From: Cellulosimicrobium sp. CUA-896
GTDB lineage: Bacteria; Actinomycetota; Actinomycetes; Actinomycetales; Cellulomonadaceae
Reading direction: 5' to 3'
Assembly: GCF_001942335.1 (NCBI RefSeq)
Contig: NZ_MKKH01000077.1
Span: 1-64,000, forward strand
Length of the DNA stretch: 64,000 nt
The translations under genes and the position numbers were made by a program. Under the pieces are notes generated by a model. It did no database searches. It had not been told where the DNA came from and saw nothing but the letters and a program-made list of their open reading frames with translations. Positions 1 through 64,000 of this stretch are shown piece by piece. The first letter of the stretch is position 1. Each line of letters starts with the position of its first letter.

Positions 1-62
1 TCCCCGCGACGGGCGACCCGCACGACGTCACGCTTGAACTCAGGCGGGAACTTCTTGGGCAC
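1..62 (-). CDS. IS3-family transposase OrfA, N-terminal fragment
   Basis: Twenty codons from GTG at 62 read VPKKFPPEFKRDVVRVARRG, the usual opening of IS3-family OrfA proteins (xPKKYPxEFKRDVVxVAR), which continues into a helix-turn-helix that binds the element's terminal repeats. The gene runs off the left edge, so whether it is intact is unknown. In intact copies OrfA is followed by an overlapping OrfB carrying the DDE integrase, made by programmed frameshifting. Confidence 0.75.
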   Translation of the reverse strand, partial: MPKKFPPEFKRDVVRVARRG

Positions 63-112
63 AGCGACATCCTTCCAGCAGGACCTCGTCCCACAGATGA
101 AGTGTCAACCAA
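1..112 (-). mobile_element. End of an IS3-family insertion sequence (cut by window edge)
   Basis: On the minus strand the segment starts with a terminal-repeat-like TGGTTGACACTTCATC (112 down to 97), as is common for IS3-family ends in actinobacteria. The first codons of a transposase OrfA follow at position 62. Only the 5' end of the element is inside the window, so the other end, a target duplication and the OrfB part cannot be checked. It lies between the parS region and where parB/parA would be expected. Family assignment rests on the OrfA start and the position of the repeat. Confidence 0.7.
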
Positions 113-449
113 TCCTGCAGCAGTCCCGCATCGCAGTCGCATCGCTTGGAGCGAGAGCAACTTTCTTGCGGCGCGGTCCCGCTGTGCGCGGGGGGCGGGG
201 CGTCCAGAGCCCGTGGTGACGTGCCGCGATCCGTGCGCGAGAGTGCGGTGCGGACCACGCGTGCGATGCGGTGGCGAGAATCCCGCCTCAGGGCGCGCCG
301 TGGCGACAATCGCCGCGGCGGGGATGTGCGACGGGGTGGACGCCGTCAGGGGCACGCGGAGGAACCACCAGGCCGGCGAACCACGGTGACGCGCCGCGCG
401 TCCCGTTTACGTCACGAGCAGACGTCGCGCCGGGAGGTGGGCGCGGACA

Positions 450-463
450 GTTCCACGTGAAAC
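450..463. other. parS site (one mismatch)
   Basis: GTTCCACGTGAAAC matches the ParB-binding consensus GTTTCACGTGAAAC at 13 of 14 positions. It is the first of four such sites in about 1.15 kb. Confidence 0.75.
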
Positions 464-688
464 GCGCTCCGTACGGATCGGGAGATCGGCGACCACCTAT
501 GGATACCCCGGCGGCCCTGTGTCTCCCGTACGCGCTTCCCAGCCGCGGGGCGCAGCGGATGGTGATCAAGGTGTCGTCTGTGATCCCGCGCGAGACGAAG
601 CGCAGGACGCACCCTGCTCGCGCACGGTGAAGGGCGGCGTCCGGCGTAGGGCAGAGTGCGGCGTAGATTAGCTAGCGACTGCCCCGCC

Positions 689-702
689 GTTTCACGTGGA
701 AC
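689..702. other. parS site (one mismatch)
   Basis: GTTTCACGTGGAAC matches the parS consensus at 13 of 14 positions. The right half-site has G for A, the same variant as the site at 1485. Confidence 0.8.
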
Positions 703-1484
703 GTAACATCGCCTTTCCTGACTGCGGTGATCCCGAGGGTTCGCGAGTAGCCGACGGCGCGAGACGTCCCGCCATCGCGACCCATAGCTGGACACATGTC
801 GCTGAACAGACTGTCGCTGCTCCGATGACGCCGGTGTTCGGGACCTTTCGTCCTTGCAGACCCGCGTGACTGCGGACGAGCGGTCGAGTCGACGCAGAGC
901 TCCGATCGGCCCGTGGCCTCCCTCGGTCCCGCCATAGGACGCGCGGACCCGATGGTCACCACGACGCAGCACGTCCGACGCGACGTCTCTTCCATCATGA
1001 GGCCCCGACGCCGGAGGAAGGCGGGAACCATGCGGCATCTCGACCTGTGCAGACGCCCGCGCGACGAGTGCGCGGCGGGCGAATGGTGCCGTGGCGAACT
1101 CGCGGGATGGCGGAGCAGCAACGAACGGACCCCAACAGGCAGGTGGAGCACCACCGGGGGAGGGGCCGCGCCATGCACGGAGACGCGGTCACCGCCAGCG
1201 CTGCGCGCACTTCTGCAGTCGTCTGCCTGGGAGGCCCATTGACTCTCCGCGCACTCGTCCCGGGGTTCCGGACGAGCGACGGGGCTTCGGGTGCACAGCA
1301 GCACGGCAGGCGTCAGCACGGCAGCCCGGCAGGACGTCAGCACGGCACGACGGAACGACGGAACGACGGCAGCACGGCACGGCGTCTCATCGGCGCCTTC
1401 ACCACATGAAACGTCCGTCCACCGAGCCATCCGATGCCGCCAGCATGGCACTCAACTATGACGGACGACGCGTCCTCGTCCTCT

Positions 1485-1498
1485 GTTTCACGTGGAAC
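1485..1498. other. parS site (one mismatch)
   Basis: GTTTCACGTGGAAC, preceded by T, matches 13 of 14 consensus positions. It lies about 100 bp from the perfect site. Confidence 0.8.
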
Positions 1499-1583
1499 GT
1501 GGTCCGCAGCCACCGTGGTTCCACGCGGGGACCGACCGAGGAAGAGGCACTGGTCGATGGGACGGGCGTGCGAGGCGCACGTC

Positions 1584-1597
1584 GTTTCACGTGAAAC
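1584..1597. other. parS site (perfect palindrome)
   Basis: GTTTCACGTGAAAC is the exact 14-bp core of the bacterial parS consensus bound by ParB for chromosome segregation and SMC loading. Such sites cluster near oriC, which agrees with the gene order of the window. Confidence 0.92.
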
Positions 1598-2335
1598 CGA
1601 CCGAGCATCGCTCGATCGACCCGCCAGCAGGCGGTGAGTTCTCGCGCGGACGATGCTGGCCACACCCATGCTGGCTCCCGTAGGTGCGGCAGTGCGCCAA
1701 GAAGAGTGCACCACAGCGCAGCGCTGGCGAGGTCACGCCGCCTCGGACCGACGAGTTCAGATGGGCAGCGCCGCCCGGCTGGCCACGAGCGAAGGTAGTA
1801 CCGGGCATCGTGGCGTCATGACGCACGACGTGCACATTCACCAGAACCGCCGCACATCACGCCCCGCGGCGCACCGCCCGGGACGCACCGCTTGAGGTGC
1901 ACGGCCCCGAGGCACACGGTCCCCGTGGGTGCGGCACGCCTTGTCGCACGCGCAGGCTCGGTCGCCCAGGTGTCATGATGCGCGGGCGTGAGAGGAGCAC
2001 GAGCGTGTCGCGAAGCACGCGCACGTCAGCAGAGGCGTGTGAGCTCCGGAGCATTGCCGGACATCACCGGTTCATGCCGTCGCGGGGGCCGCATCGTCGC
2101 AGGCTCGTGGAGGGCAGCACATCCGGCAGTCGGCGAGGCGGCAGCACGCTGCACCTCGTCCAGGGCCGCGGTGCCCGCCCCATCGACGGCGGTCTGATCG
2201 ACGCCGGACCGTTGCGCATCGCCGGACAGCCACACGGCCGCACAGCCGGGCAGTCGCACAACCGGACAGTCGTATCGCCCGGCAGCCACGTGCTACGTCG
2301 ACGGCCTGCCTGCTTCGACTTTCGCGCTGTGGAGA

Positions 2336-3370
2336 TCAGACGCCGACGCGGTGGCGAACGACGGCGAGGTACAGCTCCGCGAGGTCGAGCCCCGCGGCGC
2401 GTGCTGCCTGCGGGAACAGGGACGTCTCCGTCATGCCGGGCGCGACGTTCACCTCGAGGAACTGCACCTGACCGTCGGGTTCGAGGATGACGTCGGTGCG
2501 TGACAGGTCCCGCAGGCCGAGCGCACGGTGCGCACGGACGGCGACGTCGCGGACCATGGCGTCCGCCTCGGCGTCGAGACGTGCGGGCGCGAAGTACTCG
2601 GTGCGGCCCGGGTTGTACCGGGCGTCGTAGTCGTACGGGCCCTCCGTGACGATCTCGACCGGCGGGAGCGCCCGTGGTCCGTCACCGAGGTCGACGACGC
2701 TCACCGCCAGCTCCGTGCCAGATACCGCGCGCTCGACGAGCGCCACGTTGCCGTAGGCGAAGCAGTCCACCATCGCGCGCGGCAGCTGGTCCGCCGTCTC
2801 CACGAGCGTCACGCCGAGCGCCGACCCGCCCTGCGTCGGCTTCACGACGAGCGGCAGACCGAGGCGCGCGACGATCGCGTCGAGGACGGGTTGTGCACCG
2901 AGCTCACGGAACAGGCTCTGGGGGAGCGTGACGTACTCCGGCGTGGAGATCCCGGCGCCGATCGCGACGCTCTTGGCGACGGGCTTGCTCCATGCGGCGC
3001 GGCTCTCACGCGGGCCGGTGCCGACGTAGGGGACGCCGACGAGCTCGAGGACGTCGCGCACGGAACCGTCCTCGCCGCTTGCGCCGTGCAGCAGCGGCCA
3101 CACCACGTCGGGCCGGTGCCGGTCGAGGAAGCGCAGGAGATCGGCGTCGACGTCGTGGACGGACACCTCCAGCCCGGCAGCGCGCAAGCTCTCCGCGACG
3201 CGCCGCCCCGACCGCAACGAGACGTCACGTTCGTGCGAGAGGCCTCCCGCGAGGATGGTGACGTGCGGCTGGGACCGGCCGGTGGCCGCCGCGGCGCCCG
3301 TCGCACCGTCCAGCAGGACGGGGGAGGGGAGGGCAGAGGTCGAGCTGTGGTGTCCGGAGGGGGTGTCCAC
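2336..3370 (-). CDS. ddl: D-alanine--D-alanine ligase family protein
   Basis: ATP-grasp ligase expected to join two D-alanines for peptidoglycan precursors in the cytosol (344 aa). Visible marks: the N-terminal motif LAGGLSHERDVSLRSG, LLHGASGEDGSV, the ATP-binding KPTQGGSALGV, and the C-terminal metal/substrate motif FLEVNVAPGMTETSLFPQAA. The start ATG at 3370 gives a roughly 35-residue variable leader before the conserved HVTILAGG strand. It is the last gene of the minus-strand run and lies next to the parS region. A ddl-like ligase between an aminotransferase gene and parB is seen in other Micrococcales. It may be a second Ddl beside a housekeeping copy elsewhere. Exact substrate specificity is inferred. 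Confidence 0.88.
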   Translation of the reverse strand: MDTPSGHHSSTSALPSPVLLDGATGAAAATGRSQPHVTILAGGLSHERDVSLRSGRRVAESLRAAGLEVSVHDVDADLLRFLDRHRPDVVWPLLHGASGEDGSVRDVLELVGVPYVGTGPRESRAAWSKPVAKSVAIGAGISTPEYVTLPQSLFRELGAQPVLDAIVARLGLPLVVKPTQGGSALGVTLVETADQLPRAMVDCFAYGNVALVERAVSGTELAVSVVDLGDGPRALPPVEIVTEGPYDYDARYNPGRTEYFAPARLDAEADAMVRDVAVRAHRALGLRDLSRTDVILEPDGQVQFLEVNVAPGMTETSLFPQAARAAGLDLAELYLAVVRHRVGV

Positions 3371-3442
3371 GAAGGCTCCTTGTGACGGAGGCGTGCCGTC
3401 GCCCGGGCTCCGGGCGACGGGCCGGTCGAGTGGCTGGGCGGA

Positions 3443-4771
3443 TCAGGCGAGGTCGGGTGACGGGCTCTCGATGTCCGTGGGGTCCGGGTCGAGACCCGCC
3501 CCCGTCCCGAAGATCTCGACGAGCTCGCGCTCGGCGTTCACCACCCCGGCGAGGCGACGGACTCCCCTCGCGGATCCGTTCGGGGGTGGGGTAGCAGAAG
3601 GACAGCCGCATGTGGTCAGCGCCGCCGCCGTCGGCGTAGAACGCCGTGCCGGGGACGTAGGCGACCCGGGCCGTGACCGCTCGCGGCAGCATCGACCGGG
3701 CGTCCACCCCCTCGGGCAGTCGGACCCACGTGTAGAACCCGCCCTCGGGCACGGTCCAGCTCGCGGACGGCAGGTGCTCGGCGAGCGCGCCGACCATGGC
3801 GTCGCGACGCTCGCGGTACAGCTCGCGGAACTGCTTGATCTGGCCCTTCCAGTCGCACGTGTCCAGGTAGGCGCCGATCGCCATCTGCGATGCGTTCGAC
3901 GGGCAGAGGATGGCCGACTCGCTGGCGAGCACGAGCTTCTCGCGCACGGCGTGCGGCGCGACGACCCAGCCCACGCGGTACCCGGGCGCGAACGTCTTGG
4001 AGAACGATCCCAGGTAGAGGACGCCGTCCTCGTCGAGAGACCGCAGCGCGGGGAGGGTCTCGCCGTCGAACCCGAGCAGACCGTACGGGTTGTCCTCGAT
4101 GACGAGGACGCCGTGGCGCTGCGCGATCTCGAGGATCCGGGGACGCCGCTCGGCGGAGAGCGTGACGCCGGCAGGGTTGTGGAAGTTCGGCACCGTGTAC
4201 AGCAGCTTGACGCGGCGACCGGCGGCGGCGAGCGACGTCAGCGTCTCGTCCAGGATCTCGGGGACGAGGCCGTGCTCGTCGAGCGGGACGTGGACGACGT
4301 CGGCCTGGTAGGACCGGAAGACGCCCAGCGCCCCGACGTAGCTCGGTGCCTCGGCGACGATGACGTCGCCCGGGTCGATGAAGATGCGCGTGACGAGATC
4401 CAGGGCTTGCTGCGACCCCGTGGTGACGACGACGTCGTCCGGGTGGCAGTCGATGCCCTCGAGACGGACGACGTCGAGGATCCGCTCGCGCAGCGCTTCG
4501 TCGCCCTGCCCGGAGCCGTACTGCAGCGCGGTGGCGCCGTGCGTCGCGACGAGGCGCTGCACCGTCTCGGCGATCGTGTCGAGGGGCAGTCCGTCGAGGT
4601 AGGGCATGCCGCCGGCGAGGGACACGACCTCGGGACGGTTGGCGACGGCGAACACGCCCGGATCTCCGACGCGCGCATGCCGTGCGCTCGCTCCGCGTAC
4701 GCCCCGAACCAGGGGTCGAGTCGGGTCCCGCCCGTCGTGGGCGGCTGCGCGGGGTTCGTCGGCACGGTCAC
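3443..4771 (-). CDS. PLP-dependent aminotransferase, fold type I (two frame breaks)
   Basis: Aminotransferase of the class I/II, LysN/MocR-C-terminal type (442 aa when repaired), probably acting on 2-aminoadipate or aromatic/branched-chain amino acids. Seen: VVSLAGGMP, VVTTGSQQALDL, NFHNPAGVTLS, EDNPYGLLGF, the PLP lysine in LGSFSKTFAPGYRVGW, and the arginine region MRLSFCYPT. There is no N-terminal wHTH domain, so it is not a MocR regulator. Start GTG 4771 (alternative GTG 4765). The frame changes near 4660 (restoring one G in GCG-TG joins MRASEIRA to VFAVANRPEV) and near 3570 (a run of four G looks one base too long). The tail then reads GVRRLAGVVNAE to a stop at 3443. It lies between trxA and ddl in the same orientation. 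Confidence 0.82.
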
Positions 4772-4900
4772 GATCCCCAGTGTGGCACGGCGCATCGGGG
4801 GATCCCGTGAAGACGCCGGAGGGCGGACCACGCGTGGTGGCCCGCCCTCCGGCAGGGTGTGACGGCGTCGACCGGCCGGCCCCGGGGACCGGCCGTCGGC

Positions 4901-5233
4901 TCAGACCGTGGTCGTGAGGACCGCGTCGATCTCCTCGGTGAGGGCGCGCTTGGGGCGCGCACCGATGATCGAGCGCTGGAGCTCGCCGCCCACGTAGACG
5001 TTGAGCGTCGGGATCGACACGATGCCGTAGGCACCGGTCGTCTCCGGGTTCGCGTCCGTGTCGAGCTTGGCGATCTTGATCTTGCCCGCGTACTCCTCGG
5101 AGAGCTCCTCGAGGATGGGGGCGACCTGGCGGCACGGCCCGCACCAGGTGGCCCAGAAGTCGACGAGCACGGGCACGTCGGACTCGAGGACCTCGGAGCG
5201 GAAGGTGTCATCGGTGACGGGGACGGTGGCCAC
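4901..5233 (-). CDS. trxA: Thioredoxin
   Basis: Small cytosolic dithiol oxidoreductase (110 aa) that reduces protein disulfides and is recycled by the thioredoxin reductase encoded just upstream. Active site [10 protein letters not shown] near residues 26-35, cis-proline in [10 protein letters not shown], and normal family length. It follows trxB after about 55 bp, so co-transcription is likely. The trxB-trxA pair beside the parAB region is a conserved actinobacterial arrangement. Confidence 0.96.
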
Positions 5234-5287
5234 GTGCCTCCTGGGGTCGGTCGGTCGTCCGGGACGGACGGGTGGGAGGAAGAGGGG

Positions 5288-6316
5288 TCAGGAGTTGAGC
5301 TCGGCGAGCGCCTCGGGGAGCTCGTCGGGGTTGGGTGCCTCGGGGGTGCCCGCGAGGTCGGCCTCGCCGGCGGCGTCGACGAGCTCGGTGAGGTAGCGCT
5401 GGGCGTCGAGGGCGGCGGAGCACCCGGAACCGGCGGCGGTGATGGCCTGGCGGTAGGAGTGGTCCACGAGGTCGCCGCAGGCGAACACACCGGGCAGGTT
5501 GGTGGCGGTCGAGCGTCCCACGACCTGCACGTAGCCCTCGGCGTCGAGGTCGACCTGGCCCGCCAGGAGCTCGCTGCGCGGCTCGTGCCCGATCGCGACG
5601 AACAGCCCGGTCACGGGGAACGGACGCTCCTCGCCGGTGACGGTGTCGCGCAGCGTGACGCCCTCGACCTTGTTCTCACCGGCGATGGCGACGACCTCGG
5701 AGTTCCAGGCGAAGTCGATCTTCGGGTCGTTCAGCGCGCGGTCGGCCATGATCTTCGACGCCCGCAGCTCGTCGCGACGGTGCACGATCGTCACCTTCTC
5801 GGCGAAGCGCGTCAGGAACGTGGCCTCCTCCATCGCGGAGTCGCCACCACCGACGACGGCGATGTGCTGGTCGCGGAAGAAGAACCCGTCGCAGGTCGCG
5901 CACCAGGACACCCCGCGGCCCGACAGGCGCTTCTCGTCGTCGATGCCGAGCTCGCGGTACGCGGACCCGGTCGCGAGGATCACGGCGCGGGCACGGTAGG
6001 TCTCGCCGTTCGCGGTGACGACCGTCTTCACCGGGCCGTCGAGCTCGAGCTTCTCCGCGTCGTCCCACTCCACGCGCGCGCCGAACCGCTCGGCCTGCTT
6101 GCGCATGCTCTCCATGAGGTCCGGACCCATGATCCCGTCGGGGAACCCGGGGAAGTTCTCGACCTCCGTGGTGTTCATCAGCGCGCCACCGGCGGTCACC
6201 GACCCGGCGAGCACCACCGGGCCCAGCCCGGCACGGGCGGCGTAGATCGCGGCGGTGTACCCCGCGGGACCCGACCCCACGACGATGAGGTTCTCGACGG
6301 TCGGCTGCTCGGTCAC
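5288..6316 (-). CDS. trxB: Thioredoxin-disulfide reductase
   Basis: FAD/NADPH flavoenzyme (342 aa) that reduces thioredoxin. FAD-binding [17 protein letters not shown] near the N-terminus, redox CATC in [16 protein letters not shown]-binding [12 protein letters not shown], and C-terminal FAD motif [26 protein letters not shown] at 6316 is preferred because GAGGAGCT lies at a proper distance upstream. The open frame continues upstream without reason into the next gene. The C-terminal tail, rich in Glu, Pro and Ala, is a little longer than usual. Confidence 0.96.
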
Positions 6317-6482
6317 GGTGAAAGCTCCTCGATCTCGGTGCGTGGCGGTCGGCCACGCGATGTGGTGAACACGGCCGGGCCGCCTTCTGTTCCACGGTAC
6401 GGGCCCCCGTGGCGGGGCGTGCGCGCCCCGCCGCAGCGGCCCGCATGGCGTCGCGCGCGGAGCCGCTGCGGCGGCGTCCCCG

Positions 6483-8347
6483 TCAGGAGACGAGCAGCTC
6501 GTTGATCTCCACGCGGTTCTCGCCCTGGCCGTTCTGCGGCAGCTCCGTGAACCACAGGACGAGGGACTCGGCCTCGACCGGCTCGGCGAACGTGAACTCC
6601 GCCCCGGGGGAGAGGGGTCCGGAGGCGAGGACCTCGCCCTCCGTCGGCGCGTCGGGCGACGTCGCCCGGATCTCGACGTTGCCGCCCTCGACCGTGGTGT
6701 CCACCACGATCGTCTGCACCGGGGCCGCCTGCTCGAGCGTGATGGCGTACCCGATGCCGCTCTTGAGCCCGGCGAAGTCCGGCGAGTTGTAGCGCCGGGA
6801 GTACCAGGCGGTCTCGGGCTGCCCGTCGTACGCCTGCGCGGCGAGCTCGGGGTGCTCACCCTCGTTGTCGGGGTTCTCGTCCCCCTGCGGGTCGAGCGCG
6901 GTGCCGGACGCGATGGCGGGCCGGACCTCGGGCGCGGGCTCGGGGGCAGCGGGCTCCTCGGCCCCGTCCCCGTCGGTCGTCTCCTCGCCCGCGGGCTCGC
7001 CGGCGTCGGCCGTCGGGCGCCCGTCCGTCGACACGGCGGGGTCGAAGCCGGAGAAGGCCGTGTTGACCGCCCACACCACGCCGGCGCCCACGAGGAGCAG
7101 GACGAGCACGAGCACCACCGGGGTGGCGTTGAACCGGCGCGACCCACGGCGTGGCGGTGCGGCGTCGGCCCCGGCGGGCGCGGCCTCGACCCGGGCTCCC
7201 GCCCCGCCGTCGCCTCCGGGCGCGGAGGCGGGGAGAGGCGCGGTGCCGGCGTCGTACCCGGCCGGAGGTGGCGGTACGGGGGCCGCACCCACCGCGGTGG
7301 CACCCGCCGCTGCACCCGCGCCCGCGCCGTACGCGACCGCCTGCGGGACGCCGGCACCGGCGGAGCCGGGGACGTCGCCCACGCGGTGGATCCGGCCCGT
7401 GCTGGGGCGCGGACGGGGGGTGCGGGTGGCGGGGTGCCCGGAGGGGCGGCGGCCCCGCCGTCGAACGCGCTGCGGACGGACTGCCGGTTCACGCCCGCGG
7501 CGGCCGGTGCGGCCGCCCCGTGCAGCGACGCGACGGAGACCGCGTCCCACGGCGCGAGCGCACCGACGACGTCCTCGGGCGTGCGCGGGCCGTCCCCGGG
7601 CAGGGTGCTGGTCCACGCGCCGGGCGCGCCGACGTCGGTGGCGAAGGTCCGGACGCACAGCTCGTCGATCTCGGGCGGCACGTCGCCGCGGACGCCGGAC
7701 GGCGGGAGCACGCCGCCGCGCGACCGCTGGGCGGGCAGCGGGTGGATCGCGGCGTCGGAGATCCAGGGCACGTCGAGCGACGGCCCGGGCCAGCGCGCCG
7801 TCGTCGCGTAGTAGAGGAGCGCCACGAGCGAGACGGCGTCCAGGCGCGACGTGCGGCCCGGGTCGTGCTGGTCCTGGCCGGCGACGCCGCCGTCGAGCCC
7901 GAGCCCGGTGACGACGACCCGGTCGCCGTCGACCCGGACGGCGTCCGGCCGCACGGCCAGGTGGTGCACGCCGCGGCTGCGGGCGGCCTCGAGCGCGGAG
8001 GCCGCCTCACCGACGATGGCGCGGGCCTGCCGCGGGTCGACGACGCCGCCCGCGACGAGGTCCGTCAGCGTCGTGCCGACGAACGGCTCGGTCACGACGT
8101 ACGCGACGCCGTCCTCCGACCCGACGTCGAGGACGCGCGTCAGGCGCGGGTCCGCGACGAGCGCGGCGCGCCGCGCCGCGTCGAGCGCCTCGGCGACGTG
8201 CGGGCCCGCGACGAGAGAGACCCGGACCGGCCGGTCGAGGATCTGGTCGTGGGCCGCCCACGCCGTGACGTCGGCGAGGTCGGACGCGAGCTGGTCGTCC
8301 AACCGGTAGCGGGCGACGAGCAGTGTTCCAGGGGCCACGCCGTTCAC
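6483..8347 (-). CDS. Membrane-anchored pseudokinase with extracytoplasmic discoidin-like domain (one frame break)
   Basis: About 621 aa when repaired. Residues 1-270 have a protein-kinase fold layout ([12 protein letters not shown] glycine-loop region), but the catalytic residues are missing. The VAIK lysine position reads PVRVSLV, the HRD loop reads [10 protein letters not shown], and DFG reads GLGLD. A Pro/Ala-rich linker, one membrane segment ([20 protein letters not shown]) and an outer domain with [16 protein letters not shown] follow, like F5/8-type domains. In Mycobacterium the MurJ homologue is fused to such a pseudokinase, regulated through FhaA. Here it is a separate gene directly downstream of murJ, so control of lipid II flipping is the likely role. 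The frame break is near 7415-7425, in a G6 run. GTG 8347 has a strong AAGGAGGT. Confidence 0.8.
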
Positions 8348-8414
8348 CGGACCTCCTTCGGGGGACTCGTGGTCGGCATCACCACATGGTACGCGGGCCC
8401 GGATTGCCCGGTAT

Positions 8415-10327
8415 CTACCGGCGCGCGAGGCGCCGCACCTTGCCGAGCAGCGGCCCGAGGAGCTCGTCGAGCTCGCGCACCCGCAGGACGCGGAGGCCGC
8501 CGACGTACACCCCGGTCATGACGGTACCCACGACGGCCACCACGAGCACCGCCTCCCACCACGACAGGCCGTAGATCTCGCCGGCGAGGCGCACGTAGAG
8601 CTGGAGGACCCCCCAGCCGGCGCCAGCGCTGACGAGGGCGGCGAGCACCGTCTTCACGTGCATCCGCACGATGCGGTGCCCGTCGAGGCCGCGCAGCGTG
8701 CGCCGCAGTCCCACGGTGCGCAGCGCGACCGCCACGACGTTGGACAGGCTCATGGCGGCGCCGACGCCGACCACCCACACTGCGGGTCGAGCGTGCGCGT
8801 CGCGAGCCACGACACGCCGACGAGCACGATCGTGCCGGGCACCTGGATCCAGAACACCGTCCGCCCGTCCTCGAAGGCGTAGTAGACCCACTTCATGAGG
8901 ACCATGCCGCCGAGGGGGACGAGGCCGAACGCCATGGCGACGAGGACCTGCGCGACCGCCGCGCCCGAGGCGGCGCCCACGGAGGGCACGAGCAGCTTGG
9001 TGATCGGCAGGGCGAGCACCGCGAAGACCGCGGTCGCGAACACCGTGAACACGCCGACGGTGCGCACGCCGCGCGACAGGTCGCGGCGGACACGGTCGAC
9101 GTCGCCGGCGTGGGCCGCGGCGCTCATCCCCGTGAACAGCGCCGTGGCGATCGACACGGTGACGAGCGAGTGGGGGAGCAGGTAGATCATCAGCGCCTGC
9201 GTGTAGGCGGCGTTGCCCGCCACGGTGAGCTGGTCGGCGAACGCCTCGGGGGACGCGACGGTCAGGCCCGTGACGACGCCCTGCGCACCCGGGTCGCCCG
9301 CGTACTCGCCGAAGCGCTCGGCGAGGGCGGCGCGCGGGGCCTCGCTCGCGAACCGCGTGGTGAACAGCACGCCGACCTGCTCGAGCACGACGGCGGCGAA
9401 CGTCCACAGCGCCACCTGGCCCGCGGACCGCAGGCCGATGCCGCGCAGCCCGAACCGCACGTGCCAGCGGAAGCCGGCCCGCCACAGCGGCACGACGAGG
9501 ATGAGCGCCTGCGCCGCGACCCCGAGGGTGGCCGTGCCGGCGAGGAGCGCGATCTTCGGGCCGTCCCACTGCGTGAGGTCGTCCACCGTGCCGCTCGCGG
9601 CGGGCCCGTACACCGCGATGAACGCGCCGAAGCCGATGATCGACACGACGTTGTTGAGCACCGGCGCCCACATGAACGGCCCGAACTGCCCGCGCGCGTT
9701 GAGCACCTGGCCGAGGAGCGTGTAGAGGCCGTAGAAGAACAGCTGCGGCGTGCACCAGAGCGCGAACGACACCGCGAGGGCCATCTGGGGGGACGTCCAC
9801 CCGTCGCCCGTGTACAGGCCCACGAGGATGCTCGAGCCCGCCGTGAGCAGCGCGGAGATCGCGATCAGCACCGTGCCGGACAGCGTGAGCAGCTTGTCGA
9901 GACGCTGCTGCGTGTCGTGCGCACGGTAGGCCCGCACGATCTGCGGCACGAGCACCGCGTTGAGCACGCCGCCCGCGAGGATCGCGAAGAGGACGTTGGG
10001 GATCTTGTTCGCGACGTCGAACGCGTCGGCCACGAGCCCCGTCGTCCCGATCGCGGCGACGAGCAGCACGTTGCGCACGAGTCCCAGCGCGCGCGAGACG
10101 AGGGTCCCGGACGCCATGAGCGCCGACGAGCGACCCAGGCCGCCCGAGCGGCCGGCGGCGGGCGCCTCGGCCGCCCCCGCCTCCGCGGTCTCGTCCGCCG
10201 TGCCCGCGGCCGCGGGGTCGCCCGGCAGCGCGGACGGCACCGGGGCGTCCTCCCCGCGGCTCGTGCCGGGGCGCTCGCCGGGCCGGTCGTCCCGCGGTCG
10301 GACGTGGCGCGGGCTCGAGCGCGTCAC
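8415..10327 (-). CDS. murJ: Lipid II flippase MurJ/MviN (one frame break)
   Basis: Multi-spanning membrane flippase that moves lipid II across the membrane for peptidoglycan synthesis (637 aa repaired). The conserved opening [19 protein letters not shown] follows an acidic/Ala-rich cytosolic leader of about 60 residues. [13 protein letters not shown]-type helices and [15 protein letters not shown] are all visible. The start GTG at 10327 overlaps the stop of the upstream DUF6049 gene as GTGA, so translation is probably coupled. The frame breaks near 8780. Restoring one G (CCGGCA for CCGCA) joins ATRTLDP to [13 protein letters not shown] and the last four helices. As the gene is normally essential, a consensus error is far more likely than decay. 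Confidence 0.9.
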
Positions 10328-12462
10328 CGGCGCTGCCCCTCGACGTCGGCCCGCTCCGGCTCCGCCGGGGCGGGAGCCGGCTGGTCCACGGTCGCGCCCG
10401 GGAGACGACGAGGCGAGCGGCCGCGACGGACGGTGCGCCAGATGCCCGCGACCATCGCGATCGCGAGCAGCGCCGCGACGACGGCCGTGCCGACCGACTC
10501 CCACTCGGCGCGCACGCGCACGACGAACTCGTCGGGGGCCGCGACGCGCACGGACGGGTCGGCGGCGCTGACGACCTCGACGGCGACGGTGACGTTGCCG
10601 CTCCCGTTCGCCTCGACCGGCACCGAGACGGTCACCTCCGAGTCGGCGGGGACCGTCGTCGTCTGGCGCGACGGCGCCTTGAGGCGGGGGTCGTCGGGGC
10701 GCAGGACGACCTGCACCTCGACGTCCTGCGGCAGGTCGTTCGCCACCCGGACCGGCAGGCTCTGCTCCTCGGCCAGCAGCAGGATCGGCGAGCCGCGCTC
10801 GATCGACACCCCGCCCATCACGGCCTGGGCGGCCTGCGCGGCGTGCTGCACGGCGGCGGACCGCGCCTCCGGTGCGTCGCGGTAGGCGACCGCGCCCGGC
10901 ACCACGAAGCCGGGCTCGAGCGGGCGCGTGAGCGCCGCCGGGTCCGGCGCGACCGTCGCGAAGGCCGCGAGCTCCGTGCGGGTGCGGTCGAGCGAGTGCA
11001 GCTGGCTCGGCGGGATCTCGCCCTCGGCGGGCGCGTCGTCGGGCAGCGGCGACCGCGCGTCCTCGGGCACCGGCGCGGCGAGGAGCTCGTCGACGGGCGC
11101 GACGTCGACCCACGGCGCGGCCTGCAGCGCGGCGACGCGCTCCTCGAACGCCGTGGCGTCCGGCTCCCAGCCGCGGGGGAGCGCGACGAGGACGTGCCGC
11201 GCGTCGGCCGGTCGCTCGCGCGCGACGACCGCGGTCTCGGCGAGGAGGCGCTGCACGGCGACGGGGTCGGCCCCCGGCCCGGCGGCGACGGCGCGCGTGA
11301 TCTCCGGGTCCGGCACGAGTGCGGTGACGTCCCCGGCGGGCGTGGACACGCGGGCGGTGCCGGTGGGCGTGTAGGTCAGCGAGCGGTCGGGGGCGAGCGC
11401 GTCGCCGCCCACCACGACGGTCGTCGCGCCCGACGACGCGGCGAGCGCCGTCGTCGTGACGTCGGGCACCGGGTCGGCCGGCCAGGCGAGGTCGGTGCGC
11501 CACGCCGCCGCCGCCGGTTCGTCGGGCACCGCGGGCTCCGGGTCCGCACCGGGCAGCGGTGTGCCCTCGGGGAGGGGCAGCCCCGCGTGGGCGTACGCGG
11601 CGACGTCCGGGTCGTAGGCGCGCAGCGCGAACGTCGTCCGCCCCTCGGCGGCGTCCAGCAGGCGACCGGCCCACGCCGTCACGCCGGGGTCCGGGGACGC
11701 CTGCGCCGCGGCCACGAGCGCGGGGTCGACGACCCACCCGATCTCGGGGGACGACGCCGTGGCGTCCAGCACCCGGCCGAGGCGGCCGTCGGCGCCGGTC
11801 GCGGCCGACAGCGCGTCGTCGTACGCCTCGGGGTCCGGGTCGACGGGCGGCCCGGTCACGGCCGCCACCATGCTCAGCCGCACCGGTGGGACGTCGCCCG
11901 GCGGCGCCCACACGACGAACGAGCGTGCGACGGCGAGGCGCCGGCCGTCGTCGGAGAGGCGGACCGCGAGCCCGCGCGGGCCCCAGTCGCTGCGTGCCGA
12001 CAGTCCGAGGTCCGCGGCGGGCACGGAGAACGTGACCTGCGCCGTCGCGCCCGGCGCGAGCGGGTCGAGCGACTGCTGGTCGACGAGCGTGCCGATCCGC
12101 CGGGTCGCCGCGGCGGTGGACCAGCTCTCGAGGCCGGAGCGCGTCGCGGTGGCCGACCGGTCGAGGCCGAGCTCGACGGCGGGGGACCCGACGGTCTCCT
12201 CGGTCCCGTTGCTCACGGTGGCGGTGACCGTCAGCGTGCCGTCCGGCGCGAGCACCCCGGGCGTGATCGCGTCGAGCTCCACCGTCACCTCGCCGTCCGC
12301 GGCGACGTCGGCGGCGGCAGGGGCCAGGAAGGAGGCCGCGCGGCTCGTCCCCGGGACCGGCGAGAGCGCGGTGCCCAGCACGGTGGCGAGCACGACGAGG
12401 ACGAGGAGCAGGCCCGGGGCGAGGCGGCGTGCGCGCACGCCGCGGGAGGCGGTGGACGTCAT
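10324..12462 (-). CDS. DUF6049 family secreted/membrane protein (Rv3909-like)
   Basis: 712 aa. An N-terminal signal/anchor (APGLLLVLVVLATVLGTAL) is followed by a large extracytoplasmic region with Ig-like beta segments, a middle alpha/beta region (residues about 200-500), and a C-terminal membrane helix (VGTAVVAALLAIAMVAGIW) with a basic tail. It matches in position and build the Mycobacterium Rv3909 type, always found between a NUDIX gene and murJ. Function is unknown; a cell-envelope role together with MurJ is inferred from this constant neighbourhood. It overlaps the NUDIX gene by ATGA and murJ by GTGA, so the three are translationally coupled. Confidence 0.82.
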   Translation of the reverse strand: MTSTASRGVRARRLAPGLLLVLVVLATVLGTALSPVPGTSRAASFLAPAAADVAADGEVTVELDAITPGVLAPDGTLTVTATVSNGTEETVGSPAVELGLDRSATATRSGLESWSTAAATRRIGTLVDQQSLDPLAPGATAQVTFSVPAADLGLSARSDWGPRGLAVRLSDDGRRLAVARSFVVWAPPGDVPPVRLSMVAAVTGPPVDPDPEAYDDALSAATGADGRLGRVLDATASSPEIGWVVDPALVAAAQASPDPGVTAWAGRLLDAAEGRTTFALRAYDPDVAAYAHAGLPLPEGTPLPGADPEPAVPDEPAAAAWRTDLAWPADPVPDVTTTALAASSGATTVVVGGDALAPDRSLTYTPTGTARVSTPAGDVTALVPDPEITRAVAAGPGADPVAVQRLLAETAVVARERPADARHVLVALPRGWEPDATAFEERVAALQAAPWVDVAPVDELLAAPVPEDARSPLPDDAPAEGEIPPSQLHSLDRTRTELAAFATVAPDPAALTRPLEPGFVVPGAVAYRDAPEARSAAVQHAAQAAQAVMGGVSIERGSPILLLAEEQSLPVRVANDLPQDVEVQVVLRPDDPRLKAPSRQTTTVPADSEVTVSVPVEANGSGNVTVAVEVVSAADPSVRVAAPDEFVVRVRAEWESVGTAVVAALLAIAMVAGIWRTVRRGRSPRRLPGATVDQPAPAPAEPERADVEGQRR

Positions 12463-13202
12463 GAGTGGTCGGTCGGGCTCCGTGGGGCGGGCGGTACCGG
12501 CCCGCCCCCCTCGTGCGGCCGGCCGGGCGAGCGGACGATCGTGCGGGTCACCCTACTCGTGATGGTGCTGCGGAACCGCGCGCGGCGGCCCTCCAGGACG
12601 CTGCCCGCGACGACGGCGATGCGCCGCTCGTTCGGGTACGCCAGGCGCTCCGCGAGCTCCACCACGGGGATCCACGCGACGTCCTCCGCCTCGCCGTCGG
12701 GGTCGCCGTCGACGCTCAGCCGACCGCCCGTCGCCCGCAGGAGGAAGTGGTGGACCACCTTGTGCACCCGCCGGTCGTCGCCGGTGAACCAGTAGTCGAT
12801 GACGCCGAGCGGCTCCTGCACGACGCCGTGGATGCCGGTCTCCTCGGCGATCTCGCGGATCGCGGCCTCCTCCGCCGTCTCCTCGCCCTCGAGGTGCCCC
12901 TTGGGCAGGCACCACTCGAGGCGGCCGCCGCGGTTGCGCCGCGCGATGATGGCCGCGCGCGGGCCGTCCGCGTCCGTGGCGACGACGAGACCGCCTGCCG
13001 AGACCTCCTCGACCACGGGCAGCGGTGCCGCCCCGCCGAGCCGGTCGCGGGGGTCGATGTGCAGGGCGTGCCCGCCGGGCGGTGCCGGGACGGCGACGCG
13101 CCGGGCGCGCGCCCGGGCCCCGTCCGCTCCGTCACGGCCGCTCGCGCGACGGGGGCCGGCGGGGTCCCTCCGAGGCTCGTCGGCGTGCGCGGGGCTGGAC
13201 AT
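12459..13202 (-). CDS. NUDIX hydrolase
   Basis: 247 aa. A complete Nudix box is seen: GHLEGEETAEEAAIREIAEE followed by TGI, preceded by GGRLEWCLPKGH, which is typical of MutT-like nucleoside-diphosphate-X pyrophosphatases that need divalent metal. The N-terminal 60 residues are basic and low-complexity, so the true start could be further in. ATG 13202 is the only good start near the short divergent promoter region shared with cca. It is the first gene of the minus-strand run through DUF6049 and murJ, and its substrate is unknown. A NUDIX gene in this place is conserved in Actinobacteria (Rv3908 position). Confidence 0.9.
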   Translation of the reverse strand: MSSPAHADEPRRDPAGPRRASGRDGADGARARARRVAVPAPPGGHALHIDPRDRLGGAAPLPVVEEVSAGGLVVATDADGPRAAIIARRNRGGRLEWCLPKGHLEGEETAEEAAIREIAEETGIHGVVQEPLGVIDYWFTGDDRRVHKVVHHFLLRATGGRLSVDGDPDGEAEDVAWIPVVELAERLAYPNERRIAVVAGSVLEGRRARFRSTITSRVTRTIVRSPGRPHEGGGPVPPAPRSPTDHS

Positions 13203-13265
13203 CCTCCAACTTTACCGAGTGGGGCTCGTCCGGCCGTGACGCGCCATCTGGCAGGCTTGGGTGTC

Positions 13266-14763
13266 GTGCCCACGCCACCCACCCCCAGCCGAACCCGGCG
13301 GCCCTCGAGCTGCAGCGCCGAGCCCTCGCCGTGCTCGCCGAGATGGCCCCCGCGGCGATCGAGCTCGGCGAGGTCTTCCGCGCGGCGGGCCACGAGCTCG
13401 CCCTCGTCGGCGGACCGGTGCGCGACGCCTTCCTCGGACGGGCCAGCAACGACCTCGACTTCGCGACCTCCGCTTCCCCGGACGAGACGCAGGCGGTGCT
13501 CGCGCGCTGGGGCGACGCGCACTGGGACATCGGCAAGGAGTTCGGCACGATCGGCGCGAAGCGGTTCGCCCGTGGCGGGGGCGAGGACCTCGTCGTCGAG
13601 GTGACGACGTACCGCACCGACGAGTACGACCCCGCGTCGCGCAAGCCCGTCGTCGCGTTCGGCGACACGCTCGAGGGCGACCTGTCGCGGCGCGACTTCA
13701 CGGTCAACGCGATGGCCGTCCGGGTGCCGGAGATGACGTTCGTCGACCCGTTCGACGGACTCGGCGACCTCGCGCGACGCGTCCTGCGCACCCCGGTCGC
13801 GCCCGAGCGCTCGTTCGACGACGACCCGCTGCGCATGATGCGCGCTGCGCGGTTCGCGGCACAGCTCGGGTTCGACGTCGACGGCGGCACCCTCGCCGCA
13901 CTCGTGCTCATGACCGAGCGCGTCGACATCGTCTCCGCCGAGCGCGTGCGCGACGAGCTGTCGAAGCTGCTGTGCGCCGCCGAGCCGCGGCGCGGGCTCG
14001 AGGTGCTCGTCGACACGGGCCTGGCCGACCACGTGCTGCCCGAGCTGCCCGCCCTCAAGCTCGAGATCGACGAGCACCACCGGCACAAGGACGTCTACGA
14101 GCACTCCCTCACCGTGCTCGACCAGGCGATCGCCCAGGAGACCGGCCCCGACGGCGCCGTGCCGGCACCCGACCTCGTGCTGCGCCTCGCCGCGCTCCTG
14201 CACGACGTCGGCAAGCCCCCCACGCGCCGGTTCGAGCCCGGCGGCGGCGTGAGCTTCCACCACCACGAGGTCGTCGGCGCGAAGATGGTCGCCAAGCGGC
14301 TCAAGGCGCTGCGCTACGACAAGCAGCTCGTCAAGGACGTCGCGCGGCTCGTCGAGCTCCACCTGCGGTTCCACGGGTACGGCGACGGCGCCTGGACCGA
14401 CTCGGCCGTGCGGCGCTACGTCACCGACGCGGCCCGCTGCTGGAGCGGCTGCACCGCCTCACGCGCGCCGACTCCACGACGCGCAACAAGCGCAAGGCGC
14501 AGCGCCTGCGCGACGCGTACGACCACCTGGAGCGGCGGATCGCCGATCTCCAGGAGCAGGAAGAGCTCGCCGCGGTCCGACCCGACCTCGACGGGCAGCA
14601 GATCATGGCAGCTCTGGGCATCGCGCCCGGGCCGGTCGTCGGCCGCGCCTACAAGCACCTGCTCGAGCTGCGGCTCGACCGCGGCCCCGTCGACGAGGAG
14701 ACCGCGCGCGCCGACCTGCTGCGGTGGTGGGCCCAGCAGCCGGAGTCGGCCGCGTCGTCCTGA
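13266..14763 (+). CDS. cca: CCA tRNA nucleotidyltransferase (two frame breaks)
   Basis: Adds or repairs the 3' CCA of tRNAs (499 aa repaired). Nucleotidyltransferase core LVGGPVRDAFLGRASNDLDF (GG and DxD), then ERSFDDDPLRMMRAARFAAQ, and an HD domain with LLHDVGKPPTRRF, as in the actinobacterial PcnA type (Rv3907c position). GTG 13266 is the only plausible start. One lost G near 13291 joins VPTPPTPSR to NPAALELQRRAL. A second break near 14433 joins RRYVTDA to GPLLERLHRLTRAD. Both repairs together give a normal-length protein. It is divergent from the NUDIX gene across about 63 bp. Confidence 0.9.
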
Positions 14764-15074
14764 CGCTCGGAGGGGGCGGGGCCTCGGGCGGGGCGCTCCA
14801 GCAGGGTCCGGACGAGGCCTCCGGGGCGGCCGTGCCGGGTCTACCATCCGCGACCTCGTTCCTCGGTCGCTCCCGCCAGACCCGCCACGACCCGGCACGG
14901 CCGCCCCTCCGACCTCCTCCTCGTCCGGCACAGCCGCCCTTCCGGAACGGCCGCCGCTCCGGCCTCGCCCTCGCCTTCCACCGGGCCGTCACACGGCCGA
15001 ACCCCGGGTCGTGCGACGGACGGGGCGGTCCGTGCCGCGCAACCCGGGGTTCGGCACCGGACCGCCCGCCCGCG
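14764..15074. other. Intergenic region between convergent cca and MFS gene
   Basis: No gene is visible. It contains one copy of a dispersed repeat (14839-14898) and alternating C-rich and GGG-rich stretches. A GC-rich hairpin near 14990-15070 (CCCCGGGTCGTGCG... with GCAACCCGGGGTTCGG) may end transcription from both sides. Confidence 0.45.
14839..14898. repeat. Dispersed intergenic repeat, copy A
   Basis: Shares GTCTACCATCCGC, then CTCGT-CCTCG, then CTCCCGCCAGACCCGCCACG with a copy at 30095-30152, with only a few mismatches and a 2-base gap over about 58 bp. Both copies are outside genes. Confidence 0.65.
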
Positions 15075-16637
15075 TCAGTGGGCGAGCGGCGCCGGCGCGT
15101 CCTCGACGGTCTCGTCCGCGTCGTCGTGGGGCGCGCCCGGTGCCGCCGCCGCGGGGCGGCGCAGCAGGAACGACAGGCCGACCGCGACGAGCATGACGGC
15201 AGTGCCCCACACGAACGCGTCGCCGACGCCCTCGGCGAGCGCGACGGGCGCGGACGCGCCGTCCCGGCCGTAGGCGAGGGAGCGCGTCGTCATGACGGCG
15301 ACGAACATCGCCGTGCCGGCCGCGCCGGCGAGCTGCTGCACCGTGCCGATCGCGGCCGACCCGTGCGAGTACAGGTGCGGGCGCAGCGAGGACAGCGCGG
15401 TCGTGAACAGCGGAGTGAACATGAACGCGAGACCCAGGCTGAGCGTCACGTGCAGCCCGAGGACGAACCACGGCGACGTGTCCGCGTGCACGGTCGTGAA
15501 CGACGCGAGGGCGACGGCCACGACGCTCGTGCCCGGGATGACGAGCGGGCGCGGGCCCACGCGGTCGTAGAGGCGCCCGACCGTCGGGCCGAGGAGACCC
15601 ATGAGCAGCCCGCCGGGGAGCACGATGAGACCGGTCTGGAGCGGCTCGAGACCCATCGCGTCCTGCAGGAACAGCGGCAGGAGGATGAGCGAGCCGAACA
15701 TCGCGACCATGCCGACCGCCATGATCCCGAGCGCGAGGCTGAAGGAGCCGGCCGTGAAGACGCGCAGGTCGAGCAGGGCGCGGTCCTCGCGCTGGAGGGC
15801 GAGCTGGCGCCACACGAACGCGCCGAGCGCTGCCGCGCCGAGGAGGATCGGCACCCACACCGGCACGACCGGGGTGTGCCGGGCCGCCTCGCCGATGCTC
15901 GACAGGCCGTACACGAGGCCGCCGAACGCGAGCGCCGCGAGGAGCAGCGAGAACGGGTCGAGGCGCGAGTGCGTACGGTCGGCGACGTCGCGGACGTACA
16001 GGAAGCCGAGCGTGAGCGCGACGAGGCCGATCGGCAGCACCGTCCCGAACACCCAGCGCCAGCTCAGCACGTCGAGGATGAAGCCGGACAGCGACGGGCC
16101 CAGCGCCGGCGCCGCCGCCATGACGATCGAGACGTTGCCCATGATCTTGCCGCGGATCGCCGGCGGGACGAGCGTCATGATCGTCGTCATGAGCAGCGGC
16201 ATCATGATCGCCGTGCCCGACGCCTGCACGACACGCCCGACCAGCAGCCACGCGAAGCCCGGCGACAGCGCGGCGAGCAGCGTCCCCGCGCTGAACAGCG
16301 ACATCGCCAGCAGGTAGGCACCGCGCGTCCCGAGGCGCTGGAGCAGGAACCCGCTCGTCGGGATCACGACGGCCATGGTCAGCATGAACGCCGTCGTGAG
16401 CCACTGCCCGGTGCTCGCCGTGATGCCGAGGTCGGCCATGAGCGGGGCGAGCGCCACGCTCATCGTCGTCTCGTTGAGGATGACGACGAACGCGGAGACC
16501 AGCAGCAGCGCGATGACGAGGAAGTCCTGGCGCGGCAGCTTGTCGGCCACCGCCGCGACGGTCGACGCGCTCGCGGGCGTCGTGGCGGCGGGAGCGGAGG
16601 AGGGGAGGGAGCCGGGGCTGGTCTCGGATGCTGTCAC
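15075..16637 (-). CDS. MFS transporter, DHA2 (EmrB/QacA-like) drug exporter
   Basis: 520 aa with about 13-14 membrane segments. Motif-like features are TTMSVALAPLMADLGIT in the first helices, GRVVQASGTAIMMPLL (motif C region) and LSWRWVFGTVLPIGL, as in 14-TM proton antiporters. The chosen start is GTG 16637, preceded by GGAG. It opens with a Ser/Ala-rich cytosolic stretch before DFLVIALLLVSAF. The longer open frame upstream is not protein-like. Substrate unknown; export of toxic organic cations or antibiotics is the family role. No adjacent regulator is seen on this side. Confidence 0.88.
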   Translation of the reverse strand: MTASETSPGSLPSSAPAATTPASASTVAAVADKLPRQDFLVIALLLVSAFVVILNETTMSVALAPLMADLGITASTGQWLTTAFMLTMAVVIPTSGFLLQRLGTRGAYLLAMSLFSAGTLLAALSPGFAWLLVGRVVQASGTAIMMPLLMTTIMTLVPPAIRGKIMGNVSIVMAAAPALGPSLSGFILDVLSWRWVFGTVLPIGLVALTLGFLYVRDVADRTHSRLDPFSLLLAALAFGGLVYGLSSIGEAARHTPVVPVWVPILLGAAALGAFVWRQLALQREDRALLDLRVFTAGSFSLALGIMAVGMVAMFGSLILLPLFLQDAMGLEPLQTGLIVLPGGLLMGLLGPTVGRLYDRVGPRPLVIPGTSVVAVALASFTTVHADTSPWFVLGLHVTLSLGLAFMFTPLFTTALSSLRPHLYSHGSAAIGTVQQLAGAAGTAMFVAVMTTRSLAYGRDGASAPVALAEGVGDAFVWGTAVMLVAVGLSFLLRRPAAAAPGAPHDDADETVEDAPAPLAH

Positions 16638-17102
16638 GGTGGTCTCCGCTCGCGTCGGTGGGCGTGCCGGTCTCGGTCCGGGCCGGCAGGGGCAGGCGGC
16701 GACGCCGCGCGGTGGCGGGACGTCGTCGTGTCGGTCGTGGTGGTGGCGTGGTGCGGCGCGCGGCCGACGCCCGGGCACCGGGACGTCGGGGTGTCGCGCC
16801 GCCCGCACGAGCTCGGCACGCCTGGCGACCCGCCGGACTGGCGATCCGTACCCTGTACGACCGCGAACCATCATGCGTTATTCCCGCACGCCCTGACGAC
16901 GTCTTTTCGGGCCGGTTCTCATCGGTCGCACCGGAGGCTACGGGCCCGCCGACGACGCAGCGCATTCTGCCGGATCCTTGACGGAAAAATCCGGCACCGG
17001 TCGGATGGCACGCGAGAGTCGGCGCGACGGCGAGGAGGCCGCCGCGCGTGACCCGGCTGCGCGGGGCGCGCAGCCGCTTCGACGACGAAGGAGAACCACG
17101 TG
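16638..17102. other. Divergent intergenic region before GH43 gene
   Basis: No gene is credible here. It separates the MFS gene (leftward) from the GH43 gene (rightward) and holds the conserved 31-bp element at 16964-16994. The GH43 ribosome-binding site GAAGGAGAA lies just before 17103. Confidence 0.5.
16964..16994. promoter_or_regulatory. Conserved 31-bp operator/promoter element, copy 1 (GH43)
   Basis: The element carries TTCTGCCGG, TTGACGGAAAAAT and a closing CGG. It matches 27 of 31 bases of the element before the ROK gene (19905-19935). Outer bases form an inverted repeat, GCCGGAT ... ATCCGGC, around TTGACG, which could itself be a -35 hexamer. Binding by the ROK regulator is inferred. 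Confidence 0.6.
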
Positions 17103-19771
17103 ATGCGACGGCGATCAGGACGGGCACGGGGCGCGCTGGCGCTCGTGGCCGCGGCAGCGCTCGGGGCCACGCTCGTGCCCGCCGCCCCGGGGGCGGTCGC
17201 CGAGGCGGCGACGGCCCCAGCCGCGGCAGCCCCTCCCGCGGCGGTCGCGACGGCCGCGGACGGCGCCTACGGCAACCCGGTGACGGAGGGCGTCGTGGAC
17301 ACCTTCCCCGACCCCGCGATGATCCGCGGCAAGGACGGCGCCTGGTACGCGTACGGGACGCAGAACCCGATCTTCGAGAGCGCGGGCGAGGACGGGGAGC
17401 ACATCCTGCCGATCCTGCGCACCGAGAACCTCGTCGACTACGAGTACGTGGGCGACGTCGTCGAGCCCGACGACGTCCCCGCGACGTGGCGCGACGGCTC
17501 ACGCGCGTGGGCGCCGGACATCCGGTACGTCGGCGGCGAGTACCTCTTGACCTACGGGCTGTCCACGGGCGGGCTCGCCGTCGCGACGGCGCCGACACCG
17601 ACGGGGCCGTGGGCGCACCGCGACGAGCTGCTGGTCCCGTCGGCGCCGGTCGCCGGCTGCCCCACGGGGAACATCGACCAGGCGCTGTTCAGCGACGACG
17701 ACGGGACGCTCTACCTCTACTGGGGCAGCTACGACGTCATCTGCGTCTCCGAGCTGACGCCCGACGCCTCGGCGCTCACGGGCCCGGTCACGCAGGTCGC
17801 GCAGGGCCGGCGCATGGAGGGCGCGTACGTCGTGCGCCACGACGACCTCTACTACCTCATGTACTCCGACGCCGGCTGCTGCGACGGCGCGTTCAGCGGC
17901 TACTCCGTCAAGGTGGGCCGCAGCGACAGCCCGACCGGCCCGTTCGTCGACGACGCGGGCGTGGACCTCATGAGCCTGTCGAGCAAGGGCGGGTTCGTCC
18001 TGACGCCGAACGGCAACGGCTACACCGGCGTCGGGCACCACGCGGTGCAGACGGACCTGGCCGGCCAGGACTGGATCGTCTACCACGCCATCGCGAACGA
18101 CGACCCCGACTTCCCGCCCGTGCAGACGCGTGCGGGGACGCTGCAGCTGTCGAAGCGCCCGATGATGGTCGACCGCCTCGACTGGATCGACGGCTGGCCC
18201 GTCGTCAACGCCGGGGCGGGCGCCAGCACGCAGCCGCCGGCGGCGCCGGTCACGACCGGTCCGGTGGACGACGACTTCGCGGACGGGCTGGGCGCCTGGA
18301 TTACGAGCGGCTCGGTCACGACGCCCGCGGAGACCGACGCCGGCGCGTTCGCCCGGCTGGCCGACGGCGCGTCGATCACCTCCCGTGCCAGCGTCACCGG
18401 CGACGTGCGTGCCCAGGCGGACGTCCGCGTCGAGGCCGGCGGTGCCGTCGGCCTCGAGGTCCGGGGCGGGGACGACGACACGGCGACTGCGTGGGTCGAC
18501 GCCGACGCGCGGGAGCTGCGCGTCGAGGTCCGGCGCGGCGGGGACACCGGGAGCGCGTCGGCGCCGGTCCCGGCGGGCGTGGACCTCGGCACGTGGCACG
18601 TCGTCACGCTCGACCGGGTCGGCGACGAGGTGACCGCGACGCTGTCCGCCGACGGTCTCAAGGACCCGCTGGCGCTCGCGTCGGTCAACGCCGAGCCGGC
18701 TGCCCCGGGCGCGGGCTCGACCGCCGTCGCCGTCGCGCGCGGCGGTGCGGACGTCGACAACATGAGCGCGGTCCCGGCGGCACGCCCGGTGACCGAGCGG
18801 GTCGCCGACCCGCAGCCCGGCGAGCTGCTCGCCGAGTTCTCCGACGAGCTCGACGCGCCGGCGACCCCGCGGCCGACGGGTCCGGGTGGTCCTGGGTGCG
18901 CCGCCCGGCGTCGGGCCCCCGCCTCGAGGGCGGCAGCCTCGTGTGGCCCACCCAGGCCGCCGAGCTGCACCGCGACAACAACTCCGCGTCCGTGCTGCTG
19001 CGCGACGCGCCGCAGGAGGACTTCCTCGTCGAGACGCGGCTGACGTTCGACGGCACGCGCGGCAACCAGCAGGCCGGGCTCGTCCTGTACGAGAACGACG
19101 ACCGGTACCTCAAGCTCGCGCACACCGTGCTGCCCCTGAACCGCAAGGGCGGGCAGTTCCTGCACGTGACGGAGTTCGGCAAGGAGGCGGAGCGTCCGAC
19201 GACGACGCCTCCGACGGCCGTGGCCAACGGCCCGATGTTCGGCGCCGCGCCCGCGGCGACCACGTGGCTGCGGCTGTACGCGCAGATCGACGAGGCGAAC
19301 GACGAGTACGACGTCCGCATGGCGTCGAGCACCGACGGCGAGCACTGGCAGTGGGGCGGGACGTGGTCCCTGTCCGTCCGGGGCGACCTGCGGATCGGCC
19401 TGGTCTCGATGAATGCCACCGGCGCGACGGCCGAGTTCGACTACCTCCGGACCTACGCGATGCCGGACGACGCTGCGACCGGCCCGGCCCTCGACGTCAC
19501 CGTGCAGCCGCGGTGCCTCGCGGGCCGGGCGTACGTCGCCGTGCGGGCGACGAACGCCGAGGAGGTCCCGGTCGACGTCGAGCTCGTGACGCCGTACGGG
19601 AGCCGGTCGGTCGCCGACGTCGCCCCCGGGAGCAGCGCGTACCAGGCCTTCACGGTGCGCGAGGGTGCGGCGCCGTCGGGCAGCGTGACGGTGCGCGGCA
19701 CGGCGACGCTCGCGGGCGACGAGCTCACGTCGAGCTCCGAGCACGGCTTCGACGGGCTCGACTGCGGCTGA
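17103..19771 (+). CDS. Secreted glycoside hydrolase family 43 protein (one frame break)
   Basis: 889 aa repaired. Residues 1-40 are a signal peptide (RRRSGRARG then a hydrophobic run to AEA). The five-bladed propeller domain shows the GH43 acids: Asp in VVDTFPDPAMI, Asp in TGNIDQALF, and Glu in RRMEGAYVV. Arabinan- or xylan-type side chains are likely substrates. A beta-sandwich domain (about 380-560), a concanavalin-like GH43 C-terminal domain (about 590-790) and a 94-residue tail with two cysteines (19487-19768) follow. That tail is shared with the secreted protein at 56.7 kb. The frame break is near 18870, where restoring one G gives PATPAADGSGWSW. Regulation is probably by the next gene through the shared element. 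Confidence 0.82.
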
Positions 19772-19904
19772 CCCCGGCCGACGAGACGCGCGGAACCGCC
19801 CCCGATCTCCTCGATCGCGGGGCGGTTCCTCGTGTCCCGGCACGGCGGGCGCCACCGTCCCCCGGAGGTGAATTCCGTCCGGATCCCGTTCGGAAGACGC
19901 ATGT

Positions 19905-19935
19905 TTTCTGCCGGGTCGTTGACGGAAAAATTCGG
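19905..19935. promoter_or_regulatory. Conserved 31-bp operator/promoter element, copy 2 (ROK operon)
   Basis: Same layout as copy 1: TTTCTGCCGGGTCG, then TTGACGGAAAAATTCGG, ending about 20 bp before the ROK start codon. The closeness to the start favours autoregulation, with TTGACG acting as -35 or as part of the operator. Confidence 0.6.
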
Positions 19936-19954
19936 TGTCCCTACCGTCTCTCTC

Positions 19955-21170
19955 ATGTCGACGACGACGGGCGTCCACGCGATGGTGCGACGGACCCACG
20001 AAGGACGGGTGCTCAGCGCCCTGCGCACCTCCGGCGCGCTCAGCCGCGCGACCTGGCGCGCCACGTCGGCCTGTCGCGCACCACGCTGTCGGAGATCACG
20101 GCCCGGCTGCTCGAGCGCGGCGCGATCGTCGTCGTCGACACCGACGCCGCGCAGCGCCGGGGGAGCGGGCGGCCGGCAGAGCGTCTCGCGCTCGACCCGG
20201 CGTCGGGGCAGTACCTCGGCGTGGACTTCGGCCACCGCCGCGTGCACGTCGCCGTCGCCGACGCCTCCCACGAGATCATCGCCTCCGGCGTGCAGCGGTA
20301 CGACGACGACACGAGGTGGACGGCGCGGATCGCCCTCGCGTTCGAGCTCGTCGACCGGGTCGGTGCCGAGCACGGTCTGCACTTCGGAGCCCTCCAGGCC
20401 GTGGGCATCGGCGTCCCGGGCCCGTACACCGGCGCGCGCGGCATCACGTGGAACCACCGGACCGCGCCCGAGGGCGTGGACACCGCCTTCGCCGAGCGCT
20501 TCCACGCGTCCGTGGTGGTCGACAACAACACGCGCCTCGCCGCGCTCGCGGAGGCCGTCTCGCGGCCGGGTGCCGTCGGCGACGTCGTCTACGTCCGCCT
20601 GTCCGACGCGTCGGCGGCGGTCTCGTCGTCGCCGGCCGCCTCGTGACCGGCGCGCGCGGGTTCGCGGGTGAGCTCGGTCACGTGACCGCCGACCACGCCG
20701 GCGTCGTGTGCCGGTGCGGCAAGCGTGGGTGCCTCGAGACCGTCGCGTCCGTGCCCGCCATCCTCGAGGCGTGCCGCGTCCGCGGCGCGGAGCTCGTCTC
20801 GCTCGACGACCTCGCCGCGGCGGTCGAGCGGGAGGACCCCGTCGTCGACGCGGTGCTGCGCGAGGTCGGGGCCACGCTCGGGCGCGTGCTCGGCGCCGCC
20901 GCCATGACCCTCGACCCGGACGAGATCGTCATCGGCGGCGAGGTGGCGCACGTCGCCCCCGTCATCGTCGAGCAGGCGGCCTCGGCCCTGCGGTACGAGC
21001 TCCACTCCCTCCCGACGGACGGCCCGCGGGTCGTGCGGGCCGGCCGCCTGCGCGACAGCGACGGCGCGCTGGGCGCGCTCGCCGCCGTCTTCCACCAGTC
21101 CCCCCTGCTCGTCGAGTACCCGGCACCCGCCCCCTCGGGCGGGCGTGACACGCAAAGGAGCGCACGATGA
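19955..21170 (+). CDS. ROK-family transcriptional regulator (two frame breaks)
   Basis: 405 aa repaired. An N-terminal winged helix ([24 protein letters not shown]) precedes a ROK sugar-kinase-like domain with [33 protein letters not shown] and the zinc motif [13 protein letters not shown] repressors usually sense sugars or sugar phosphates. Breaks near 20045 and 20625 are each repaired by one G (AGCCGGCGCGAC; GACGGCGTC). It is the first gene of the transporter/sulfatase operon; its stop overlaps the permease start as ATGA. Likely a local repressor of this operon and of the GH43 gene, judged from the duplicated element. Confidence 0.84.
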
Positions 21171-22069
21171 CCACACCGACGCCGAGCATGGCTCGGAACG
21201 GCCCCGGCGCGGGGTCGGGCTCCGTCGCCGCGGGCTCGGCCGCGCCGCTCGTGCGGGGCACCGCGGCGTCCGACGGCGGGACCGCCCCCTCCGCGCCCGG
21301 GCCGTCCCGGCGGCGGTCGACGGACCGCCGCACGAAGCTGCGGCTGCTCAACGCCGTCTCGATCGTCGGCGGCATCGCGATCTGGTGGGCCATGTCCCTG
21401 GCGGGCCTGCAGTTCCCGACCCCGCCCGAGGTCGTGAGCAAGGCGGTCGAGCTCTGGCAGGACGGCGTCCTCCAGCGCGACGTCCTCGCGAGCCTCGGGC
21501 GTGTCCTCACCGGCTTCCTCATCGGGTCCGCCGCGGCGATCCCCGTCGGCTTCCTCATGGGCTGGTACACCGTGGCGCGGGGGCTGTTCGAGCCGTGGAT
21601 CCAGTTCTTCCGCACCATCCCGCCGCTGGCGCTGCTGCCGCTCGTGCTCGTCCTCATGGGCATCGGCGAGCTGCCGAAGGTGTTCGTCATCTTCCTCGCG
21701 GCGTTCCTGGCGTGCGTCATCTCGACGTACCAGGGCGTCGTCGGCGTCGACAAGACCCTCATCAACGCCGCACGCGTCCTCGGCGCGAAGGACGGGCGCA
21801 TCTTCCTGCGCGTCGTCGTGCCGGCGTCCACGCCGTTCATCCTCGTCGGCATGCGCGTCGGGCTCGGGTCCGCCTGGGCGACGCTCGTGGCCGCCGAGCT
21901 CCTCGCCGCGCAGGCCGGTCTCGGGTACCGGATGCAGCAGGCCCAGCTCTACTACGACATCGCGACGATCTTCGTCGGCATCGTCGCCATCGGCGTCCTC
22001 GGCCTGGTGATGGACCGGCTGCTGCTCCTCGCGGAGACCAGGCTCACCGGATGGCAGGAGCGACGATGA
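21167..22069 (+). CDS. ABC transporter permease, SsuC/TauC type
   Basis: 300 aa inner-membrane permease of the BPD-transport family. An unusually long Ser/Ala/Pro-rich cytosolic N-terminus of about 55 residues precedes six membrane segments. The EAA-like loop is [19 protein letters not shown], followed by [17 protein letters not shown], typical of nitrate/sulfonate/taurine importers. ATG 21167 overlaps the ROK stop, and its own stop overlaps the ATPase start (ATGA). Works with the following ATPase and binding protein. Confidence 0.9.
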
Positions 22070-22893
22070 CCACCACGACCGACACCCCGCGCAGCACCGC
22101 GAAGATCTCCGTGCAGGGCGTGCGCAGGACGTTCGAGCTGCGCAACGAGGAGTTCGTCGCGCTGGAGAGCGTCTCCCTGGACATCGCGGACAACGAGTTC
22201 GTGACGGTCGTGGGCCCGTCCGGGTGCGGCAAGTCGACCCTCATGAACATCCTCGCGGGCCTCGACGAGCCGACGGCGGGCCACGCCCGGGTCGACGGCC
22301 GCGACGTCTCCGGCCCCGGTCCCGAGCGCGGCGTGATCTTCCAGCAGTACGCGCTGTTCCCGTGGCTGACCGTGCGCAAGAACATCGAGTTCGGGCTCAA
22401 GGTCGCCGGCCTCGGCAAGGCCGAGCGCCGCGAGCGCGCCGAGCACTTCATCCGGCTCGTCGGCCTCGAGCAGTTCGCGGACGCGCTGCCCAAGATGCTC
22501 TCGGGTGGCATGAAGCAGCGGTGCGCCATCGCCCGCGCGTACGCGGTGGACCCGTCGATCCTGCTCATGGACGAGCCGTTCGGCGCCCTCGACGCCCTCA
22601 CGCGCGTCAAGCTCCAGGAGCAGCTCCTCGAGACGTGGAGCCGCGAGAAGCGCACCGTCATGTTCATCACGCACGACGTCGACGAAGCGGTGTTCCTCGC
22701 GAACCGCGTCGTCGTCATGGCCGCCCGCCCGGGCCGCATCTACGACGTGATCGACGTGGACCTGCCCTACCCCCGCACCGAGGAGGTGCGGCTCAGCCCC
22801 GAGTTCGCCGAGCTGCGGAACCGGGTCTGGACCTCCGTCTACCACCAGACGCCCGGCACCGCCGCCGACGCGTCCACCACCCCTACGGCCTGA
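22066..22893 (+). CDS. ABC transporter ATP-binding protein, SsuB/TauB type
   Basis: 275 aa. Walker [12 protein letters not shown]-loop [10 protein letters not shown], signature LSGGMKQR, Walker [14 protein letters not shown] and H-loop FITHDVDEA are all complete. [20 protein letters not shown] is the typical ending of sulfonate/nitrate-type ATPases. It drives the permease encoded immediately upstream. Confidence 0.93.
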
Positions 22894-22917
22894 CGGCCTT
22901 CGAAGAAGAGGACCACC

Positions 22918-23942
22918 ATGCGCACCACGACCACCCGCCTCGCGCCGCCGCCGTCGCCTCCACGCTCGCCCTGACCCTCGCCGCCTGCTCGAGCGACGGT
23001 GGTTCCAGCACCGACGCCGGCGGTGACGGCGGCAGCGCCGAGGAGACCATCCAGGTCGACTTCGGCTACATCCCGGACTTCAACGGCACCAGCCTGCTGG
23101 CGATCGCCGAGGACCAGGGCATGTGGGAGGAGCACGGCATCGAGATCAACACGCCCTCGTTCACCAACGGCCCGCTGCAGATCCAGGCGCTGGGCACCGG
23201 CGACCTCGACTTCGGCTACATCGGCCCCGGGGCGTTCTGGCTGCCCGCGTCGGGCCAGGCGAAGATCGTCGCGATGAACACGCTCGGGCAGGCCGACCGT
23301 GTCGTCGCCCAGCCGGGCATCGAGTCCATGGAGGACCTGCGCGGCAAGAAGGTCGCGATCCCCGAGGGCACCTCGGGCGACATGATCCTCACCCTCGCCC
23401 TCCAGGAGGCGGGGATGACCAAGGACGACATCGAGGTCGTGCCGATGGAGCCGGCGGCGATCGTCGCGGCCCTGTCGTCCGGCCAGGTCGACGGCGCCGG
23501 GTTCTGGTACCCGGCGCTCGCCACGGTCAAGGAGCAGGTCCCGGACCTGGTCGAGATCGCGAGCAACAAGGACTTCGAGGACACGATGGCGTTCCCGACG
23601 GCGTTCGTCGCGAGCAACGACCTCGTCGCCGAGGACCCCGAGATGGTGCAGCGCGTCCTCGCCGTGCTGCGCGAGGCCATCGCGTACCGCGCGGACAACA
23701 TGGACGACGCGGTCGCGCTCACCGCGGAGTACAACGACCTCGCGGTCGAGGCCGTCGAGGGCGACGCCGCGAACGTCGAGATCCTGTCCCTGGAGGACAT
23801 CGACTCGATGACCGAGGACGGCACGGTGAACGACTGGCTGACCGTCATGGGCGACTACTTCGTCGACGCGGGCAAGCTCGAGAGCCCCGTGGACCCGTCC
23901 GAGTACTACACGGGGGACCTGTTCCTCGAGGCAGGCGAGTGA
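22918..23942 (+). CDS. Substrate-binding lipoprotein, NMT1/SsuA-like (one frame break)
   Basis: 341 aa repaired. ATG 22918 gives MRTTTTRLA. One lost G near 22945 (CTCGCGGCC for CTCGCGCC) joins it to AAAVASTLALTLAAC, a good lipobox with the lipid-modified Cys. The mature protein has VDFGYIPDFNGTSLLAIAED, GTGDLDFGYIGPGAFW and VAIPEGTSGDMILTLAL, as in periplasmic binding proteins for sulfonates, taurine or nitrate. No alternative start is credible, since the open frame upstream runs through the ATPase gene in another frame. The ligand is unknown; neighbours suggest a sulfate ester or sulfonate. Confidence 0.86.
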
Positions 23943-23949
23943 CGGCCCG

Positions 23950-25488
23950 ATGAGCGACACGACCACGACGGGCGCGCCGGGCGCCCCGAGGAACGTCCTG
24001 TTCCTCATGACCGACCAGCACCGGGTCGACACCCTCGGCACGTACGGCAACCCGCACGCCTCGACCCCGGTGCTCGACGAGCTCGCGCGCACGGGCACCC
24101 GGTTCGACCGGTGGTACACGCCGACGGCGATCTGCACCCCGGCGCGCGCGAGCCTCCTCACGGGGCAGGCGCCGTTCCGGCACCGGGTGCTCGCAAACCA
24201 CGAGCGCAACGTCGGGTACCGCGAGGACCTCGCGGAGGGCACCTTCACGTTCGTGGAGGCCCTGCGCGAGCGCGGGTACAACACGGGGCTGGTCGGCAAG
24301 TGGCACGCCGGCACGGAGAAGAACGCCGCCGACTTCGGGTTCGACGGCCCGGACCTGCCGGGCTGGCACAACCCCGTGGACAACGAGGACTACCTGAAGT
24401 ACCTGGCGGAGAACGACCTGCCGCCGTACGCGATCAGCGACCGCGTGCGGGGCACGCTGCCGAACGGCGGGCCGGGAAACCTGCTCGCCGCCCGGCTGCA
24501 CCAGCCCGTCGAGGCGACGTTCGAGCACTACCTCGCGACGCGGACCATCGAGCTGCTCGAGCGGTACGCGGAGGACTTCCGCAGCGGCCGCCGGCCGTTC
24601 TTCCTCGAGCTGAGCTTCTTCGGCCCGCACCTGCCCTACATCGTGCCCGACGAGTACTTCGACCTGGTCGACCCGGCCGACGTCGAGCTGCCGAAGTCCA
24701 TCGCCGAGACCTTCGCGGGCAAGCCGCCGGTGCAGCAGAACTACAGCGCGCACTGGACGTTCGACACCATGCCGATCGAGGTGACGCGCAAGCTCATCGC
24801 CGTCTACTGGGGGTACGTGGCGCTCATCGACCGGGAGATCGGGCGGGTCATGGACGCGCTCGAGCGGCTCGGCCTCGTCGACGACACCGCGGTGTTCTTC
24901 ACGTGCGACCACGGGGAGTTCACCGGGGCGCACCGGCTGCACGACAAGGGGCCCGCGATGTACGAGGACATCTACCGCACCCCGGGCCTGCTCCGCGTCC
25001 CCGGCGGCCCGCAGGGTCAGGTCCGCACCGAGTTCGTGAGCCTGCTCGACTGCACCGCCACGATCCTCGAGCTCGCCGGCGTCGACCCGGCACCGGCCGT
25101 GGACTCGCGCAGCCTCCTGCCGCTGGCGCAGGGGGAGTCGGTGCCGTGGTCCGAGGACATCGTGTGCGAGTTCCACGGGCACCACTTCCCGTACCCGCAG
25201 CGCATGCTGCGCGAGGACCGGTACAAGCTCGTGGTCAACCCCGACTCGACGAACGAGCTGTACGACCTGCACCGGGACCCCGACGAGCTCATGAACGTCT
25301 ACGAGCACCCGGAGATGACCGAGGTCCGCTCGCGCATGATGCGGCGGCTGTACCGCCTGCTGCGCGAGCGCGGCGACAACTTCTACCACTGGATGACCAC
25401 GATGTACGACGTCGGGGACGTCGACTACGACCCGACGCAGTCGGGCCTCGACGAGACGACCTACCAGGCCGAGCCGGCGGCGACATGA
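23950..25488 (+). CDS. Sulfatase (type I, formylglycine-dependent) 1
   Basis: 512 aa alkaline-phosphatase-superfamily sulfatase. NVLFLMTDQHRVDTLG supplies the metal-binding aspartate, and ICTPARASLLTGQ is the CxPxR signature whose Cys becomes formylglycine. VGKWHAG and FTCDHGEFTGAH supply further metal and substrate ligands. No signal peptide is visible, so the enzyme should act in the cytosol on imported substrates. The FGE encoded 2.2 kb downstream is its expected activator. Its stop overlaps the start of sulfatase 2 by ATGA. Substrate is not predictable from sequence alone. Confidence 0.92.
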   Translation: MSDTTTTGAPGAPRNVLFLMTDQHRVDTLGTYGNPHASTPVLDELARTGTRFDRWYTPTAICTPARASLLTGQAPFRHRVLANHERNVGYREDLAEGTFTFVEALRERGYNTGLVGKWHAGTEKNAADFGFDGPDLPGWHNPVDNEDYLKYLAENDLPPYAISDRVRGTLPNGGPGNLLAARLHQPVEATFEHYLATRTIELLERYAEDFRSGRRPFFLELSFFGPHLPYIVPDEYFDLVDPADVELPKSIAETFAGKPPVQQNYSAHWTFDTMPIEVTRKLIAVYWGYVALIDREIGRVMDALERLGLVDDTAVFFTCDHGEFTGAHRLHDKGPAMYEDIYRTPGLLRVPGGPQGQVRTEFVSLLDCTATILELAGVDPAPAVDSRSLLPLAQGESVPWSEDIVCEFHGHHFPYPQRMLREDRYKLVVNPDSTNELYDLHRDPDELMNVYEHPEMTEVRSRMMRRLYRLLRERGDNFYHWMTTMYDVGDVDYDPTQSGLDETTYQAEPAAT

Positions 25489-26953
25489 GGCGGCCCAACA
25501 TCGCGTTCGTCCTCACCGACGACCACGCGGCGCACGCCATCGGCGCGTACGGGTCGGTGGTGAACACGACCCCCCACATCGACGCGATCAGCGCGGCGGG
25601 CTGGCGGCTGGACCGCTGCTACGCGACCAACTCGCTGTGCTCGCCGAGCCGCGCGTCGATCCTCACCGGGACGTACAGCCACGTCAACGGCGTCACGACC
25701 CTCGAGACGCCGATCGACGCGAGCCAGCCCACGTTCGTGTCCGCGCTGCGCGCCGCCGGGTACCGCACGGCCGTCGTCGGCAAGTGGCACATGGGCGACG
25801 GGCCGGGCCACGACCCCGAGGGCTTCGACTACTGGGACGTGCTCATCGAGCAGGGGGAGTACCACGACCCGACGTTCCTGTCGGCGATGGGCCTGCGCAC
25901 CGAGCCGGGTACGCGACGGACGTCATCACCGACCTCGCGCTGCGCTGGCTCGACTCCCTCGAGGGCGACGACCCGTGGTGCCTGCTCGTCTGGCACAAGG
26001 CGCCGCACCGGCCGTGGGAGCCCGACGAGGCGCACGCCGACCTGTACCGGGAGCCGATCCCGGTGCCGGCCACGTTCACGGACGACTACGCGACCCGGAC
26101 CTCCTCGGCACGGCGCGCGGCGATGCGGATCGCCGAGCACCTCACCGCCGAGGACCTCAAGGTCGACCCGCCGCCCGGCCTGACCTACGACGAGCTCGCC
26201 CTGTGGAAGTACCAGCGCTACATGGAGGACTACCTGCGCTGCGTCGCGTCCGTCGACGACAACGTCGGGCGGCTCACCGCCGCCCTGCGCGAGCGCGGCG
26301 AGCTCGACGACACGCTCCTGCTGTACTCCTCCGACCAGGGGTTCTTCCTCGGCGACCACGGCTGGTTCGACAAGCGGTTCATGTACGAGGAGTCGATCCG
26401 CATGCCGTTCCTGCTGTCCTACCCGCGGGCGCTCGACGGCGGCCGCGTGCACGACGGGATCGTCACCAACGTCGACCTCGCCCGCACGATCCTCGACGCC
26501 GCCGGCGTCGAGCCGCACCCGCGGATGCAGGGCCGCTCGTTCTGGCCGGAGCTCGCCGGGCACCACGGGACCGGCGACCACGCCGACCCGCCCCCCGACC
26601 CGCCCGCGAGAGGGTTCTACTACCGGTACTGGGAGCACGACGACGTCTTCCACAAGGCGCCCGCGCACTACGGGTACCGCGACGACCGCTACAAGATCGT
26701 CTACTTCTACAACGACGGCACCGGCCTCGCCGGCACCGGCCCCTTCACCTACCCGGGGGAGTGGGAGCTGTACGACCTCGAGCGCGACCCCGAGGAGCTG
26801 CACAACGTCGCCGACGACCCCGCCTACGCTGACGTCCGCGCCCGCCTCGAGGTCGACCTGTGGCACGCGCAGGCCGCCGTCGACGACCGTCCCCACCCCG
26901 GGCAGCCCGTCCCCGCGGGGATCGCCGCGCTCGCCGGCCGGACCGGGACATGA
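25485..26953 (+). CDS. Sulfatase (type I, formylglycine-dependent) 2 (one frame break)
   Basis: 489 aa repaired. [19 protein letters not shown], signature [23 protein letters not shown], and [18 protein letters not shown] with the C-terminal metal ligands. No signal peptide. The frame breaks near 25905-25912; adding one base in GGGTACG joins LRTEPG to [14 protein letters not shown]. The metal-ligand region [18 protein letters not shown] resembles choline-sulfatase, iduronate-2-sulfatase and DUF4976-type sulfatases. ATGA overlaps at both ends. Confidence 0.9.
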
Positions 26954-27312
26954 GCGCCGAGAGCCGCTTTCCACGGTCCGTCTACGGGGTGGGGACCGAG
27001 CCCGACCCGCGCTTCAGCCTCGCGAACGAGCGCACCTACCTCGCCTGGCTGCGGACCGCGCTCGCGCTGTTCGCCGCCGGCGTGGCCCTCGAGGCGCTCG
27101 ACGTCCCCGTGGACCCGCGGTTCCGGCTCGCCTCCGCCGCCGTGTTCGTGCTGCTCGGCCTGCTCGGCCTCGTGCAGGCCTGGCGCGGCTGGGTGCGCAC
27201 CGAGCGCGCGCTGCGCGAGGCCCGCCCCCTGCCGGGGCCGTCGATCGGCGTCGTCGTCGGCGCCGGTGCCGGCGTCGCGATGCTCCTGCTCGCGGCAGGC
27301 GCCCTCGCATGA
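26950..27312 (+). CDS. DUF202 (YidH-like) membrane protein 1
   Basis: 120 aa with the DUF202 hallmark [20 protein letters not shown] and three membrane segments ([51 protein letters not shown]). Function of the family is unknown. It overlaps sulfatase 2 and the next DUF202 gene by ATGA, so it is made as part of the sulfatase operon. Confidence 0.88.
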
Positions 27313-27664
27313 CCGCACCCGGGCCGCCGTACGACCCCGGGCTCCAGCCCGAGCGCACCCTCCTCGCGTGGCGGCGCACGTGCCTCGCCCTCGGCGTCGC
27401 CGCCGCCGTGGCGGTGCGCTTCGCCGCCGACGTCGTGGGGCCCGTCGCCGTCGTCCTCGGCGCGTCGGGATCGGGACGGCGCTCGCGGCCTCCGTCGTGG
27501 CGGCCCGGCGTTATCGTGCGTCCCCGACCGGTTGACCGCGACGGGGGGAGCTACCGGTGGACGGGACGGCGCTCGCCGCGCTGACCGTGACCGGCGCGGT
27601 GGTCGGCCTCGCCGCGGCGGTGTTCGTCGCGGGCGGTGTCGCCGCGGTCGGGTCGGGGAGATGA
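27309..27664 (+). CDS. DUF202 membrane protein 2 (about three frame breaks)
   Basis: About 118 aa when repaired. It opens [19 protein letters not shown], the DUF202 pattern, and continues through [17 protein letters not shown] and ends [27 protein letters not shown]. These parts lie in different frames. Breaks fall near 27455 (one G lost), 27515-27530 (one base lost) and 27545 (G6 run, one too many). Net length then fits a whole gene. It pairs with the preceding DUF202 gene, an arrangement common for this family. The stop at 27662-27664 meets the FGE region. Confidence 0.68.
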
Positions 27665-27687
27665 TCCGAGGGGGAGAGGATGGGGCG

Positions 27688-28632
27688 ATGAGCGACACGG
27701 TCACCGGCTCGCCGACGGCGGACCTCGTCCGCATCGACGGCGGCACGTTCCGCATGGGGTCGGAGCACTTCTACACGGAGGAGGGCCCGGTGGTCGAGGT
27801 GACCGTCGCGCCCTTCGAGATGGGCCGCACCCAGGTCACCAACCGGGAGTTCGCCCGGTTCGTCGACGCGACCGGCTACGTCACGACGGCGGAGCGCGCA
27901 CCCGACCCCGCCGAGTTCCCGGGGGCGGACCCCGAGCTGCTCGTCCCGGGCTCGCTCGTCTTCACCCCGACGGAGGGACCCGTCGACCTGCGCGACTGGC
28001 GGCAGTGGTGGCGGTGGCAGCCGGGTGCGTCGTGGCGGCACCCCGCCGGTCCGGGATCGTCGCTGGAGGGGAAGGAGGACCACCCGGTCGTCCAGGTGTC
28101 GTTCGAGGACGCCGGCGCCTACGCGGCCTGGGCGGGGCTGCGGCTGCCGACGGAGGCCGAGTGGGAGATCGCGGCGCGCGGCGGCCTGGACGGCGCGACG
28201 TACACGTGGGGCGGCGAGGCGCAGGACGGCACGCGCGCCAACACGTGGCAGGGCCGGTTCCCGTACCTCAACACCGGCGCCGGCTCCGGCCGCTGGGTCG
28301 GCACCGCGCCCGTCGGCTCGTTCCCGCCCAACGAGTTCGGGCTGCTCGACATGGCCGGCAACGTCTGGGAGTGGACGACCGACCCCTGGACCGACGGGCA
28401 CCGCCGCCCCGACCTCCTGACGACCGAGCCGGAGCACGCGTGCACGTGCGGGTGCGGCCCGTCCGACGCGCGGGAGCGCGCCGACGCGCAGGCGCCGCCC
28501 GAGCGTCTGGTGCTCAAGGGCGGGTCGCACCTGTGCGCGCCCGAGTACTGCCTGCGGTACCGCCCGGCGGCCCGCTCGCCGCAGACGCCGGACTCGTCGA
28601 CGACGCACATCGGCTTCCGCTGCGCGCGCTGA
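27688..28632 (+). CDS. Formylglycine-generating enzyme (SUMF1/FGE family)
   Basis: 314 aa. Oxidises the CxPxR cysteine of sulfatases to formylglycine in the cytosol, using copper and oxygen. Seen: RIDGGTFRMGSE, GRTQVTNREFARFVDATGY, RLPTEAEWEIAARGG, DMAGNVWEWTTDPW, and the active-site pair in GGSHLCAPEYCLRYRPAARS, matching the aerobic FGE motif. ATG 27688 is preferred for its GGGGGAGAGGA eight bases upstream. An in-frame ATG at 27661 overlapping the DUF202 stop is the alternative. Downstream of both sulfatases, it completes a self-sufficient sulfatase operon. Confidence 0.94.
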   Translation: MSDTVTGSPTADLVRIDGGTFRMGSEHFYTEEGPVVEVTVAPFEMGRTQVTNREFARFVDATGYVTTAERAPDPAEFPGADPELLVPGSLVFTPTEGPVDLRDWRQWWRWQPGASWRHPAGPGSSLEGKEDHPVVQVSFEDAGAYAAWAGLRLPTEAEWEIAARGGLDGATYTWGGEAQDGTRANTWQGRFPYLNTGAGSGRWVGTAPVGSFPPNEFGLLDMAGNVWEWTTDPWTDGHRRPDLLTTEPEHACTCGCGPSDARERADAQAPPERLVLKGGSHLCAPEYCLRYRPAARSPQTPDSSTTHIGFRCAR

Positions 28633-28644
28633 CCCCGGTGCCCG

Positions 28645-30023
28645 TCAGCCCCGAGGGCTGCCCTCGCTCGCGGCGGGCTCGACGGGACCGGTCCCTGCGC
28701 CGCCCAGCTCGCCCCGGTCCGGCTCCACGTCCTCGCGCAGCGTCACGGCGTCGGCCGCGTCCGCGCGCCGCGCGTCCACAGCAGGAGCGCGGCGAGCGCG
28801 TACGCCACGGCGAGCGCGACGAACACCGGCCTCGACCAGCCCGTGTCGGGCAGCGTGAACGCCGCGAGAGCCGCCGCGCCCACGAACGCCGCGTTGTACA
28901 GGACGTCGTAGAACGCGAACGCGCGCCCGCGGAAGCCGTCCTCGGTGTCGCGTTGCACGATCGTGTCGACCGCGATCTTCGTGCCCTGCGCCGCCAGCCC
29001 CAGCAGCGCGGCACCCGTGTAGACCACGGCGCGCGACGGCGTCGTGAGCAGCAGCAGCTGGCTCGCCGCGGCGAGCACCAGCATGATCGCGATCCACGCC
29101 TGCGGGCCCGTGTAGCGCGAGAGCGTCGGGGTGAGCAGGACGGCACCCGCGCCACCCACGCCCGTGAGCCCGACGACGACGCCGAACGTCGCGAGGCCCG
29201 CGTCCGGGTTCCCCGGCTCGAGGAGGTTGCGCGCGATGAGGATCGACGCGATGAACACGACCCCGTACAGGAACCGGTGCGTCGCCATCGCCAGCAGCGC
29301 CTGGCCCGGGGTGCGGCGGGCGACGAGGTAGCGCGCGCCGTCGGCCAGGCCACGGGCGACCTCGGCGATCTGGCTCGTCACCGCGCCCCGCTCCGGCCGC
29401 TCCGGGCCGAGCTGCGTGCGCCCGAGCCGCAGCGCCAGGAGCGACGCGACGCCGAACACCAGCGCCGCGCACACCAGCGCGGAGGAGTCCTTGACCCGGC
29501 CCGGCTCGAACGCGAGGCTCAGGACGAACCCGATGCCGCCGCCCACGAACGCCGCCCCCGCCCCGAGCGTCGGGGTGAGCGAGTTCGCGGTCAGCAGGAG
29601 CGGACCGTCGACGACACGCGGCAGGCCTGCCGACAGCCCCGCGAGCAGGAAGCGGTTCACCGACAGCGCCGCGAGCCCCAGCGCGTAGATGCCCGCGCCG
29701 ACGCCCCCGGACAGCATCAGCGCCGCCATGCCCAGCGTGAGGACGACCCGCACCGCGTTGCCCCACAGCAGCACCTGCCGCCGCTGCCACCGGTCGAGGA
29801 ACACGCCCGCGAACGGGCCCACGATCGTGAACGGCGCCAGCATCACCGCGAACGCGCCCGCGATCGCCGCCGCCGAGCCCTGCGCCTCCGGGGAGAAGAA
29901 CAGCAGCGACGCGAGACCGACCTGGAACATGCCGTCGCCCGCCTGCGACACCAGCCGCACGGCGAACAGACGACGGAAGCCGCTCAGGCGCAGCAACGCC
30001 CGCAGCTCGGAGATCACGCCCAC
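28645..30023 (-). CDS. MFS transporter (probable frame break near C-terminus)
   Basis: Twelve-helix major facilitator, 459 aa if repaired or 426 aa if it stops at 28743. It opens SGFRRLFAVRLVSQAGDGMFQ, with FAGVFLDRWQRRQVLLW (motif A) between helices 2 and 3, and FRGRAFAFYDVLYNAAFVGA near the end. Past 28770 the other frame encodes a GC3-rich tail, AVTLREDVEPDRGELGG to SEGSPRG, which looks coding. A lost base near 28760-28770 is therefore likely. Substrate unknown. MFS genes of this type next to ino1 are found in relatives. Confidence 0.83.
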
Positions 30024-30523
30024 GCGTTCACCCTACTTTTCTGGCTGACGGGCGTACGGTCGCCCTGGGTGGTCGGCCCGGGTGGGTGCGCCGCGTCTAC
30101 CATCCGCCGCTCGTGCCTCGCGGCTCCCGCCAGACCCGCCACGACGCGGCGCACCACGGCCCGCCCTGCATCGCCTCACCTCGATCGGCGCTCACCAGTG
30201 GCGGGGCAGAGCGAGGTACCGCCCTGGTGGCGCGACCTGGAGCGCGACCGTGCGAGGCCGAGCGCCGGTCACCCGGGCGACACGAGCGGCGAGCGGATGG
30301 GGCGGACTCGGATGCGAAGGGCGTCGAGCCGCGCTCGTGAACCCACGGCCGACCGACCGTGGTGACGGCGCGGCAGCCCGAGCACCGAGACCGCCCCACC
30401 CGCGGGGAGGCCCTACCTGGACCGCTCAGCTCAGCGCTCGACCTTCTCGGTCGTGCCGACCGCTGCGCTCCGCTGCGGGCGAGCGCCTCGTTCCTCGGCC
30501 CTCACCCTTCGCTGCGCTCCGGC
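30024..30523. other. 500-bp intergenic region between MFS gene and ino1
   Basis: No gene is visible. It holds copy B of the dispersed repeat (30095-30152) and, at about 30425-30535, runs of imperfect CGCTGCGCTCCG-type inverted repeats that look like REP-style extragenic palindromes close to the ino1 stop codon. They may end ino1 transcription. Confidence 0.45.
30095..30152. repeat. Dispersed intergenic repeat, copy B
   Basis: Second copy of the element at 14839-14898: GTCTACCATCCGC, CTCGTGCCTCG and CTCCCGCCAGACCCGCCACG in the same order and orientation. The reverse complement reads GTGGCGGGTCTGGCGGGAG ... GGATGGTAGAC. Confidence 0.65.
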
Positions 30524-31615
30524 TCAGCGCTCCACCTCGCCGCGGATGAAGGACTCCAGCTGAGCACGGCCCTTCGTGTCCTCCATCTGGACCGGCGGGG
30601 ACTTCATGAAGTACGTCGAGGCCGAGAGGATCGGGCCGCCGACGCCGCGGTCCTTCGCGATCTTCGCGGCGCGGACGGCGTCGATGATGATGCCCGCGGA
30701 GTTGGGGGAGTCCCACACCTCGAGCTTGTACTCCAGGTTCAGCGGGACCTCGCCGAACGCGCGGCCCTCGAGGCGCACGTAGGCCCACTTGCGGTCGTCG
30801 AGCCACGCGACGTAGTCCGACGGGCCGATGTGGACGTTGCGGTCGTCCGTCTTGCCGGCGAGTGGACCCTCGAGGTTCGACGTGACGGCCTGCGTCTTGG
30901 AGATCTTCTTGGACTCCAGGCGCTCGCGCTCGAGCATGTTCTTGAAGTCCATGTTGCCGCCGACGTTGAGCTGGTACGTGCGGTCGAGGATGACGCCGCG
31001 GTCCTCGAACAGCTTAGCGAGCACGCGGTGCGTGATCGTCGCGCCGACCTGCGACTTGATGTCGTCGCCGACGATCGGGACGCCGGCCTGCTCGAACTTC
31101 GCGGCCCACTCCGGGTCGGACGCGATGAAGACGGGGAGCGCGTTGACGAACGCGACGCCCGCGTCGATCGCGGCCTGCGCGTAGAACTTCGCGGCCTCCT
31201 CCGAGCCCACCGGCAGGTAGCAGACGAGCACGTCGACCTGCGCCTCGCGCAGCGTCGCGACGACGTCGACCGGCTCCGCGTCCGACTCCTCGATCGTCTG
31301 CGCGTAGTACTTGCCGACGCCGTCGAGCGTCGGGCCGCGCTGGACGGTCACGCCGGTCGGCGGGACGTCCGCGATCTTGATGGTGTTGTTCTCGGACGCG
31401 TTGATCGCCTCGGCGAGGTCGAAGCCGACCTTCTTCGCGTCGACGTCGAACGCCGCCACGAAGTCCAGGCTCGACACGTGGTAGTCGCCGAACTGCACGT
31501 GCATGAGGCCGGGGACGGTGTCCGCCGGGTCGGCGTCACGGTAGTAGTGCACGCCCTGGACGAGGGACGATGCGCAGTTCCCTACGCCGACGATGGCGAC
31601 GCGGATGGAGGTCAT
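30524..31615 (-). CDS. ino1: Inositol-3-phosphate synthase
   Basis: 363 aa NAD-dependent enzyme converting glucose-6-phosphate to inositol-3-phosphate, the entry to inositol lipids and mycothiol in Actinobacteria. [16 protein letters not shown] is the NAD-binding motif. [42 protein letters not shown] and [18 protein letters not shown] are conserved in the actinobacterial/archaeal form. ATG 31615 has AAGGAGCGAGG upstream. It overlaps the PadR gene by ATGA and is its downstream partner. Confidence 0.96.
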
Positions 31616-32301
31616 CCTCGCTCCTTGGTGATCGAAGTTCCAGGATCCTCGGGGCGACGAGCGCCGGGCTCCTGACCGGGTGTTTCCGCAGGGTGCGGGG
31701 TGCTGCTGGGTCGTACGCGGCCGCTCCGGGGTGTTCCGAAGGAGCGGTCGCGCTCGGTGGTGATGAGACCGTCGAGCCAGCGCACCTCGCGCTCGACCTG
31801 CTCGAGTCCGTGGCGCTGCAGCTCGAGCGTGTACTCGTCGAGCCGCTCGCGGGTGCGGGCCGCGGACTCCCTGACCGCCTCCAGCCTCTCCGTGAGCCGG
31901 GTGCGCCGGCCCTCGAGGATGCGGATGCGGGTCTCGGCGTCGGTCTGCGCGAAGAACGCGAACCGGACGTCGAAGCTCTCGTCCTCCCACGCGGCCGGGC
32001 CCGAGGAGGCCAGCACGCTCTGGAGGTGTTCCTTGCCGTCGGCCGTCAGCTCGTAGACGATGCGCGCCCGCTTGCCCGACAGGGCCGGCGCCAGCGCCGC
32101 CGGGGCGGCGGTCTGCTCCGTGCCCGTGATGAGGCCACGGGCGACGAGCGTCTTGAGCGCCGGGTACAGCGACCCGTAGGACAGCGCGCGGAACGAGCCG
32201 AGCATGAGGTTGAGGCGCTTGCGCAGCTCGTAGCCGTGCAGCGGCGCGTCGTTGAGGAGGCCCAGGATCGCCGTCTGGAGCACGGGTGTCTTGCTGCGCA
32301 C
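31612..32301 (-). CDS. PadR-family transcriptional regulator
   Basis: 229 aa. N-terminal PadR winged helix ([42 protein letters not shown]) and a C-terminal helical dimerisation part (residues 110-190) with a Pro/Gly-rich end. GTG 32301 is chosen because GGAGGTGAGG lies just upstream. The longer open frame would pass through the operator. It likely represses its own operon with ino1 through the palindrome at 32362-32384. PadR next to ino1 is conserved in Actinobacteria (Rv0047c-Rv0046c position). Confidence 0.92.
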
Positions 32302-32744
32302 GATCCTCACCTCCGCCCGTCGCGTCGTCGTCCTCGCCCGCCCGACGACCGGGAGGAAAGTCGATGTATCGAGTCGATACATCGGTAGGTTAGGTCGTGT
32401 CGATGTGTCGCGCAACGCTCGGCGCGCGGCGTGACGGCGGTCACGGGGGCGCGCCGACTTGTGAAGGAGCGGCGGAGGGCCCGGGCGGCCGGGGCGAATC
32501 GTTGGCGGACGATCGCGCCGTCGTGCCGCACGGTCCTTGCCCGGCGAGGGCGACGTCCTATTGTTCAGGGTGGCCGGTCCTGTGCGTGCGTGCCCGCTCC
32601 CTGCCTGCCTCGTGCCCGACGACGTCCCCTCGCTCCCGGAGCGGGCGTGCGCCGTCCGGTGGCCCGGCTCTGCGGCACGGCATGCATAGGACCCGAGGGG
32701 CGCCCCGGCGCCGCTCCCGAACGTCCCCCAGAGGAAGGCAGACC
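32302..32744. other. Divergent intergenic region padR / PBP
   Basis: No gene. Holds the PadR operator near the padR side and the PBP promoter/leader on the other. GAGGAAGG lies just upstream of the PBP start at 32745. Confidence 0.5.
32362..32384. promoter_or_regulatory. PadR operator (perfect 23-bp palindrome)
   Basis: Half-site CGATGTATCGA, one central G, and its exact reverse complement TCGATACATCG. It contains the general PadR consensus ATGTAT-N8-ATACAT. It lies about 60 bp before the padR start, in a place suited to block the padR-ino1 promoter. Confidence 0.85.
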
Positions 32745-35152
32745 GTGGCGCGAACCACGAGCAGGAAGGGCCGGACGACCGCGCGACCGCGCGGCCGCCG
32801 TCGCTTCTTCAACTACCCGCGCTCGCACGTCTCGGGATTCCGCCGCTGGCTCCCGTCGTGGCGCGTCGTGGTCGGCACGATGCTCACCGGCATCGCGCTC
32901 GTGGCGGGCGTCGGCGCCGCCGCGTGGTTCACGACCGAGGTCCCGGACGAGCTCCCGAGCGTCGACGCGCAGACGTCGACCGTCTACTGGGGCGACGGGG
33001 CGACGCAGATGGGCACCTACGCCGTCGAGAACCGCGAGATCGTCGACTACGCGACCCTGCCCGAGTACGTGGGCAACGCGGTCGTCGCGTCCGAGGACCG
33101 CACGTTCTGGACCAACTCCGGCGTCGACGTCAAGGGCATCGCCCGCGCCTTCTACAACACGTCCGGGGCGGCGGCCGCCAGGGCGCGTCCACGCTGACGC
33201 AGCAGTACGTCGAGCGGTACTACACCGACACCGTCACGGACTACGCGGGCAAGGCCCGCGAGGCGATCCTCGCGCTGAAGATCACGCAGCAGCAGGAGAA
33301 GTCCGAGATCCTCGGCAACTACCTCAACACCATCTACTTCGGGCGCGGCGCTACGGCATCGAGGCGGCGGCGCAGAAGTACTACGCCAAGCCGGCTGCCG
33401 AGCTCACGCTGTCGGAGTCGGCCGTCATCGCGGGCATCATCCCCAACCCGACCAACTGGGACCCGGCGAACAGCCCGGAGCAGGCGCAGCAGCGCTGGGA
33501 GCGCACGCTGAACCTCATGCTCGAGGACGGCCACATCACGCAGGCCGACCACGACGCCGCGGTCGCCGCCGGCATGCCGCAGCCGGTCGAGTACGTGAAG
33601 TCGAACAAGTACGCCGGCGCCACGGGCTACCTGCTCGACACGGTGGAGAAGGAGCTCGAGCGCGACGCGGGCATCACGTCCGACGAGCTGCAGACACGCG
33701 GTCTGACGGTGACGACGACGGTCGACAAGGCGATGCAGGACGCCGCGGTCGCGGCCATGCAGACGATCCCCGAGGACGCTGCTCCGAACCTGCGTCAGGC
33801 GCTGGTGTCGATCGACCCGGCCGACGGGTCCGTCCGCGCGATGTACGGCGGTGCCGACTACCTCGCCAACCAGTACAACAACGCCACCCGCGGTGCGGCC
33901 CAGGGCGGCTCGACCTTCAAGCCGTTCACGCTCATCGGCGCCCTGGAGTCCGACCACACGCTCGACGAGCGGTTCAACGGCAACAACGATCTCGAGGTGC
34001 CCGGCTTCGACAAGCCGGTCGTGAACTTCGGGGGGTACAGCTACGGCAGCACCGACCTCGTCGAGGCGACTGCCAAGTCGATCAACACGGTCTATGCCGA
34101 GCTCAACGTGGAGATCGGCCCGGAGAAGACCGCCGACGTCGCTGCGCGGGCCGGCATCGACGCGGAGGACGTGGGTGCCAACCCGGCGAACGTGCTGGGC
34201 ACCGCGACGGTGACCCCGCTCGAGCTCGCCAACGCCTATGCGACGCTCGCCGCGCAGGGGATGCGGGCCACGCCGCACATCGTCGCGGAGGTCAAGGACG
34301 CGCGCGGGAACCTCGTCTGGCAGGCCCCTGGCGCCGACCGTCGGACCCAGGAGTTCGAGCCGGACGTCATCGCCGGGGCGACCTACGCCATGACGCAGGT
34401 CGTCGAGGCGCCGGGTGGGTCCGGCGCGCCGGCCCAGGCGCTGAACCGTCCCGTCGCCGGTAAGACGGGAACGTCGAACGACAACCGGTCGGCCTGGTTC
34501 GCGGGCTTCACGCCGCAGCTCGCGACCGTCGTCGGCCTCTACCAGTCCGGTCCGAACGGCGAGCAGGAGCAGATCACGCCCTTCGGCGAGTGGGACGCGA
34601 TCACGGCGGCACATGGCCCGTGCAGGCTGGACCACGTACATGCAGGCCGCGATGGAAGGCATGCCCGTGGAGGAGTTCCCGGAGTACACGCCGCCGCGCA
34701 AGCCCCAGCCGACGGAGACGCCGACCGAGGAGCCTACGGAGGAGCCCACGGAGGAGGAGACCGAGGAGCCCGAGGTCGAGGAGCCCGAGAACGTCTCCGT
34801 GCCGGGCAACCTGGCGGGCATGTCGCAGCAGGACGCGCGGGCGGCCCTGCAGGCGCTCGGTCTCAAGGCGAACGTCACCGAGGAGTTCTCCGACACGGTG
34901 CCGCGCGGGATCGTGATCAGCTCCGGCTCGGCGGGCGCGCAGGTGCCCCCGGGCTCGACGATCGCGCTCGTCGTCTCCAAGGGCCCGGACCCGGCGAACC
35001 AGGAGCCGGAGGAGCCCGAGGAGCCGGAGGACCCGGAGAACCCGGAGGATCCGGACCCGGGGCAGTCGCCACCTCCGACCACCCAGCCGACGACTCCGGG
35101 CGGCACGAACCAGGGCGGCAACAACAATCGTGGCGGTGGCTCCGGGGGCTGA
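32745..35152 (+). CDS. Bifunctional penicillin-binding protein with PASTA domain (four frame breaks)
   Basis: Class A PBP, 803 aa when repaired. A basic cytosolic head is followed by a membrane anchor (VVVGTMLTGIALVAGVGAAAWF) and a GT51 glycosyltransferase (ASEDRTFWTNSGVDVKGIAR, GASTLTQQYVERYYT). The transpeptidase has GGSTFKPF (SxxK), AKSIN (SxN) and AGKTGTSN (KTG). A PASTA domain (VPGNLAGMSQQDARAALQAL) and a Glu/Pro-rich then Gly/Asn-rich tail follow. It polymerises and cross-links peptidoglycan outside the membrane. Breaks lie near 33178, 33348, 34603 and 34625. Adding one G at each restores YFGRGAYGIEAAA and ITGGTWPVQAWTTYM, and total length becomes a multiple of three. GTG 32745 has GAGGAAGG. 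It is the ponA1 position of relatives. Confidence 0.9.
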
Positions 35153-35280
35153 CCGACCGGCACCGCCTGCGCCGGGGACTTTCCCCCGCCACGGATTTCC
35201 AGGCCCGCGCCCGGTACGGGTACCCTGGGGAGCTGCTGTCCGCGGCTACGTCGCGACAGCAGGACTGCATGAACCCTCCT

Positions 35281-35299
35281 GTCACGGATGGACCGTGAC
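35281..35299 (+). promoter_or_regulatory. Hairpin in rpsF leader
   Basis: GTCACGG - ATGGA - CCGTGAC forms a perfect 7-bp stem with a 5-base loop about 15 bases before the rpsF ribosome-binding site (AGAGGAGGTGGG). Ribosomal protein S6:S18 leaders in many bacteria carry a hairpin bound by the protein pair. Whether this one does is inference. Confidence 0.4.
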
Positions 35300-35329
35300 C
35301 GTGAAGACCAGAGGAGGTGGGTTATCCGC

Positions 35330-35620
35330 ATGCGTCAGTACGAACTGATGATCATCCTCGACCCGGAGGTCGAGGAGCGCACCGTCGGCCCGTCGCTCGA
35401 CAAGTACCTGTCGGTCATCAAGACCGACGGCGGTTCCGTCGACAAGGTGGACATCTGGGGTCGTCGCCGCCTGGCGTACGACATCGACAAGAAGTCCGAG
35501 GGCATCTACGCGGTCGTGGACTTCACGTCGACGTCCGACACCGCCAAGGAGCTGGACCGTCAGCTCGGCCTGAACGAGGCCGTGCTGCGCACCAAGATCC
35601 TGCGCACGGACGCTCGCTGA
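35330..35620 (+). CDS. rpsF: 30S ribosomal protein S6
   Basis: 96 aa, normal length. [38 protein letters not shown] and [17 protein letters not shown] are S6 landmarks. It binds S18 and 16S rRNA in the platform. ATG 35330 follows AGAGGAGGTGGG. First gene of rpsF-ssb-rpsR-rplI. The short frame opening at 35288 is part of the leader. Confidence 0.98.
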
Positions 35621-35743
35621 CCTTCCCCCGCACCCCCTCGCGGCTCGTCCTCCACGGGTCCGCCCCACGCCTCGCGCGTGTGGGCGCCACGTGATGGGAT
35701 GGGCCGCCGACACGGACGACGACGAGACACGAAGGAGCTGGCC

Positions 35744-36280
<537 letters not shown>

Positions 36281-36370
36281 CCGGACGCCACACCCAGAAC
36301 ATCCCTCGTCCCTGACCGACGCCGCGTCCGCGGCCCGGGCGGGGACCGCACCTGAGAAGGAGCACCCACC

Positions 36371-36607
36371 ATGGCCAAGCCTGTGGTGCGCAAGCCCAAG
36401 AAGAAGTCCAACCCGCTGAAGACGGCGAAGATCGAGACGGTCGACTACAAGGACACCGCTCTCCTGCGCAAGTTCATCTCCGACCGCGGCAAGATCCGCG
36501 CGCGTCGCGTGACCGGCGTCTCCGTCCAGGAGCAGCGCCAGATCGCCCGTGCGGTGAAGAACGCGCGTGAGATGGCCCTGCTGCCGTACACGTCGACGGC
36601 TCGCTGA
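36371..36607 (+). CDS. rpsR: 30S ribosomal protein S18
   Basis: 78 aa. [26 protein letters not shown] and [20 protein letters not shown] are conserved S18 sequences. No zinc-binding CxxC is present near the N-terminus, which reads [11 protein letters not shown], so this is a zinc-free (C-minus) type. Many Actinobacteria keep such a paralogue. AGAAGGAG precedes ATG 36371. Confidence 0.97.
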
Positions 36608-36624
36608 GCGGGGAGGGGAAGAAC

Positions 36625-37073
36625 ATGGCCAAGCTGATCCTGACCCACGAGTCACCGGTCTCGGTGAGCCCGGCGACGTCGTCGACGTCAAGGACGGGTA
36701 CGCCCGCAACTACCTCGTCCCGCGCAAGCTCGCCACGCCGTGGTCGAAGGGCGCCGAGTCGCAGGTCTCCGCGATCCGCAAGGCGCGCAAGGCCCGCGAG
36801 ATCGCGTCGCTCGACGACGCGAAGGCGATCCGCGACTCGCTGCAGTCGAAGCCGGTCGTCGTCGAGGCGAAGGCCGGCGCCGCCGGTCGTCTCTTCGGCG
36901 CGGTGACGACGGCGGACATCGCGTCCGCGGTCGCCGCCGCCGAGGGCCCCTCGGTCGACAAGCGCAAGATCGAGATCGGCCAGCCGATCAAGTCGACGGG
37001 CGACTACACGGTCTCCGTCCGCCTGCACCCCGAGGTCTCCGCGACCGTCGCGGTGAAGGTCGTCGCTGCCTGA
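36625..37073 (+). CDS. rplI: 50S ribosomal protein L9 (one frame break)
   Basis: 149 aa repaired, the family norm. MAKLILTHE is followed after one lost G near 36650 (GAGGTC for GAGTC) by [25 protein letters not shown] and the C-terminal domain ending [17 protein letters not shown]9 binds 23S rRNA domain V. The break in a ribosomal protein is a good marker of consensus error. AGGGGAAG precedes the ATG; 17 bp from rpsR. Confidence 0.94.
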
Positions 37074-37090
37074 TCTGCTGATCCAGCACC

Positions 37091-37128
37091 GCGAAGGCCC
37101 GGTCCCTCCCGAGGGGCCGGGCCTTCGC
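37091..37128. terminator. Strong hairpin terminator after rplI
   Basis: GCGAAGGCCCGG pairs exactly with CCGGGCCTTCGC around a 14-base loop, 18 bp after the rplI stop. It lies between convergent rplI and the MATE gene, so it may work in both directions. There is no clear T-run, as is common in GC-rich actinobacteria. Confidence 0.8.
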
Positions 37129-37208
37129 GCTGCTCGGGCCCGCGTCGCGCGGCCGCGGCGGTGGCCCCGGCGGTGGCCCCGGCGGTGACGTCCCGGGCGG
37201 CGCCGGCC

Positions 37209-38646
37209 TCAGGCGGTGCCGGTGACCATCCAGCGGGTGCCGCGGGCGCGGAGCCCCGTGGTGACGGCGCGTGCGGCCATGAAGACCCCCGCGAAGGCGA
37301 GCCAGAGCCACGCGAGCCCCGTCGCGCCGTCGGGCGCCCAGTGCCGGACGGCGAGCGCGAACGGCGCGTAGACCGCGAGCGTCACCATGCCGGCCCACGC
37401 GAGGAAGCGGCCGTCGCCGGCGCCGATGAGGACGCCGTCGAGGACGAAGACCCACCCCGCCATGGGCATGAGCGCGCCGCACACGGCCATGCCGAGCGCG
37501 ACGGCGAGGCGCACCTCGGGGTCGGTCGTGAACAGCAGGGCGAACCACCAGCCGCCCGCCGCCATGACGACGCCGATGACGGCTCCTGCCGCGACGCCCC
37601 ACTGGAGCGTGCGGCGCAGGACGGCGCGGACGCGGGGGACGTCGTCGCGCCGAGCCCGTGCCCGACGAGCGCCTGCGCAGCGATGGCGAGCGCGTCGAGC
37701 GCGAACGCGGCGAGCCCCCACACGGAGCTCACGACCTGGTAGCCCGCGAGCGTGACCTCGCCGAGGCCGGTGGCGACGAACACGGTGAGCAGGATCGCCA
37801 GCCGCAGGGACAGCGTGCGGACGAAGAGCGGGACGCCGGCCCGGGCGTGGCCCAGATGCCTCCTGCGGCGGGGCGCAGGGCGGCGCCGCGGCGTCGGGCG
37901 CCGCGGACGACGACCGCGACGAGGACGGCGCCCATGGTGAGCTGGGCGACGGCGGTGCCGATGCCGGAGCCCGCGATGCCGAGCCCGGCGCCGTAGACGA
38001 GCACGACGTTGAGGACCGCGTTGAGGGTGGCGCCGCCGGCGGCCACCCACAGGGGCGTGCGGGTGTCCTGGAGGCCGCGGAGCACGCCGGTGGACGCGAG
38101 GACGAGCAGCATGCCGGGCAGGCCGAGCGCGGACCAGCGCAGGTAGACGACGGCGTGGCCGGCGACGTCGCCCGTGCCGCCCATCGCGCCGACCGCCCAC
38201 GGCGCGGCGATCCACAGGGCGGCGGCGAGCGCGACGCCGAGACCGAGCGCGAGCCACAGGCCGTCGACGCCGGACTGGAGCGCCTCACGCTCCTGTCCCG
38301 CACCGAGGCGGCGCGCGACCGCGGCGGTGGTCGCGTACGCGAGGAAGACGCACAGGCCGACCAGGGTGACGAGCAGCGTCGAGGCGAGCGAGAGGCCGGC
38401 GAGCTGGGCGGTCCCGAGGTGGCCCACCACGGCCGAGTCGACGAGGACGAACAGCGGCTCCGCGACGAGGGCGCCGAGCGCCGGGACGGCCAGCGCGAGG
38501 ATCTGCCGGTCGAGCGCGGATCGCCGGCCACGGCCTGTGGATGGCTCGGCGCGGCGAGGCCCGGCGGGTGAAGGACGGGTGTCCGGCGGCGGGCCGGAGG
38601 GTCTCCGGCGTGTCGTCGGCGTGTCGTCGGACTTTCTTTCGTCCAC
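37209..38646 (-). CDS. MATE-family efflux transporter, DinF type (two frame breaks)
   Basis: 479 aa repaired, twelve helices. DRQILALAVPALGALVAEPLFVLVDSAVVGHLG is split here only by reading: the stretch ALAVPALGALVAEPLF then VDSAVVGHLGTAQLAG is the MATE/DinF opening. LRGLQDTRTPLW and ALQWGVAAG-type helices follow. Breaks near 37855 (one G restores WATARAGVPLFV) and near 37650 (GCGGAC restores GADDVPRVRAVLRRT). The GTG start at 38646 sits within the run of DnaA-box-like motifs that leads to dnaB. Exports drugs or organic cations against Na+ or H+; substrate unknown. Confidence 0.87.
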
Positions 38647-38979
38647 ACCCTTGAGGGTAGTGAATGCGCTGGTCACCGGCCGTGCCAGGAGTTGTACACA
38701 GGAGAATTCCCCAGTTGTCCACATGGTTGTCCACCGGGTGTGCACAGCGCGCGGCGGTGTGTCCACAGGATCGCGGGTGACTGTCCACGATCCTGTGCAC
38801 AGGGCTGTTTGCCGTCCGCGCGATCCGGCCTCTACTGTCGCGGGGTCGTGTCTGCCGGGACGGGAGGCGCGGCCACCGGGACAGTCGTGTGGGTGGCCCG
38901 CTGTAGAACACGTGTACGACGCGGGTGAGGCCCGCTGCCGGGCCTGGTGGCCTCGGCGAGCCGGGGGAGCGAGGGGCGC
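38647..38979. other. dnaB upstream region with DnaA-box-like cluster
   Basis: No gene. From 38639 to 38803 there are a perfect TTGTCCACA (38715-38723), single-mismatch versions TTGTACACA (38692), TTGTCCACC (38727), GTGTCCACA (38759) and TCGTCCACA (38639), and looser ones CTGTCCACG (38781), TGTGCACAG (38739) and a perfect CCTGTGCACAGG palindrome (38792-38803). TTGTCCACA is the high-GC actinobacterial DnaA box. The rest, up to the dnaB ribosome-binding site, shows nothing clear. Confidence 0.6.
38715..38723 (+). promoter_or_regulatory. DnaA box (perfect)
   Basis: TTGTCCACA, exact actinobacterial DnaA-box consensus, in the centre of a group of seven or eight related 9-mers. Confidence 0.7.
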
Positions 38980-41900
38980 ATGTCGATCGAGGAGCTCGAG
39001 GACAGCTACGGGGGGTCCGGCCCGTCGTCGGCGTTCGACCGCACGCCGCCGCAGGACGTCGCGGCCGAGATGAGCGTCCTGGGCGGCATGCTGCTGTCGA
39101 AGGACGCGATCGCCGACGTCATCGAGCAGATCCGCGGCTCGGACTTCTACCGCCCCGCGCACGAGGTCATCTACGAGTCGATCATCGACCTCTACGGCCG
39201 TGGCGAGCCGGCCGACGCCATCACCGTCGTCGCGGAGCTGACGCGGCGTGGCGAGCTCCAGCGCATCGGCGGCGCCCCGTACCTCCACGACCTCATGGCC
39301 GGCGTCCCCACCGCCGCCAACGCCGGCTACTACGCCCGGATCGTGCGCGAGCGCGCGGTGCTGCGCCGCCTGGTCGAGGCCGGCACGCGCATCGTCCAGC
39401 TCGGCTACGCGACCGACGGCGGCGACGTCGACGACATCGTCAACAACGCCCAGGCCGAGGTCTACGCCGTCACCGAGCGGCGCACCACCGAGGACTACCT
39501 GCCGCTGTCGGAGATCCTCGGCCCCACGTTCGACGAGATCGAGGCCGCGCAGGGCCGCGGCGAGGGCATGACCGGCGTCCCGACGGGGTACTCCGACTTC
39601 GACCGCCTGACGAACGGTCTGCACCCGGGACAGATGGTCGTCGTCGCGGCGCGTCCGGCCATCGGCAAGGCTCTTGCCCTCGACACACCGCTCCCGACGC
39701 CGACCGGGTGGACGACGATGGGCGACGTCGCCGTCGGTGACCTGCTGCTCACGGCCGACGGGACGCCGACGGGTGTCGTCGCGGCCACCGACGTGATGGT
39801 CGACCGCCCCTGCTACGAGGTCGAGCTCGACGACGGCACGGTCATCGTCGCGGACGCGTGGCACCAGTGGGTCACGTCGACCCGTGCGCAGCGTCGCCGC
39901 GTGAGCAGCGGAGAGACGCCCGAGTCAGCGGTGCGCACGACGGAGGAGCTCGCCGCCACGGTGCGGTGTGCCACCGCCGACCAGCGCGCGAACCACTCGA
40001 TCGCGACGACAGCCGCCCTCGCGCTCCCCGAGGCGGATCTGCCGATCCACCCGTACGCGCTCGGTGTGTGGCTGGGCGACGGCAGCTCCCGGCGCGCGGA
40101 GTTCACCTCCGCCGACCCCGAGATCGCGATGCGGATCGAAGGTCTCGGCTACGCGGTCGATCCGACGGACGGGCAGCTCCGCGCCCTGGGGATGCCGTCG
40201 ACCGCCCACGTCCCCGCGGCGTACCTCCGGGCGAGCGAGAACCAGCGCCGTGAGCTCCTCGCCGGGCTGCTCGACACGGACGGGACGGTGAACCCCACCG
40301 GCAGCGTCCAGATCGCGTTGACCAACGAGCGTCTCGCGACGGACGTCCGCGAGCTGGTCCACTCGCTCGGTTACCGCACCGGCTGGTCGACGAAGTCGGT
40401 GAAGGGCCGGAGCGCGGCGTCGTCCACGGCGTACACGATCACGTTCACGACGGAGGACGACGTGTTCGCGCTGGAGCGCAAGCGCCTCGTCCACAAGGAA
40501 CGTCGACGCCCCGGCACCGCACGGCTGACCTCACGGTTCGTCGTCGACGTGCGTCGGGTCGAGTCCGTGCCGGTGCGCTGCGTGGAGGTCGAGCACCCCT
40601 CTCACCTGTACCTCGCGGGCCGGTCGATGGTCCCGACGCACAACTCGGTGCTCGGCATCAACGTCGCGACGCACGCGGCGGTGCACCACCAGATGGCGTC
40701 CGTCATCTTCTCCCTGGAGATGAGCCGCAACGAGATCACGATGCGTATGCTCGCCGCCGAGGCGAAGGTGCCGCTGACCCGGATGCGCTCGGGAAAGATG
40801 GACGACGGCGACTGGCAGAAGCTTGCCGGCACGATGGGCAAGGTCGCCGAGGCGCCGCTGTTCATCGACGACTCGCCGAACATGTCGCTCATGGAGATCC
40901 GGGCCAAGTGCCGACGGCTCAAGCAGCGGCACGATCTCAAGCTCGTGGTCATCGACTACCTCCAGCTCATGTCGTCCGGGAAGCGCGTCGAGTCGCGTCA
41001 GCAGGAGGTCTCCGAGTTCTCCCGTGCGCTCAAGCTGCTCGCGAAGGAGCTGGAAGTCCCGGTCATCGCGATCTCGCAGCTGAACCGTGGTCCGGAGCAG
41101 CGCGGCGACAAGAAACCGCAGATGAGCGACCTGCGTGAGTCCGGCTGCTTCCCCGAGGACACGAAGATCCTGCGCGCCGACACGGGTGCCGAGACCACGC
41201 TGGGCGAGCTGTTCGCGCTCAACGCCAAGGACGTGCCGGTCTGGGCGCTCAACGACCGGCTCCAGTACGTGCGCCGTCACCTCACGCACGTGTTCCCCAC
41301 GGGCGTGAAGCCGGTCTTCCGGATGCGCCTGTCCTCCGGCAAGGAGGTCGAGGCGACGGCGAACCACCCGTTCCTCACCTACGACGGCTGGACGGCCCTC
41401 GGCGATCTGGAGGTGGGCTCGCGCATCGGTGTGCCGCGCCACGTCCCCGGCCCGGAGAAGAACGTGGAGTGGGACGACCACAAGGTCGTCATGCTTGCGC
41501 ACCTCCTGGGGGACGGCTCGTTCGTCGAGCGTCAGCCCATCCGGTACGCGTCGATCGACGAGCGGAACCTGTCGGCCGTCAGCGACGCAGCGACGGCGTT
41601 CGGGATCACACCGGTGCGGGACGAGTACGCCGCCGCGCGGTGCACCACGCTGCGGCTGCCGGCGCCGTACCGCCTGACGCACGGCAAGCGGAACCCGATC
41701 GCCGAGTGGCTCGACGACATGGGGCTCTTCGGCGCGCGAAGCCACGAGAAGTTCATCCCGACGAGCGTCTTCCACCTGCCCAAGCATCAGATCGCGCTGT
41801 TCATCAAGCACATCTGGGCGACAGACGGCTCGGTGACCGTGAACAAGAACGGCCGCGGCGGACGCATCTACTACGCCTCGACCTCGCGCGGGCTCGTCGA

Positions 41901-42606
41901 CGGCCTGTCGCGGCTCCTGCTCCGGTTCGGCATCTCCACGCGCGTTCGTCGGACGACGCCCAAGGGCGCCTACCGGACCGGCTGGACGCTCGACGTCAGC
42001 GGTGTGGACGACCAGCGCCGCTTCCTCCAGGAGATCGGTGTCCACGGCGACCGCGGCGACACCGCCGAGAAGCTGTTGGCGATCATCCGGGACACGCGGC
42101 CGAACACGAACGTCGACACGGTTCCTCGCCAGGTCTGGGAGGACGTGCGCGAGCTGCTCGTGGAACGTGAGATGACGCAGCGGGAGTTTGCCGCGGCGAT
42201 CGACACGCAGTTCTGCGGAAGCGCCCTGTGGAAGAGCGCTCCGTCGCGACACCGCCTGACCAAGATCGCGTCCGTCCTCGAGAGCGAGAAGCTCGAGATC
42301 ATGGCGATGAACGACCTGCTGTGGGACGAGGTCGTCGCCATCGAACCGGTGGGGGAGAAGCAGGTGTTCGACGCGACCGTGGTCGACGCCCATAACTTCG
42401 TCGCGAACGGGATCGCGGCTCACAACAGCATCGAGCAGGACGCCGACGTCGTGATCCTCCTCCACCGCGAGGACGCGTACGAGAAGGAGTCGCCACGAGC
42501 CGGCGAAGCCGACCTCATCGTGGCGAAGCACCGTAACGGCCCGACGGACACCATCACCGTGGCGTTCCAGGGGCACTACCAACGCTTCGCCGACATGCAG
42601 ATGTAG
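38980..42606 (+). CDS. dnaB: Replicative DNA helicase DnaB with two inteins
   Basis: 1208-aa precursor; removing both inteins leaves about 456 aa, the normal size of DnaB, the hexameric replication-fork helicase. Extein landmarks: N-terminal PPQDVAAEMSVLGGMLLS, the Walker A strand VVVAARPAIGK|SVLGINVATHAA interrupted by intein 1, Walker B LVVIDYLQLMS, AISQLNRGPEQR, and MSDLRESG|SIEQDADVVILLHRE interrupted by intein 2. ATG 38980 (residue 12 of a GTG-started frame at 38947) matches the family start. Without splicing of both inteins the ATP site and a downstream motif are split, so splicing is essential. The frame is unbroken throughout. Confidence 0.96.
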   Translation: MSIEELEDSYGGSGPSSAFDRTPPQDVAAEMSVLGGMLLSKDAIADVIEQIRGSDFYRPAHEVIYESIIDLYGRGEPADAITVVAELTRRGELQRIGGAPYLHDLMAGVPTAANAGYYARIVRERAVLRRLVEAGTRIVQLGYATDGGDVDDIVNNAQAEVYAVTERRTTEDYLPLSEILGPTFDEIEAAQGRGEGMTGVPTGYSDFDRLTNGLHPGQMVVVAARPAIGKALALDTPLPTPTGWTTMGDVAVGDLLLTADGTPTGVVAATDVMVDRPCYEVELDDGTVIVADAWHQWVTSTRAQRRRVSSGETPESAVRTTEELAATVRCATADQRANHSIATTAALALPEADLPIHPYALGVWLGDGSSRRAEFTSADPEIAMRIEGLGYAVDPTDGQLRALGMPSTAHVPAAYLRASENQRRELLAGLLDTDGTVNPTGSVQIALTNERLATDVRELVHSLGYRTGWSTKSVKGRSAASSTAYTITFTTEDDVFALERKRLVHKERRRPGTARLTSRFVVDVRRVESVPVRCVEVEHPSHLYLAGRSMVPTHNSVLGINVATHAAVHHQMASVIFSLEMSRNEITMRMLAAEAKVPLTRMRSGKMDDGDWQKLAGTMGKVAEAPLFIDDSPNMSLMEIRAKCRRLKQRHDLKLVVIDYLQLMSSGKRVESRQQEVSEFSRALKLLAKELEVPVIAISQLNRGPEQRGDKKPQMSDLRESGCFPEDTKILRADTGAETTLGELFALNAKDVPVWALNDRLQYVRRHLTHVFPTGVKPVFRMRLSSGKEVEATANHPFLTYDGWTALGDLEVGSRIGVPRHVPGPEKNVEWDDHKVVMLAHLLGDGSFVERQPIRYASIDERNLSAVSDAATAFGITPVRDEYAAARCTTLRLPAPYRLTHGKRNPIAEWLDDMGLFGARSHEKFIPTSVFHLPKHQIALFIKHIWATDGSVTVNKNGRGGRIYYASTSRGLVDGLSRLLLRFGISTRVRRTTPKGAYRTGWTLDVSGVDDQRRFLQEIGVHGDRGDTAEKLLAIIRDTRPNTNVDTVPRQVWEDVRELLVEREMTQREFAAAIDTQFCGSALWKSAPSRHRLTKIASVLESEKLEIMAMNDLLWDEVVAIEPVGEKQVFDATVVDAHNFVANGIAAHNSIEQDADVVILLHREDAYEKESPRAGEADLIVAKHRNGPTDTITVAFQGHYQRFADMQM
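39670..40644 (+). other. Intein 1 of DnaB, class 3 type, with LAGLIDADG endonuclease
   Basis: 325 aa inserted right after the Walker A Lys (ARPAIGK / S). It begins with Ala (ALALDTPLPTPTGWTTMGDV) rather than Cys or Ser. Block B has HQW (ADAWHQWVTS), block F has a Cys (VPVRCVEVEHPSHLYLAG) and block G ends PTHN with Ser as the next extein residue. Trp, block-F Cys and block-G Thr are the WCT set that defines class 3 inteins, which start splicing from the block-F Cys. YALGVWLGDGS and LLAGLLDTDGTV are the two LAGLIDADG helices of a homing endonuclease. Confidence 0.9.
41146..42426 (+). other. Intein 2 of DnaB, class 1 type, with LAGLIDADG endonuclease
   Basis: 427 aa between RESG and SIEQD, the insertion point also used by the Synechocystis DnaB intein. 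Starts with Cys1 (CFPEDTKILRADTG), block B TANHPFLTYDGW with the conserved His, and block G ending GIAAHN with Ser as +1 residue: a complete class 1 set. LAHLLGDGSF and FIKHIWATDGSV are LAGLIDADG motifs, so the homing endonuclease may be active. Confidence 0.93.
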
Positions 42607-42636
42607 CGTCGTTCGGCCGCTGTGCCCAGTCGAGGA

Positions 42637-45426
42637 TCACCGCGCTCCGAGCGCCGCCGAGAGATCGCGCCGGGAGGTGACGCCGAGCTTCCCGAAGACT
42701 TTGCGCAGGTGCCACTCGACGGTGCGCGGGCTCAGGAACATCGTCGCCGCGATCTCCGGGTTGGTGCGCCCCGCCATGGCGAGCCGGGCCACCTGCTCCT
42801 CCTGCGGTGTGAGCTCCTCCTCCGAGCCCGCGACCCGCTTGCGGACCGTCTCGCCCGTCGCCATGAGCTCCCGGCCGGCGCGCTCGGCGAACGCCACCGC
42901 TCCCATGGCGACGAACGCCTCGTGCGCGTCACGCAGCCGCTCCCGGGCGTCGACCCGCCTGCCCTCGCGTCTCAGCCACTCGCCGAGCAGCAGGTTCGCT
43001 CGTGCCACGCCCATCCCGACGCGACCGCGTCCGAAGTGCTCGACGGCAGCGATGTAGTGCGTCTCCGCAGTGCCGTCCCTCGCCGTCAGCGCCTGAGCGA
43101 GGGCCTGCGCGCCGAGCGCCCAGGGGGTCCCCGAGGCGGACGTCCGCACCGACAGCCGACCGGCCGCCTCCTGCGCGGCCTCGTGCTCGCCGAGCCGCAC
43201 CGCTGCCTCGACGAGCTCGCCGAGGCTCCAGTGGTACATGGAGAGGTCTGTGTAGCGGGTCGCCTCCGCCGCGGACGCCATCGCCTGCTCGGGATCACCG
43301 AGACCGTTGTAGAGCACCGCTCGCGTGTACGCGGCGACGCCGAGAAGACGCCCGACGCCACGCTCGTGCGCGTCGCGGCGAAGCCTTCCGATCGCGTCGA
43401 GCGCCTCCGGTTCGCGCCCCAGGTGCGCCGCCATCACCGCCCCGGTGGCGAGGAACGTCTCGACGCCCGTGACCTGGCCCGTCGCGGACGACTCCTCCTG
43501 GAGCGCGCGTGCCTCGTCCAGCCGACCGGCGAAGACGAGCGCTCCCGCCCGGTACGACAAGGCGGCGGGCAGGATCGACAGCGTGCCGGTGGTCCGGGAC
43601 CAGAGGACGGCCTGCCCGGTCACGCGGATCCACGACTCGAGGTCGTACAGCTCCATCGACACCATCGCGGCGAGCCACAGGAGGCGCAGGTCGTCGGTCG
43701 CGGTCAGGGTCTGGACCGCGCGGGACAGCAGCGGGAACCCGGTCGCCGGGCCGTCGAGGCCCCACCGTGTCAGGCCCTGGAGGAACAGGCCGGGTGCGTC
43801 GTCGGCGGTGGGCGCGGTGGCGGCGGCACGGGCGGACTCCTGCAGGGCCTCGGGTCGACCGAGACGCCCGGACCACAGCGCGGACCCGAGTGCGGCGAGA
43901 TAGGTCTCGCGAGCCGCCGTGGGTTCGAGCGGGGCGAGCCGGGCGGCGGCCTCCAGCAGCGCCGTGCCCGCACCGAGGCCCGGGTTGAGCAGGTAGGCGG
44001 TCTGCGCGCGCAGCCGTGCGACCTGCGCGCGCTGCAGCCCGTCGAGCGGACCCCGCTCAGCGGTGACGAGAAGGCCGGAGACCGCGGCCGGCTCGCCGGA
44101 GTCGAGCCGGGCGAGCGCGGCGGACAGCGCCCGTCCTGCGCGTCGGGCCGGGTCCGGGCTCAGGACCACCGAGCGTTCGAGGAACGCCGCTGCCGCCGCT
44201 CGTCCGCCCCTGGCGAGCGCGCGGTCCGCCGAGGCCTCGAGCTCGGCGGCCACCGACTCGTCGGGATCGATCGTGGCGTGCGCGCGGTGCCAGGCGCGCC
44301 GGTCGGGTTCGAGCCGCGGGTCGGTCACCTCGGCGAGGGCGCCGTGGACACGCCGGAGGGTGCGCGGGTCCGCCGAGCGCCAGGAGGCGGAGCGGACGAG
44401 AGGGTGGCGGAACCGCACCCGAGGGCCGAGCTCCAGGAGCCCTTCAGCCTCGGCCGCCGCGGCTGCGGCGGGTGGGACACCGAGCACGTCGAGTGCGCGC
44501 AGGAGGAGCGAGGAGTCACCGACAGGCTCCACCGCGGCCGCCAGCACGGCCGTCCTCGCGTCCGGGCCGAGCGCGTCGAGCCGCCGCCGGAACCCCTCCT
44601 CGACCCGGCTGGTCAGTCGGCGGTCCCTGCTCTCGCCGAACCCGAACGCCAGCTCGGCGACGGGGACCCCCCGGGGAAGCTCGACGAGCGCCAGCGGGTT
44701 GCCCCGCGTCTCCGCGACGATCCGGTCGCGGACGGCAGCATCGATCGGCCCAGCGAGCGAGGACGTCAGCAGCGCGTGAGCGGCCTCGGCGTCGAGGCCG
44801 TCGACGACCAGCTCCGGCAGGCCGGTGAACGCGTCGTGGGCCGCAGGGGTGCGTGCCGCGACGACGAGGCCGACCGACTCCGCGTCGAGCCGGCGCGCCA
44901 CGAACCCGAGGATCAGGGACGAGCTCCGGTCGAGCCACTGGGCGTCGTCCACCAGGCAGAGCAGCGGTGTGCCGGCTCCGGCCTCGGCGAGGAGCGCGAG
45001 CACCGCCATGCCCAGCACGAGCGGCTCGGGCGGTGCGCCCGACGCGAGACCGAAGGCGGTGCGCAGGGCGGTCGTGTGCACCTCCGAGAGCCGGGCTGCG
45101 TGCTGCATCAGCGGCGCGCACACCTGCTGCAGGGCGGAGTTCGCCAGCTCGGACTCCTCCTCGACCCCGGCGGCGCGCACCACCTCGACGGCGGTGGCTT
45201 GCGCGGCCGCGAGGTCCAGCAGGACGCTCTTGCCCACACCCGGTTCTCCCCGCACCACGAGCACCCGGCTGCGGCCGCCGCGCACGTCACGGAGCAGCTG
45301 GTCGAGGACGTCGCGCTCGCGCCGCCTGCCGTGCAGCTCCACCGGGGAGCCCGTTCCGACGCGTCGGCCGCCGCGGGCACCGGGCCGGTGCCGCAGCGGC
45401 TCTCGCGCCGTGGTCGAGGTGTCCAT
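42637..45426 (-). CDS. LuxR-family LAL regulator (large ATP-binding) 1
   Basis: 929 aa. N-terminal AAA/STAND ATPase with Walker A GEPGVGKSVLLD and Walker B LLCLVDDAQWLDR, a long TPR-like helical middle (400-840), and a C-terminal LuxR helix-turn-helix (ELTPQEEQVARLAMAGRTNPEIA). LAL proteins activate transcription of nearby catabolic or secondary-metabolite genes when bound to ATP and an inducer. It converges with dnaB, and its 5' side faces the SRPBCC gene. It is a clear paralogue of the LAL protein at 50.8 kb. Confidence 0.93.
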   Translation of the reverse strand: MDTSTTAREPLRHRPGARGGRRVGTGSPVELHGRRRERDVLDQLLRDVRGGRSRVLVVRGEPGVGKSVLLDLAAAQATAVEVVRAAGVEEESELANSALQQVCAPLMQHAARLSEVHTTALRTAFGLASGAPPEPLVLGMAVLALLAEAGAGTPLLCLVDDAQWLDRSSSLILGFVARRLDAESVGLVVAARTPAAHDAFTGLPELVVDGLDAEAAHALLTSSLAGPIDAAVRDRIVAETRGNPLALVELPRGVPVAELAFGFGESRDRRLTSRVEEGFRRRLDALGPDARTAVLAAAVEPVGDSSLLLRALDVLGVPPAAAAAAEAEGLLELGPRVRFRHPLVRSASWRSADPRTLRRVHGALAEVTDPRLEPDRRAWHRAHATIDPDESVAAELEASADRALARGGRAAAAAFLERSVVLSPDPARRAGRALSAALARLDSGEPAAVSGLLVTAERGPLDGLQRAQVARLRAQTAYLLNPGLGAGTALLEAAARLAPLEPTAARETYLAALGSALWSGRLGRPEALQESARAAATAPTADDAPGLFLQGLTRWGLDGPATGFPLLSRAVQTLTATDDLRLLWLAAMVSMELYDLESWIRVTGQAVLWSRTTGTLSILPAALSYRAGALVFAGRLDEARALQEESSATGQVTGVETFLATGAVMAAHLGREPEALDAIGRLRRDAHERGVGRLLGVAAYTRAVLYNGLGDPEQAMASAAEATRYTDLSMYHWSLGELVEAAVRLGEHEAAQEAAGRLSVRTSASGTPWALGAQALAQALTARDGTAETHYIAAVEHFGRGRVGMGVARANLLLGEWLRREGRRVDARERLRDAHEAFVAMGAVAFAERAGRELMATGETVRKRVAGSEEELTPQEEQVARLAMAGRTNPEIAATMFLSPRTVEWHLRKVFGKLGVTSRRDLSAALGAR

Positions 45427-45509
45427 GCCGTCGACGCTAGGGGGCGGGGTCCCGGGTCGCGCCCGTGGGACTCACTGGTCTCGCCGGGCCGTTGCGCTCG
45501 CGCCTGGCC

Positions 45510-45941
45510 TCAGGCGACGGCCTGCAAGGGACCGCTGAAGGCCTTCCGGAAGGACGCCGGGGCGACGACGGGCAGGAGCGCCCCCAGCATCCTCGCCTTC
45601 AGGCCGTGCGGCGCCCGCGTCAGCTCGACGTCGATCCGGGTGCCCGTCCCCTGCGGCGTGAGCCGGAACACCCAGCCTCCTCCCGGGCCGAAGATCTTCG
45701 AGTCGAGGGTCGTGATGTCGACCTGGTTCCGCGTCGCGTCCCACTCGTAGTGGGCACGTTCCCAGGACGCCTCGGTGCCCTCGGTCACCTCGGCCCAGTT
45801 CTCGCCGATCCCGTGCACCTGGAAGTGCTCGGCGTCGATGGTGGGCCAGGCGTCAGGACGCCGGGGGGAGAAGTCCGTGAGGACGGCGAGCACCTCGGGC
45901 GCGCTCAGCGACGACGTGAGGTGGAAGCGGGCGGTGGGCAT
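45510..45941 (-). CDS. SRPBCC-family (polyketide cyclase-like) protein
   Basis: 143 aa. A START-like helix-grip fold is suggested by MPTARFHLTSSLSAPEVLAV, DAEHFQVHGIGENWAEVTEG and GWVFRLTPQGTGTRIDVELT. Such proteins bind hydrophobic ligands, and some act as cyclases or aromatases. ATG 45941 has AAAGGAGA upstream. Likely co-regulated with the SnoaL-like gene 130 bp upstream. Confidence 0.82.
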   Translation of the reverse strand: MPTARFHLTSSLSAPEVLAVLTDFSPRRPDAWPTIDAEHFQVHGIGENWAEVTEGTEASWERAHYEWDATRNQVDITTLDSKIFGPGGGWVFRLTPQGTGTRIDVELTRAPHGLKARMLGALLPVVAPASFRKAFSGPLQAVA

Positions 45942-46069
45942 GATGTCTCCTTTCGTCACGACCGGGCAGGACGTCCGCCCGGTCCCTCCACCGTGGCGGC
46001 GGAGGACCGTGGGCCGCACCGGGGTGCGGCACTGGTCCGGTCCCTGGTCCCGCCCCGGCGGGACGCCGG

Positions 46070-46468
46070 TCACACGCCGAGCAGCCGGGACGCCTCGGCC
46101 GGGTTCGTGCAGTCGCGCCAGGCCGCGATCCTGCCGTCCCGGAGCTCGTAGACCGCGAGGTTGCGGATCGGTGCGAGGTCCCGGCCCGGGAGCGCGAGCC
46201 CGTGGATCTGCTCCGCGATCACGGTGTCGCCGTCGACCGCCTGGTTGAGGGTCTCGAACCGGACCCGCTCGAAGGTCCGGAAGACGCCCGCCCACAAGGA
46301 GACGAGTGCGCTGCGGCCCTGGAGCGGCGCGTCGCCGTAGTTCTCGAAGGTGACGTCGTCGGTGAGGTACGGCGTGAGACGGGAGGCTTCCCGCTGCTCG
46401 AACTCGGCCAGGAACGCGCGGATCGCCTCGTCGTTGCGCGCCTCACGGGCGCTCGGGTTGTCGGACAC
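46070..46468 (-). CDS. SnoaL-like / NTF2-fold protein 1
   Basis: 132 aa. NDEAIRAFLAEFEQREASRLTPYLTDDVTFEN and VIAEQIHGLALPGRDLAPIRNLAVYELRDGRIAAWRD are typical of the SnoaL/limonene-epoxide-hydrolase fold (ketosteroid-isomerase-like). Function could be epoxide hydrolysis, isomerisation or ring closure. It lies just downstream of the MFS exporter in the same direction, about 50 bp apart. Confidence 0.82.
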   Translation of the reverse strand: MSDNPSAREARNDEAIRAFLAEFEQREASRLTPYLTDDVTFENYGDAPLQGRSALVSLWAGVFRTFERVRFETLNQAVDGDTVIAEQIHGLALPGRDLAPIRNLAVYELRDGRIAAWRDCTNPAEASRLLGV

Positions 46469-46516
46469 GGGGGCTTCCTCTCGGTGACGGGCGTCGGCCG
46501 CAGGGCGGCCTGACGC

Positions 46517-47958
46517 TCAGGCGGACGGTGTCGGGGCGGGCGTCGCGTCGTCCGCGGCACCCACGTCGCCGGTGCGTCCCGGTGGTCGGCGTGCTCGTCG
46601 TCGACGGGCGGCGCGGCACGGTCCCGCAGCGAGACGGCGCCGATCGCGAGCGCGAGGAAGCCCGCGGCGGCGAGCAGGGCACCCCTCGTGCCTGCGAAGG
46701 ACTGCACGAGGACGAGCACCGCGATCCCCACCGAGGCGCCGAGCTGCACCGACGTCTGCACGACGCCGGCCGCGGCACCTGCGAATCGTGGTGCGACGGA
46801 CGACATGACGGTGATGTTCACGCCGTAGTAGACGACCCCTGCACCGAGCCCGGTCGTCACCATGCCCAGGACGAGCAGCACGGACACGGTCCCGGACGGT
46901 GCGGCGATCGCGAGAGCCGCCATCCCGGCCACGGCCAGTCCGAGGCCCGTGCTCAGCACCTTGCGGACCCCGAACGCGCGGACGAGCCTGCTGGCCGACA
47001 GCGCGCTGGCCAGCTGCGGGGCGGTGAAGACGACGAAGAGCGCTCCGATCGCGATCGGGGCGAGCCCGAGGCCGGTGCCGAACAGCTGCGAGAGGAAGAA
47101 GACCACCCCGGTGAGAGCGCCCGCCGCGGGCCCGTTGGCGAGGAAGGCGCCTACGACGCTCCGACGGGCGAAGAGCGCCACGGGGACCAGCGGCTCGGCT
47201 GCCGACCGCAGGCGGAGCACGAGTCCGGAGACCGCGACGACGGCGACGGCCAGGCCGACCACGACCACGGTCCCGACGCGGTGCGTGCCGGCGAGCTGGA
47301 CGAAGGCGAGCACGACGCCCACCGTGCCCGTGATGGTGAGCACGGCGCCCGGCAGGTCGAGCCGGTGCCTGTCCGGGGAGCGCAGGGCGGGGACGAGGAC
47401 GGGCGTCAGGACCAGCAGCGCGATGCCGAGCGGCACGTTGAGCCAGAAGATCCAACGCCAGTCCAGCCACTGCACGACCACCCCGCCGAGGATCATCCCG
47501 AGCGAGAAGCCGACCCCGAGCACGACGCTGAACCAGCCCAGGGCCTTCGCGCGCGCGTGCCCGGTGAAGCTGTGGGTCACGATCGCGAGCACCGCGGGGG
47601 ACGCCACTGCCGCACCCACGCCCTGGAGGGCGCGTGCCGCGACGAGGGAGCTCGGGTCCCAGGCGAGTCCCGCGACCCCCGATCCGATCGTGAAGACGGC
47701 GAGACCGACCAGCAGCGTCCGGCGCCGTCCGATCACGTCGCTCAGTCGACCCCCCACGATGAGCAGCCCGCCGTAGGTCAGCAGGTAGGCGTTGACGACC
47801 CAGGAGAGCGTCGCGGCGCTGAAGCCGAGGTCCGCCTGGATGCGGGTCAGTGCGACGTTGACGATCGCCGTGCTGATGGTGACGAGGAGCGTCGTCGCGA
47901 GGACGACCGGGAGGAGCTCCCGCGACGGCGCGCGGTCGACGGTCGGGTCCACGGGCAT
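46517..47958 (-). CDS. MFS transporter, DHA2 family (one frame break)
   Basis: 480 aa repaired, 14 membrane segments. LPVVLATTLLVTISTAIVNVALTRI, GGRLSDVIGRRRTLLVGLA (motif A), ARALQGVGAAVASPAVLAI (motif C) and WLDWRWIFWLNVPLGI are EmrB/QacA features. The frame breaks near 46560. One extra G joins DHRDAP to GDVGAADDATPAPTPSA and a stop at 46517. The ATG at 47958 follows CTGGAG. Probably exports a compound handled by the neighbouring hydrolases. Confidence 0.87.
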
Positions 47959-48031
47959 GGTGTGCTCCAGGTGGGTCGCGCGGACGGGAGCGCCCGCGAG
48001 GTCGCGTGCCGGGGGGCGTGGGTCGCGGGTC

Positions 48032-49365
48032 TCACGCACCGTGGACCTCGAGGTCCGGGGCCCAGTTGTCGAGAGGTTCGAGCCGCAGGCGGGTCAGCAC
48101 CATCGACGCGATGCGCCAGTGACCGTCGACCTTGCGGTAGGTCTCGCGGTAGTGGCCGTACCCGCGGTGGCCCTGAGGGGCGTCGGGTCCGGCGCGGAAC
48201 GGCAGCACGTCCTCCATGGCCCACACGGCGGTCGCGGTGTCCGGGCCCGTGATCTCGATCTCGGGCATGTGCCCGTGGTGCGCGGTGGCGCGCCGCCGAC
48301 CAGCGACCCGACGGTCGCGACGAACTGCTCGGGCGAGCTCCACTCGACGCCGTCGGTCACGAGGTGGGCGTCCGGGGTGAAGACACCGAGCAGGTCGTCC
48401 GGGCGTTTCTCGTCGACGTACCGGAAGTACCTCGCCTTGAGGGCGCCGATCTGCTCGACCGCCTCCAGCCGCGCGACGCGGTCGGCGAGGGCGTCCCGCT
48501 CGGTCCCGTGGACGGCGAGCGAGTCGTCGCCGCGGAGGAAGTCGAGGACGTCCCTGCTGAACGCCTCAGGGTGCTGGAAGAGGACGCCGTGCCCGGCGTC
48601 GCCGTAGAGGATCGTCCGCGCGTGCGGCAGACGCTGCGCCATGGCGAAGCTCGCGTACGCGGGGATCATGACGTCGTGGACGCCGTTGACGACGAGCGTC
48701 GGCGTCGCCAGGGTGCCGAGCAGGTCGAGGTTGCCCTCGAAGCTCCGGATGGTCTCGATCTGGGCGCGGACCGCCTCGGGCGAGACCTCGGCGTGCCCGG
48801 GATCGGCGAGGCGCCGGTCGAGGCGGCGAAGCGACCTGCGCCCGGCGTCGCGAGCGGCGTCGTCCTCGGGGAAGAACAGGAGCAGGAAGTCCTCGTCCGT
48901 GTTCTCCTCACGGAATGCCGCCTCCCAGACGCGGTCCTCGGTGGGCGGCAGCCCGGGGAAGGTGCCGCCGGGACCGCTCCCGACGACGACGAGCCGGTGC
49001 ACCCTCGCCGGGCGGAGGAGCGCCACGCACTGCGCGACGTACCCGCCCATGGACCAGCCGAGCAGGTCCACCGTCGTGAGCCCGAGCGCGTCGAGGAAGT
49101 CGGTCGCGCCGCGGGTGAGGCCTTCCACCGACCGGGGAGGCGTGCCCGAGGAACGCCCCGTGCCCACGTTGTCGAAGACGATGACGTCGCGCTCGGCCGC
49201 GAGCAGGTCCAGCAGGTAGGGGTCCCAGTGGTCGATCGTCCCGCGGAAGCGCAGCGTCAGCACGAGCGGGACACCGCCCCGCACGCCGAACCTGCGGTAG
49301 GCGTACCTCGCGAGCTCGCCGTCGACCCACCGGGTCTCGGCACGTTCCGACTCGTACAGCGTCAT
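48032..49365 (-). CDS. Alpha/beta-hydrolase fused to SnoaL-like domain (one frame break)
   Basis: 444 aa repaired. The first 285 residues are an alpha/beta-hydrolase with nucleophile elbow LLGWSMGGYVAQ, oxyanion region TLRFRGTIDHWDPY, acid near VNGVHDVMIP and His in YGDAGHGVLFQ. A SnoaL-like NTF2 domain (ALADRVARLEAVEQIGALKARYFRYVDEKRPDDLLG to the end) follows. The two are in one frame with no start codon between them, so they are a true fusion. The break near 48295 is inside the second domain and is repaired by one G. The ATG at 49365 follows GAGGAC. Likely acts on an ester or lactone and its product. Confidence 0.83.
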
Positions 49366-49694
49366 GGTGTCCTCGTCCTCTCTCGCCGGCAGGGCCGGGT
49401 CCTCGGCGGCCGTCCGGCCGCTCCGTGTCACGAGGCTCGCTCGGGAGTCCTGCCCGTGGGACCCGTGTCTCCGACTGGTCGTGCACCCGGTCGGGCGACG
49501 GGCGCGGTCGTCCTCCACGAGCCGGACGTGTCTGCCGCGCGGACCTCCGCACACGTCCGCGGACCTCCGCACACGTCCGCGGACCTCCGCACGCGTCCGT
49601 GCCAGGGGTTCTCACGGGCGCGACGTGGCCGCGGCGCGGCCGAGACTCGGTGTACCGGTCGACCGTCGGCCGGACCGGACGAGAGGAGTTCTCG
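49366..49694. other. Divergent intergenic region, hydrolase / VOC genes
   Basis: No gene. Its main feature is three perfect or near-perfect 20-bp tandem units at 49539-49598. It should carry the promoters of both divergent transcripts. GAGAGGAG lies just before the VOC start. Confidence 0.5.
49539..49598. repeat. Three 20-bp tandem repeats
   Basis: The unit GCGGACCTCCGCACACGTCC occurs three times head to tail; the third differs only by G for A (CACGCGTCC). Each unit contains the inverted repeat GCGGA-CC-TCCGC, giving helix-phased dyads every 20 bp. A regulator-binding array for one of the flanking LAL proteins is a reasonable inference. Confidence 0.8.
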
Positions 49695-50375
49695 ATGAGC
49701 ACCCAGATGGACGAGCCCGTCGTCGCCGGCACCGCCGCCACGCCAGCGGTCGGCGATCCGGCGTTCGCGTCGAAGCTCGAGGTCGTCGTCATCCCGGTCG
49801 CGGACGTGGACCGCGCGAAGGCGTTCTACGAGCGCCTCGGCTGGACGCTCGACGTCGACCTCGCCGTGGCGGCCGACTACCGGGTCGTGGAGTTCACACC
49901 GCCCGGGTCACCCGCGTCGATCATCTTCGGGACGGGGGTGACCCGCGCCGAGCCGGGGTCGGCCACGGGCCTGCACCTGGTCGTCCCCGACATCGAGGCC
50001 GCGCGAGCCGTCCTGGTCGCACGAGGCGTGGCGACCAGCAAGATCTTCCACGAGGCGACCGGCGTGTTCCACCACGAGGAGGAGGAGCGGCGGGAGCCGG
50101 GTCTCGCGCCGGAGCGTCGCTCGTACGGCTCCTTCCTGGCGTTCGAGGACCCGGACGGCAACACGTGGTACGTCCAGGAGGTCACCGTCCGCATCCCTGG
50201 CCGGATCGTCCAGACCCGCTACGACTCGCCGGCCGAGCTGGCCGTCGCGCTGCGTGCTGCGGCCGTGGCGCACGGGCGCCACGAGGAACGGATCGGGCAC
50301 GAGGACCCGGAGTGGCCGACGTGGTACGCCGAGTACATGGTGCGTGCGGCGGCGGGCCAGGAGCTGCCTGAGTGA
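49695..50375 (+). CDS. VOC-family (glyoxalase/dioxygenase-like) protein
   Basis: 226 aa. A vicinal-oxygen-chelate fold is seen: LEVVVIPVADVDRAKAFYERLGW, GLHLVVPDIEAARAVLVARG and SFLAFEDPDGNTWYVQEV. A C-terminal extension of about 60 residues (SPAELAVALRAAAVAHGRHEERI, WPTWYAEYMVRAAAG) is not part of the fold. Such proteins bind a metal and may be lyases, dioxygenases or resistance proteins. The GTGA overlap couples it to the next gene. Confidence 0.85.
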   Translation: MSTQMDEPVVAGTAATPAVGDPAFASKLEVVVIPVADVDRAKAFYERLGWTLDVDLAVAADYRVVEFTPPGSPASIIFGTGVTRAEPGSATGLHLVVPDIEAARAVLVARGVATSKIFHEATGVFHHEEEERREPGLAPERRSYGSFLAFEDPDGNTWYVQEVTVRIPGRIVQTRYDSPAELAVALRAAAVAHGRHEERIGHEDPEWPTWYAEYMVRAAAGQELPE

Positions 50376-50803
50376 GTGACGGTCTGGACCCGGTCGAGCG
50401 GCTCGAGGCCACCGAGGCCGTCAGGCGCTTGCAGGCACGCCTGTGCCGTGCCGCGGGCGAGCGCGTCTGGGCCGACGTCGACCGGTGCTTCTGCGGGGAC
50501 GGACAGCTGCGCGGGTACCGACCCGACGGCGAGCTGGCGTGGTTCGCCGACGCCCCCGACATCGGGACGTCGGTCGGGCTGGAGGTGGGCCCGGGCACGC
50601 TGTCCGTCCACGCGTTCGGGGAAGAGCTGGTGGTGCACTCGCCGACGCGCGCCGAGGGCATGTGGACCGTCGAGGGCGTGCTCGTCCGCCCGGACGGCAC
50701 GGTGCGGCGGGACCTCGGGTACGCCCACCAGACCTATCACCGGCACGACGGTCGGTGGCTGGTCCGGTCCGCCGAGTTCCGAGGGCGGCACCTCGAGCGC
50801 TGA
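50372..50803 (+). CDS. SnoaL-like / NTF2-fold protein 2
   Basis: 143 aa. RLEATEAVRRLQARLCRAAGERVWADVDRCF at the start and GYAHQTYHRHDGRWLVRSAEF at the end match the SnoaL-like fold of polyketide-type isomerases and dehydratases. GTG 50372 overlaps the VOC stop, so the two are translationally coupled. It ends 40 bp before the second LAL gene. Confidence 0.78.
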   Translation: MSDGLDPVERLEATEAVRRLQARLCRAAGERVWADVDRCFCGDGQLRGYRPDGELAWFADAPDIGTSVGLEVGPGTLSVHAFGEELVVHSPTRAEGMWTVEGVLVRPDGTVRRDLGYAHQTYHRHDGRWLVRSAEFRGRHLER

Positions 50804-50842
50804 CCGGCTCCCGCCGGGCCGCCGCCGGTATCATCGGCCGAC

Positions 50843-53620
50843 ATGGGGCAGCTCGATCCCCCGAGGACGCTGGTCGGGCGCCGGCGCGAGACCGACCGCC
50901 TCGACCGTCTCGTGGCGAGCCTGAGAGGCGGTCAGTCCCGGGCGCTCGTCGTCCGCGCCGACGCAGGCATGGGCAAGACCGCGCTGCTCGAACGGACGGC
51001 GGTCGCCGCGTCCGGCGGGTGCCGTGTGCTCCGGGCGGCGGGCGTGGAGTCCGAGCGGGAGCTTCCGTACGCGGGCGTCCACCGCCTGTGCGCGCCGCTG
51101 CTCGACGGCCTCGACGCACTCCCCGAGCCGCAGGCCACAGCGCTGGGGGTCGCGCTCGGGCTGCGCGCCGGGCCGGCACCCGACCGGTTCCTCGTCGGCC
51201 TGGCGGTGCTCAGCCTGCTCAGCGGTGCCGCCGAGCGTCAGCCCCTGCTGTGCCTGGTCGACGACGCCCAGTGGCTCGACCAGGCGTCGACGCAGGCGCT
51301 GACGTTCGCGGCGCGTCGTCTGGCGGTCGAGTCGGTCGGCATGGTGTTCGCGGTGCGCGAGCCGGTCACCGAGGGGTTCACCGGGATCGAGGAGCTCGTG
51401 GTCACCGGGCTCGAGGACGTCGACGCCCGACGACTGCTCGACAGAGGCCTCACCGGACCGGTGGACGAGGGCGTACGTGCGCGACTCGTCGCGGAGGCGC
51501 ACGGGAACCCCCTCGCGCTCATCGAGCTGTCCGACGGCACCACCGTGCTCGAGCTCGCCGGCGGATACCGCTCGAGCGGTCCGGCCGGGGTGATCGGACG
51601 GATCGAGGGGAGCTTCGCCCGCCGCATCGGCGAGCTCGGTCCGCGGACGAGGACGGCGCTCCTGATCGCCGCCCTCGAACCCGTCGGCGACCCGACGCTG
51701 GTTCTCGCCGCGGCCGGCACCCTCGGCATGGACGCGGACGCCTTCGCCCCGGCGATCGAGGACGGCCTCGTCGAGCTCGGCGCACGGCTCCGGTTCCGTC
51801 ACCCGCTGGTCCGCTCCGCCGCGGTCCGCTGCGCGTCGGGCGACGAGCGGCGGGAGGCGCACCGTGCCCTGGCCGCGGTGACGGACGAGCAGACCGAGCC
51901 GGACCGCCGGGCGTGGCACCGCTCCGAGGCGGTCGTCGGGCTGGACGAGGAGGTGGCCGCCGAGCTGGTCGCCTCGGCCCGGCGCGCCCGCGCGCGCGGC
52001 GGGGCGGCCGCCGCTGCCGCGTTCCACGCCCGGGCGGCGGAGCTCACCCCCGACCGCACCACCCGCTCGCTGCGGGCGCTGACCGCCGCGGAGGACACGT
52101 TCCGGGCGGGGTCGATGCACGAGGCGTCGCGGCTCCTCGAGCTGTGCGAGCCGGATCTGCTCGACGCCGCCGCGGGGGCACGCGCCGACCTCGTGCGTGC
52201 GCGCATCGTGTTCAGCACGACGCGCGGGCGCGAGGCGCCGCCGCTGCTTCTCGCCGCCGCCCGCGCCCTGGAGGTCCACGACGGCGCCGCCGCCGTCACG
52301 ACCTATGCCGAGGCCCTGCTCGCCGGGCTCAGCGCCGGCTCGTCCGCGCGCGAGGGAGGTGGCGTGGGGGACGTGGCGGCGGGCATCCTCGGTGCGCGGC
52401 TCGCAGAGCCTCTCGACGACGAGTCACGCCTGATGGCCGACGCGCTGCGCGGGCTGGCGGTGCTCGTCCGCGACGGCTACGCCGCCGCGGCCCCCGGCCT
52501 GAAGAAGTCGCTCGCGGCGTTCCTCGACCGCGCGGGTCGCGGCGAGCCCGGCTCCGACGCACCGCTGCGCTGGCTGCCGCTGGGCTGCCTCGTCGCGCGC
52601 GTGCTGCTCGACGACGTGGCCTCCGACCGGCTCAGCCGAGCGTTCGTCGAGACGAGCCTGCGCGGGGGAGCGTTCTCCACCCTGCCGCTCGCGGCAGCGG
52701 AGCGGATCGTCTTCCTCCTGATGGCGGGGCGCATCGTCGACGCCGAGGACCTCTTCACCCAGGCGCGTGCGGTCATCGCCGCGACCAGCGCTCCCGAGTC
52801 GATGTACCGGCGGGGGTGGATCGCGAGCTTCCGGGGAGACGTCGCGGCCAAGGCCGAGTTCACCGAGCGGTGGCGCGACCGCGTCGTCGAGCGGGGTGAG
52901 GCGCAGTGGCTGCTGACGGTCGCGTGGCTCGACGGTTTCCTCTTCGACTCGCTCGGCCGCTACGAGGAGGCGCTCGACTCGGTCGGTCGAGCCGACGGGC
53001 ACCCGTTCGACATCGGCATGTCGGCATGGGCGCTCTCGGAGCACGTGGAGGCAGCGGTGCGGGCCGGCGCACCCGGACGGGCCGCCGCACCGCTCGCCCG
53101 GCTCCGGGAGCAGGCCGAGGCCATGGGTACCGACTGGGCGGTGGGTCTCGCCCGCCGCGCGACGGCGCTCGCCTCCGCGGACGACGACGCCGAGGCCGCC
53201 TACGCGGAGGCCGTCGACCGGCACGGGCGCACGCGGGCGGCCACGGCGCACGCGCGCTCGCAGCTCGTGTACGGGGAGTGGCTCCGGCGCCAGGGCAGGC
53301 GGGTCGACGCGCGCGGCCAGCTGCACGCAGCGTACGAGGCGTTCGCCGCGATGGGTGCCCACGCGCTCGCCGAGCGCGCACGCCGGGAGCTGTCGGCCAC
53401 CGGCGAGGTGGTGCACCGGACCGGCGCCGGTCCGGGGAGCGAGCTCACGGCGCAGGAGCGGCAGATCGCCCGGCTCGCGTCGACCGGTAGCACCAACCCC
53501 GAGATCGGCGCTCTGCTCTACCTCAGCCCGCGCACCGTCGAGTGGCACCTGCGCAAGGTGTACACCAAGCTCGGGGTGTCCTCGCGGCGACAGCTCGCGC
53601 CTGCGCTGACGGAGCGGTGA
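50843..53620 (+). CDS. LuxR-family LAL regulator 2
   Basis: 925 aa with the same layout as LAL 1. VRADAGMGKTALLE (Walker A), LLCLVDDAQWLDQAS (Walker B), a helical middle, and C-terminal HTH (ELTAQERQIARLASTGSTNPEIGALLYLSPRT). Walker A is slightly off consensus (ADAGMGKT). It is transcribed with the VOC and SnoaL genes and is the likely activator of the region. Similarity to LAL 1 runs along the whole protein, so a duplication is likely. Confidence 0.93.
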   Translation: MGQLDPPRTLVGRRRETDRLDRLVASLRGGQSRALVVRADAGMGKTALLERTAVAASGGCRVLRAAGVESERELPYAGVHRLCAPLLDGLDALPEPQATALGVALGLRAGPAPDRFLVGLAVLSLLSGAAERQPLLCLVDDAQWLDQASTQALTFAARRLAVESVGMVFAVREPVTEGFTGIEELVVTGLEDVDARRLLDRGLTGPVDEGVRARLVAEAHGNPLALIELSDGTTVLELAGGYRSSGPAGVIGRIEGSFARRIGELGPRTRTALLIAALEPVGDPTLVLAAAGTLGMDADAFAPAIEDGLVELGARLRFRHPLVRSAAVRCASGDERREAHRALAAVTDEQTEPDRRAWHRSEAVVGLDEEVAAELVASARRARARGGAAAAAAFHARAAELTPDRTTRSLRALTAAEDTFRAGSMHEASRLLELCEPDLLDAAAGARADLVRARIVFSTTRGREAPPLLLAAARALEVHDGAAAVTTYAEALLAGLSAGSSAREGGGVGDVAAGILGARLAEPLDDESRLMADALRGLAVLVRDGYAAAAPGLKKSLAAFLDRAGRGEPGSDAPLRWLPLGCLVARVLLDDVASDRLSRAFVETSLRGGAFSTLPLAAAERIVFLLMAGRIVDAEDLFTQARAVIAATSAPESMYRRGWIASFRGDVAAKAEFTERWRDRVVERGEAQWLLTVAWLDGFLFDSLGRYEEALDSVGRADGHPFDIGMSAWALSEHVEAAVRAGAPGRAAAPLARLREQAEAMGTDWAVGLARRATALASADDDAEAAYAEAVDRHGRTRAATAHARSQLVYGEWLRRQGRRVDARGQLHAAYEAFAAMGAHALAERARRELSATGEVVHRTGAGPGSELTAQERQIARLASTGSTNPEIGALLYLSPRTVEWHLRKVYTKLGVSSRRQLAPALTER

Positions 53621-53762
53621 GCGGCAGCTGCACTCACGGCCCGGCCAGGTCTCGGGCGGCTCGCGCTGCGCCCGGCCCGTAGGTGACCAGGGACCTGCCC
53701 GGGGTACCGGCACGGTGGAGGTACCGGTGCGCCGGGTGCCGGTGCCCGACGACGGTGGCTGC

Positions 53763-55448
53763 ATGGACACCACCCCATCACCCCAGGCCTCATCCGTTGC
53801 GGCACATCGTGCCCTGTCCGGACGGTTCGCCGCCCGACTCGTCGCAGTCCTCGGAGCGCTCGCGGTCCTGCTGTCCTGCTGGACCTCGGTCGCAGCGCCG
53901 AGCCACGCGCGCGACCGCGGCCCGGCGTCGCCCGAGGTGTCGACCTCCGTCCGCATCGACTCCGGACGGCTCCAGGGGCTCGCCACGGTCGACGGCGTGG
54001 AGTTCCGCGGCGTCCCGTACGCGGCGCCCCCGACCGGTGACCTGCGCTGGGAACCTCCGCAGCCCGTCGCGCCCTGGTCCGGCGTACGGGGTGCCGAACA
54101 GTACTCGCCGGTCTGTCCCCAGGCCCCACCGAGCCCCAACGGTCAGAGCGAGGACTGCCTCACCCTGAACGTCACGGTGCCGCAGGGCACCACGACCGCC
54201 GCGAGGCTGCCCGTGATCGTGTGGATCCACGGCGGTGGGTTCGAGCTCGGCGAGGGTGCCGACTACGAGGCGGCCGACCTGGCGCGCAAGGGCGCGGTCG
54301 TGGTCACCGTCAACTACCGGCTCGGGCTCCTCGGGTTCCTCTCCCACCCGGCGCTGGCCGACAAGCCCGGCGGGCCGAGCGGCAACTACGGGCTCATGGA
54401 CCAGCAGGCCGCGCTCCGCTGGGTCGCGCGGAACATCGGCCGGCTCGGCGGTGATCCCGGCAACGTCACCATCGCGGGACAGTCGGCCGGCGGCCTCTCC
54501 GTGGCGATGCAGCTCGCGTCGCCGGGGGCGAAGGGCCTCTTCCACCGCGCGGTGATCCAGAGCGGGGCGTTCGCACCCGTGCAGAAGTCCCTCGCCCGGG
54601 CGGAGCAGGAGGGCCGGGCGGCGGCCGAGGCCGTGGGCTGCCCGGACCAGAGCTCGCAGTGCCTGCGCGAGGTCCCCGTCGAGACCCTCGTGGCGAACCA
54701 GCCGCTGTCGATCACACCCGGAGTCGTCGACGGTGCGGTGCTCACGCGGTCGGTCGGCAACGCTCTCGCCACAGGCCGCTTCAACCGGGTGCCGATCATC
54801 AACGGCGTCAACACCCAGGAGAACCGCCTCTTCACGACGCTCGGCCTGAGCGTCACCCGCGGGGCGACGGCAGTCCTGCCCGGGCCGGTCACCGCGGAGA
54901 GCTACGAAGCCACGATCGCGACGAACTTCGGAGTGAGCGCGCGGACCGCGTCGTTCGTGGCGAAGGCCTACCCGCTGTCGCGGTATCCGTCGCCCGCTCA
55001 GGCCTTCAGCGTGCTGAACTCCGACGCGAACTTCTCGTGCCCCGCGTTCGTGCTCGATGCAGCGGCCGCCACGTGGGTGCCGACGTTCGCCTACGAGTTC
55101 AACGACGCGCAGGCACCGCGGCTGTTCGCTCCCGACACGCTCGGGGAGCCGTACGCGGCGACCCACCAGTCGGAGCTCGCCTACCTGTTCGACCAGCCGA
55201 ACGCACCACTGCCGGGCGAGCTCTCGCCCACCCAGCGGCAGCTCGCCTCGGCCATGCAGGAGGCATGGGTGACGTTCGCCCGGACCGGGTCGCCGTCGAC
55301 CCCCGAGGTGCCGTGGCCGAGGTTCGACCTGCGCAGCCGACAGGTGCTCTCGCTCGACGACCCGGCACCGTCCGTGGAGCGCGGCTTCGCGGCCGACCAC
55401 CGGTGCGGGGTGTGGGCAGCCGTCGCCCTCTTCGGGACGACGGGCTGA
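53763..55448 (+). CDS. Secreted carboxylesterase type B
   Basis: 561 aa. Signal peptide (FAARLVAVLGALAVLLSCWTSVAA) then the type-B fold: FRGVPYAAPPTGDLRW, SEDCLTLNV, WIHGGGFELGEG (oxyanion hole), catalytic Ser in TIAGQSAGGLSVAMQL, and His near the end (PYAATHQSELAYLF). Hydrolyses carboxylic esters outside the cell. ATG 53763 fits the signal peptide better than an upstream GTG. It follows LAL 2 after about 140 bp. Confidence 0.9.
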   Translation: MDTTPSPQASSVAAHRALSGRFAARLVAVLGALAVLLSCWTSVAAPSHARDRGPASPEVSTSVRIDSGRLQGLATVDGVEFRGVPYAAPPTGDLRWEPPQPVAPWSGVRGAEQYSPVCPQAPPSPNGQSEDCLTLNVTVPQGTTTAARLPVIVWIHGGGFELGEGADYEAADLARKGAVVVTVNYRLGLLGFLSHPALADKPGGPSGNYGLMDQQAALRWVARNIGRLGGDPGNVTIAGQSAGGLSVAMQLASPGAKGLFHRAVIQSGAFAPVQKSLARAEQEGRAAAEAVGCPDQSSQCLREVPVETLVANQPLSITPGVVDGAVLTRSVGNALATGRFNRVPIINGVNTQENRLFTTLGLSVTRGATAVLPGPVTAESYEATIATNFGVSARTASFVAKAYPLSRYPSPAQAFSVLNSDANFSCPAFVLDAAAATWVPTFAYEFNDAQAPRLFAPDTLGEPYAATHQSELAYLFDQPNAPLPGELSPTQRQLASAMQEAWVTFARTGSPSTPEVPWPRFDLRSRQVLSLDDPAPSVERGFAADHRCGVWAAVALFGTTG

Positions 55449-55580
55449 CGGAACGGCCCCGTCGGACCGGTGCCGTGCCTCGAGGCCGGCGCCGGTCCGG
55501 CGTCCCGTCCGGCAGACGACCGGGCCGCGTCGGCGGCACCGCAGCAACGACACGCAGAACCGAGAAGAAGGAGCAGAACG

Positions 55581-56321
55581 ATGAGCACCACTACTCCCGT
55601 CGTCGTGCTGGTGCACGGCGCGTTCGCCGAGTCCTCGTCCTGGGACGGTGTCGTGACGCACCTGCGCCGCCGAGGCGTCGAGGTGATCGCCGCGGCCAAC
55701 CCGCTGCGGAGTCTCGCGGGCGACGCGGCCTACGTCCGCGACGTCGTCACGTCCGTCGGGAGGCCGGTCGTCCTCGTCGGGCACTCGTACGGCGGATCGG
55801 TGATCACGGAGGCCGCGTCACGCAGCGAGCTCGTCGCCGGGCTCGTCTACGTGGCCGCCTTCGCGCCCGAGACCGGTGAGAGCGCGCTCGAGCTGTCGAA
55901 CAGCGAGCCGGGCAGCACCCTCGGGGACGCGATCGTGAGACGAGAGCTGGCCGGCGGCGGCGCCGAGCTCTTCGTCCGGCCCGAGCTCTACCCGGAGCAG
56001 TTCGCGGCGGACGTGCCCCGCGCCGCCGCCGAGCTGATGGCGGTGAGCCAGCGCCCCGCCGCCGAGGGGGCGCTGGCCGACGGACTGCCCACGGGTCGAC
56101 CGGCATGGATGACGATCCCGTCCTGGTCCGTCTTCGGTACCGCCGACCGCAACATCCCGCCGGCCGTGCTGCGAGCAGGTGCGGCCCGAGCAGGCGCGCG
56201 GACGGTCCGGGAGATCGACGGTGCCTCGCACGCGATCGCGGTCTCGCACCCGCAGGAGGTCGCCGAGGTCGTCCTCCTGGCCGTGGACGCCGCACGCTCG
56301 GCGCGCGGAGCCGTGGCGTGA
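55581..56321 (+). CDS. Alpha/beta-hydrolase (EstC/MenH-like esterase)
   Basis: 246 aa. VVVLVHGAFAESSSWDGVV, nucleophile elbow LVGHSYGGSVITEA, and His in GASHAIAVSHPQEV. The short single-domain form matches small alkyl-salicylate, pyrethroid and similar esterases. GAAGAAGGAG precedes the ATG. Intracellular, with no signal peptide. GTGA overlaps the next small gene. Substrate unknown. Confidence 0.9.
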   Translation: MSTTTPVVVLVHGAFAESSSWDGVVTHLRRRGVEVIAAANPLRSLAGDAAYVRDVVTSVGRPVVLVGHSYGGSVITEAASRSELVAGLVYVAAFAPETGESALELSNSEPGSTLGDAIVRRELAGGGAELFVRPELYPEQFAADVPRAAAELMAVSQRPAAEGALADGLPTGRPAWMTIPSWSVFGTADRNIPPAVLRAGAARAGARTVREIDGASHAIAVSHPQEVAEVVLLAVDAARSARGAVA

Positions 56322-56644
56322 CGCGCGGGGCTCGCACGAGGCGACGGGACCGTCGTGCCGCAGCGGTCTACGCGGCTTCTCTGCGCCGTGCGGATCCGGA
56401 CGGACCGATCACCGACCGCGAGGTGCGCACGCTCGAACGACTCTCGCCCGAGGGTTTCGACCTCGTGCTCCGTCGGTTCGAGGCCGGCGACCTGGGTCTG
56501 CCGGAGCGCCGGCGGGTGCGGACCGCGTGCGGGGGTCCGTCGCCCGAGCACCGGAACGGCGGGGCGAGGTACGCCGCAGCACCGCCCCCACGGTCGGCGT
56601 ACCTCTTCCTGTGGGGGCTCGGCTACTGGTACGGGCCTTGGTGA
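56318..56644 (+). CDS. Small unknown protein
   Basis: 108 aa from GTG 56318, which overlaps the hydrolase stop. The protein is basic at its start (RGARTRRRDRRAAAVYAASLRR), has a predicted helix-rich centre (ITDREVRTLERLSPEGFDLVLRRFEAGDL) and ends in an aromatic stretch (YLFLWGLGYWYGPW). I do not recognise it. Translation coupling and the clean stop support a real gene. The aromatic end might associate with the membrane. Confidence 0.5.
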   Translation: MTRGARTRRRDRRAAAVYAASLRRADPDGPITDREVRTLERLSPEGFDLVLRRFEAGDLGLPERRRVRTACGGPSPEHRNGGARYAAAPPPRSAYLFLWGLGYWYGPW

Positions 56645-56725
56645 GCACCAGGGCTCGTGGCGACGACGACGCCGCCGGCCTCAGGACGAGGCCGGCGGGC
56701 GTCGCGCCGGTCGCGAGGCGCCGCG

Positions 56726-58414
56726 TCAGTCGCAGGCGAGCGCGTCGTGCTCGACGTCGACGGTCGAGGTGACGTCCTCACCGTCGATAGCCGCGGTACC
56801 GGTGACGGTCACCGTGCCGCTTTCGACGTCGGCGGAGCGCACCGGGAACGCCTGGTACGCGTTCGCGCCGGGGGCGACGTCGGCGACCTCGTGCGTGCCG
56901 AACGCCGTCGTGAGCGTCACGTCGACGGGGGAGTCCTCGCCGTTCGCCGCGCGGACGGCGAGGTAGGCGTTGCCGCCGAGGCACCGCGGCTCGGCCACGA
57001 CGTCGAGGTCGAGCTCCGGCTGTCCGCCGGCCGGCGTGCCGTAGATCTCGAGCTCGTAGATGGAGAAGCCCCACTGCGTGGCGCGCTCCGTGGCGTAGAG
57101 GCGCACGTGCCGGGCCGTGCCCGAGACGTCCAGCCGGTCGAAGAAGCCGTCGCCGTCGGTGACGGTGTGCACGGTGGTCCAGGTCTCGCCGTCGGGCGAG
57201 GTCTGGATCTCGTACGCCGACGCGTAGGCGGTCTCCCAGTCGACGACGACGCGGCTGAGGTCGTAGCTGGCGCCGAGGTCCACCGCGATCCACTCGGGCT
57301 CGCTCCAGCCGCTGCCCCAGCGCGTGCCCGCGTTGCCGTCCACCGCCATGTCACCGGTGCGCGCGGGGTCGTCGGTGCTGGACGTCGTCACCGGGCGACC
57401 GAGAGCCAGCGAGTCGCCGTCGTCGCCGTCGTCGCCCCCGCCGTCGTAGTCGGGGGACAGGTAGCAGCGCAGGTACTCGTAGGAGTCGGCGGTGGTCTGG
57501 AACGACGGCGCCGCGTCCCACTCGTACGTGTAGTACTCGACGTACGGCTCGGCCGCGGCGATGATCGCCGGGAGGTCGAGCTCGCCGTTGCCGAGCCCGA
57601 CCTGTCGCATGTCGCCCTCGGCGTCGACGTTCACGGCGTCCTTGATGTGGAGGAGCTCGATGCGGTCGCCGTGCTCCTCGATCCACGTGGGGACGTCGAT
57701 GCCGGCGTCCGCGGCCCAGCCGACGTCGAGCTGGAACGTCACGTAGCGCGGGTCGGTGTTCTGCTCGATGACCTCCCAGGCCCGGACCATGTCGCCGGTC
57801 TCGGGGTCGGGGAACTGCGTGGTGAACTCGCTCTGGTGGTTGTGCAGCACGATCTTGCCCGCACCGTTCTCGGTCGAGTACTGCCCGAGCTGGTTCACGT
57901 ACTCCGCGGTCGCGACCGCTTCCTCGTACGTGCCGTAGCTCCCGGCCATGCCGCCGGTCCCGATGTAGTCCTGGCCCAGCGCGACGGCGTACTCGACCGT
58001 CTCGGGCCACGTGGCCCAGTCGGTGCTGCCGTGGCTCGACGAGACCTCGAGGCCGTACGTGTCGAGGATCGCCTGGTAGTCGGCGACCGGCATCGAGTAG
58101 GGCTGGTTGTACGGCTCGACGTTGGTGAACCCGGCGGCGGCGACCTCACCGAGCACGCGGTCGATCGTCTCGGGCGACGGGGTCCCGGACCCCAGCTCGC
58201 CCACGTGCGTGTACAGCTGGATGGAGATCTTGGAGTCGGGGAGCCCGTCGTCCGGGCCGCACGCCTCCGCCGCGGCGGCGGTCGGGGCCGGGGCGGCGAG
58301 CGGTGACGGGGCGGCAGCGGCCGGGGTCGCGGCGAGCGCGCCCGCGAGGAGCGCACCCCCCGTCAGCCCAGCACCGAGCCGGCGCGCGCGAGATGAGTGC
58401 TGCGAGATGTGCAT
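56726..58414 (-). CDS. Secreted sugar phosphate isomerase/epimerase-like TIM barrel with F5/8-type domain
   Basis: 562 aa. Signal peptide (RLGAGLTGGALLAGALAATPAAAA), then an AP-endonuclease-2-like TIM barrel (KISIQLYTHVGELG, VSSSHGSTDWATWPETV, KIVLHNHQSEF, TFQLDVGWAADAGID, LLHIKDAVNVDAEGD), a Gly/Asp linker, and an F5/8 C (CBM32-like) domain (DGNAGTRWGSGWSEPEWIAV). The 94-residue C-terminal module with two Cys shared with the GH43 protein ends it. ATG 58414 has TTGGAG upstream. It should bind and convert a sugar outside the cell. The exact reaction is unknown. Confidence 0.84.
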   Translation of the reverse strand: MHISQHSSRARRLGAGLTGGALLAGALAATPAAAAPSPLAAPAPTAAAAEACGPDDGLPDSKISIQLYTHVGELGSGTPSPETIDRVLGEVAAAGFTNVEPYNQPYSMPVADYQAILDTYGLEVSSSHGSTDWATWPETVEYAVALGQDYIGTGGMAGSYGTYEEAVATAEYVNQLGQYSTENGAGKIVLHNHQSEFTTQFPDPETGDMVRAWEVIEQNTDPRYVTFQLDVGWAADAGIDVPTWIEEHGDRIELLHIKDAVNVDAEGDMRQVGLGNGELDLPAIIAAAEPYVEYYTYEWDAAPSFQTTADSYEYLRCYLSPDYDGGGDDGDDGDSLALGRPVTTSSTDDPARTGDMAVDGNAGTRWGSGWSEPEWIAVDLGASYDLSRVVVDWETAYASAYEIQTSPDGETWTTVHTVTDGDGFFDRLDVSGTARHVRLYATERATQWGFSIYELEIYGTPAGGQPELDLDVVAEPRCLGGNAYLAVRAANGEDSPVDVTLTTAFGTHEVADVAPGANAYQAFPVRSADVESGTVTVTGTAAIDGEDVTSTVDVEHDALACD

Positions 58415-58728
58415 GGAACTCCAATGGACAGCGTTGTCGATTGAGGGCGGCAGGCATGCAACTTTTGACTGCGGCGTGTGCAAAAGAACGTAACCGCCGG
58501 GTATGGGACCGTCAAGGGCACCGGCTGCCGTCCGCGGCCACGCAGCGCTCGGTCGCGGCCCATGACCAGGCAGGGCGGTTCGCCATCCGGCGGAGCAGGA
58601 GCTCGTGACCACGGCGCGGACGCGATCGTCCTCGACCCCCGCAGGCACGTGGCGGCTCCGCGCACCGAGAAGTGAGAATCCGCCCCGGATATCGCGAGAT
58701 GTGGGGCAGATTCTCACTCCTCGGCGGT
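58415..58728. other. Intergenic region with 16-bp inverted repeat
   Basis: No gene. It holds a large inverted repeat at 58671-58718 near the GOLPH3 stop, and upstream of the secreted TIM-barrel gene an A/T-richer stretch (AACTTTTGACTG, 58459-58479) that may be part of its promoter. Confidence 0.5.
58671..58718. repeat. 16-bp inverted repeat, likely terminator or operator
   Basis: Arms AGTGAGAATCCGCCCC (58671-58686) and GGGGCAGATTCTCACT (58703-58718) pair at 15 of 16 positions around a 16-base spacer. It is 11 bp past the GOLPH3 stop (minus strand) and upstream of the TIM-barrel gene. No T-run. Confidence 0.6.
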
Positions 58729-59433
58729 TCACTGCGCCTGGCTGCCGCCGATCACGCCCGTCGCGACGGCGATGCCGATCGAGACGTTGACCGCAGCGGC
58801 CTGCGCGACGAGCGCGGTGCCCACGGCGGCGGCGCCCCAGTCGCCGTTCTGGTACCGGAGAGCGCGTGTCGCGACGGCGTTCGACCACCGGATCGCGGGG
58901 TGGAACTGCGGCAGCGTGCCGCTCGCGGACAGGATCGCGACGAGTGCCGCGGTCCGGGGGTCCGGCGCCGCGCCGTCCTCGAGCACCGCACGCACGCGTT
59001 CGAGCAGCGCCGCCTCGTACGCCGGGTCCTGCGCGGGCATCCGCGTGGTCGGGATGAACCCGAGCAGCCTCGACCGCTCGCGGCGGACCAGGCCGCGCTC
59101 GACGAGCCGGTCCAGCACCTGCGCGCGCAGGGGCGGACCGACCTCGGCGAGCACGGACCCGACGTAGCGCGGACGCTTCTCGATCCGGGCGAACGCGTCG
59201 TCGAGCAGCGCGTCGCCGAGCGAGGGACCGGGCACGGCGTACACGGTCTGCTTGCGATCCGTCTCGACGCGGCCGCGCAGCGCGAGCTCCATGAGGACCG
59301 CACCGCCGAGCGTCCAGTGCAGGGTGCCCTCCCCCTTGGCGACGCCGCTCCGGTCGTCGAGGAGCAGCAGCATGAGGTCCTCGACGAGGAGCAGGTCGCG
59401 GGCCGTGCCGGCCTCGACGGGCTGGTGATCCAT
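58729..59433 (-). CDS. GOLPH3/GPP34-family phosphoprotein
   Basis: 234 aa. LLLVEDLMLLLLDDRSG, TLHWTLGGAVLMELALRG, RLVERGLVRRERSRLLGFIPTTRMPAQDP and LVAILSASGTLPQ fit the GPP34/Vps74 fold known from eukaryotic Golgi proteins and found in Actinobacteria. The eukaryotic members bind phosphatidylinositol-4-phosphate. The bacterial role is unknown, probably membrane-linked. ATG 59433 has GGAGACC. Same direction as, and 71 bp from, the ABC permease. Confidence 0.88.
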   Translation of the reverse strand: MDHQPVEAGTARDLLLVEDLMLLLLDDRSGVAKGEGTLHWTLGGAVLMELALRGRVETDRKQTVYAVPGPSLGDALLDDAFARIEKRPRYVGSVLAEVGPPLRAQVLDRLVERGLVRRERSRLLGFIPTTRMPAQDPAYEAALLERVRAVLEDGAAPDPRTAALVAILSASGTLPQFHPAIRWSNAVATRALRYQNGDWGAAAVGTALVAQAAAVNVSIGIAVATGVIGGSQAQ

Positions 59434-59504
59434 GGTGGTCTCCGATCCGTGTCCGTGTCCGTGTCCGGGTCCGTGGGCCGGAGGTGGTGCCGGCCCGGCG
59501 TGCG

Positions 59505-60223
59505 TCAGCGCCGCGGGTCCCAGCGGAACAGGCGGGCCGCGAGCGCGACGGCGACGACGATCCACGCGGCGGTGGGCGCGAGCAGGATCAACGAGTCGCC
59601 GAGCGGGGCGCCGCCCTCCCACGCCTGGACGACGAGCTCGGTCGCCGCCCCGCCGGGCAGCAGGCGCTTGAGCAGGGTGAGGCTCTCCGTGCCGGTGATG
59701 CCGACCCAGCTCGCGACGCGATGACGCCGAGGCTGACGGGCAGCGCGGTGATCTGCGCGTGCTCCGGCGTGCGGGTGATCCCCGCCGTGGCGAGCCCGAG
59801 GGCGATCATCAGGGCGACGGTCGCGACGACGGCGACGACGAGCAGCCCGACGTTCTCGGGTGCGCCGGTGACCACGCCGAACACCGCGAGGATGAGCGCG
59901 ACCTGAACGAACGCGATCGCGGTGGCGGGCAGCACGAGCCCGGTGAGGATGCCGGAGTCGCTGGCCGCGGTGGAGCGCAGCCGCTTGAGGAACAGGTTCT
60001 GGCGGCGGTCGACGAGGGTCGTGACGGTCGTGGAGTACAGGCCGAAGACGGTGACGGTGAACATGACGATCGCGGCGATGTAGCCGAGGCTGCCGATGGT
60101 CGCGAACGTGTCGTGCTGGTAGATGAAGAACGCGCTGACCGCGACGGGGATGACGAAGCTCGTGACGAGCACCGAGCGGTTGCGGAAGATCTGGACGAGC
60201 TCGCTCCGGGCGATGGGGAGCAT
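59505..60223 (-). CDS. ABC-2 type transporter permease (one frame break)
   Basis: 239 aa repaired. MLPIARSELVQIFRNRSVLVTSF, then about six membrane segments and PEHAQITALPVSLGVI. Near 59715 one lost G (TCGGCGAGC) joins GVIAS to ASWVGITGTESLTLLKRLLPGG and ends LAARLFRWDPRR, stop at 59505. Works with the ATPase directly upstream as an exporter. Confidence 0.88.
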
Positions 60224-60281
60224 GAGGGTTCCTCTCGGAAGAGTCGGGGTGGTGCGGGGGTCGGCCGGGGCGGCCGCGTGG

Positions 60282-61163
60282 TCAGTCGCTGTCGAGCGCG
60301 CGGAAGACGTCGTCGAGCCGCGTCGGGCCGGCTTCGAGGTCGGCCAGCTCGAGGGCGTGCTCGTCGGCCCACGCGAGCAGCGTGCGGAGGTCGCGCTGGA
60401 GGGTGAAGGTCTCGACGACGGTCCGGTCACCGGTGCTCGCCACCTCCAGGGGCAGCGCGGGAGCCGCGGGCGGGGTGGTGAAGCTGATGACGGCGGGCAG
60501 GGTGCGGGTCAGCTCGGAGACGGTGCCCTCCTGGCGCAGCGTGCCGCGGTGCATGAGGCCGATCCGGTCGGCGTGCTGCTGCGCCTCCTCCAGGTAGTGC
60601 GTGGTGAGGACGATCGTCGAGCCGTCGCCGCGCAGCTTCTCCACCGCGGTCCACAGCGCGTCGCGGGACTGGATGTCCAGCCCGGTCGTGGGCTCGTCGA
60701 GGAAGACGAGCTCCGGCGACCCGTACACGGCGGTCGCGAAGTCGAGGCGGCGCTTCTCGCCCCCGGAGAGCTGGCCCACGAGCGTGGTCGCCTTGCGCAG
60801 GAGGTCGACGACGTCGAGCACGCGGTCCACGTCGTCGCTGCGGCCGCTCAGGCCGCCGATGAGAGCGACGGACTCCCGCACGGTGAGGTCGGACGCGAAG
60901 CCGCTCTCCTGGAGCATGATCCCGGTGCGGGGCCGCACCTCGCGCCGGTCGTCGGGGCGGCGGCCGAAGACGCGCGCGCGGCCGGAGGTCGCGGTCCGGT
61001 GGCCCTCCACGACCTCGAGCGTCGAGGTCTTGCCGGCGCCGTTCGTGCCGAGCAGGGCGTAGATCTCCCCGCGCCGCACCTGGAAGGACAGGTCCTGGAC
61101 GGCCTGGAAGTCGCCGTAGCTGACGTTCAGGCCGTCGACGTCGATGACGTGTGTCGATGGCAT
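60282..61163 (-). CDS. ABC transporter ATP-binding protein (drug exporter type)
   Basis: 293 aa. Walker A LLGTNGAGKTSTLEVVEG, Q-loop GIMLQESGFASDLTV, signature LSGGEKRR, Walker B LVFLDEPTTGLD, H-loop LTTHYLEEA, plus a C-terminal exporter-type domain (LRTLLAWADEHALELADLE). Resembles the ATPase of antibiotic-resistance ABC-2 systems such as linearmycin LnrL. Likely controlled by the divergent two-component system. Confidence 0.93.
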   Translation of the reverse strand: MPSTHVIDVDGLNVSYGDFQAVQDLSFQVRRGEIYALLGTNGAGKTSTLEVVEGHRTATSGRARVFGRRPDDRREVRPRTGIMLQESGFASDLTVRESVALIGGLSGRSDDVDRVLDVVDLLRKATTLVGQLSGGEKRRLDFATAVYGSPELVFLDEPTTGLDIQSRDALWTAVEKLRGDGSTIVLTTHYLEEAQQHADRIGLMHRGTLRQEGTVSELTRTLPAVISFTTPPAAPALPLEVASTGDRTVVETFTLQRDLRTLLAWADEHALELADLEAGPTRLDDVFRALDSD

Positions 61164-61347
61164 GCCCCGATCACACCCGTTCCCGCGTCCGCGCGGCAGT
61201 GCCGCCGCGTCAGGAGCCCGGCGTGACACCGGGCACGGCCGGGCGTGACAGGTCACCGGGGGTGGCGTGACGTGGCGTCACTGGTGCGACGTCGGGGTGC
61301 ACGGGATGCTGGGACGAGACCCGTCGACCGAACCCGGAGCGCCGCCC

Positions 61348-62517
61348 ATGCCGATGTCGCCGTCGCGCCCGTCCGCGACGCCGGGGCGCGACGTGACGGC
61401 GCAGGGACGCTTCCGCGACCTCAACCTCACGATGATGCTGCCGGTGCTCGCCCTCGGCGGGGCGGTCGCCGTCGCTGTCGACGCCCGCACGTGGGCGGAG
61501 GCGGCGGTGCTCGCCCTCGGGGTCGTCGCGGCGCTGGTCGCGTTCGTGCGGTGGGCGGCGGGCCGGCTCCTCCCGGTGGCGCTCCCGTGCCTCGTCGTCG
61601 CCGCGGCCGTGTGGGCGTACGGGGCGCTGGTCGTCGAGAGCTCCACCGCGTTCTTCGGGGTCGCCGTGGTCGGCGGGCTCGTCGTCCCGCGCCTGCCGCG
61701 CCACCGCGTCGCGGGCGCCGTCGCGCTCGTGGGCTACGTCGCCGCGGTCGGCGTGGTCCGGCTCGTCGTCGAGCCCCCCGTGACCACCCGGGACTTCCTC
61801 GCCTACGTGCTGCTGCCCACCGGCATCACGACCGTGGTCACGGCGCTGATGTTCCCCAACAAGCGCTTCTACGACGTCGTCCAGGAGCTCGAGGACTCGC
61901 GCGAGCGCGAGGCGGAGCTGGCCGTGGCGCGCGAGCGCATCCGGTTCGCGAGCGACCTGCACGACATCCAGGGCCACACGCTGCACGTCGTGAAGCTCAA
62001 GCTCGCGCTCGCGCGCCGGCTCGTGCACGTCGACGCCGACCGCGCCGACGACGAGCTGCGCGAGATCTACGCCCTCGTCGGCGACACGATCGACCGCACG
62101 CGGGACCTCGTGTACGCGCAGCGGCGCCTGAACCTCACGGCCGAGCTCGAGAACGCGAAGAACCTCTTCGAGGCCGCGGGGATCCGCGTGCGGGTCGAGC
62201 GCGACGGCGTGCCCGACGCGCGCACCGGCGAGCTGCTCGGCCAGGTGCTTCGCGAGACGACGACGAACGTGCTCCGGCACGCCCAGGCCACGCAGGTGCA
62301 CGTCACCCTCACGGCGACGGGGATCACCGTCGTCAACGACGGCGCGCCGCGCGGTCCGCTGCCCGGGCTCGGCGGTCTCGCCGCCCTCCGGGAGCGGCTG
62401 GCCGGCGCGGGCGGAGAGCTGACGGTGGCCCAGGACGGCGGCCGGTTCACGACGTCGGCCACGCTCCCCGCGACCGACGCGGACCGGCGTCCGACCGCAC
62501 GGCAGGAGACGCGATGA
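61348..62517 (+). CDS. Sensor histidine kinase (NarL/DesK type)
   Basis: 389 aa. About five membrane segments (residues 15-165) without a large outer loop, a coiled linker (VVQELEDSREREAELAVAR), H-box with phospho-His in FASDLHDIQGHTLHVVKLKLA, and a HATPase region (ETTTNVLRHAQATQVHV, GGLAALRERLAGAGG). ATG 61348 is chosen for GGAG nine bases upstream; ATG 61306 is possible. It overlaps its response regulator by ATGA and probably senses a membrane-active compound. Confidence 0.92.
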   Translation: MPMSPSRPSATPGRDVTAQGRFRDLNLTMMLPVLALGGAVAVAVDARTWAEAAVLALGVVAALVAFVRWAAGRLLPVALPCLVVAAAVWAYGALVVESSTAFFGVAVVGGLVVPRLPRHRVAGAVALVGYVAAVGVVRLVVEPPVTTRDFLAYVLLPTGITTVVTALMFPNKRFYDVVQELEDSREREAELAVARERIRFASDLHDIQGHTLHVVKLKLALARRLVHVDADRADDELREIYALVGDTIDRTRDLVYAQRRLNLTAELENAKNLFEAAGIRVRVERDGVPDARTGELLGQVLRETTTNVLRHAQATQVHVTLTATGITVVNDGAPRGPLPGLGGLAALRERLAGAGGELTVAQDGGRFTTSATLPATDADRRPTARQETR

Positions 62518-63116
62518 CGACGGTCGTGCTCGCGGACGACGAGGTGCTGCTGCGCAAGGCCCTCGGGGCGCTGCTGCCGCTCGAGGGCGACATCACCGTG
62601 CTCGCGGAGGCGGAGGACGGCGAGGCCGCCGTCCGCGCCGTCGCCGAGCACGAGCCGGACGTCCTCGTCATCGACCTCGAGATGCCCGGCGTCGACGGGC
62701 TCGCCGCGGTCGAGCGGATCCGCGCGGACCGGCCGGACCAGGTGATCCTCATGCTCACGCGGCACGCCCGGCCGGGGGTGCTCCGCAAGGCGCTGCGGCT
62801 CGGTGTCCAGGGCTTCGTGAGCAAGGCGGCCGAGCCGTCGCAGATCGCGTCGGTCGTCGCGGCGCTGCACGCGGGCCGGCGCTGGGTCGACCCGGACGTG
62901 TCCGCCCTCGCGCTCGTCGACGACTGCCCCCTGACCGAGCGCGAGGTCGACGTCCTGCGCGCGACCTCCGACGGCTACTCGGTGGCCGACATCGCCGTCC
63001 GCCTGCACCTCGCCCAGGGCACGGTGCGCAACTACCTGTCGAACGCGATGCAGAAGACGCAGACGCGCACGCGTCACGAGGCGGCGCGGTACGCGCGCGA
63101 GCACGACTGGTTGTAG
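62514..63116 (+). CDS. NarL/FixJ-family response regulator
   Basis: 200 aa. Receiver with TTVVLADDEVLLRKAL (acidic pocket), phospho-Asp in VLVIDLEMPGVDGL, and FVSKAAEPSQIASVV (Lys). C-terminal LuxR HTH: PLTEREVDVLRATSDGYSVADIAVRL. Partner of the histidine kinase encoded upstream; expected to switch on the divergent ABC exporter, as in the B. subtilis LnrJK-LnrLMN arrangement. Confidence 0.95.
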   Translation: MTTVVLADDEVLLRKALGALLPLEGDITVLAEAEDGEAAVRAVAEHEPDVLVIDLEMPGVDGLAAVERIRADRPDQVILMLTRHARPGVLRKALRLGVQGFVSKAAEPSQIASVVAALHAGRRWVDPDVSALALVDDCPLTEREVDVLRATSDGYSVADIAVRLHLAQGTVRNYLSNAMQKTQTRTRHEAARYAREHDWL

Positions 63117-63120
63117 CGGC

Positions 63121-63548
63121 TCAGCGAGCGGCCGTCGCAACGCCCAGCGAGTCGAGCAGCGCGACGACGCGCTCGCGGACGCGTCGCGGATCGGCCGGAC
63201 GGCGTCGATGCCCTGCCCCGCCGGGTCGTCGAGCTCCCAGTCCTCGTAGCGCTTGCCCGGGTAGTACGGGCACGCGTCGCCGCAGCCCATGGTGACGACG
63301 ACGTCCGACGCCTGCACCGCCTCCGGCGTGAGCACCTTCGGCTGCTGGCCGGTGAGGTCGATCCCGACCTCGCGCATGGCCTCGACCGCGACGGGATTGA
63401 TGCGGTCGCCCGGCATCGACCCTGCGGACCGGACCTCGACGGAGCCGCCGCCGAGCTCGCGCAGGAACCCGGCGGCCATCTGCGACCGACCGGCGTTGTG
63501 CACGCACACGAACAGCACGCTGGGCCGGTACCCGGCGGTCGTCGTCAT
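63121..63548 (-). CDS. arsC: Arsenate reductase ArsC, low-MW phosphatase/thioredoxin-linked type (one frame break)
   Basis: 142 aa repaired. P-loop VLFVCVHNAGRSQMAAGFLRE with the nucleophile Cys, then GIDLTGQQPKVLT, and the redox Cys pair in MGCGDACPYYPGKRYEDW, followed by DDPAGQGIDAVRPIRD. Reduces arsenate to arsenite, linked to thioredoxin or mycothiol. Near 63185 one lost G (GCGGTC) joins RPIRDA to VRERVVALLDSLGVATAAR. No other ars gene is visible. ATG 63548. Confidence 0.88.
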
Positions 63549-63586
63549 GCGGACCATCCTCACGCACGACAGGGATGCTCGTCGAT

Positions 63587-63743
63587 ACGTGGCCTCACCG
63601 GCCGCGCCGGCCGCCGCATGCTCGTCGACCGTCGCGCGGCCGACCTCCACGTCGCGATGACGCGCGCGACCCGGCGCCTCGTCGTACTCTCGGGCGTGTC
63701 GTCCACAGCGGGGAGCTCTACCCCTTGGCATCCGGCCCGGTGA
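63587..63743 (+). pseudogene. Remnant of a UvrD/HelD-type helicase C-terminus
   Basis: The frame reads TGRAGRRMLVDRRAADLHVAMTRATRRLVVLSG before a stop at 63743. RAADL-VAMTRAT-RL is the final motif of UvrD-superfamily helicases, yet nothing upstream belongs to a helicase and there is no proper start. I call it the leftover 3' end of a deleted gene. Short, so uncertain. Confidence 0.5.
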
Positions 63744-63811
63744 GCGGCACACTTACCAGGCCGCGGGATCGAACCGGTCCTGACTTCCGGGCAGCGGGGG
63801 GACGACGACGT

Positions 63812-64000
63812 ATGGACGCTCTGCGGTGGAGCGCGCTCGGCGACGGGGTGTACCGGGCAGAGGTGGACGGCTACGCGTACGAGATCTGCCACGACACCGA
63901 CCTGGACACGTGGACGCTCGAGACGGGCGGCCGGACGTGGCGCGCGCTGCCCAGCCTCGACGTCGCGCAGGAGGTCGCCGTCGTGGCGCACGAGGTCCGC
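63812..64000 (+). CDS. Unknown protein, N-terminal part (cut by window edge)
   Basis: 63 codons from ATG 63812: MDALRWSALGDGVYRAEVDG, YAYEICHDTDLDTWTLE and TGGRTWRALPSLDVAQEVAV. Coding-like composition with no stop to the edge. It looks like a small beta-rich actinobacterial protein, but I cannot name a family. GGGGGGACGACGACGT lies upstream. Confidence 0.6.
   Translation, partial: MDALRWSALGDGVYRAEVDGYAYEICHDTDLDTWTLETGGRTWRALPSLDVAQEVAVVAHEVR

Follow-up and report, generated by a model that had tools for sequence, protein, structure and literature searches.

A class 3 intein in the DnaB P-loop of Cellulosimicrobium with a truncated and probably decaying homing endonuclease domain

The dnaB gene and its two inteins

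The window, a stretch of 64,000 nucleotides from Cellulosimicrobium sp. CUA-896, is part of contig C76 of a 3.7 Mb assembly (78 contigs, 83% complete). Its dnaB frame (38947-42606, +) is a single ORF of 1219 aa that is interrupted twice and shows Pfam DnaB and DnaB_C matches; translation more likely starts at the ATG at 38980. The N-terminal extein (38947-39669, +) ends within Walker A at AARPAIGK. It is followed by intein 1 (39670-40644, +; 325 aa), a class 3 intein at the DnaB P-loop site that is devoid of the zinc-ribbon-like insert described below. The middle extein (40645-41145, +) extends from the Ser+1 residue (SVLGINVA) to DLRESG. At this point intein 2 (41146-42426, +; 427 aa) occupies the DLRESG^ site in the H4 loop, and the C-terminal extein (42427-42606, +), SIEQDAD...DMQM plus the stop codon, completes the gene. 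Intein 2, which lies in the same ORF and was missed in the earlier note on this DNA, belongs to class 1: it possesses Cys1, a TANHPF motif, a terminal AAHN and a LAGLIDADG domain (Pfam Intein_splicing 7e-22, LAGLIDADG_3 4e-25). At its site we found 427, 426, 425, 383, 382, 370, 339, 331 or 308 aa in relatives, and because of this variation in length intein 2 also seems to decay by deletion.

The source genome contained one match to the DnaB N-domain, within the limits of its 83% completeness. A second, weak DnaB_C match (E 3e-5) was located in a 726-aa frame on contig C9. Upstream of dnaB, at about 37209-38620 (-) of the window, a gene for a MatE-family transporter was split over three reading frames. 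The pieces gave Pfam E values of 1e-27, 2e-4 and 5e-4, the last two below the cut-off, and represent either assembly frameshifts or a broken gene. A large regulator with AAA_16 and LuxR-type (GerE) domains (42637-45426, -) is convergent with dnaB.

The translation of intein 1 runs without stops from ALALDTP to MVPTHN. Its flanks, AARPAIGK and SVLGINVA, place it between the Lys and Ser residues of the Walker A GKS, the position of P-loop (DnaB-b) inteins, and the empty alleles of G002, G003 and G015 read GKSVLG at this site. The N-terminal splicing half (39670-39882, +), delimited by sequence, alignment and an AF2 model, comprises blocks A and B with Ala1, Asp62, His65 and Trp67, and includes Cys48 (39811-39813). 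The C-terminal half (40537-40644, +) contains Cys304 of block F (40579-40581) and Thr323-His324-Asn325 of block G. Residue 1 is thus Ala and not Cys, Ser or Thr. Trp67 in ADAWHQW aligned with W(B:12) of 6bs8 and 6rix, Cys304 in PVRCVEV with C(F:4) of the solved class 3 inteins, and Thr323, in the terminal PTHN that precedes Ser+1, is T(G:5). The Ala start, the GK|S split, the Trp in HQW, the Cys in RCVEVEH and the Thr in PTHN had all been listed in the earlier note and were confirmed by translation. Its view that the element is of class 3 and sits in Walker A of DnaB holds as well. The residues are in register with those of solved relatives (phmmer E 2e-44 for MchDnaB1, 8e-41 for Msm DnaBi1), the alignment with MchDnaB1 covers residues 1-72 and 291-325, and the block F Cys falls within the WCT column of the solved class 3 inteins. 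Since Ala1 and the WCT signature were present in 106 of 106 distinct relatives, a chance origin of the signature is excluded. Ala1, the WCT signature and homology together rule out class 1 or class 2.

Intein 1 most likely splices normally, as judged from its sequence. A pseudogene was ruled out by the intact splicing residues and by the low dN/dS of the splicing domain (0.07-0.09 in three pairs of the window copy with genus-mates). From the WCT signature and homology, Cys304 would attack the Lys-Ala1 bond, the acyl group would then pass to Ser+1, and Asn325 would cyclise, rebuilding the Walker A GKS. In the M. smegmatis and M. leprae homologues, class 3 splicing proceeds via a block F branched intermediate and is abolished by mutation of Cys F:4 (PMC5222942). 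It is plausible that splicing of intein 1 gates replication. This is a reasonable proposal because a single DnaB N-domain match was found in the genome and stress-dependent splicing has been demonstrated for the M. smegmatis homologue (PMC6195587).

Cys48 deserves attention in this context. In M. smegmatis DnaBi1 a disulfide between Cys48 and the block F Cys inhibits splicing, and replacement of Cys48 by Thr or six other residues abolished it (PMC6195587). The same work terms Cys48 non-conserved; among our 106 relatives the position was occupied by Cys in 98 and by Thr in eight (L015, L031, L033, L037, L043, L044, L055 and G133). Because the intein 1 of the window contains both Cys48 and the block F Cys, we predict by analogy that its splicing is redox-sensitive. 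If the relatives with Thr48 splice, something must compensate for Cys48. These eight natural variants could show whether splicing can be uncoupled from the redox switch.

The endonuclease domain and its cysteine-rich insert

Between the splicing halves lies a homing endonuclease (HEN) domain of the LAGLIDADG type. The first motif, LGVWLGDG (residues 131-138; 40060-40083, +), contains Asp137 and the second, LLAGLLDTDG (residues 196-205; 40255-40284, +), contains Asp204; in other words, both motifs and both acidic catalytic residues are present. To this extent the earlier statement that 325 aa accommodate both motifs is correct. The first half, however, is truncated, and the motifs are spaced by 57 residues compared with 136-144 in the measured full relatives. 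Pfam recognised only the second half (LAGLIDADG_3 9.7e-7, Hom_end 1.5e-6).

What the window copy has lost becomes apparent from its relatives. Our alignment of intein 1 had 84 rows: the genus survey supplied 13, and 71 came from the 79 genome_contigs loci, eight loci from the same genomes having been removed. A search for relatives supplied the best 80 of 109, a sample that leans toward window-like copies, a bias which the family survey described below does not have. With 49 rows, forms of 400-417 aa were the commonest collected. In most long forms the stretch between the LAGLIDADG motifs is longer by about 80 residues, which include eight cysteines in the pattern CxxC...C...C and CPxC...CxxC. 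In the model of the full form of C. funkei (L026, 408 aa, mean pLDDT 92.6) the strands of the first half are located at residues 144-147, 162-165 and 174-179; the cysteine-rich insert follows at about 186-247 and is succeeded by the next helix. The AF2 model of the window intein (pLDDT 91.0) has a complete second LAGLIDADG half and, from residue 113 to residue 204, lacks any strand of three residues or longer. This prediction does not contain the two complete alpha-beta-beta-alpha-beta-beta-alpha halves that would form a DNA saddle. Alignments and models place a deletion scar at 40150-40176 (+), where full relatives have two beta-strands and the eight-Cys double-zinc-ribbon-like insert; the window intein has neither the insert nor these two adjacent strands, a beta-hairpin of the first half. 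The short form is not an assembly artefact, as near-identical forms occur in single-contig genomes (G008, 325 aa; G004, 324 aa).

We call the insert zinc-ribbon-like on the basis of its cysteine pattern and the model, the matches to Pfam families being sub-threshold (DZR_2 E 0.17 and 0.13; Zn_ribbon_6 E 6). When a profile of the full form was searched, ribosomal L32 zinc ribbons matched no better than E 0.4-1. A zinc-sensing role was considered and no evidence for it was found. The insert region of L026 (L026:5001-6224, residues 181-244) showed a match to phrog_1333, a phage family of unknown function (E 3e-4), and a phage source of the insert is possible. When the insert region alone was compared with annotated phages by tblastn, four records were obtained, none below E 0.4.

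Viral relatives differ in what they carry at this place. Of 583 IMG/VR matches, the 80 listed relatives found with full-length alignment provided 77 that could be measured. Among these listed matches the motif spacing was 68-135 residues, so that the 57 residues of the window lie below all of them. A CxRGH...CxxC module, which may be linked to HNH zinc fingers, was present between the LAGLIDADG motifs in 27 of the 77 (loci among L281-L357). One had a single CxxC, one (L334) several CxxC, and 48 had no module. The five annotated phage relatives aligned first also had no zinc-like module. As 48 of the 77 measured viral inteins listed do without one, a zinc-like module is not needed for a LAGLIDADG endonuclease as such. 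Searches for Pfam zinc families at E 1 with three viral CxRGH...CxxC copies and with L334 gave no match. Identity of phage class 3 relatives to intein 1 was 37-42% for the annotated-phage rows listed and 29-55% over the best segment for the IMG/VR matches listed. A recent phage-to-host transfer of the window allele was rejected, the best of the 40 annotated-phage rows listed reaching 42% and all 736 records remaining below 60%.

These observations led us to a wider proposal, which in our judgement could equally well prove right or wrong. Class 3 inteins would have a slot for swappable zinc modules in the first LAGLIDADG half, in the beta4-alpha loop, filled by CxRGH...CxxC or left empty in phages and filled by a double zinc ribbon in actinobacterial DnaB. 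The module would give homing specificity or anchoring; its loss would be the usual first and irreversible step of decay, ahead of the catalytic acids, and the window copy would be freshly stripped. Such a slot offers a testable idea of the way in which the endonucleases of class 3 inteins switch between targets in phage genes and in host dnaB. If it exists, fusions of inteins with zinc fingers would be common in bacteria and phages and not confined to yeast HO/WHO. In the literature searched, which covered few subscription papers, no report of a zinc module inside an intein LAGLIDADG domain was found.

Insert loss, probable relaxation of selection and the homing cycle

In a tree built without the insert columns, the 84 rows comprised 47 with the full insert, 32 with none and five with part of it; the insert-free state requires at least 18 changes, of which well-supported branches force 10. 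When the tree was extended to 94 distinct rows other than minis (53 full, 36 none, five partial), at least 20 changes were required. The rows nearest to the window by path (G005, G013 with 408 aa, and G011) are all full, as are the relatives from Promicromonospora and Isoptericola. Vestiges of the insert occur too: L016 retains half of each cysteine pair, L012 reads CQDGHDTNGT where L029 has CQECHNANGT, G010, a form of 345 aa in which only the zinc-like insert is gone, retains both flanks, and further partial vestiges are found in L023 and L024. All of this argues that the insert was lost from a full ancestor.

Within Cellulosimicrobium the history is less simple. Eight of the nine short forms share one gap length, and the pairs from this genus may therefore be a single event mixed by recombination. 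G009 (short) and G011 (full) are sisters in the tree without any amino-acid difference in the splicing domain, and recombination between alleles within the genus is likely. A genus-level extein tree of 20 rows (G003, L012, L029 and 17 other loci were left out) showed 8 state changes, a number as low as that in 29 of 200 shuffles, and so does not separate loss from re-invasion.

Selection on the HEN was compared in automatically chosen pairs, which replaced hand-picked ones. Each consisted of a stripped row from a maximal stripped clade and the nearest full row, with a full outgroup; 20 pairs were obtained from 22 stripped clades, as L018/L019 and L022 gave none. Unique changes in the HEN core numbered 349 in stripped versus 152 in full copies, with the excess in 18 of the 20 pairs (Wilcoxon p 5e-4); in the splicing domain of the same pairs they numbered 103 versus 96 (p 0.48). 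The two pairs going the opposite way were L014 (7/15) and L021 (16/18). The same full partner recurs in some of these pairs; when reused partners were omitted the HEN core still gave 233 versus 108 (13 of 15 pairs, p 0.006), and with a single Cellulosimicrobium pair 288 versus 136 (14 of 16, p 0.003). Of the 15 hand-picked pairs 12 were pooled, giving 161 versus 98 with the excess in 10 of 12 and L016 (11/12) and L014 (7/15) against. Those left out were G010 (4/3), which has its partner in common with G007, and L018 (12/29) and L010 (9/11), which were not clear sisters and went against the trend. At the codon level (N/S) these 12 pairs gave 98/166 for stripped versus 59/208 for full copies in the HEN (p 2e-4), and 33/114 versus 21/115 in the splicing domain (p 0.17). 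For the window versus G005 the HEN values were 11/14 versus 2/18.

Both catalytic acids were intact in 52 of 53 full rows, in all five partial rows and in 22 of the 36 stripped ones. A Fisher test of this difference gave p 5e-6, which overstates independence because the 14 stripped rows without intact acids are confined to five of the 22 stripped clades. The apparent order, judged from these sequences, is loss of the zinc-like insert first and of the catalytic acids later. In the window itself the HEN dN/dS against three genus-mates was 0.15-0.21. Being well under 1, this value indicates that the domain is not drifting freely, and together with the retention of both Asp residues it means that any decay would be early.

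Alleles at the intein 1 site are diverse even among close relatives. Intein 1 was present in 13 of 17 Cellulosimicrobium genomes; across the 17 its length was 408, 345, 318-325, 141 or 0 aa, and all four combinations of the two intein sites occurred among these genomes (one contig ended before site 2). For the family, 133 further genomes were surveyed, of which 130 had a DnaB match, 129 were examined and 125 were scored: 79 were empty, 23 full, 11 stripped, one partial and 11 mini. Several genera, g7, g9, g14 and g21 among them, exhibited three or four states at once. The mini forms, which have no HEN at all, measure 141-146 aa and were found in 12 genomes. Their linkers are of two kinds, ILTTEE...IGPG and TTE.I...AH.V, which set G107, G133, G080 and G143 apart from the other eight. 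Because of these two kinds, mini-inteins probably arose at least twice in the family.

Some additional elements were noted in these genomes. Two DnaB P-loop inteins, in G065:C1 and G128:C1 (loci L199 and L258), lie in frames that end early (ORFs of 402 and 439 aa), the one of G128 reading ALALDTPCPRRRAG; the early ends could stem from errors in sequencing or from a damaged intein within this essential gene. A 2170-aa frame outside dnaB (G015:C9:45810-47402; L097, L103 and L139) contains three intein 1-like pieces of 35-45% identity and may represent a class 3 intein of a different gene.

The family survey displays, at a single position, the homing cycle that PMC1654191 reportedly describes. 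Alleles that are full, stripped, degenerate, mini or empty coexist at this insertion site in one bacterial family, often within a genus. The cycle can thus be followed as a decay in ordered steps and is open to tests with natural alleles.

The explanation that we favour, and hold to be quite probably correct, is that intein 1 is a splicing-competent class 3 P-loop intein with a decaying HEN, from which the insert and the hairpin have been deleted, so that mobility has most likely been lost or weakened. The deletion of the double-zinc-ribbon-like insert and the adjacent beta3-beta4 hairpin should deprive one side of DNA-binding surface, the remaining HEN would be under relaxed selection, and intein 1 most likely homes poorly or not at all. 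The locus would then represent a mid-stage of the homing cycle, which leads from the full form with its zinc-like insert to the stripped form, loss of LAGLIDADG, the mini-intein and the empty site. The earlier note had called the intein compact and possibly mobile, and a streamlined endonuclease that still works might indeed be suspected from the two acids, the low dN/dS of the HEN, the patchy distribution in the genus (13 of 17) and the existence of zinc-less viral relatives (48 of the 77 measured among the matches listed). We consider this unlikely. The compactness results from deletion, the HEN core of stripped copies evolves faster with an excess of nonsynonymous change, and acids have been lost among them; moreover, the model shows no beta-sheet in the first half, the motif spacing is shorter than in any of the 77 viral relatives measured among the matches listed, and patchiness is equally explained by loss or recombination of other alleles.

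The same dN/dS below 1 could be taken to mean that the residual domain is no longer a nuclease and has been retained for a different function, for instance as a structural aid to splicing or in regulation, the more so as most short forms lose only the zinc slot and its flank and keep the rest of the domain in frame. Yet recent decay from an active state would give the same numbers, and the HEN-less minis of 12 genomes show that the gene can be kept without the domain, which makes retention for such a function a rather improbable account. It is very unlikely that the zinc-less short inteins are ancestral and the full form arose by many gains of the insert. The annotated phage relatives aligned first, five in number, and 48 of the 77 viral loci measured among the matches listed would agree with it, but the partial vestiges in L016, L012, L023 and L024, the many short tips that adjoin full sisters and evolve faster, and the retention of at least seven insert cysteines in 53 distinct full forms do not; these sequences are better explained by one early gain and many later losses. 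Least of all do we believe that intein 1 is a decayed insertion that has ceased to splice: only the decay of the HEN could be cited for it, against the presence of all splicing residues, the low dN/dS of the splicing domain in the window-genus pairs and the fact that intein 1 interrupts the only DnaB N-domain gene found.

Comparison with known inteins

A class 3 intein at the DnaB P-loop and a layout with two inteins are already known, and intein 1 adds another member to a family that has been studied before. The inteins of M. smegmatis DnaBi1, M. leprae DnaB and M. chimaera MchDnaB1 (6bs8, 6own, 6rix, 6riy) share with it the site, Ala1, the WCT residues, the DxxH of block B, Ser+1 and the pair of Cys48 and the block F Cys; identity is 66-68% over the structurally aligned splicing domain. 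These mycobacterial DnaB-b inteins are without an endonuclease (PMC6195587, PMC5050341), whereas intein 1 keeps a truncated LAGLIDADG domain. M. smegmatis DnaB combines the class 3 DnaBi1 in the P-loop with the class 1 DnaBi2 in H4 (PMC6195587), the same layout as here. It differs in that intein 1 of the window has HEN remnants and in that all four combinations of the two sites occur within one genus here.

The direct relatives are the full-length class 3 DnaB P-loop inteins of Actinomycetota. The one of C. funkei (L026, 408 aa) is 86% identical and has the same fold but, unlike the window copy, these forms possess the eight-Cys double-zinc-ribbon-like insert and the strands of the first half. 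Among named relatives the best were from Cellulosimicrobium, with best-segment identities of up to 86% (C. marinum 76%). Phage class 3 inteins, found in terminase, Cas4/RecB-like exonuclease and other hosts, have the same WCT-type ends with LAGLIDADG between the halves. They differ from intein 1 in their host genes, in having another zinc-like module or none, and in their longer motif spacing.

PI-SceI, the VMA1-derived endonuclease, is of class 1. The zinc finger of HO/WHO comes after the intein-like region, while the insert described here lies between the LAGLIDADG motifs. HO and WHO are given as the only known fusions of an intein with a zinc finger in PMC7282813, a statement with which a zinc-ribbon-like insert within an intein LAGLIDADG domain fits awkwardly. 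Compared with these systems, the value of intein 1 appears to lie in the natural allele series around it, which suggests that a step in the death of such genetic parasites is exposed here.
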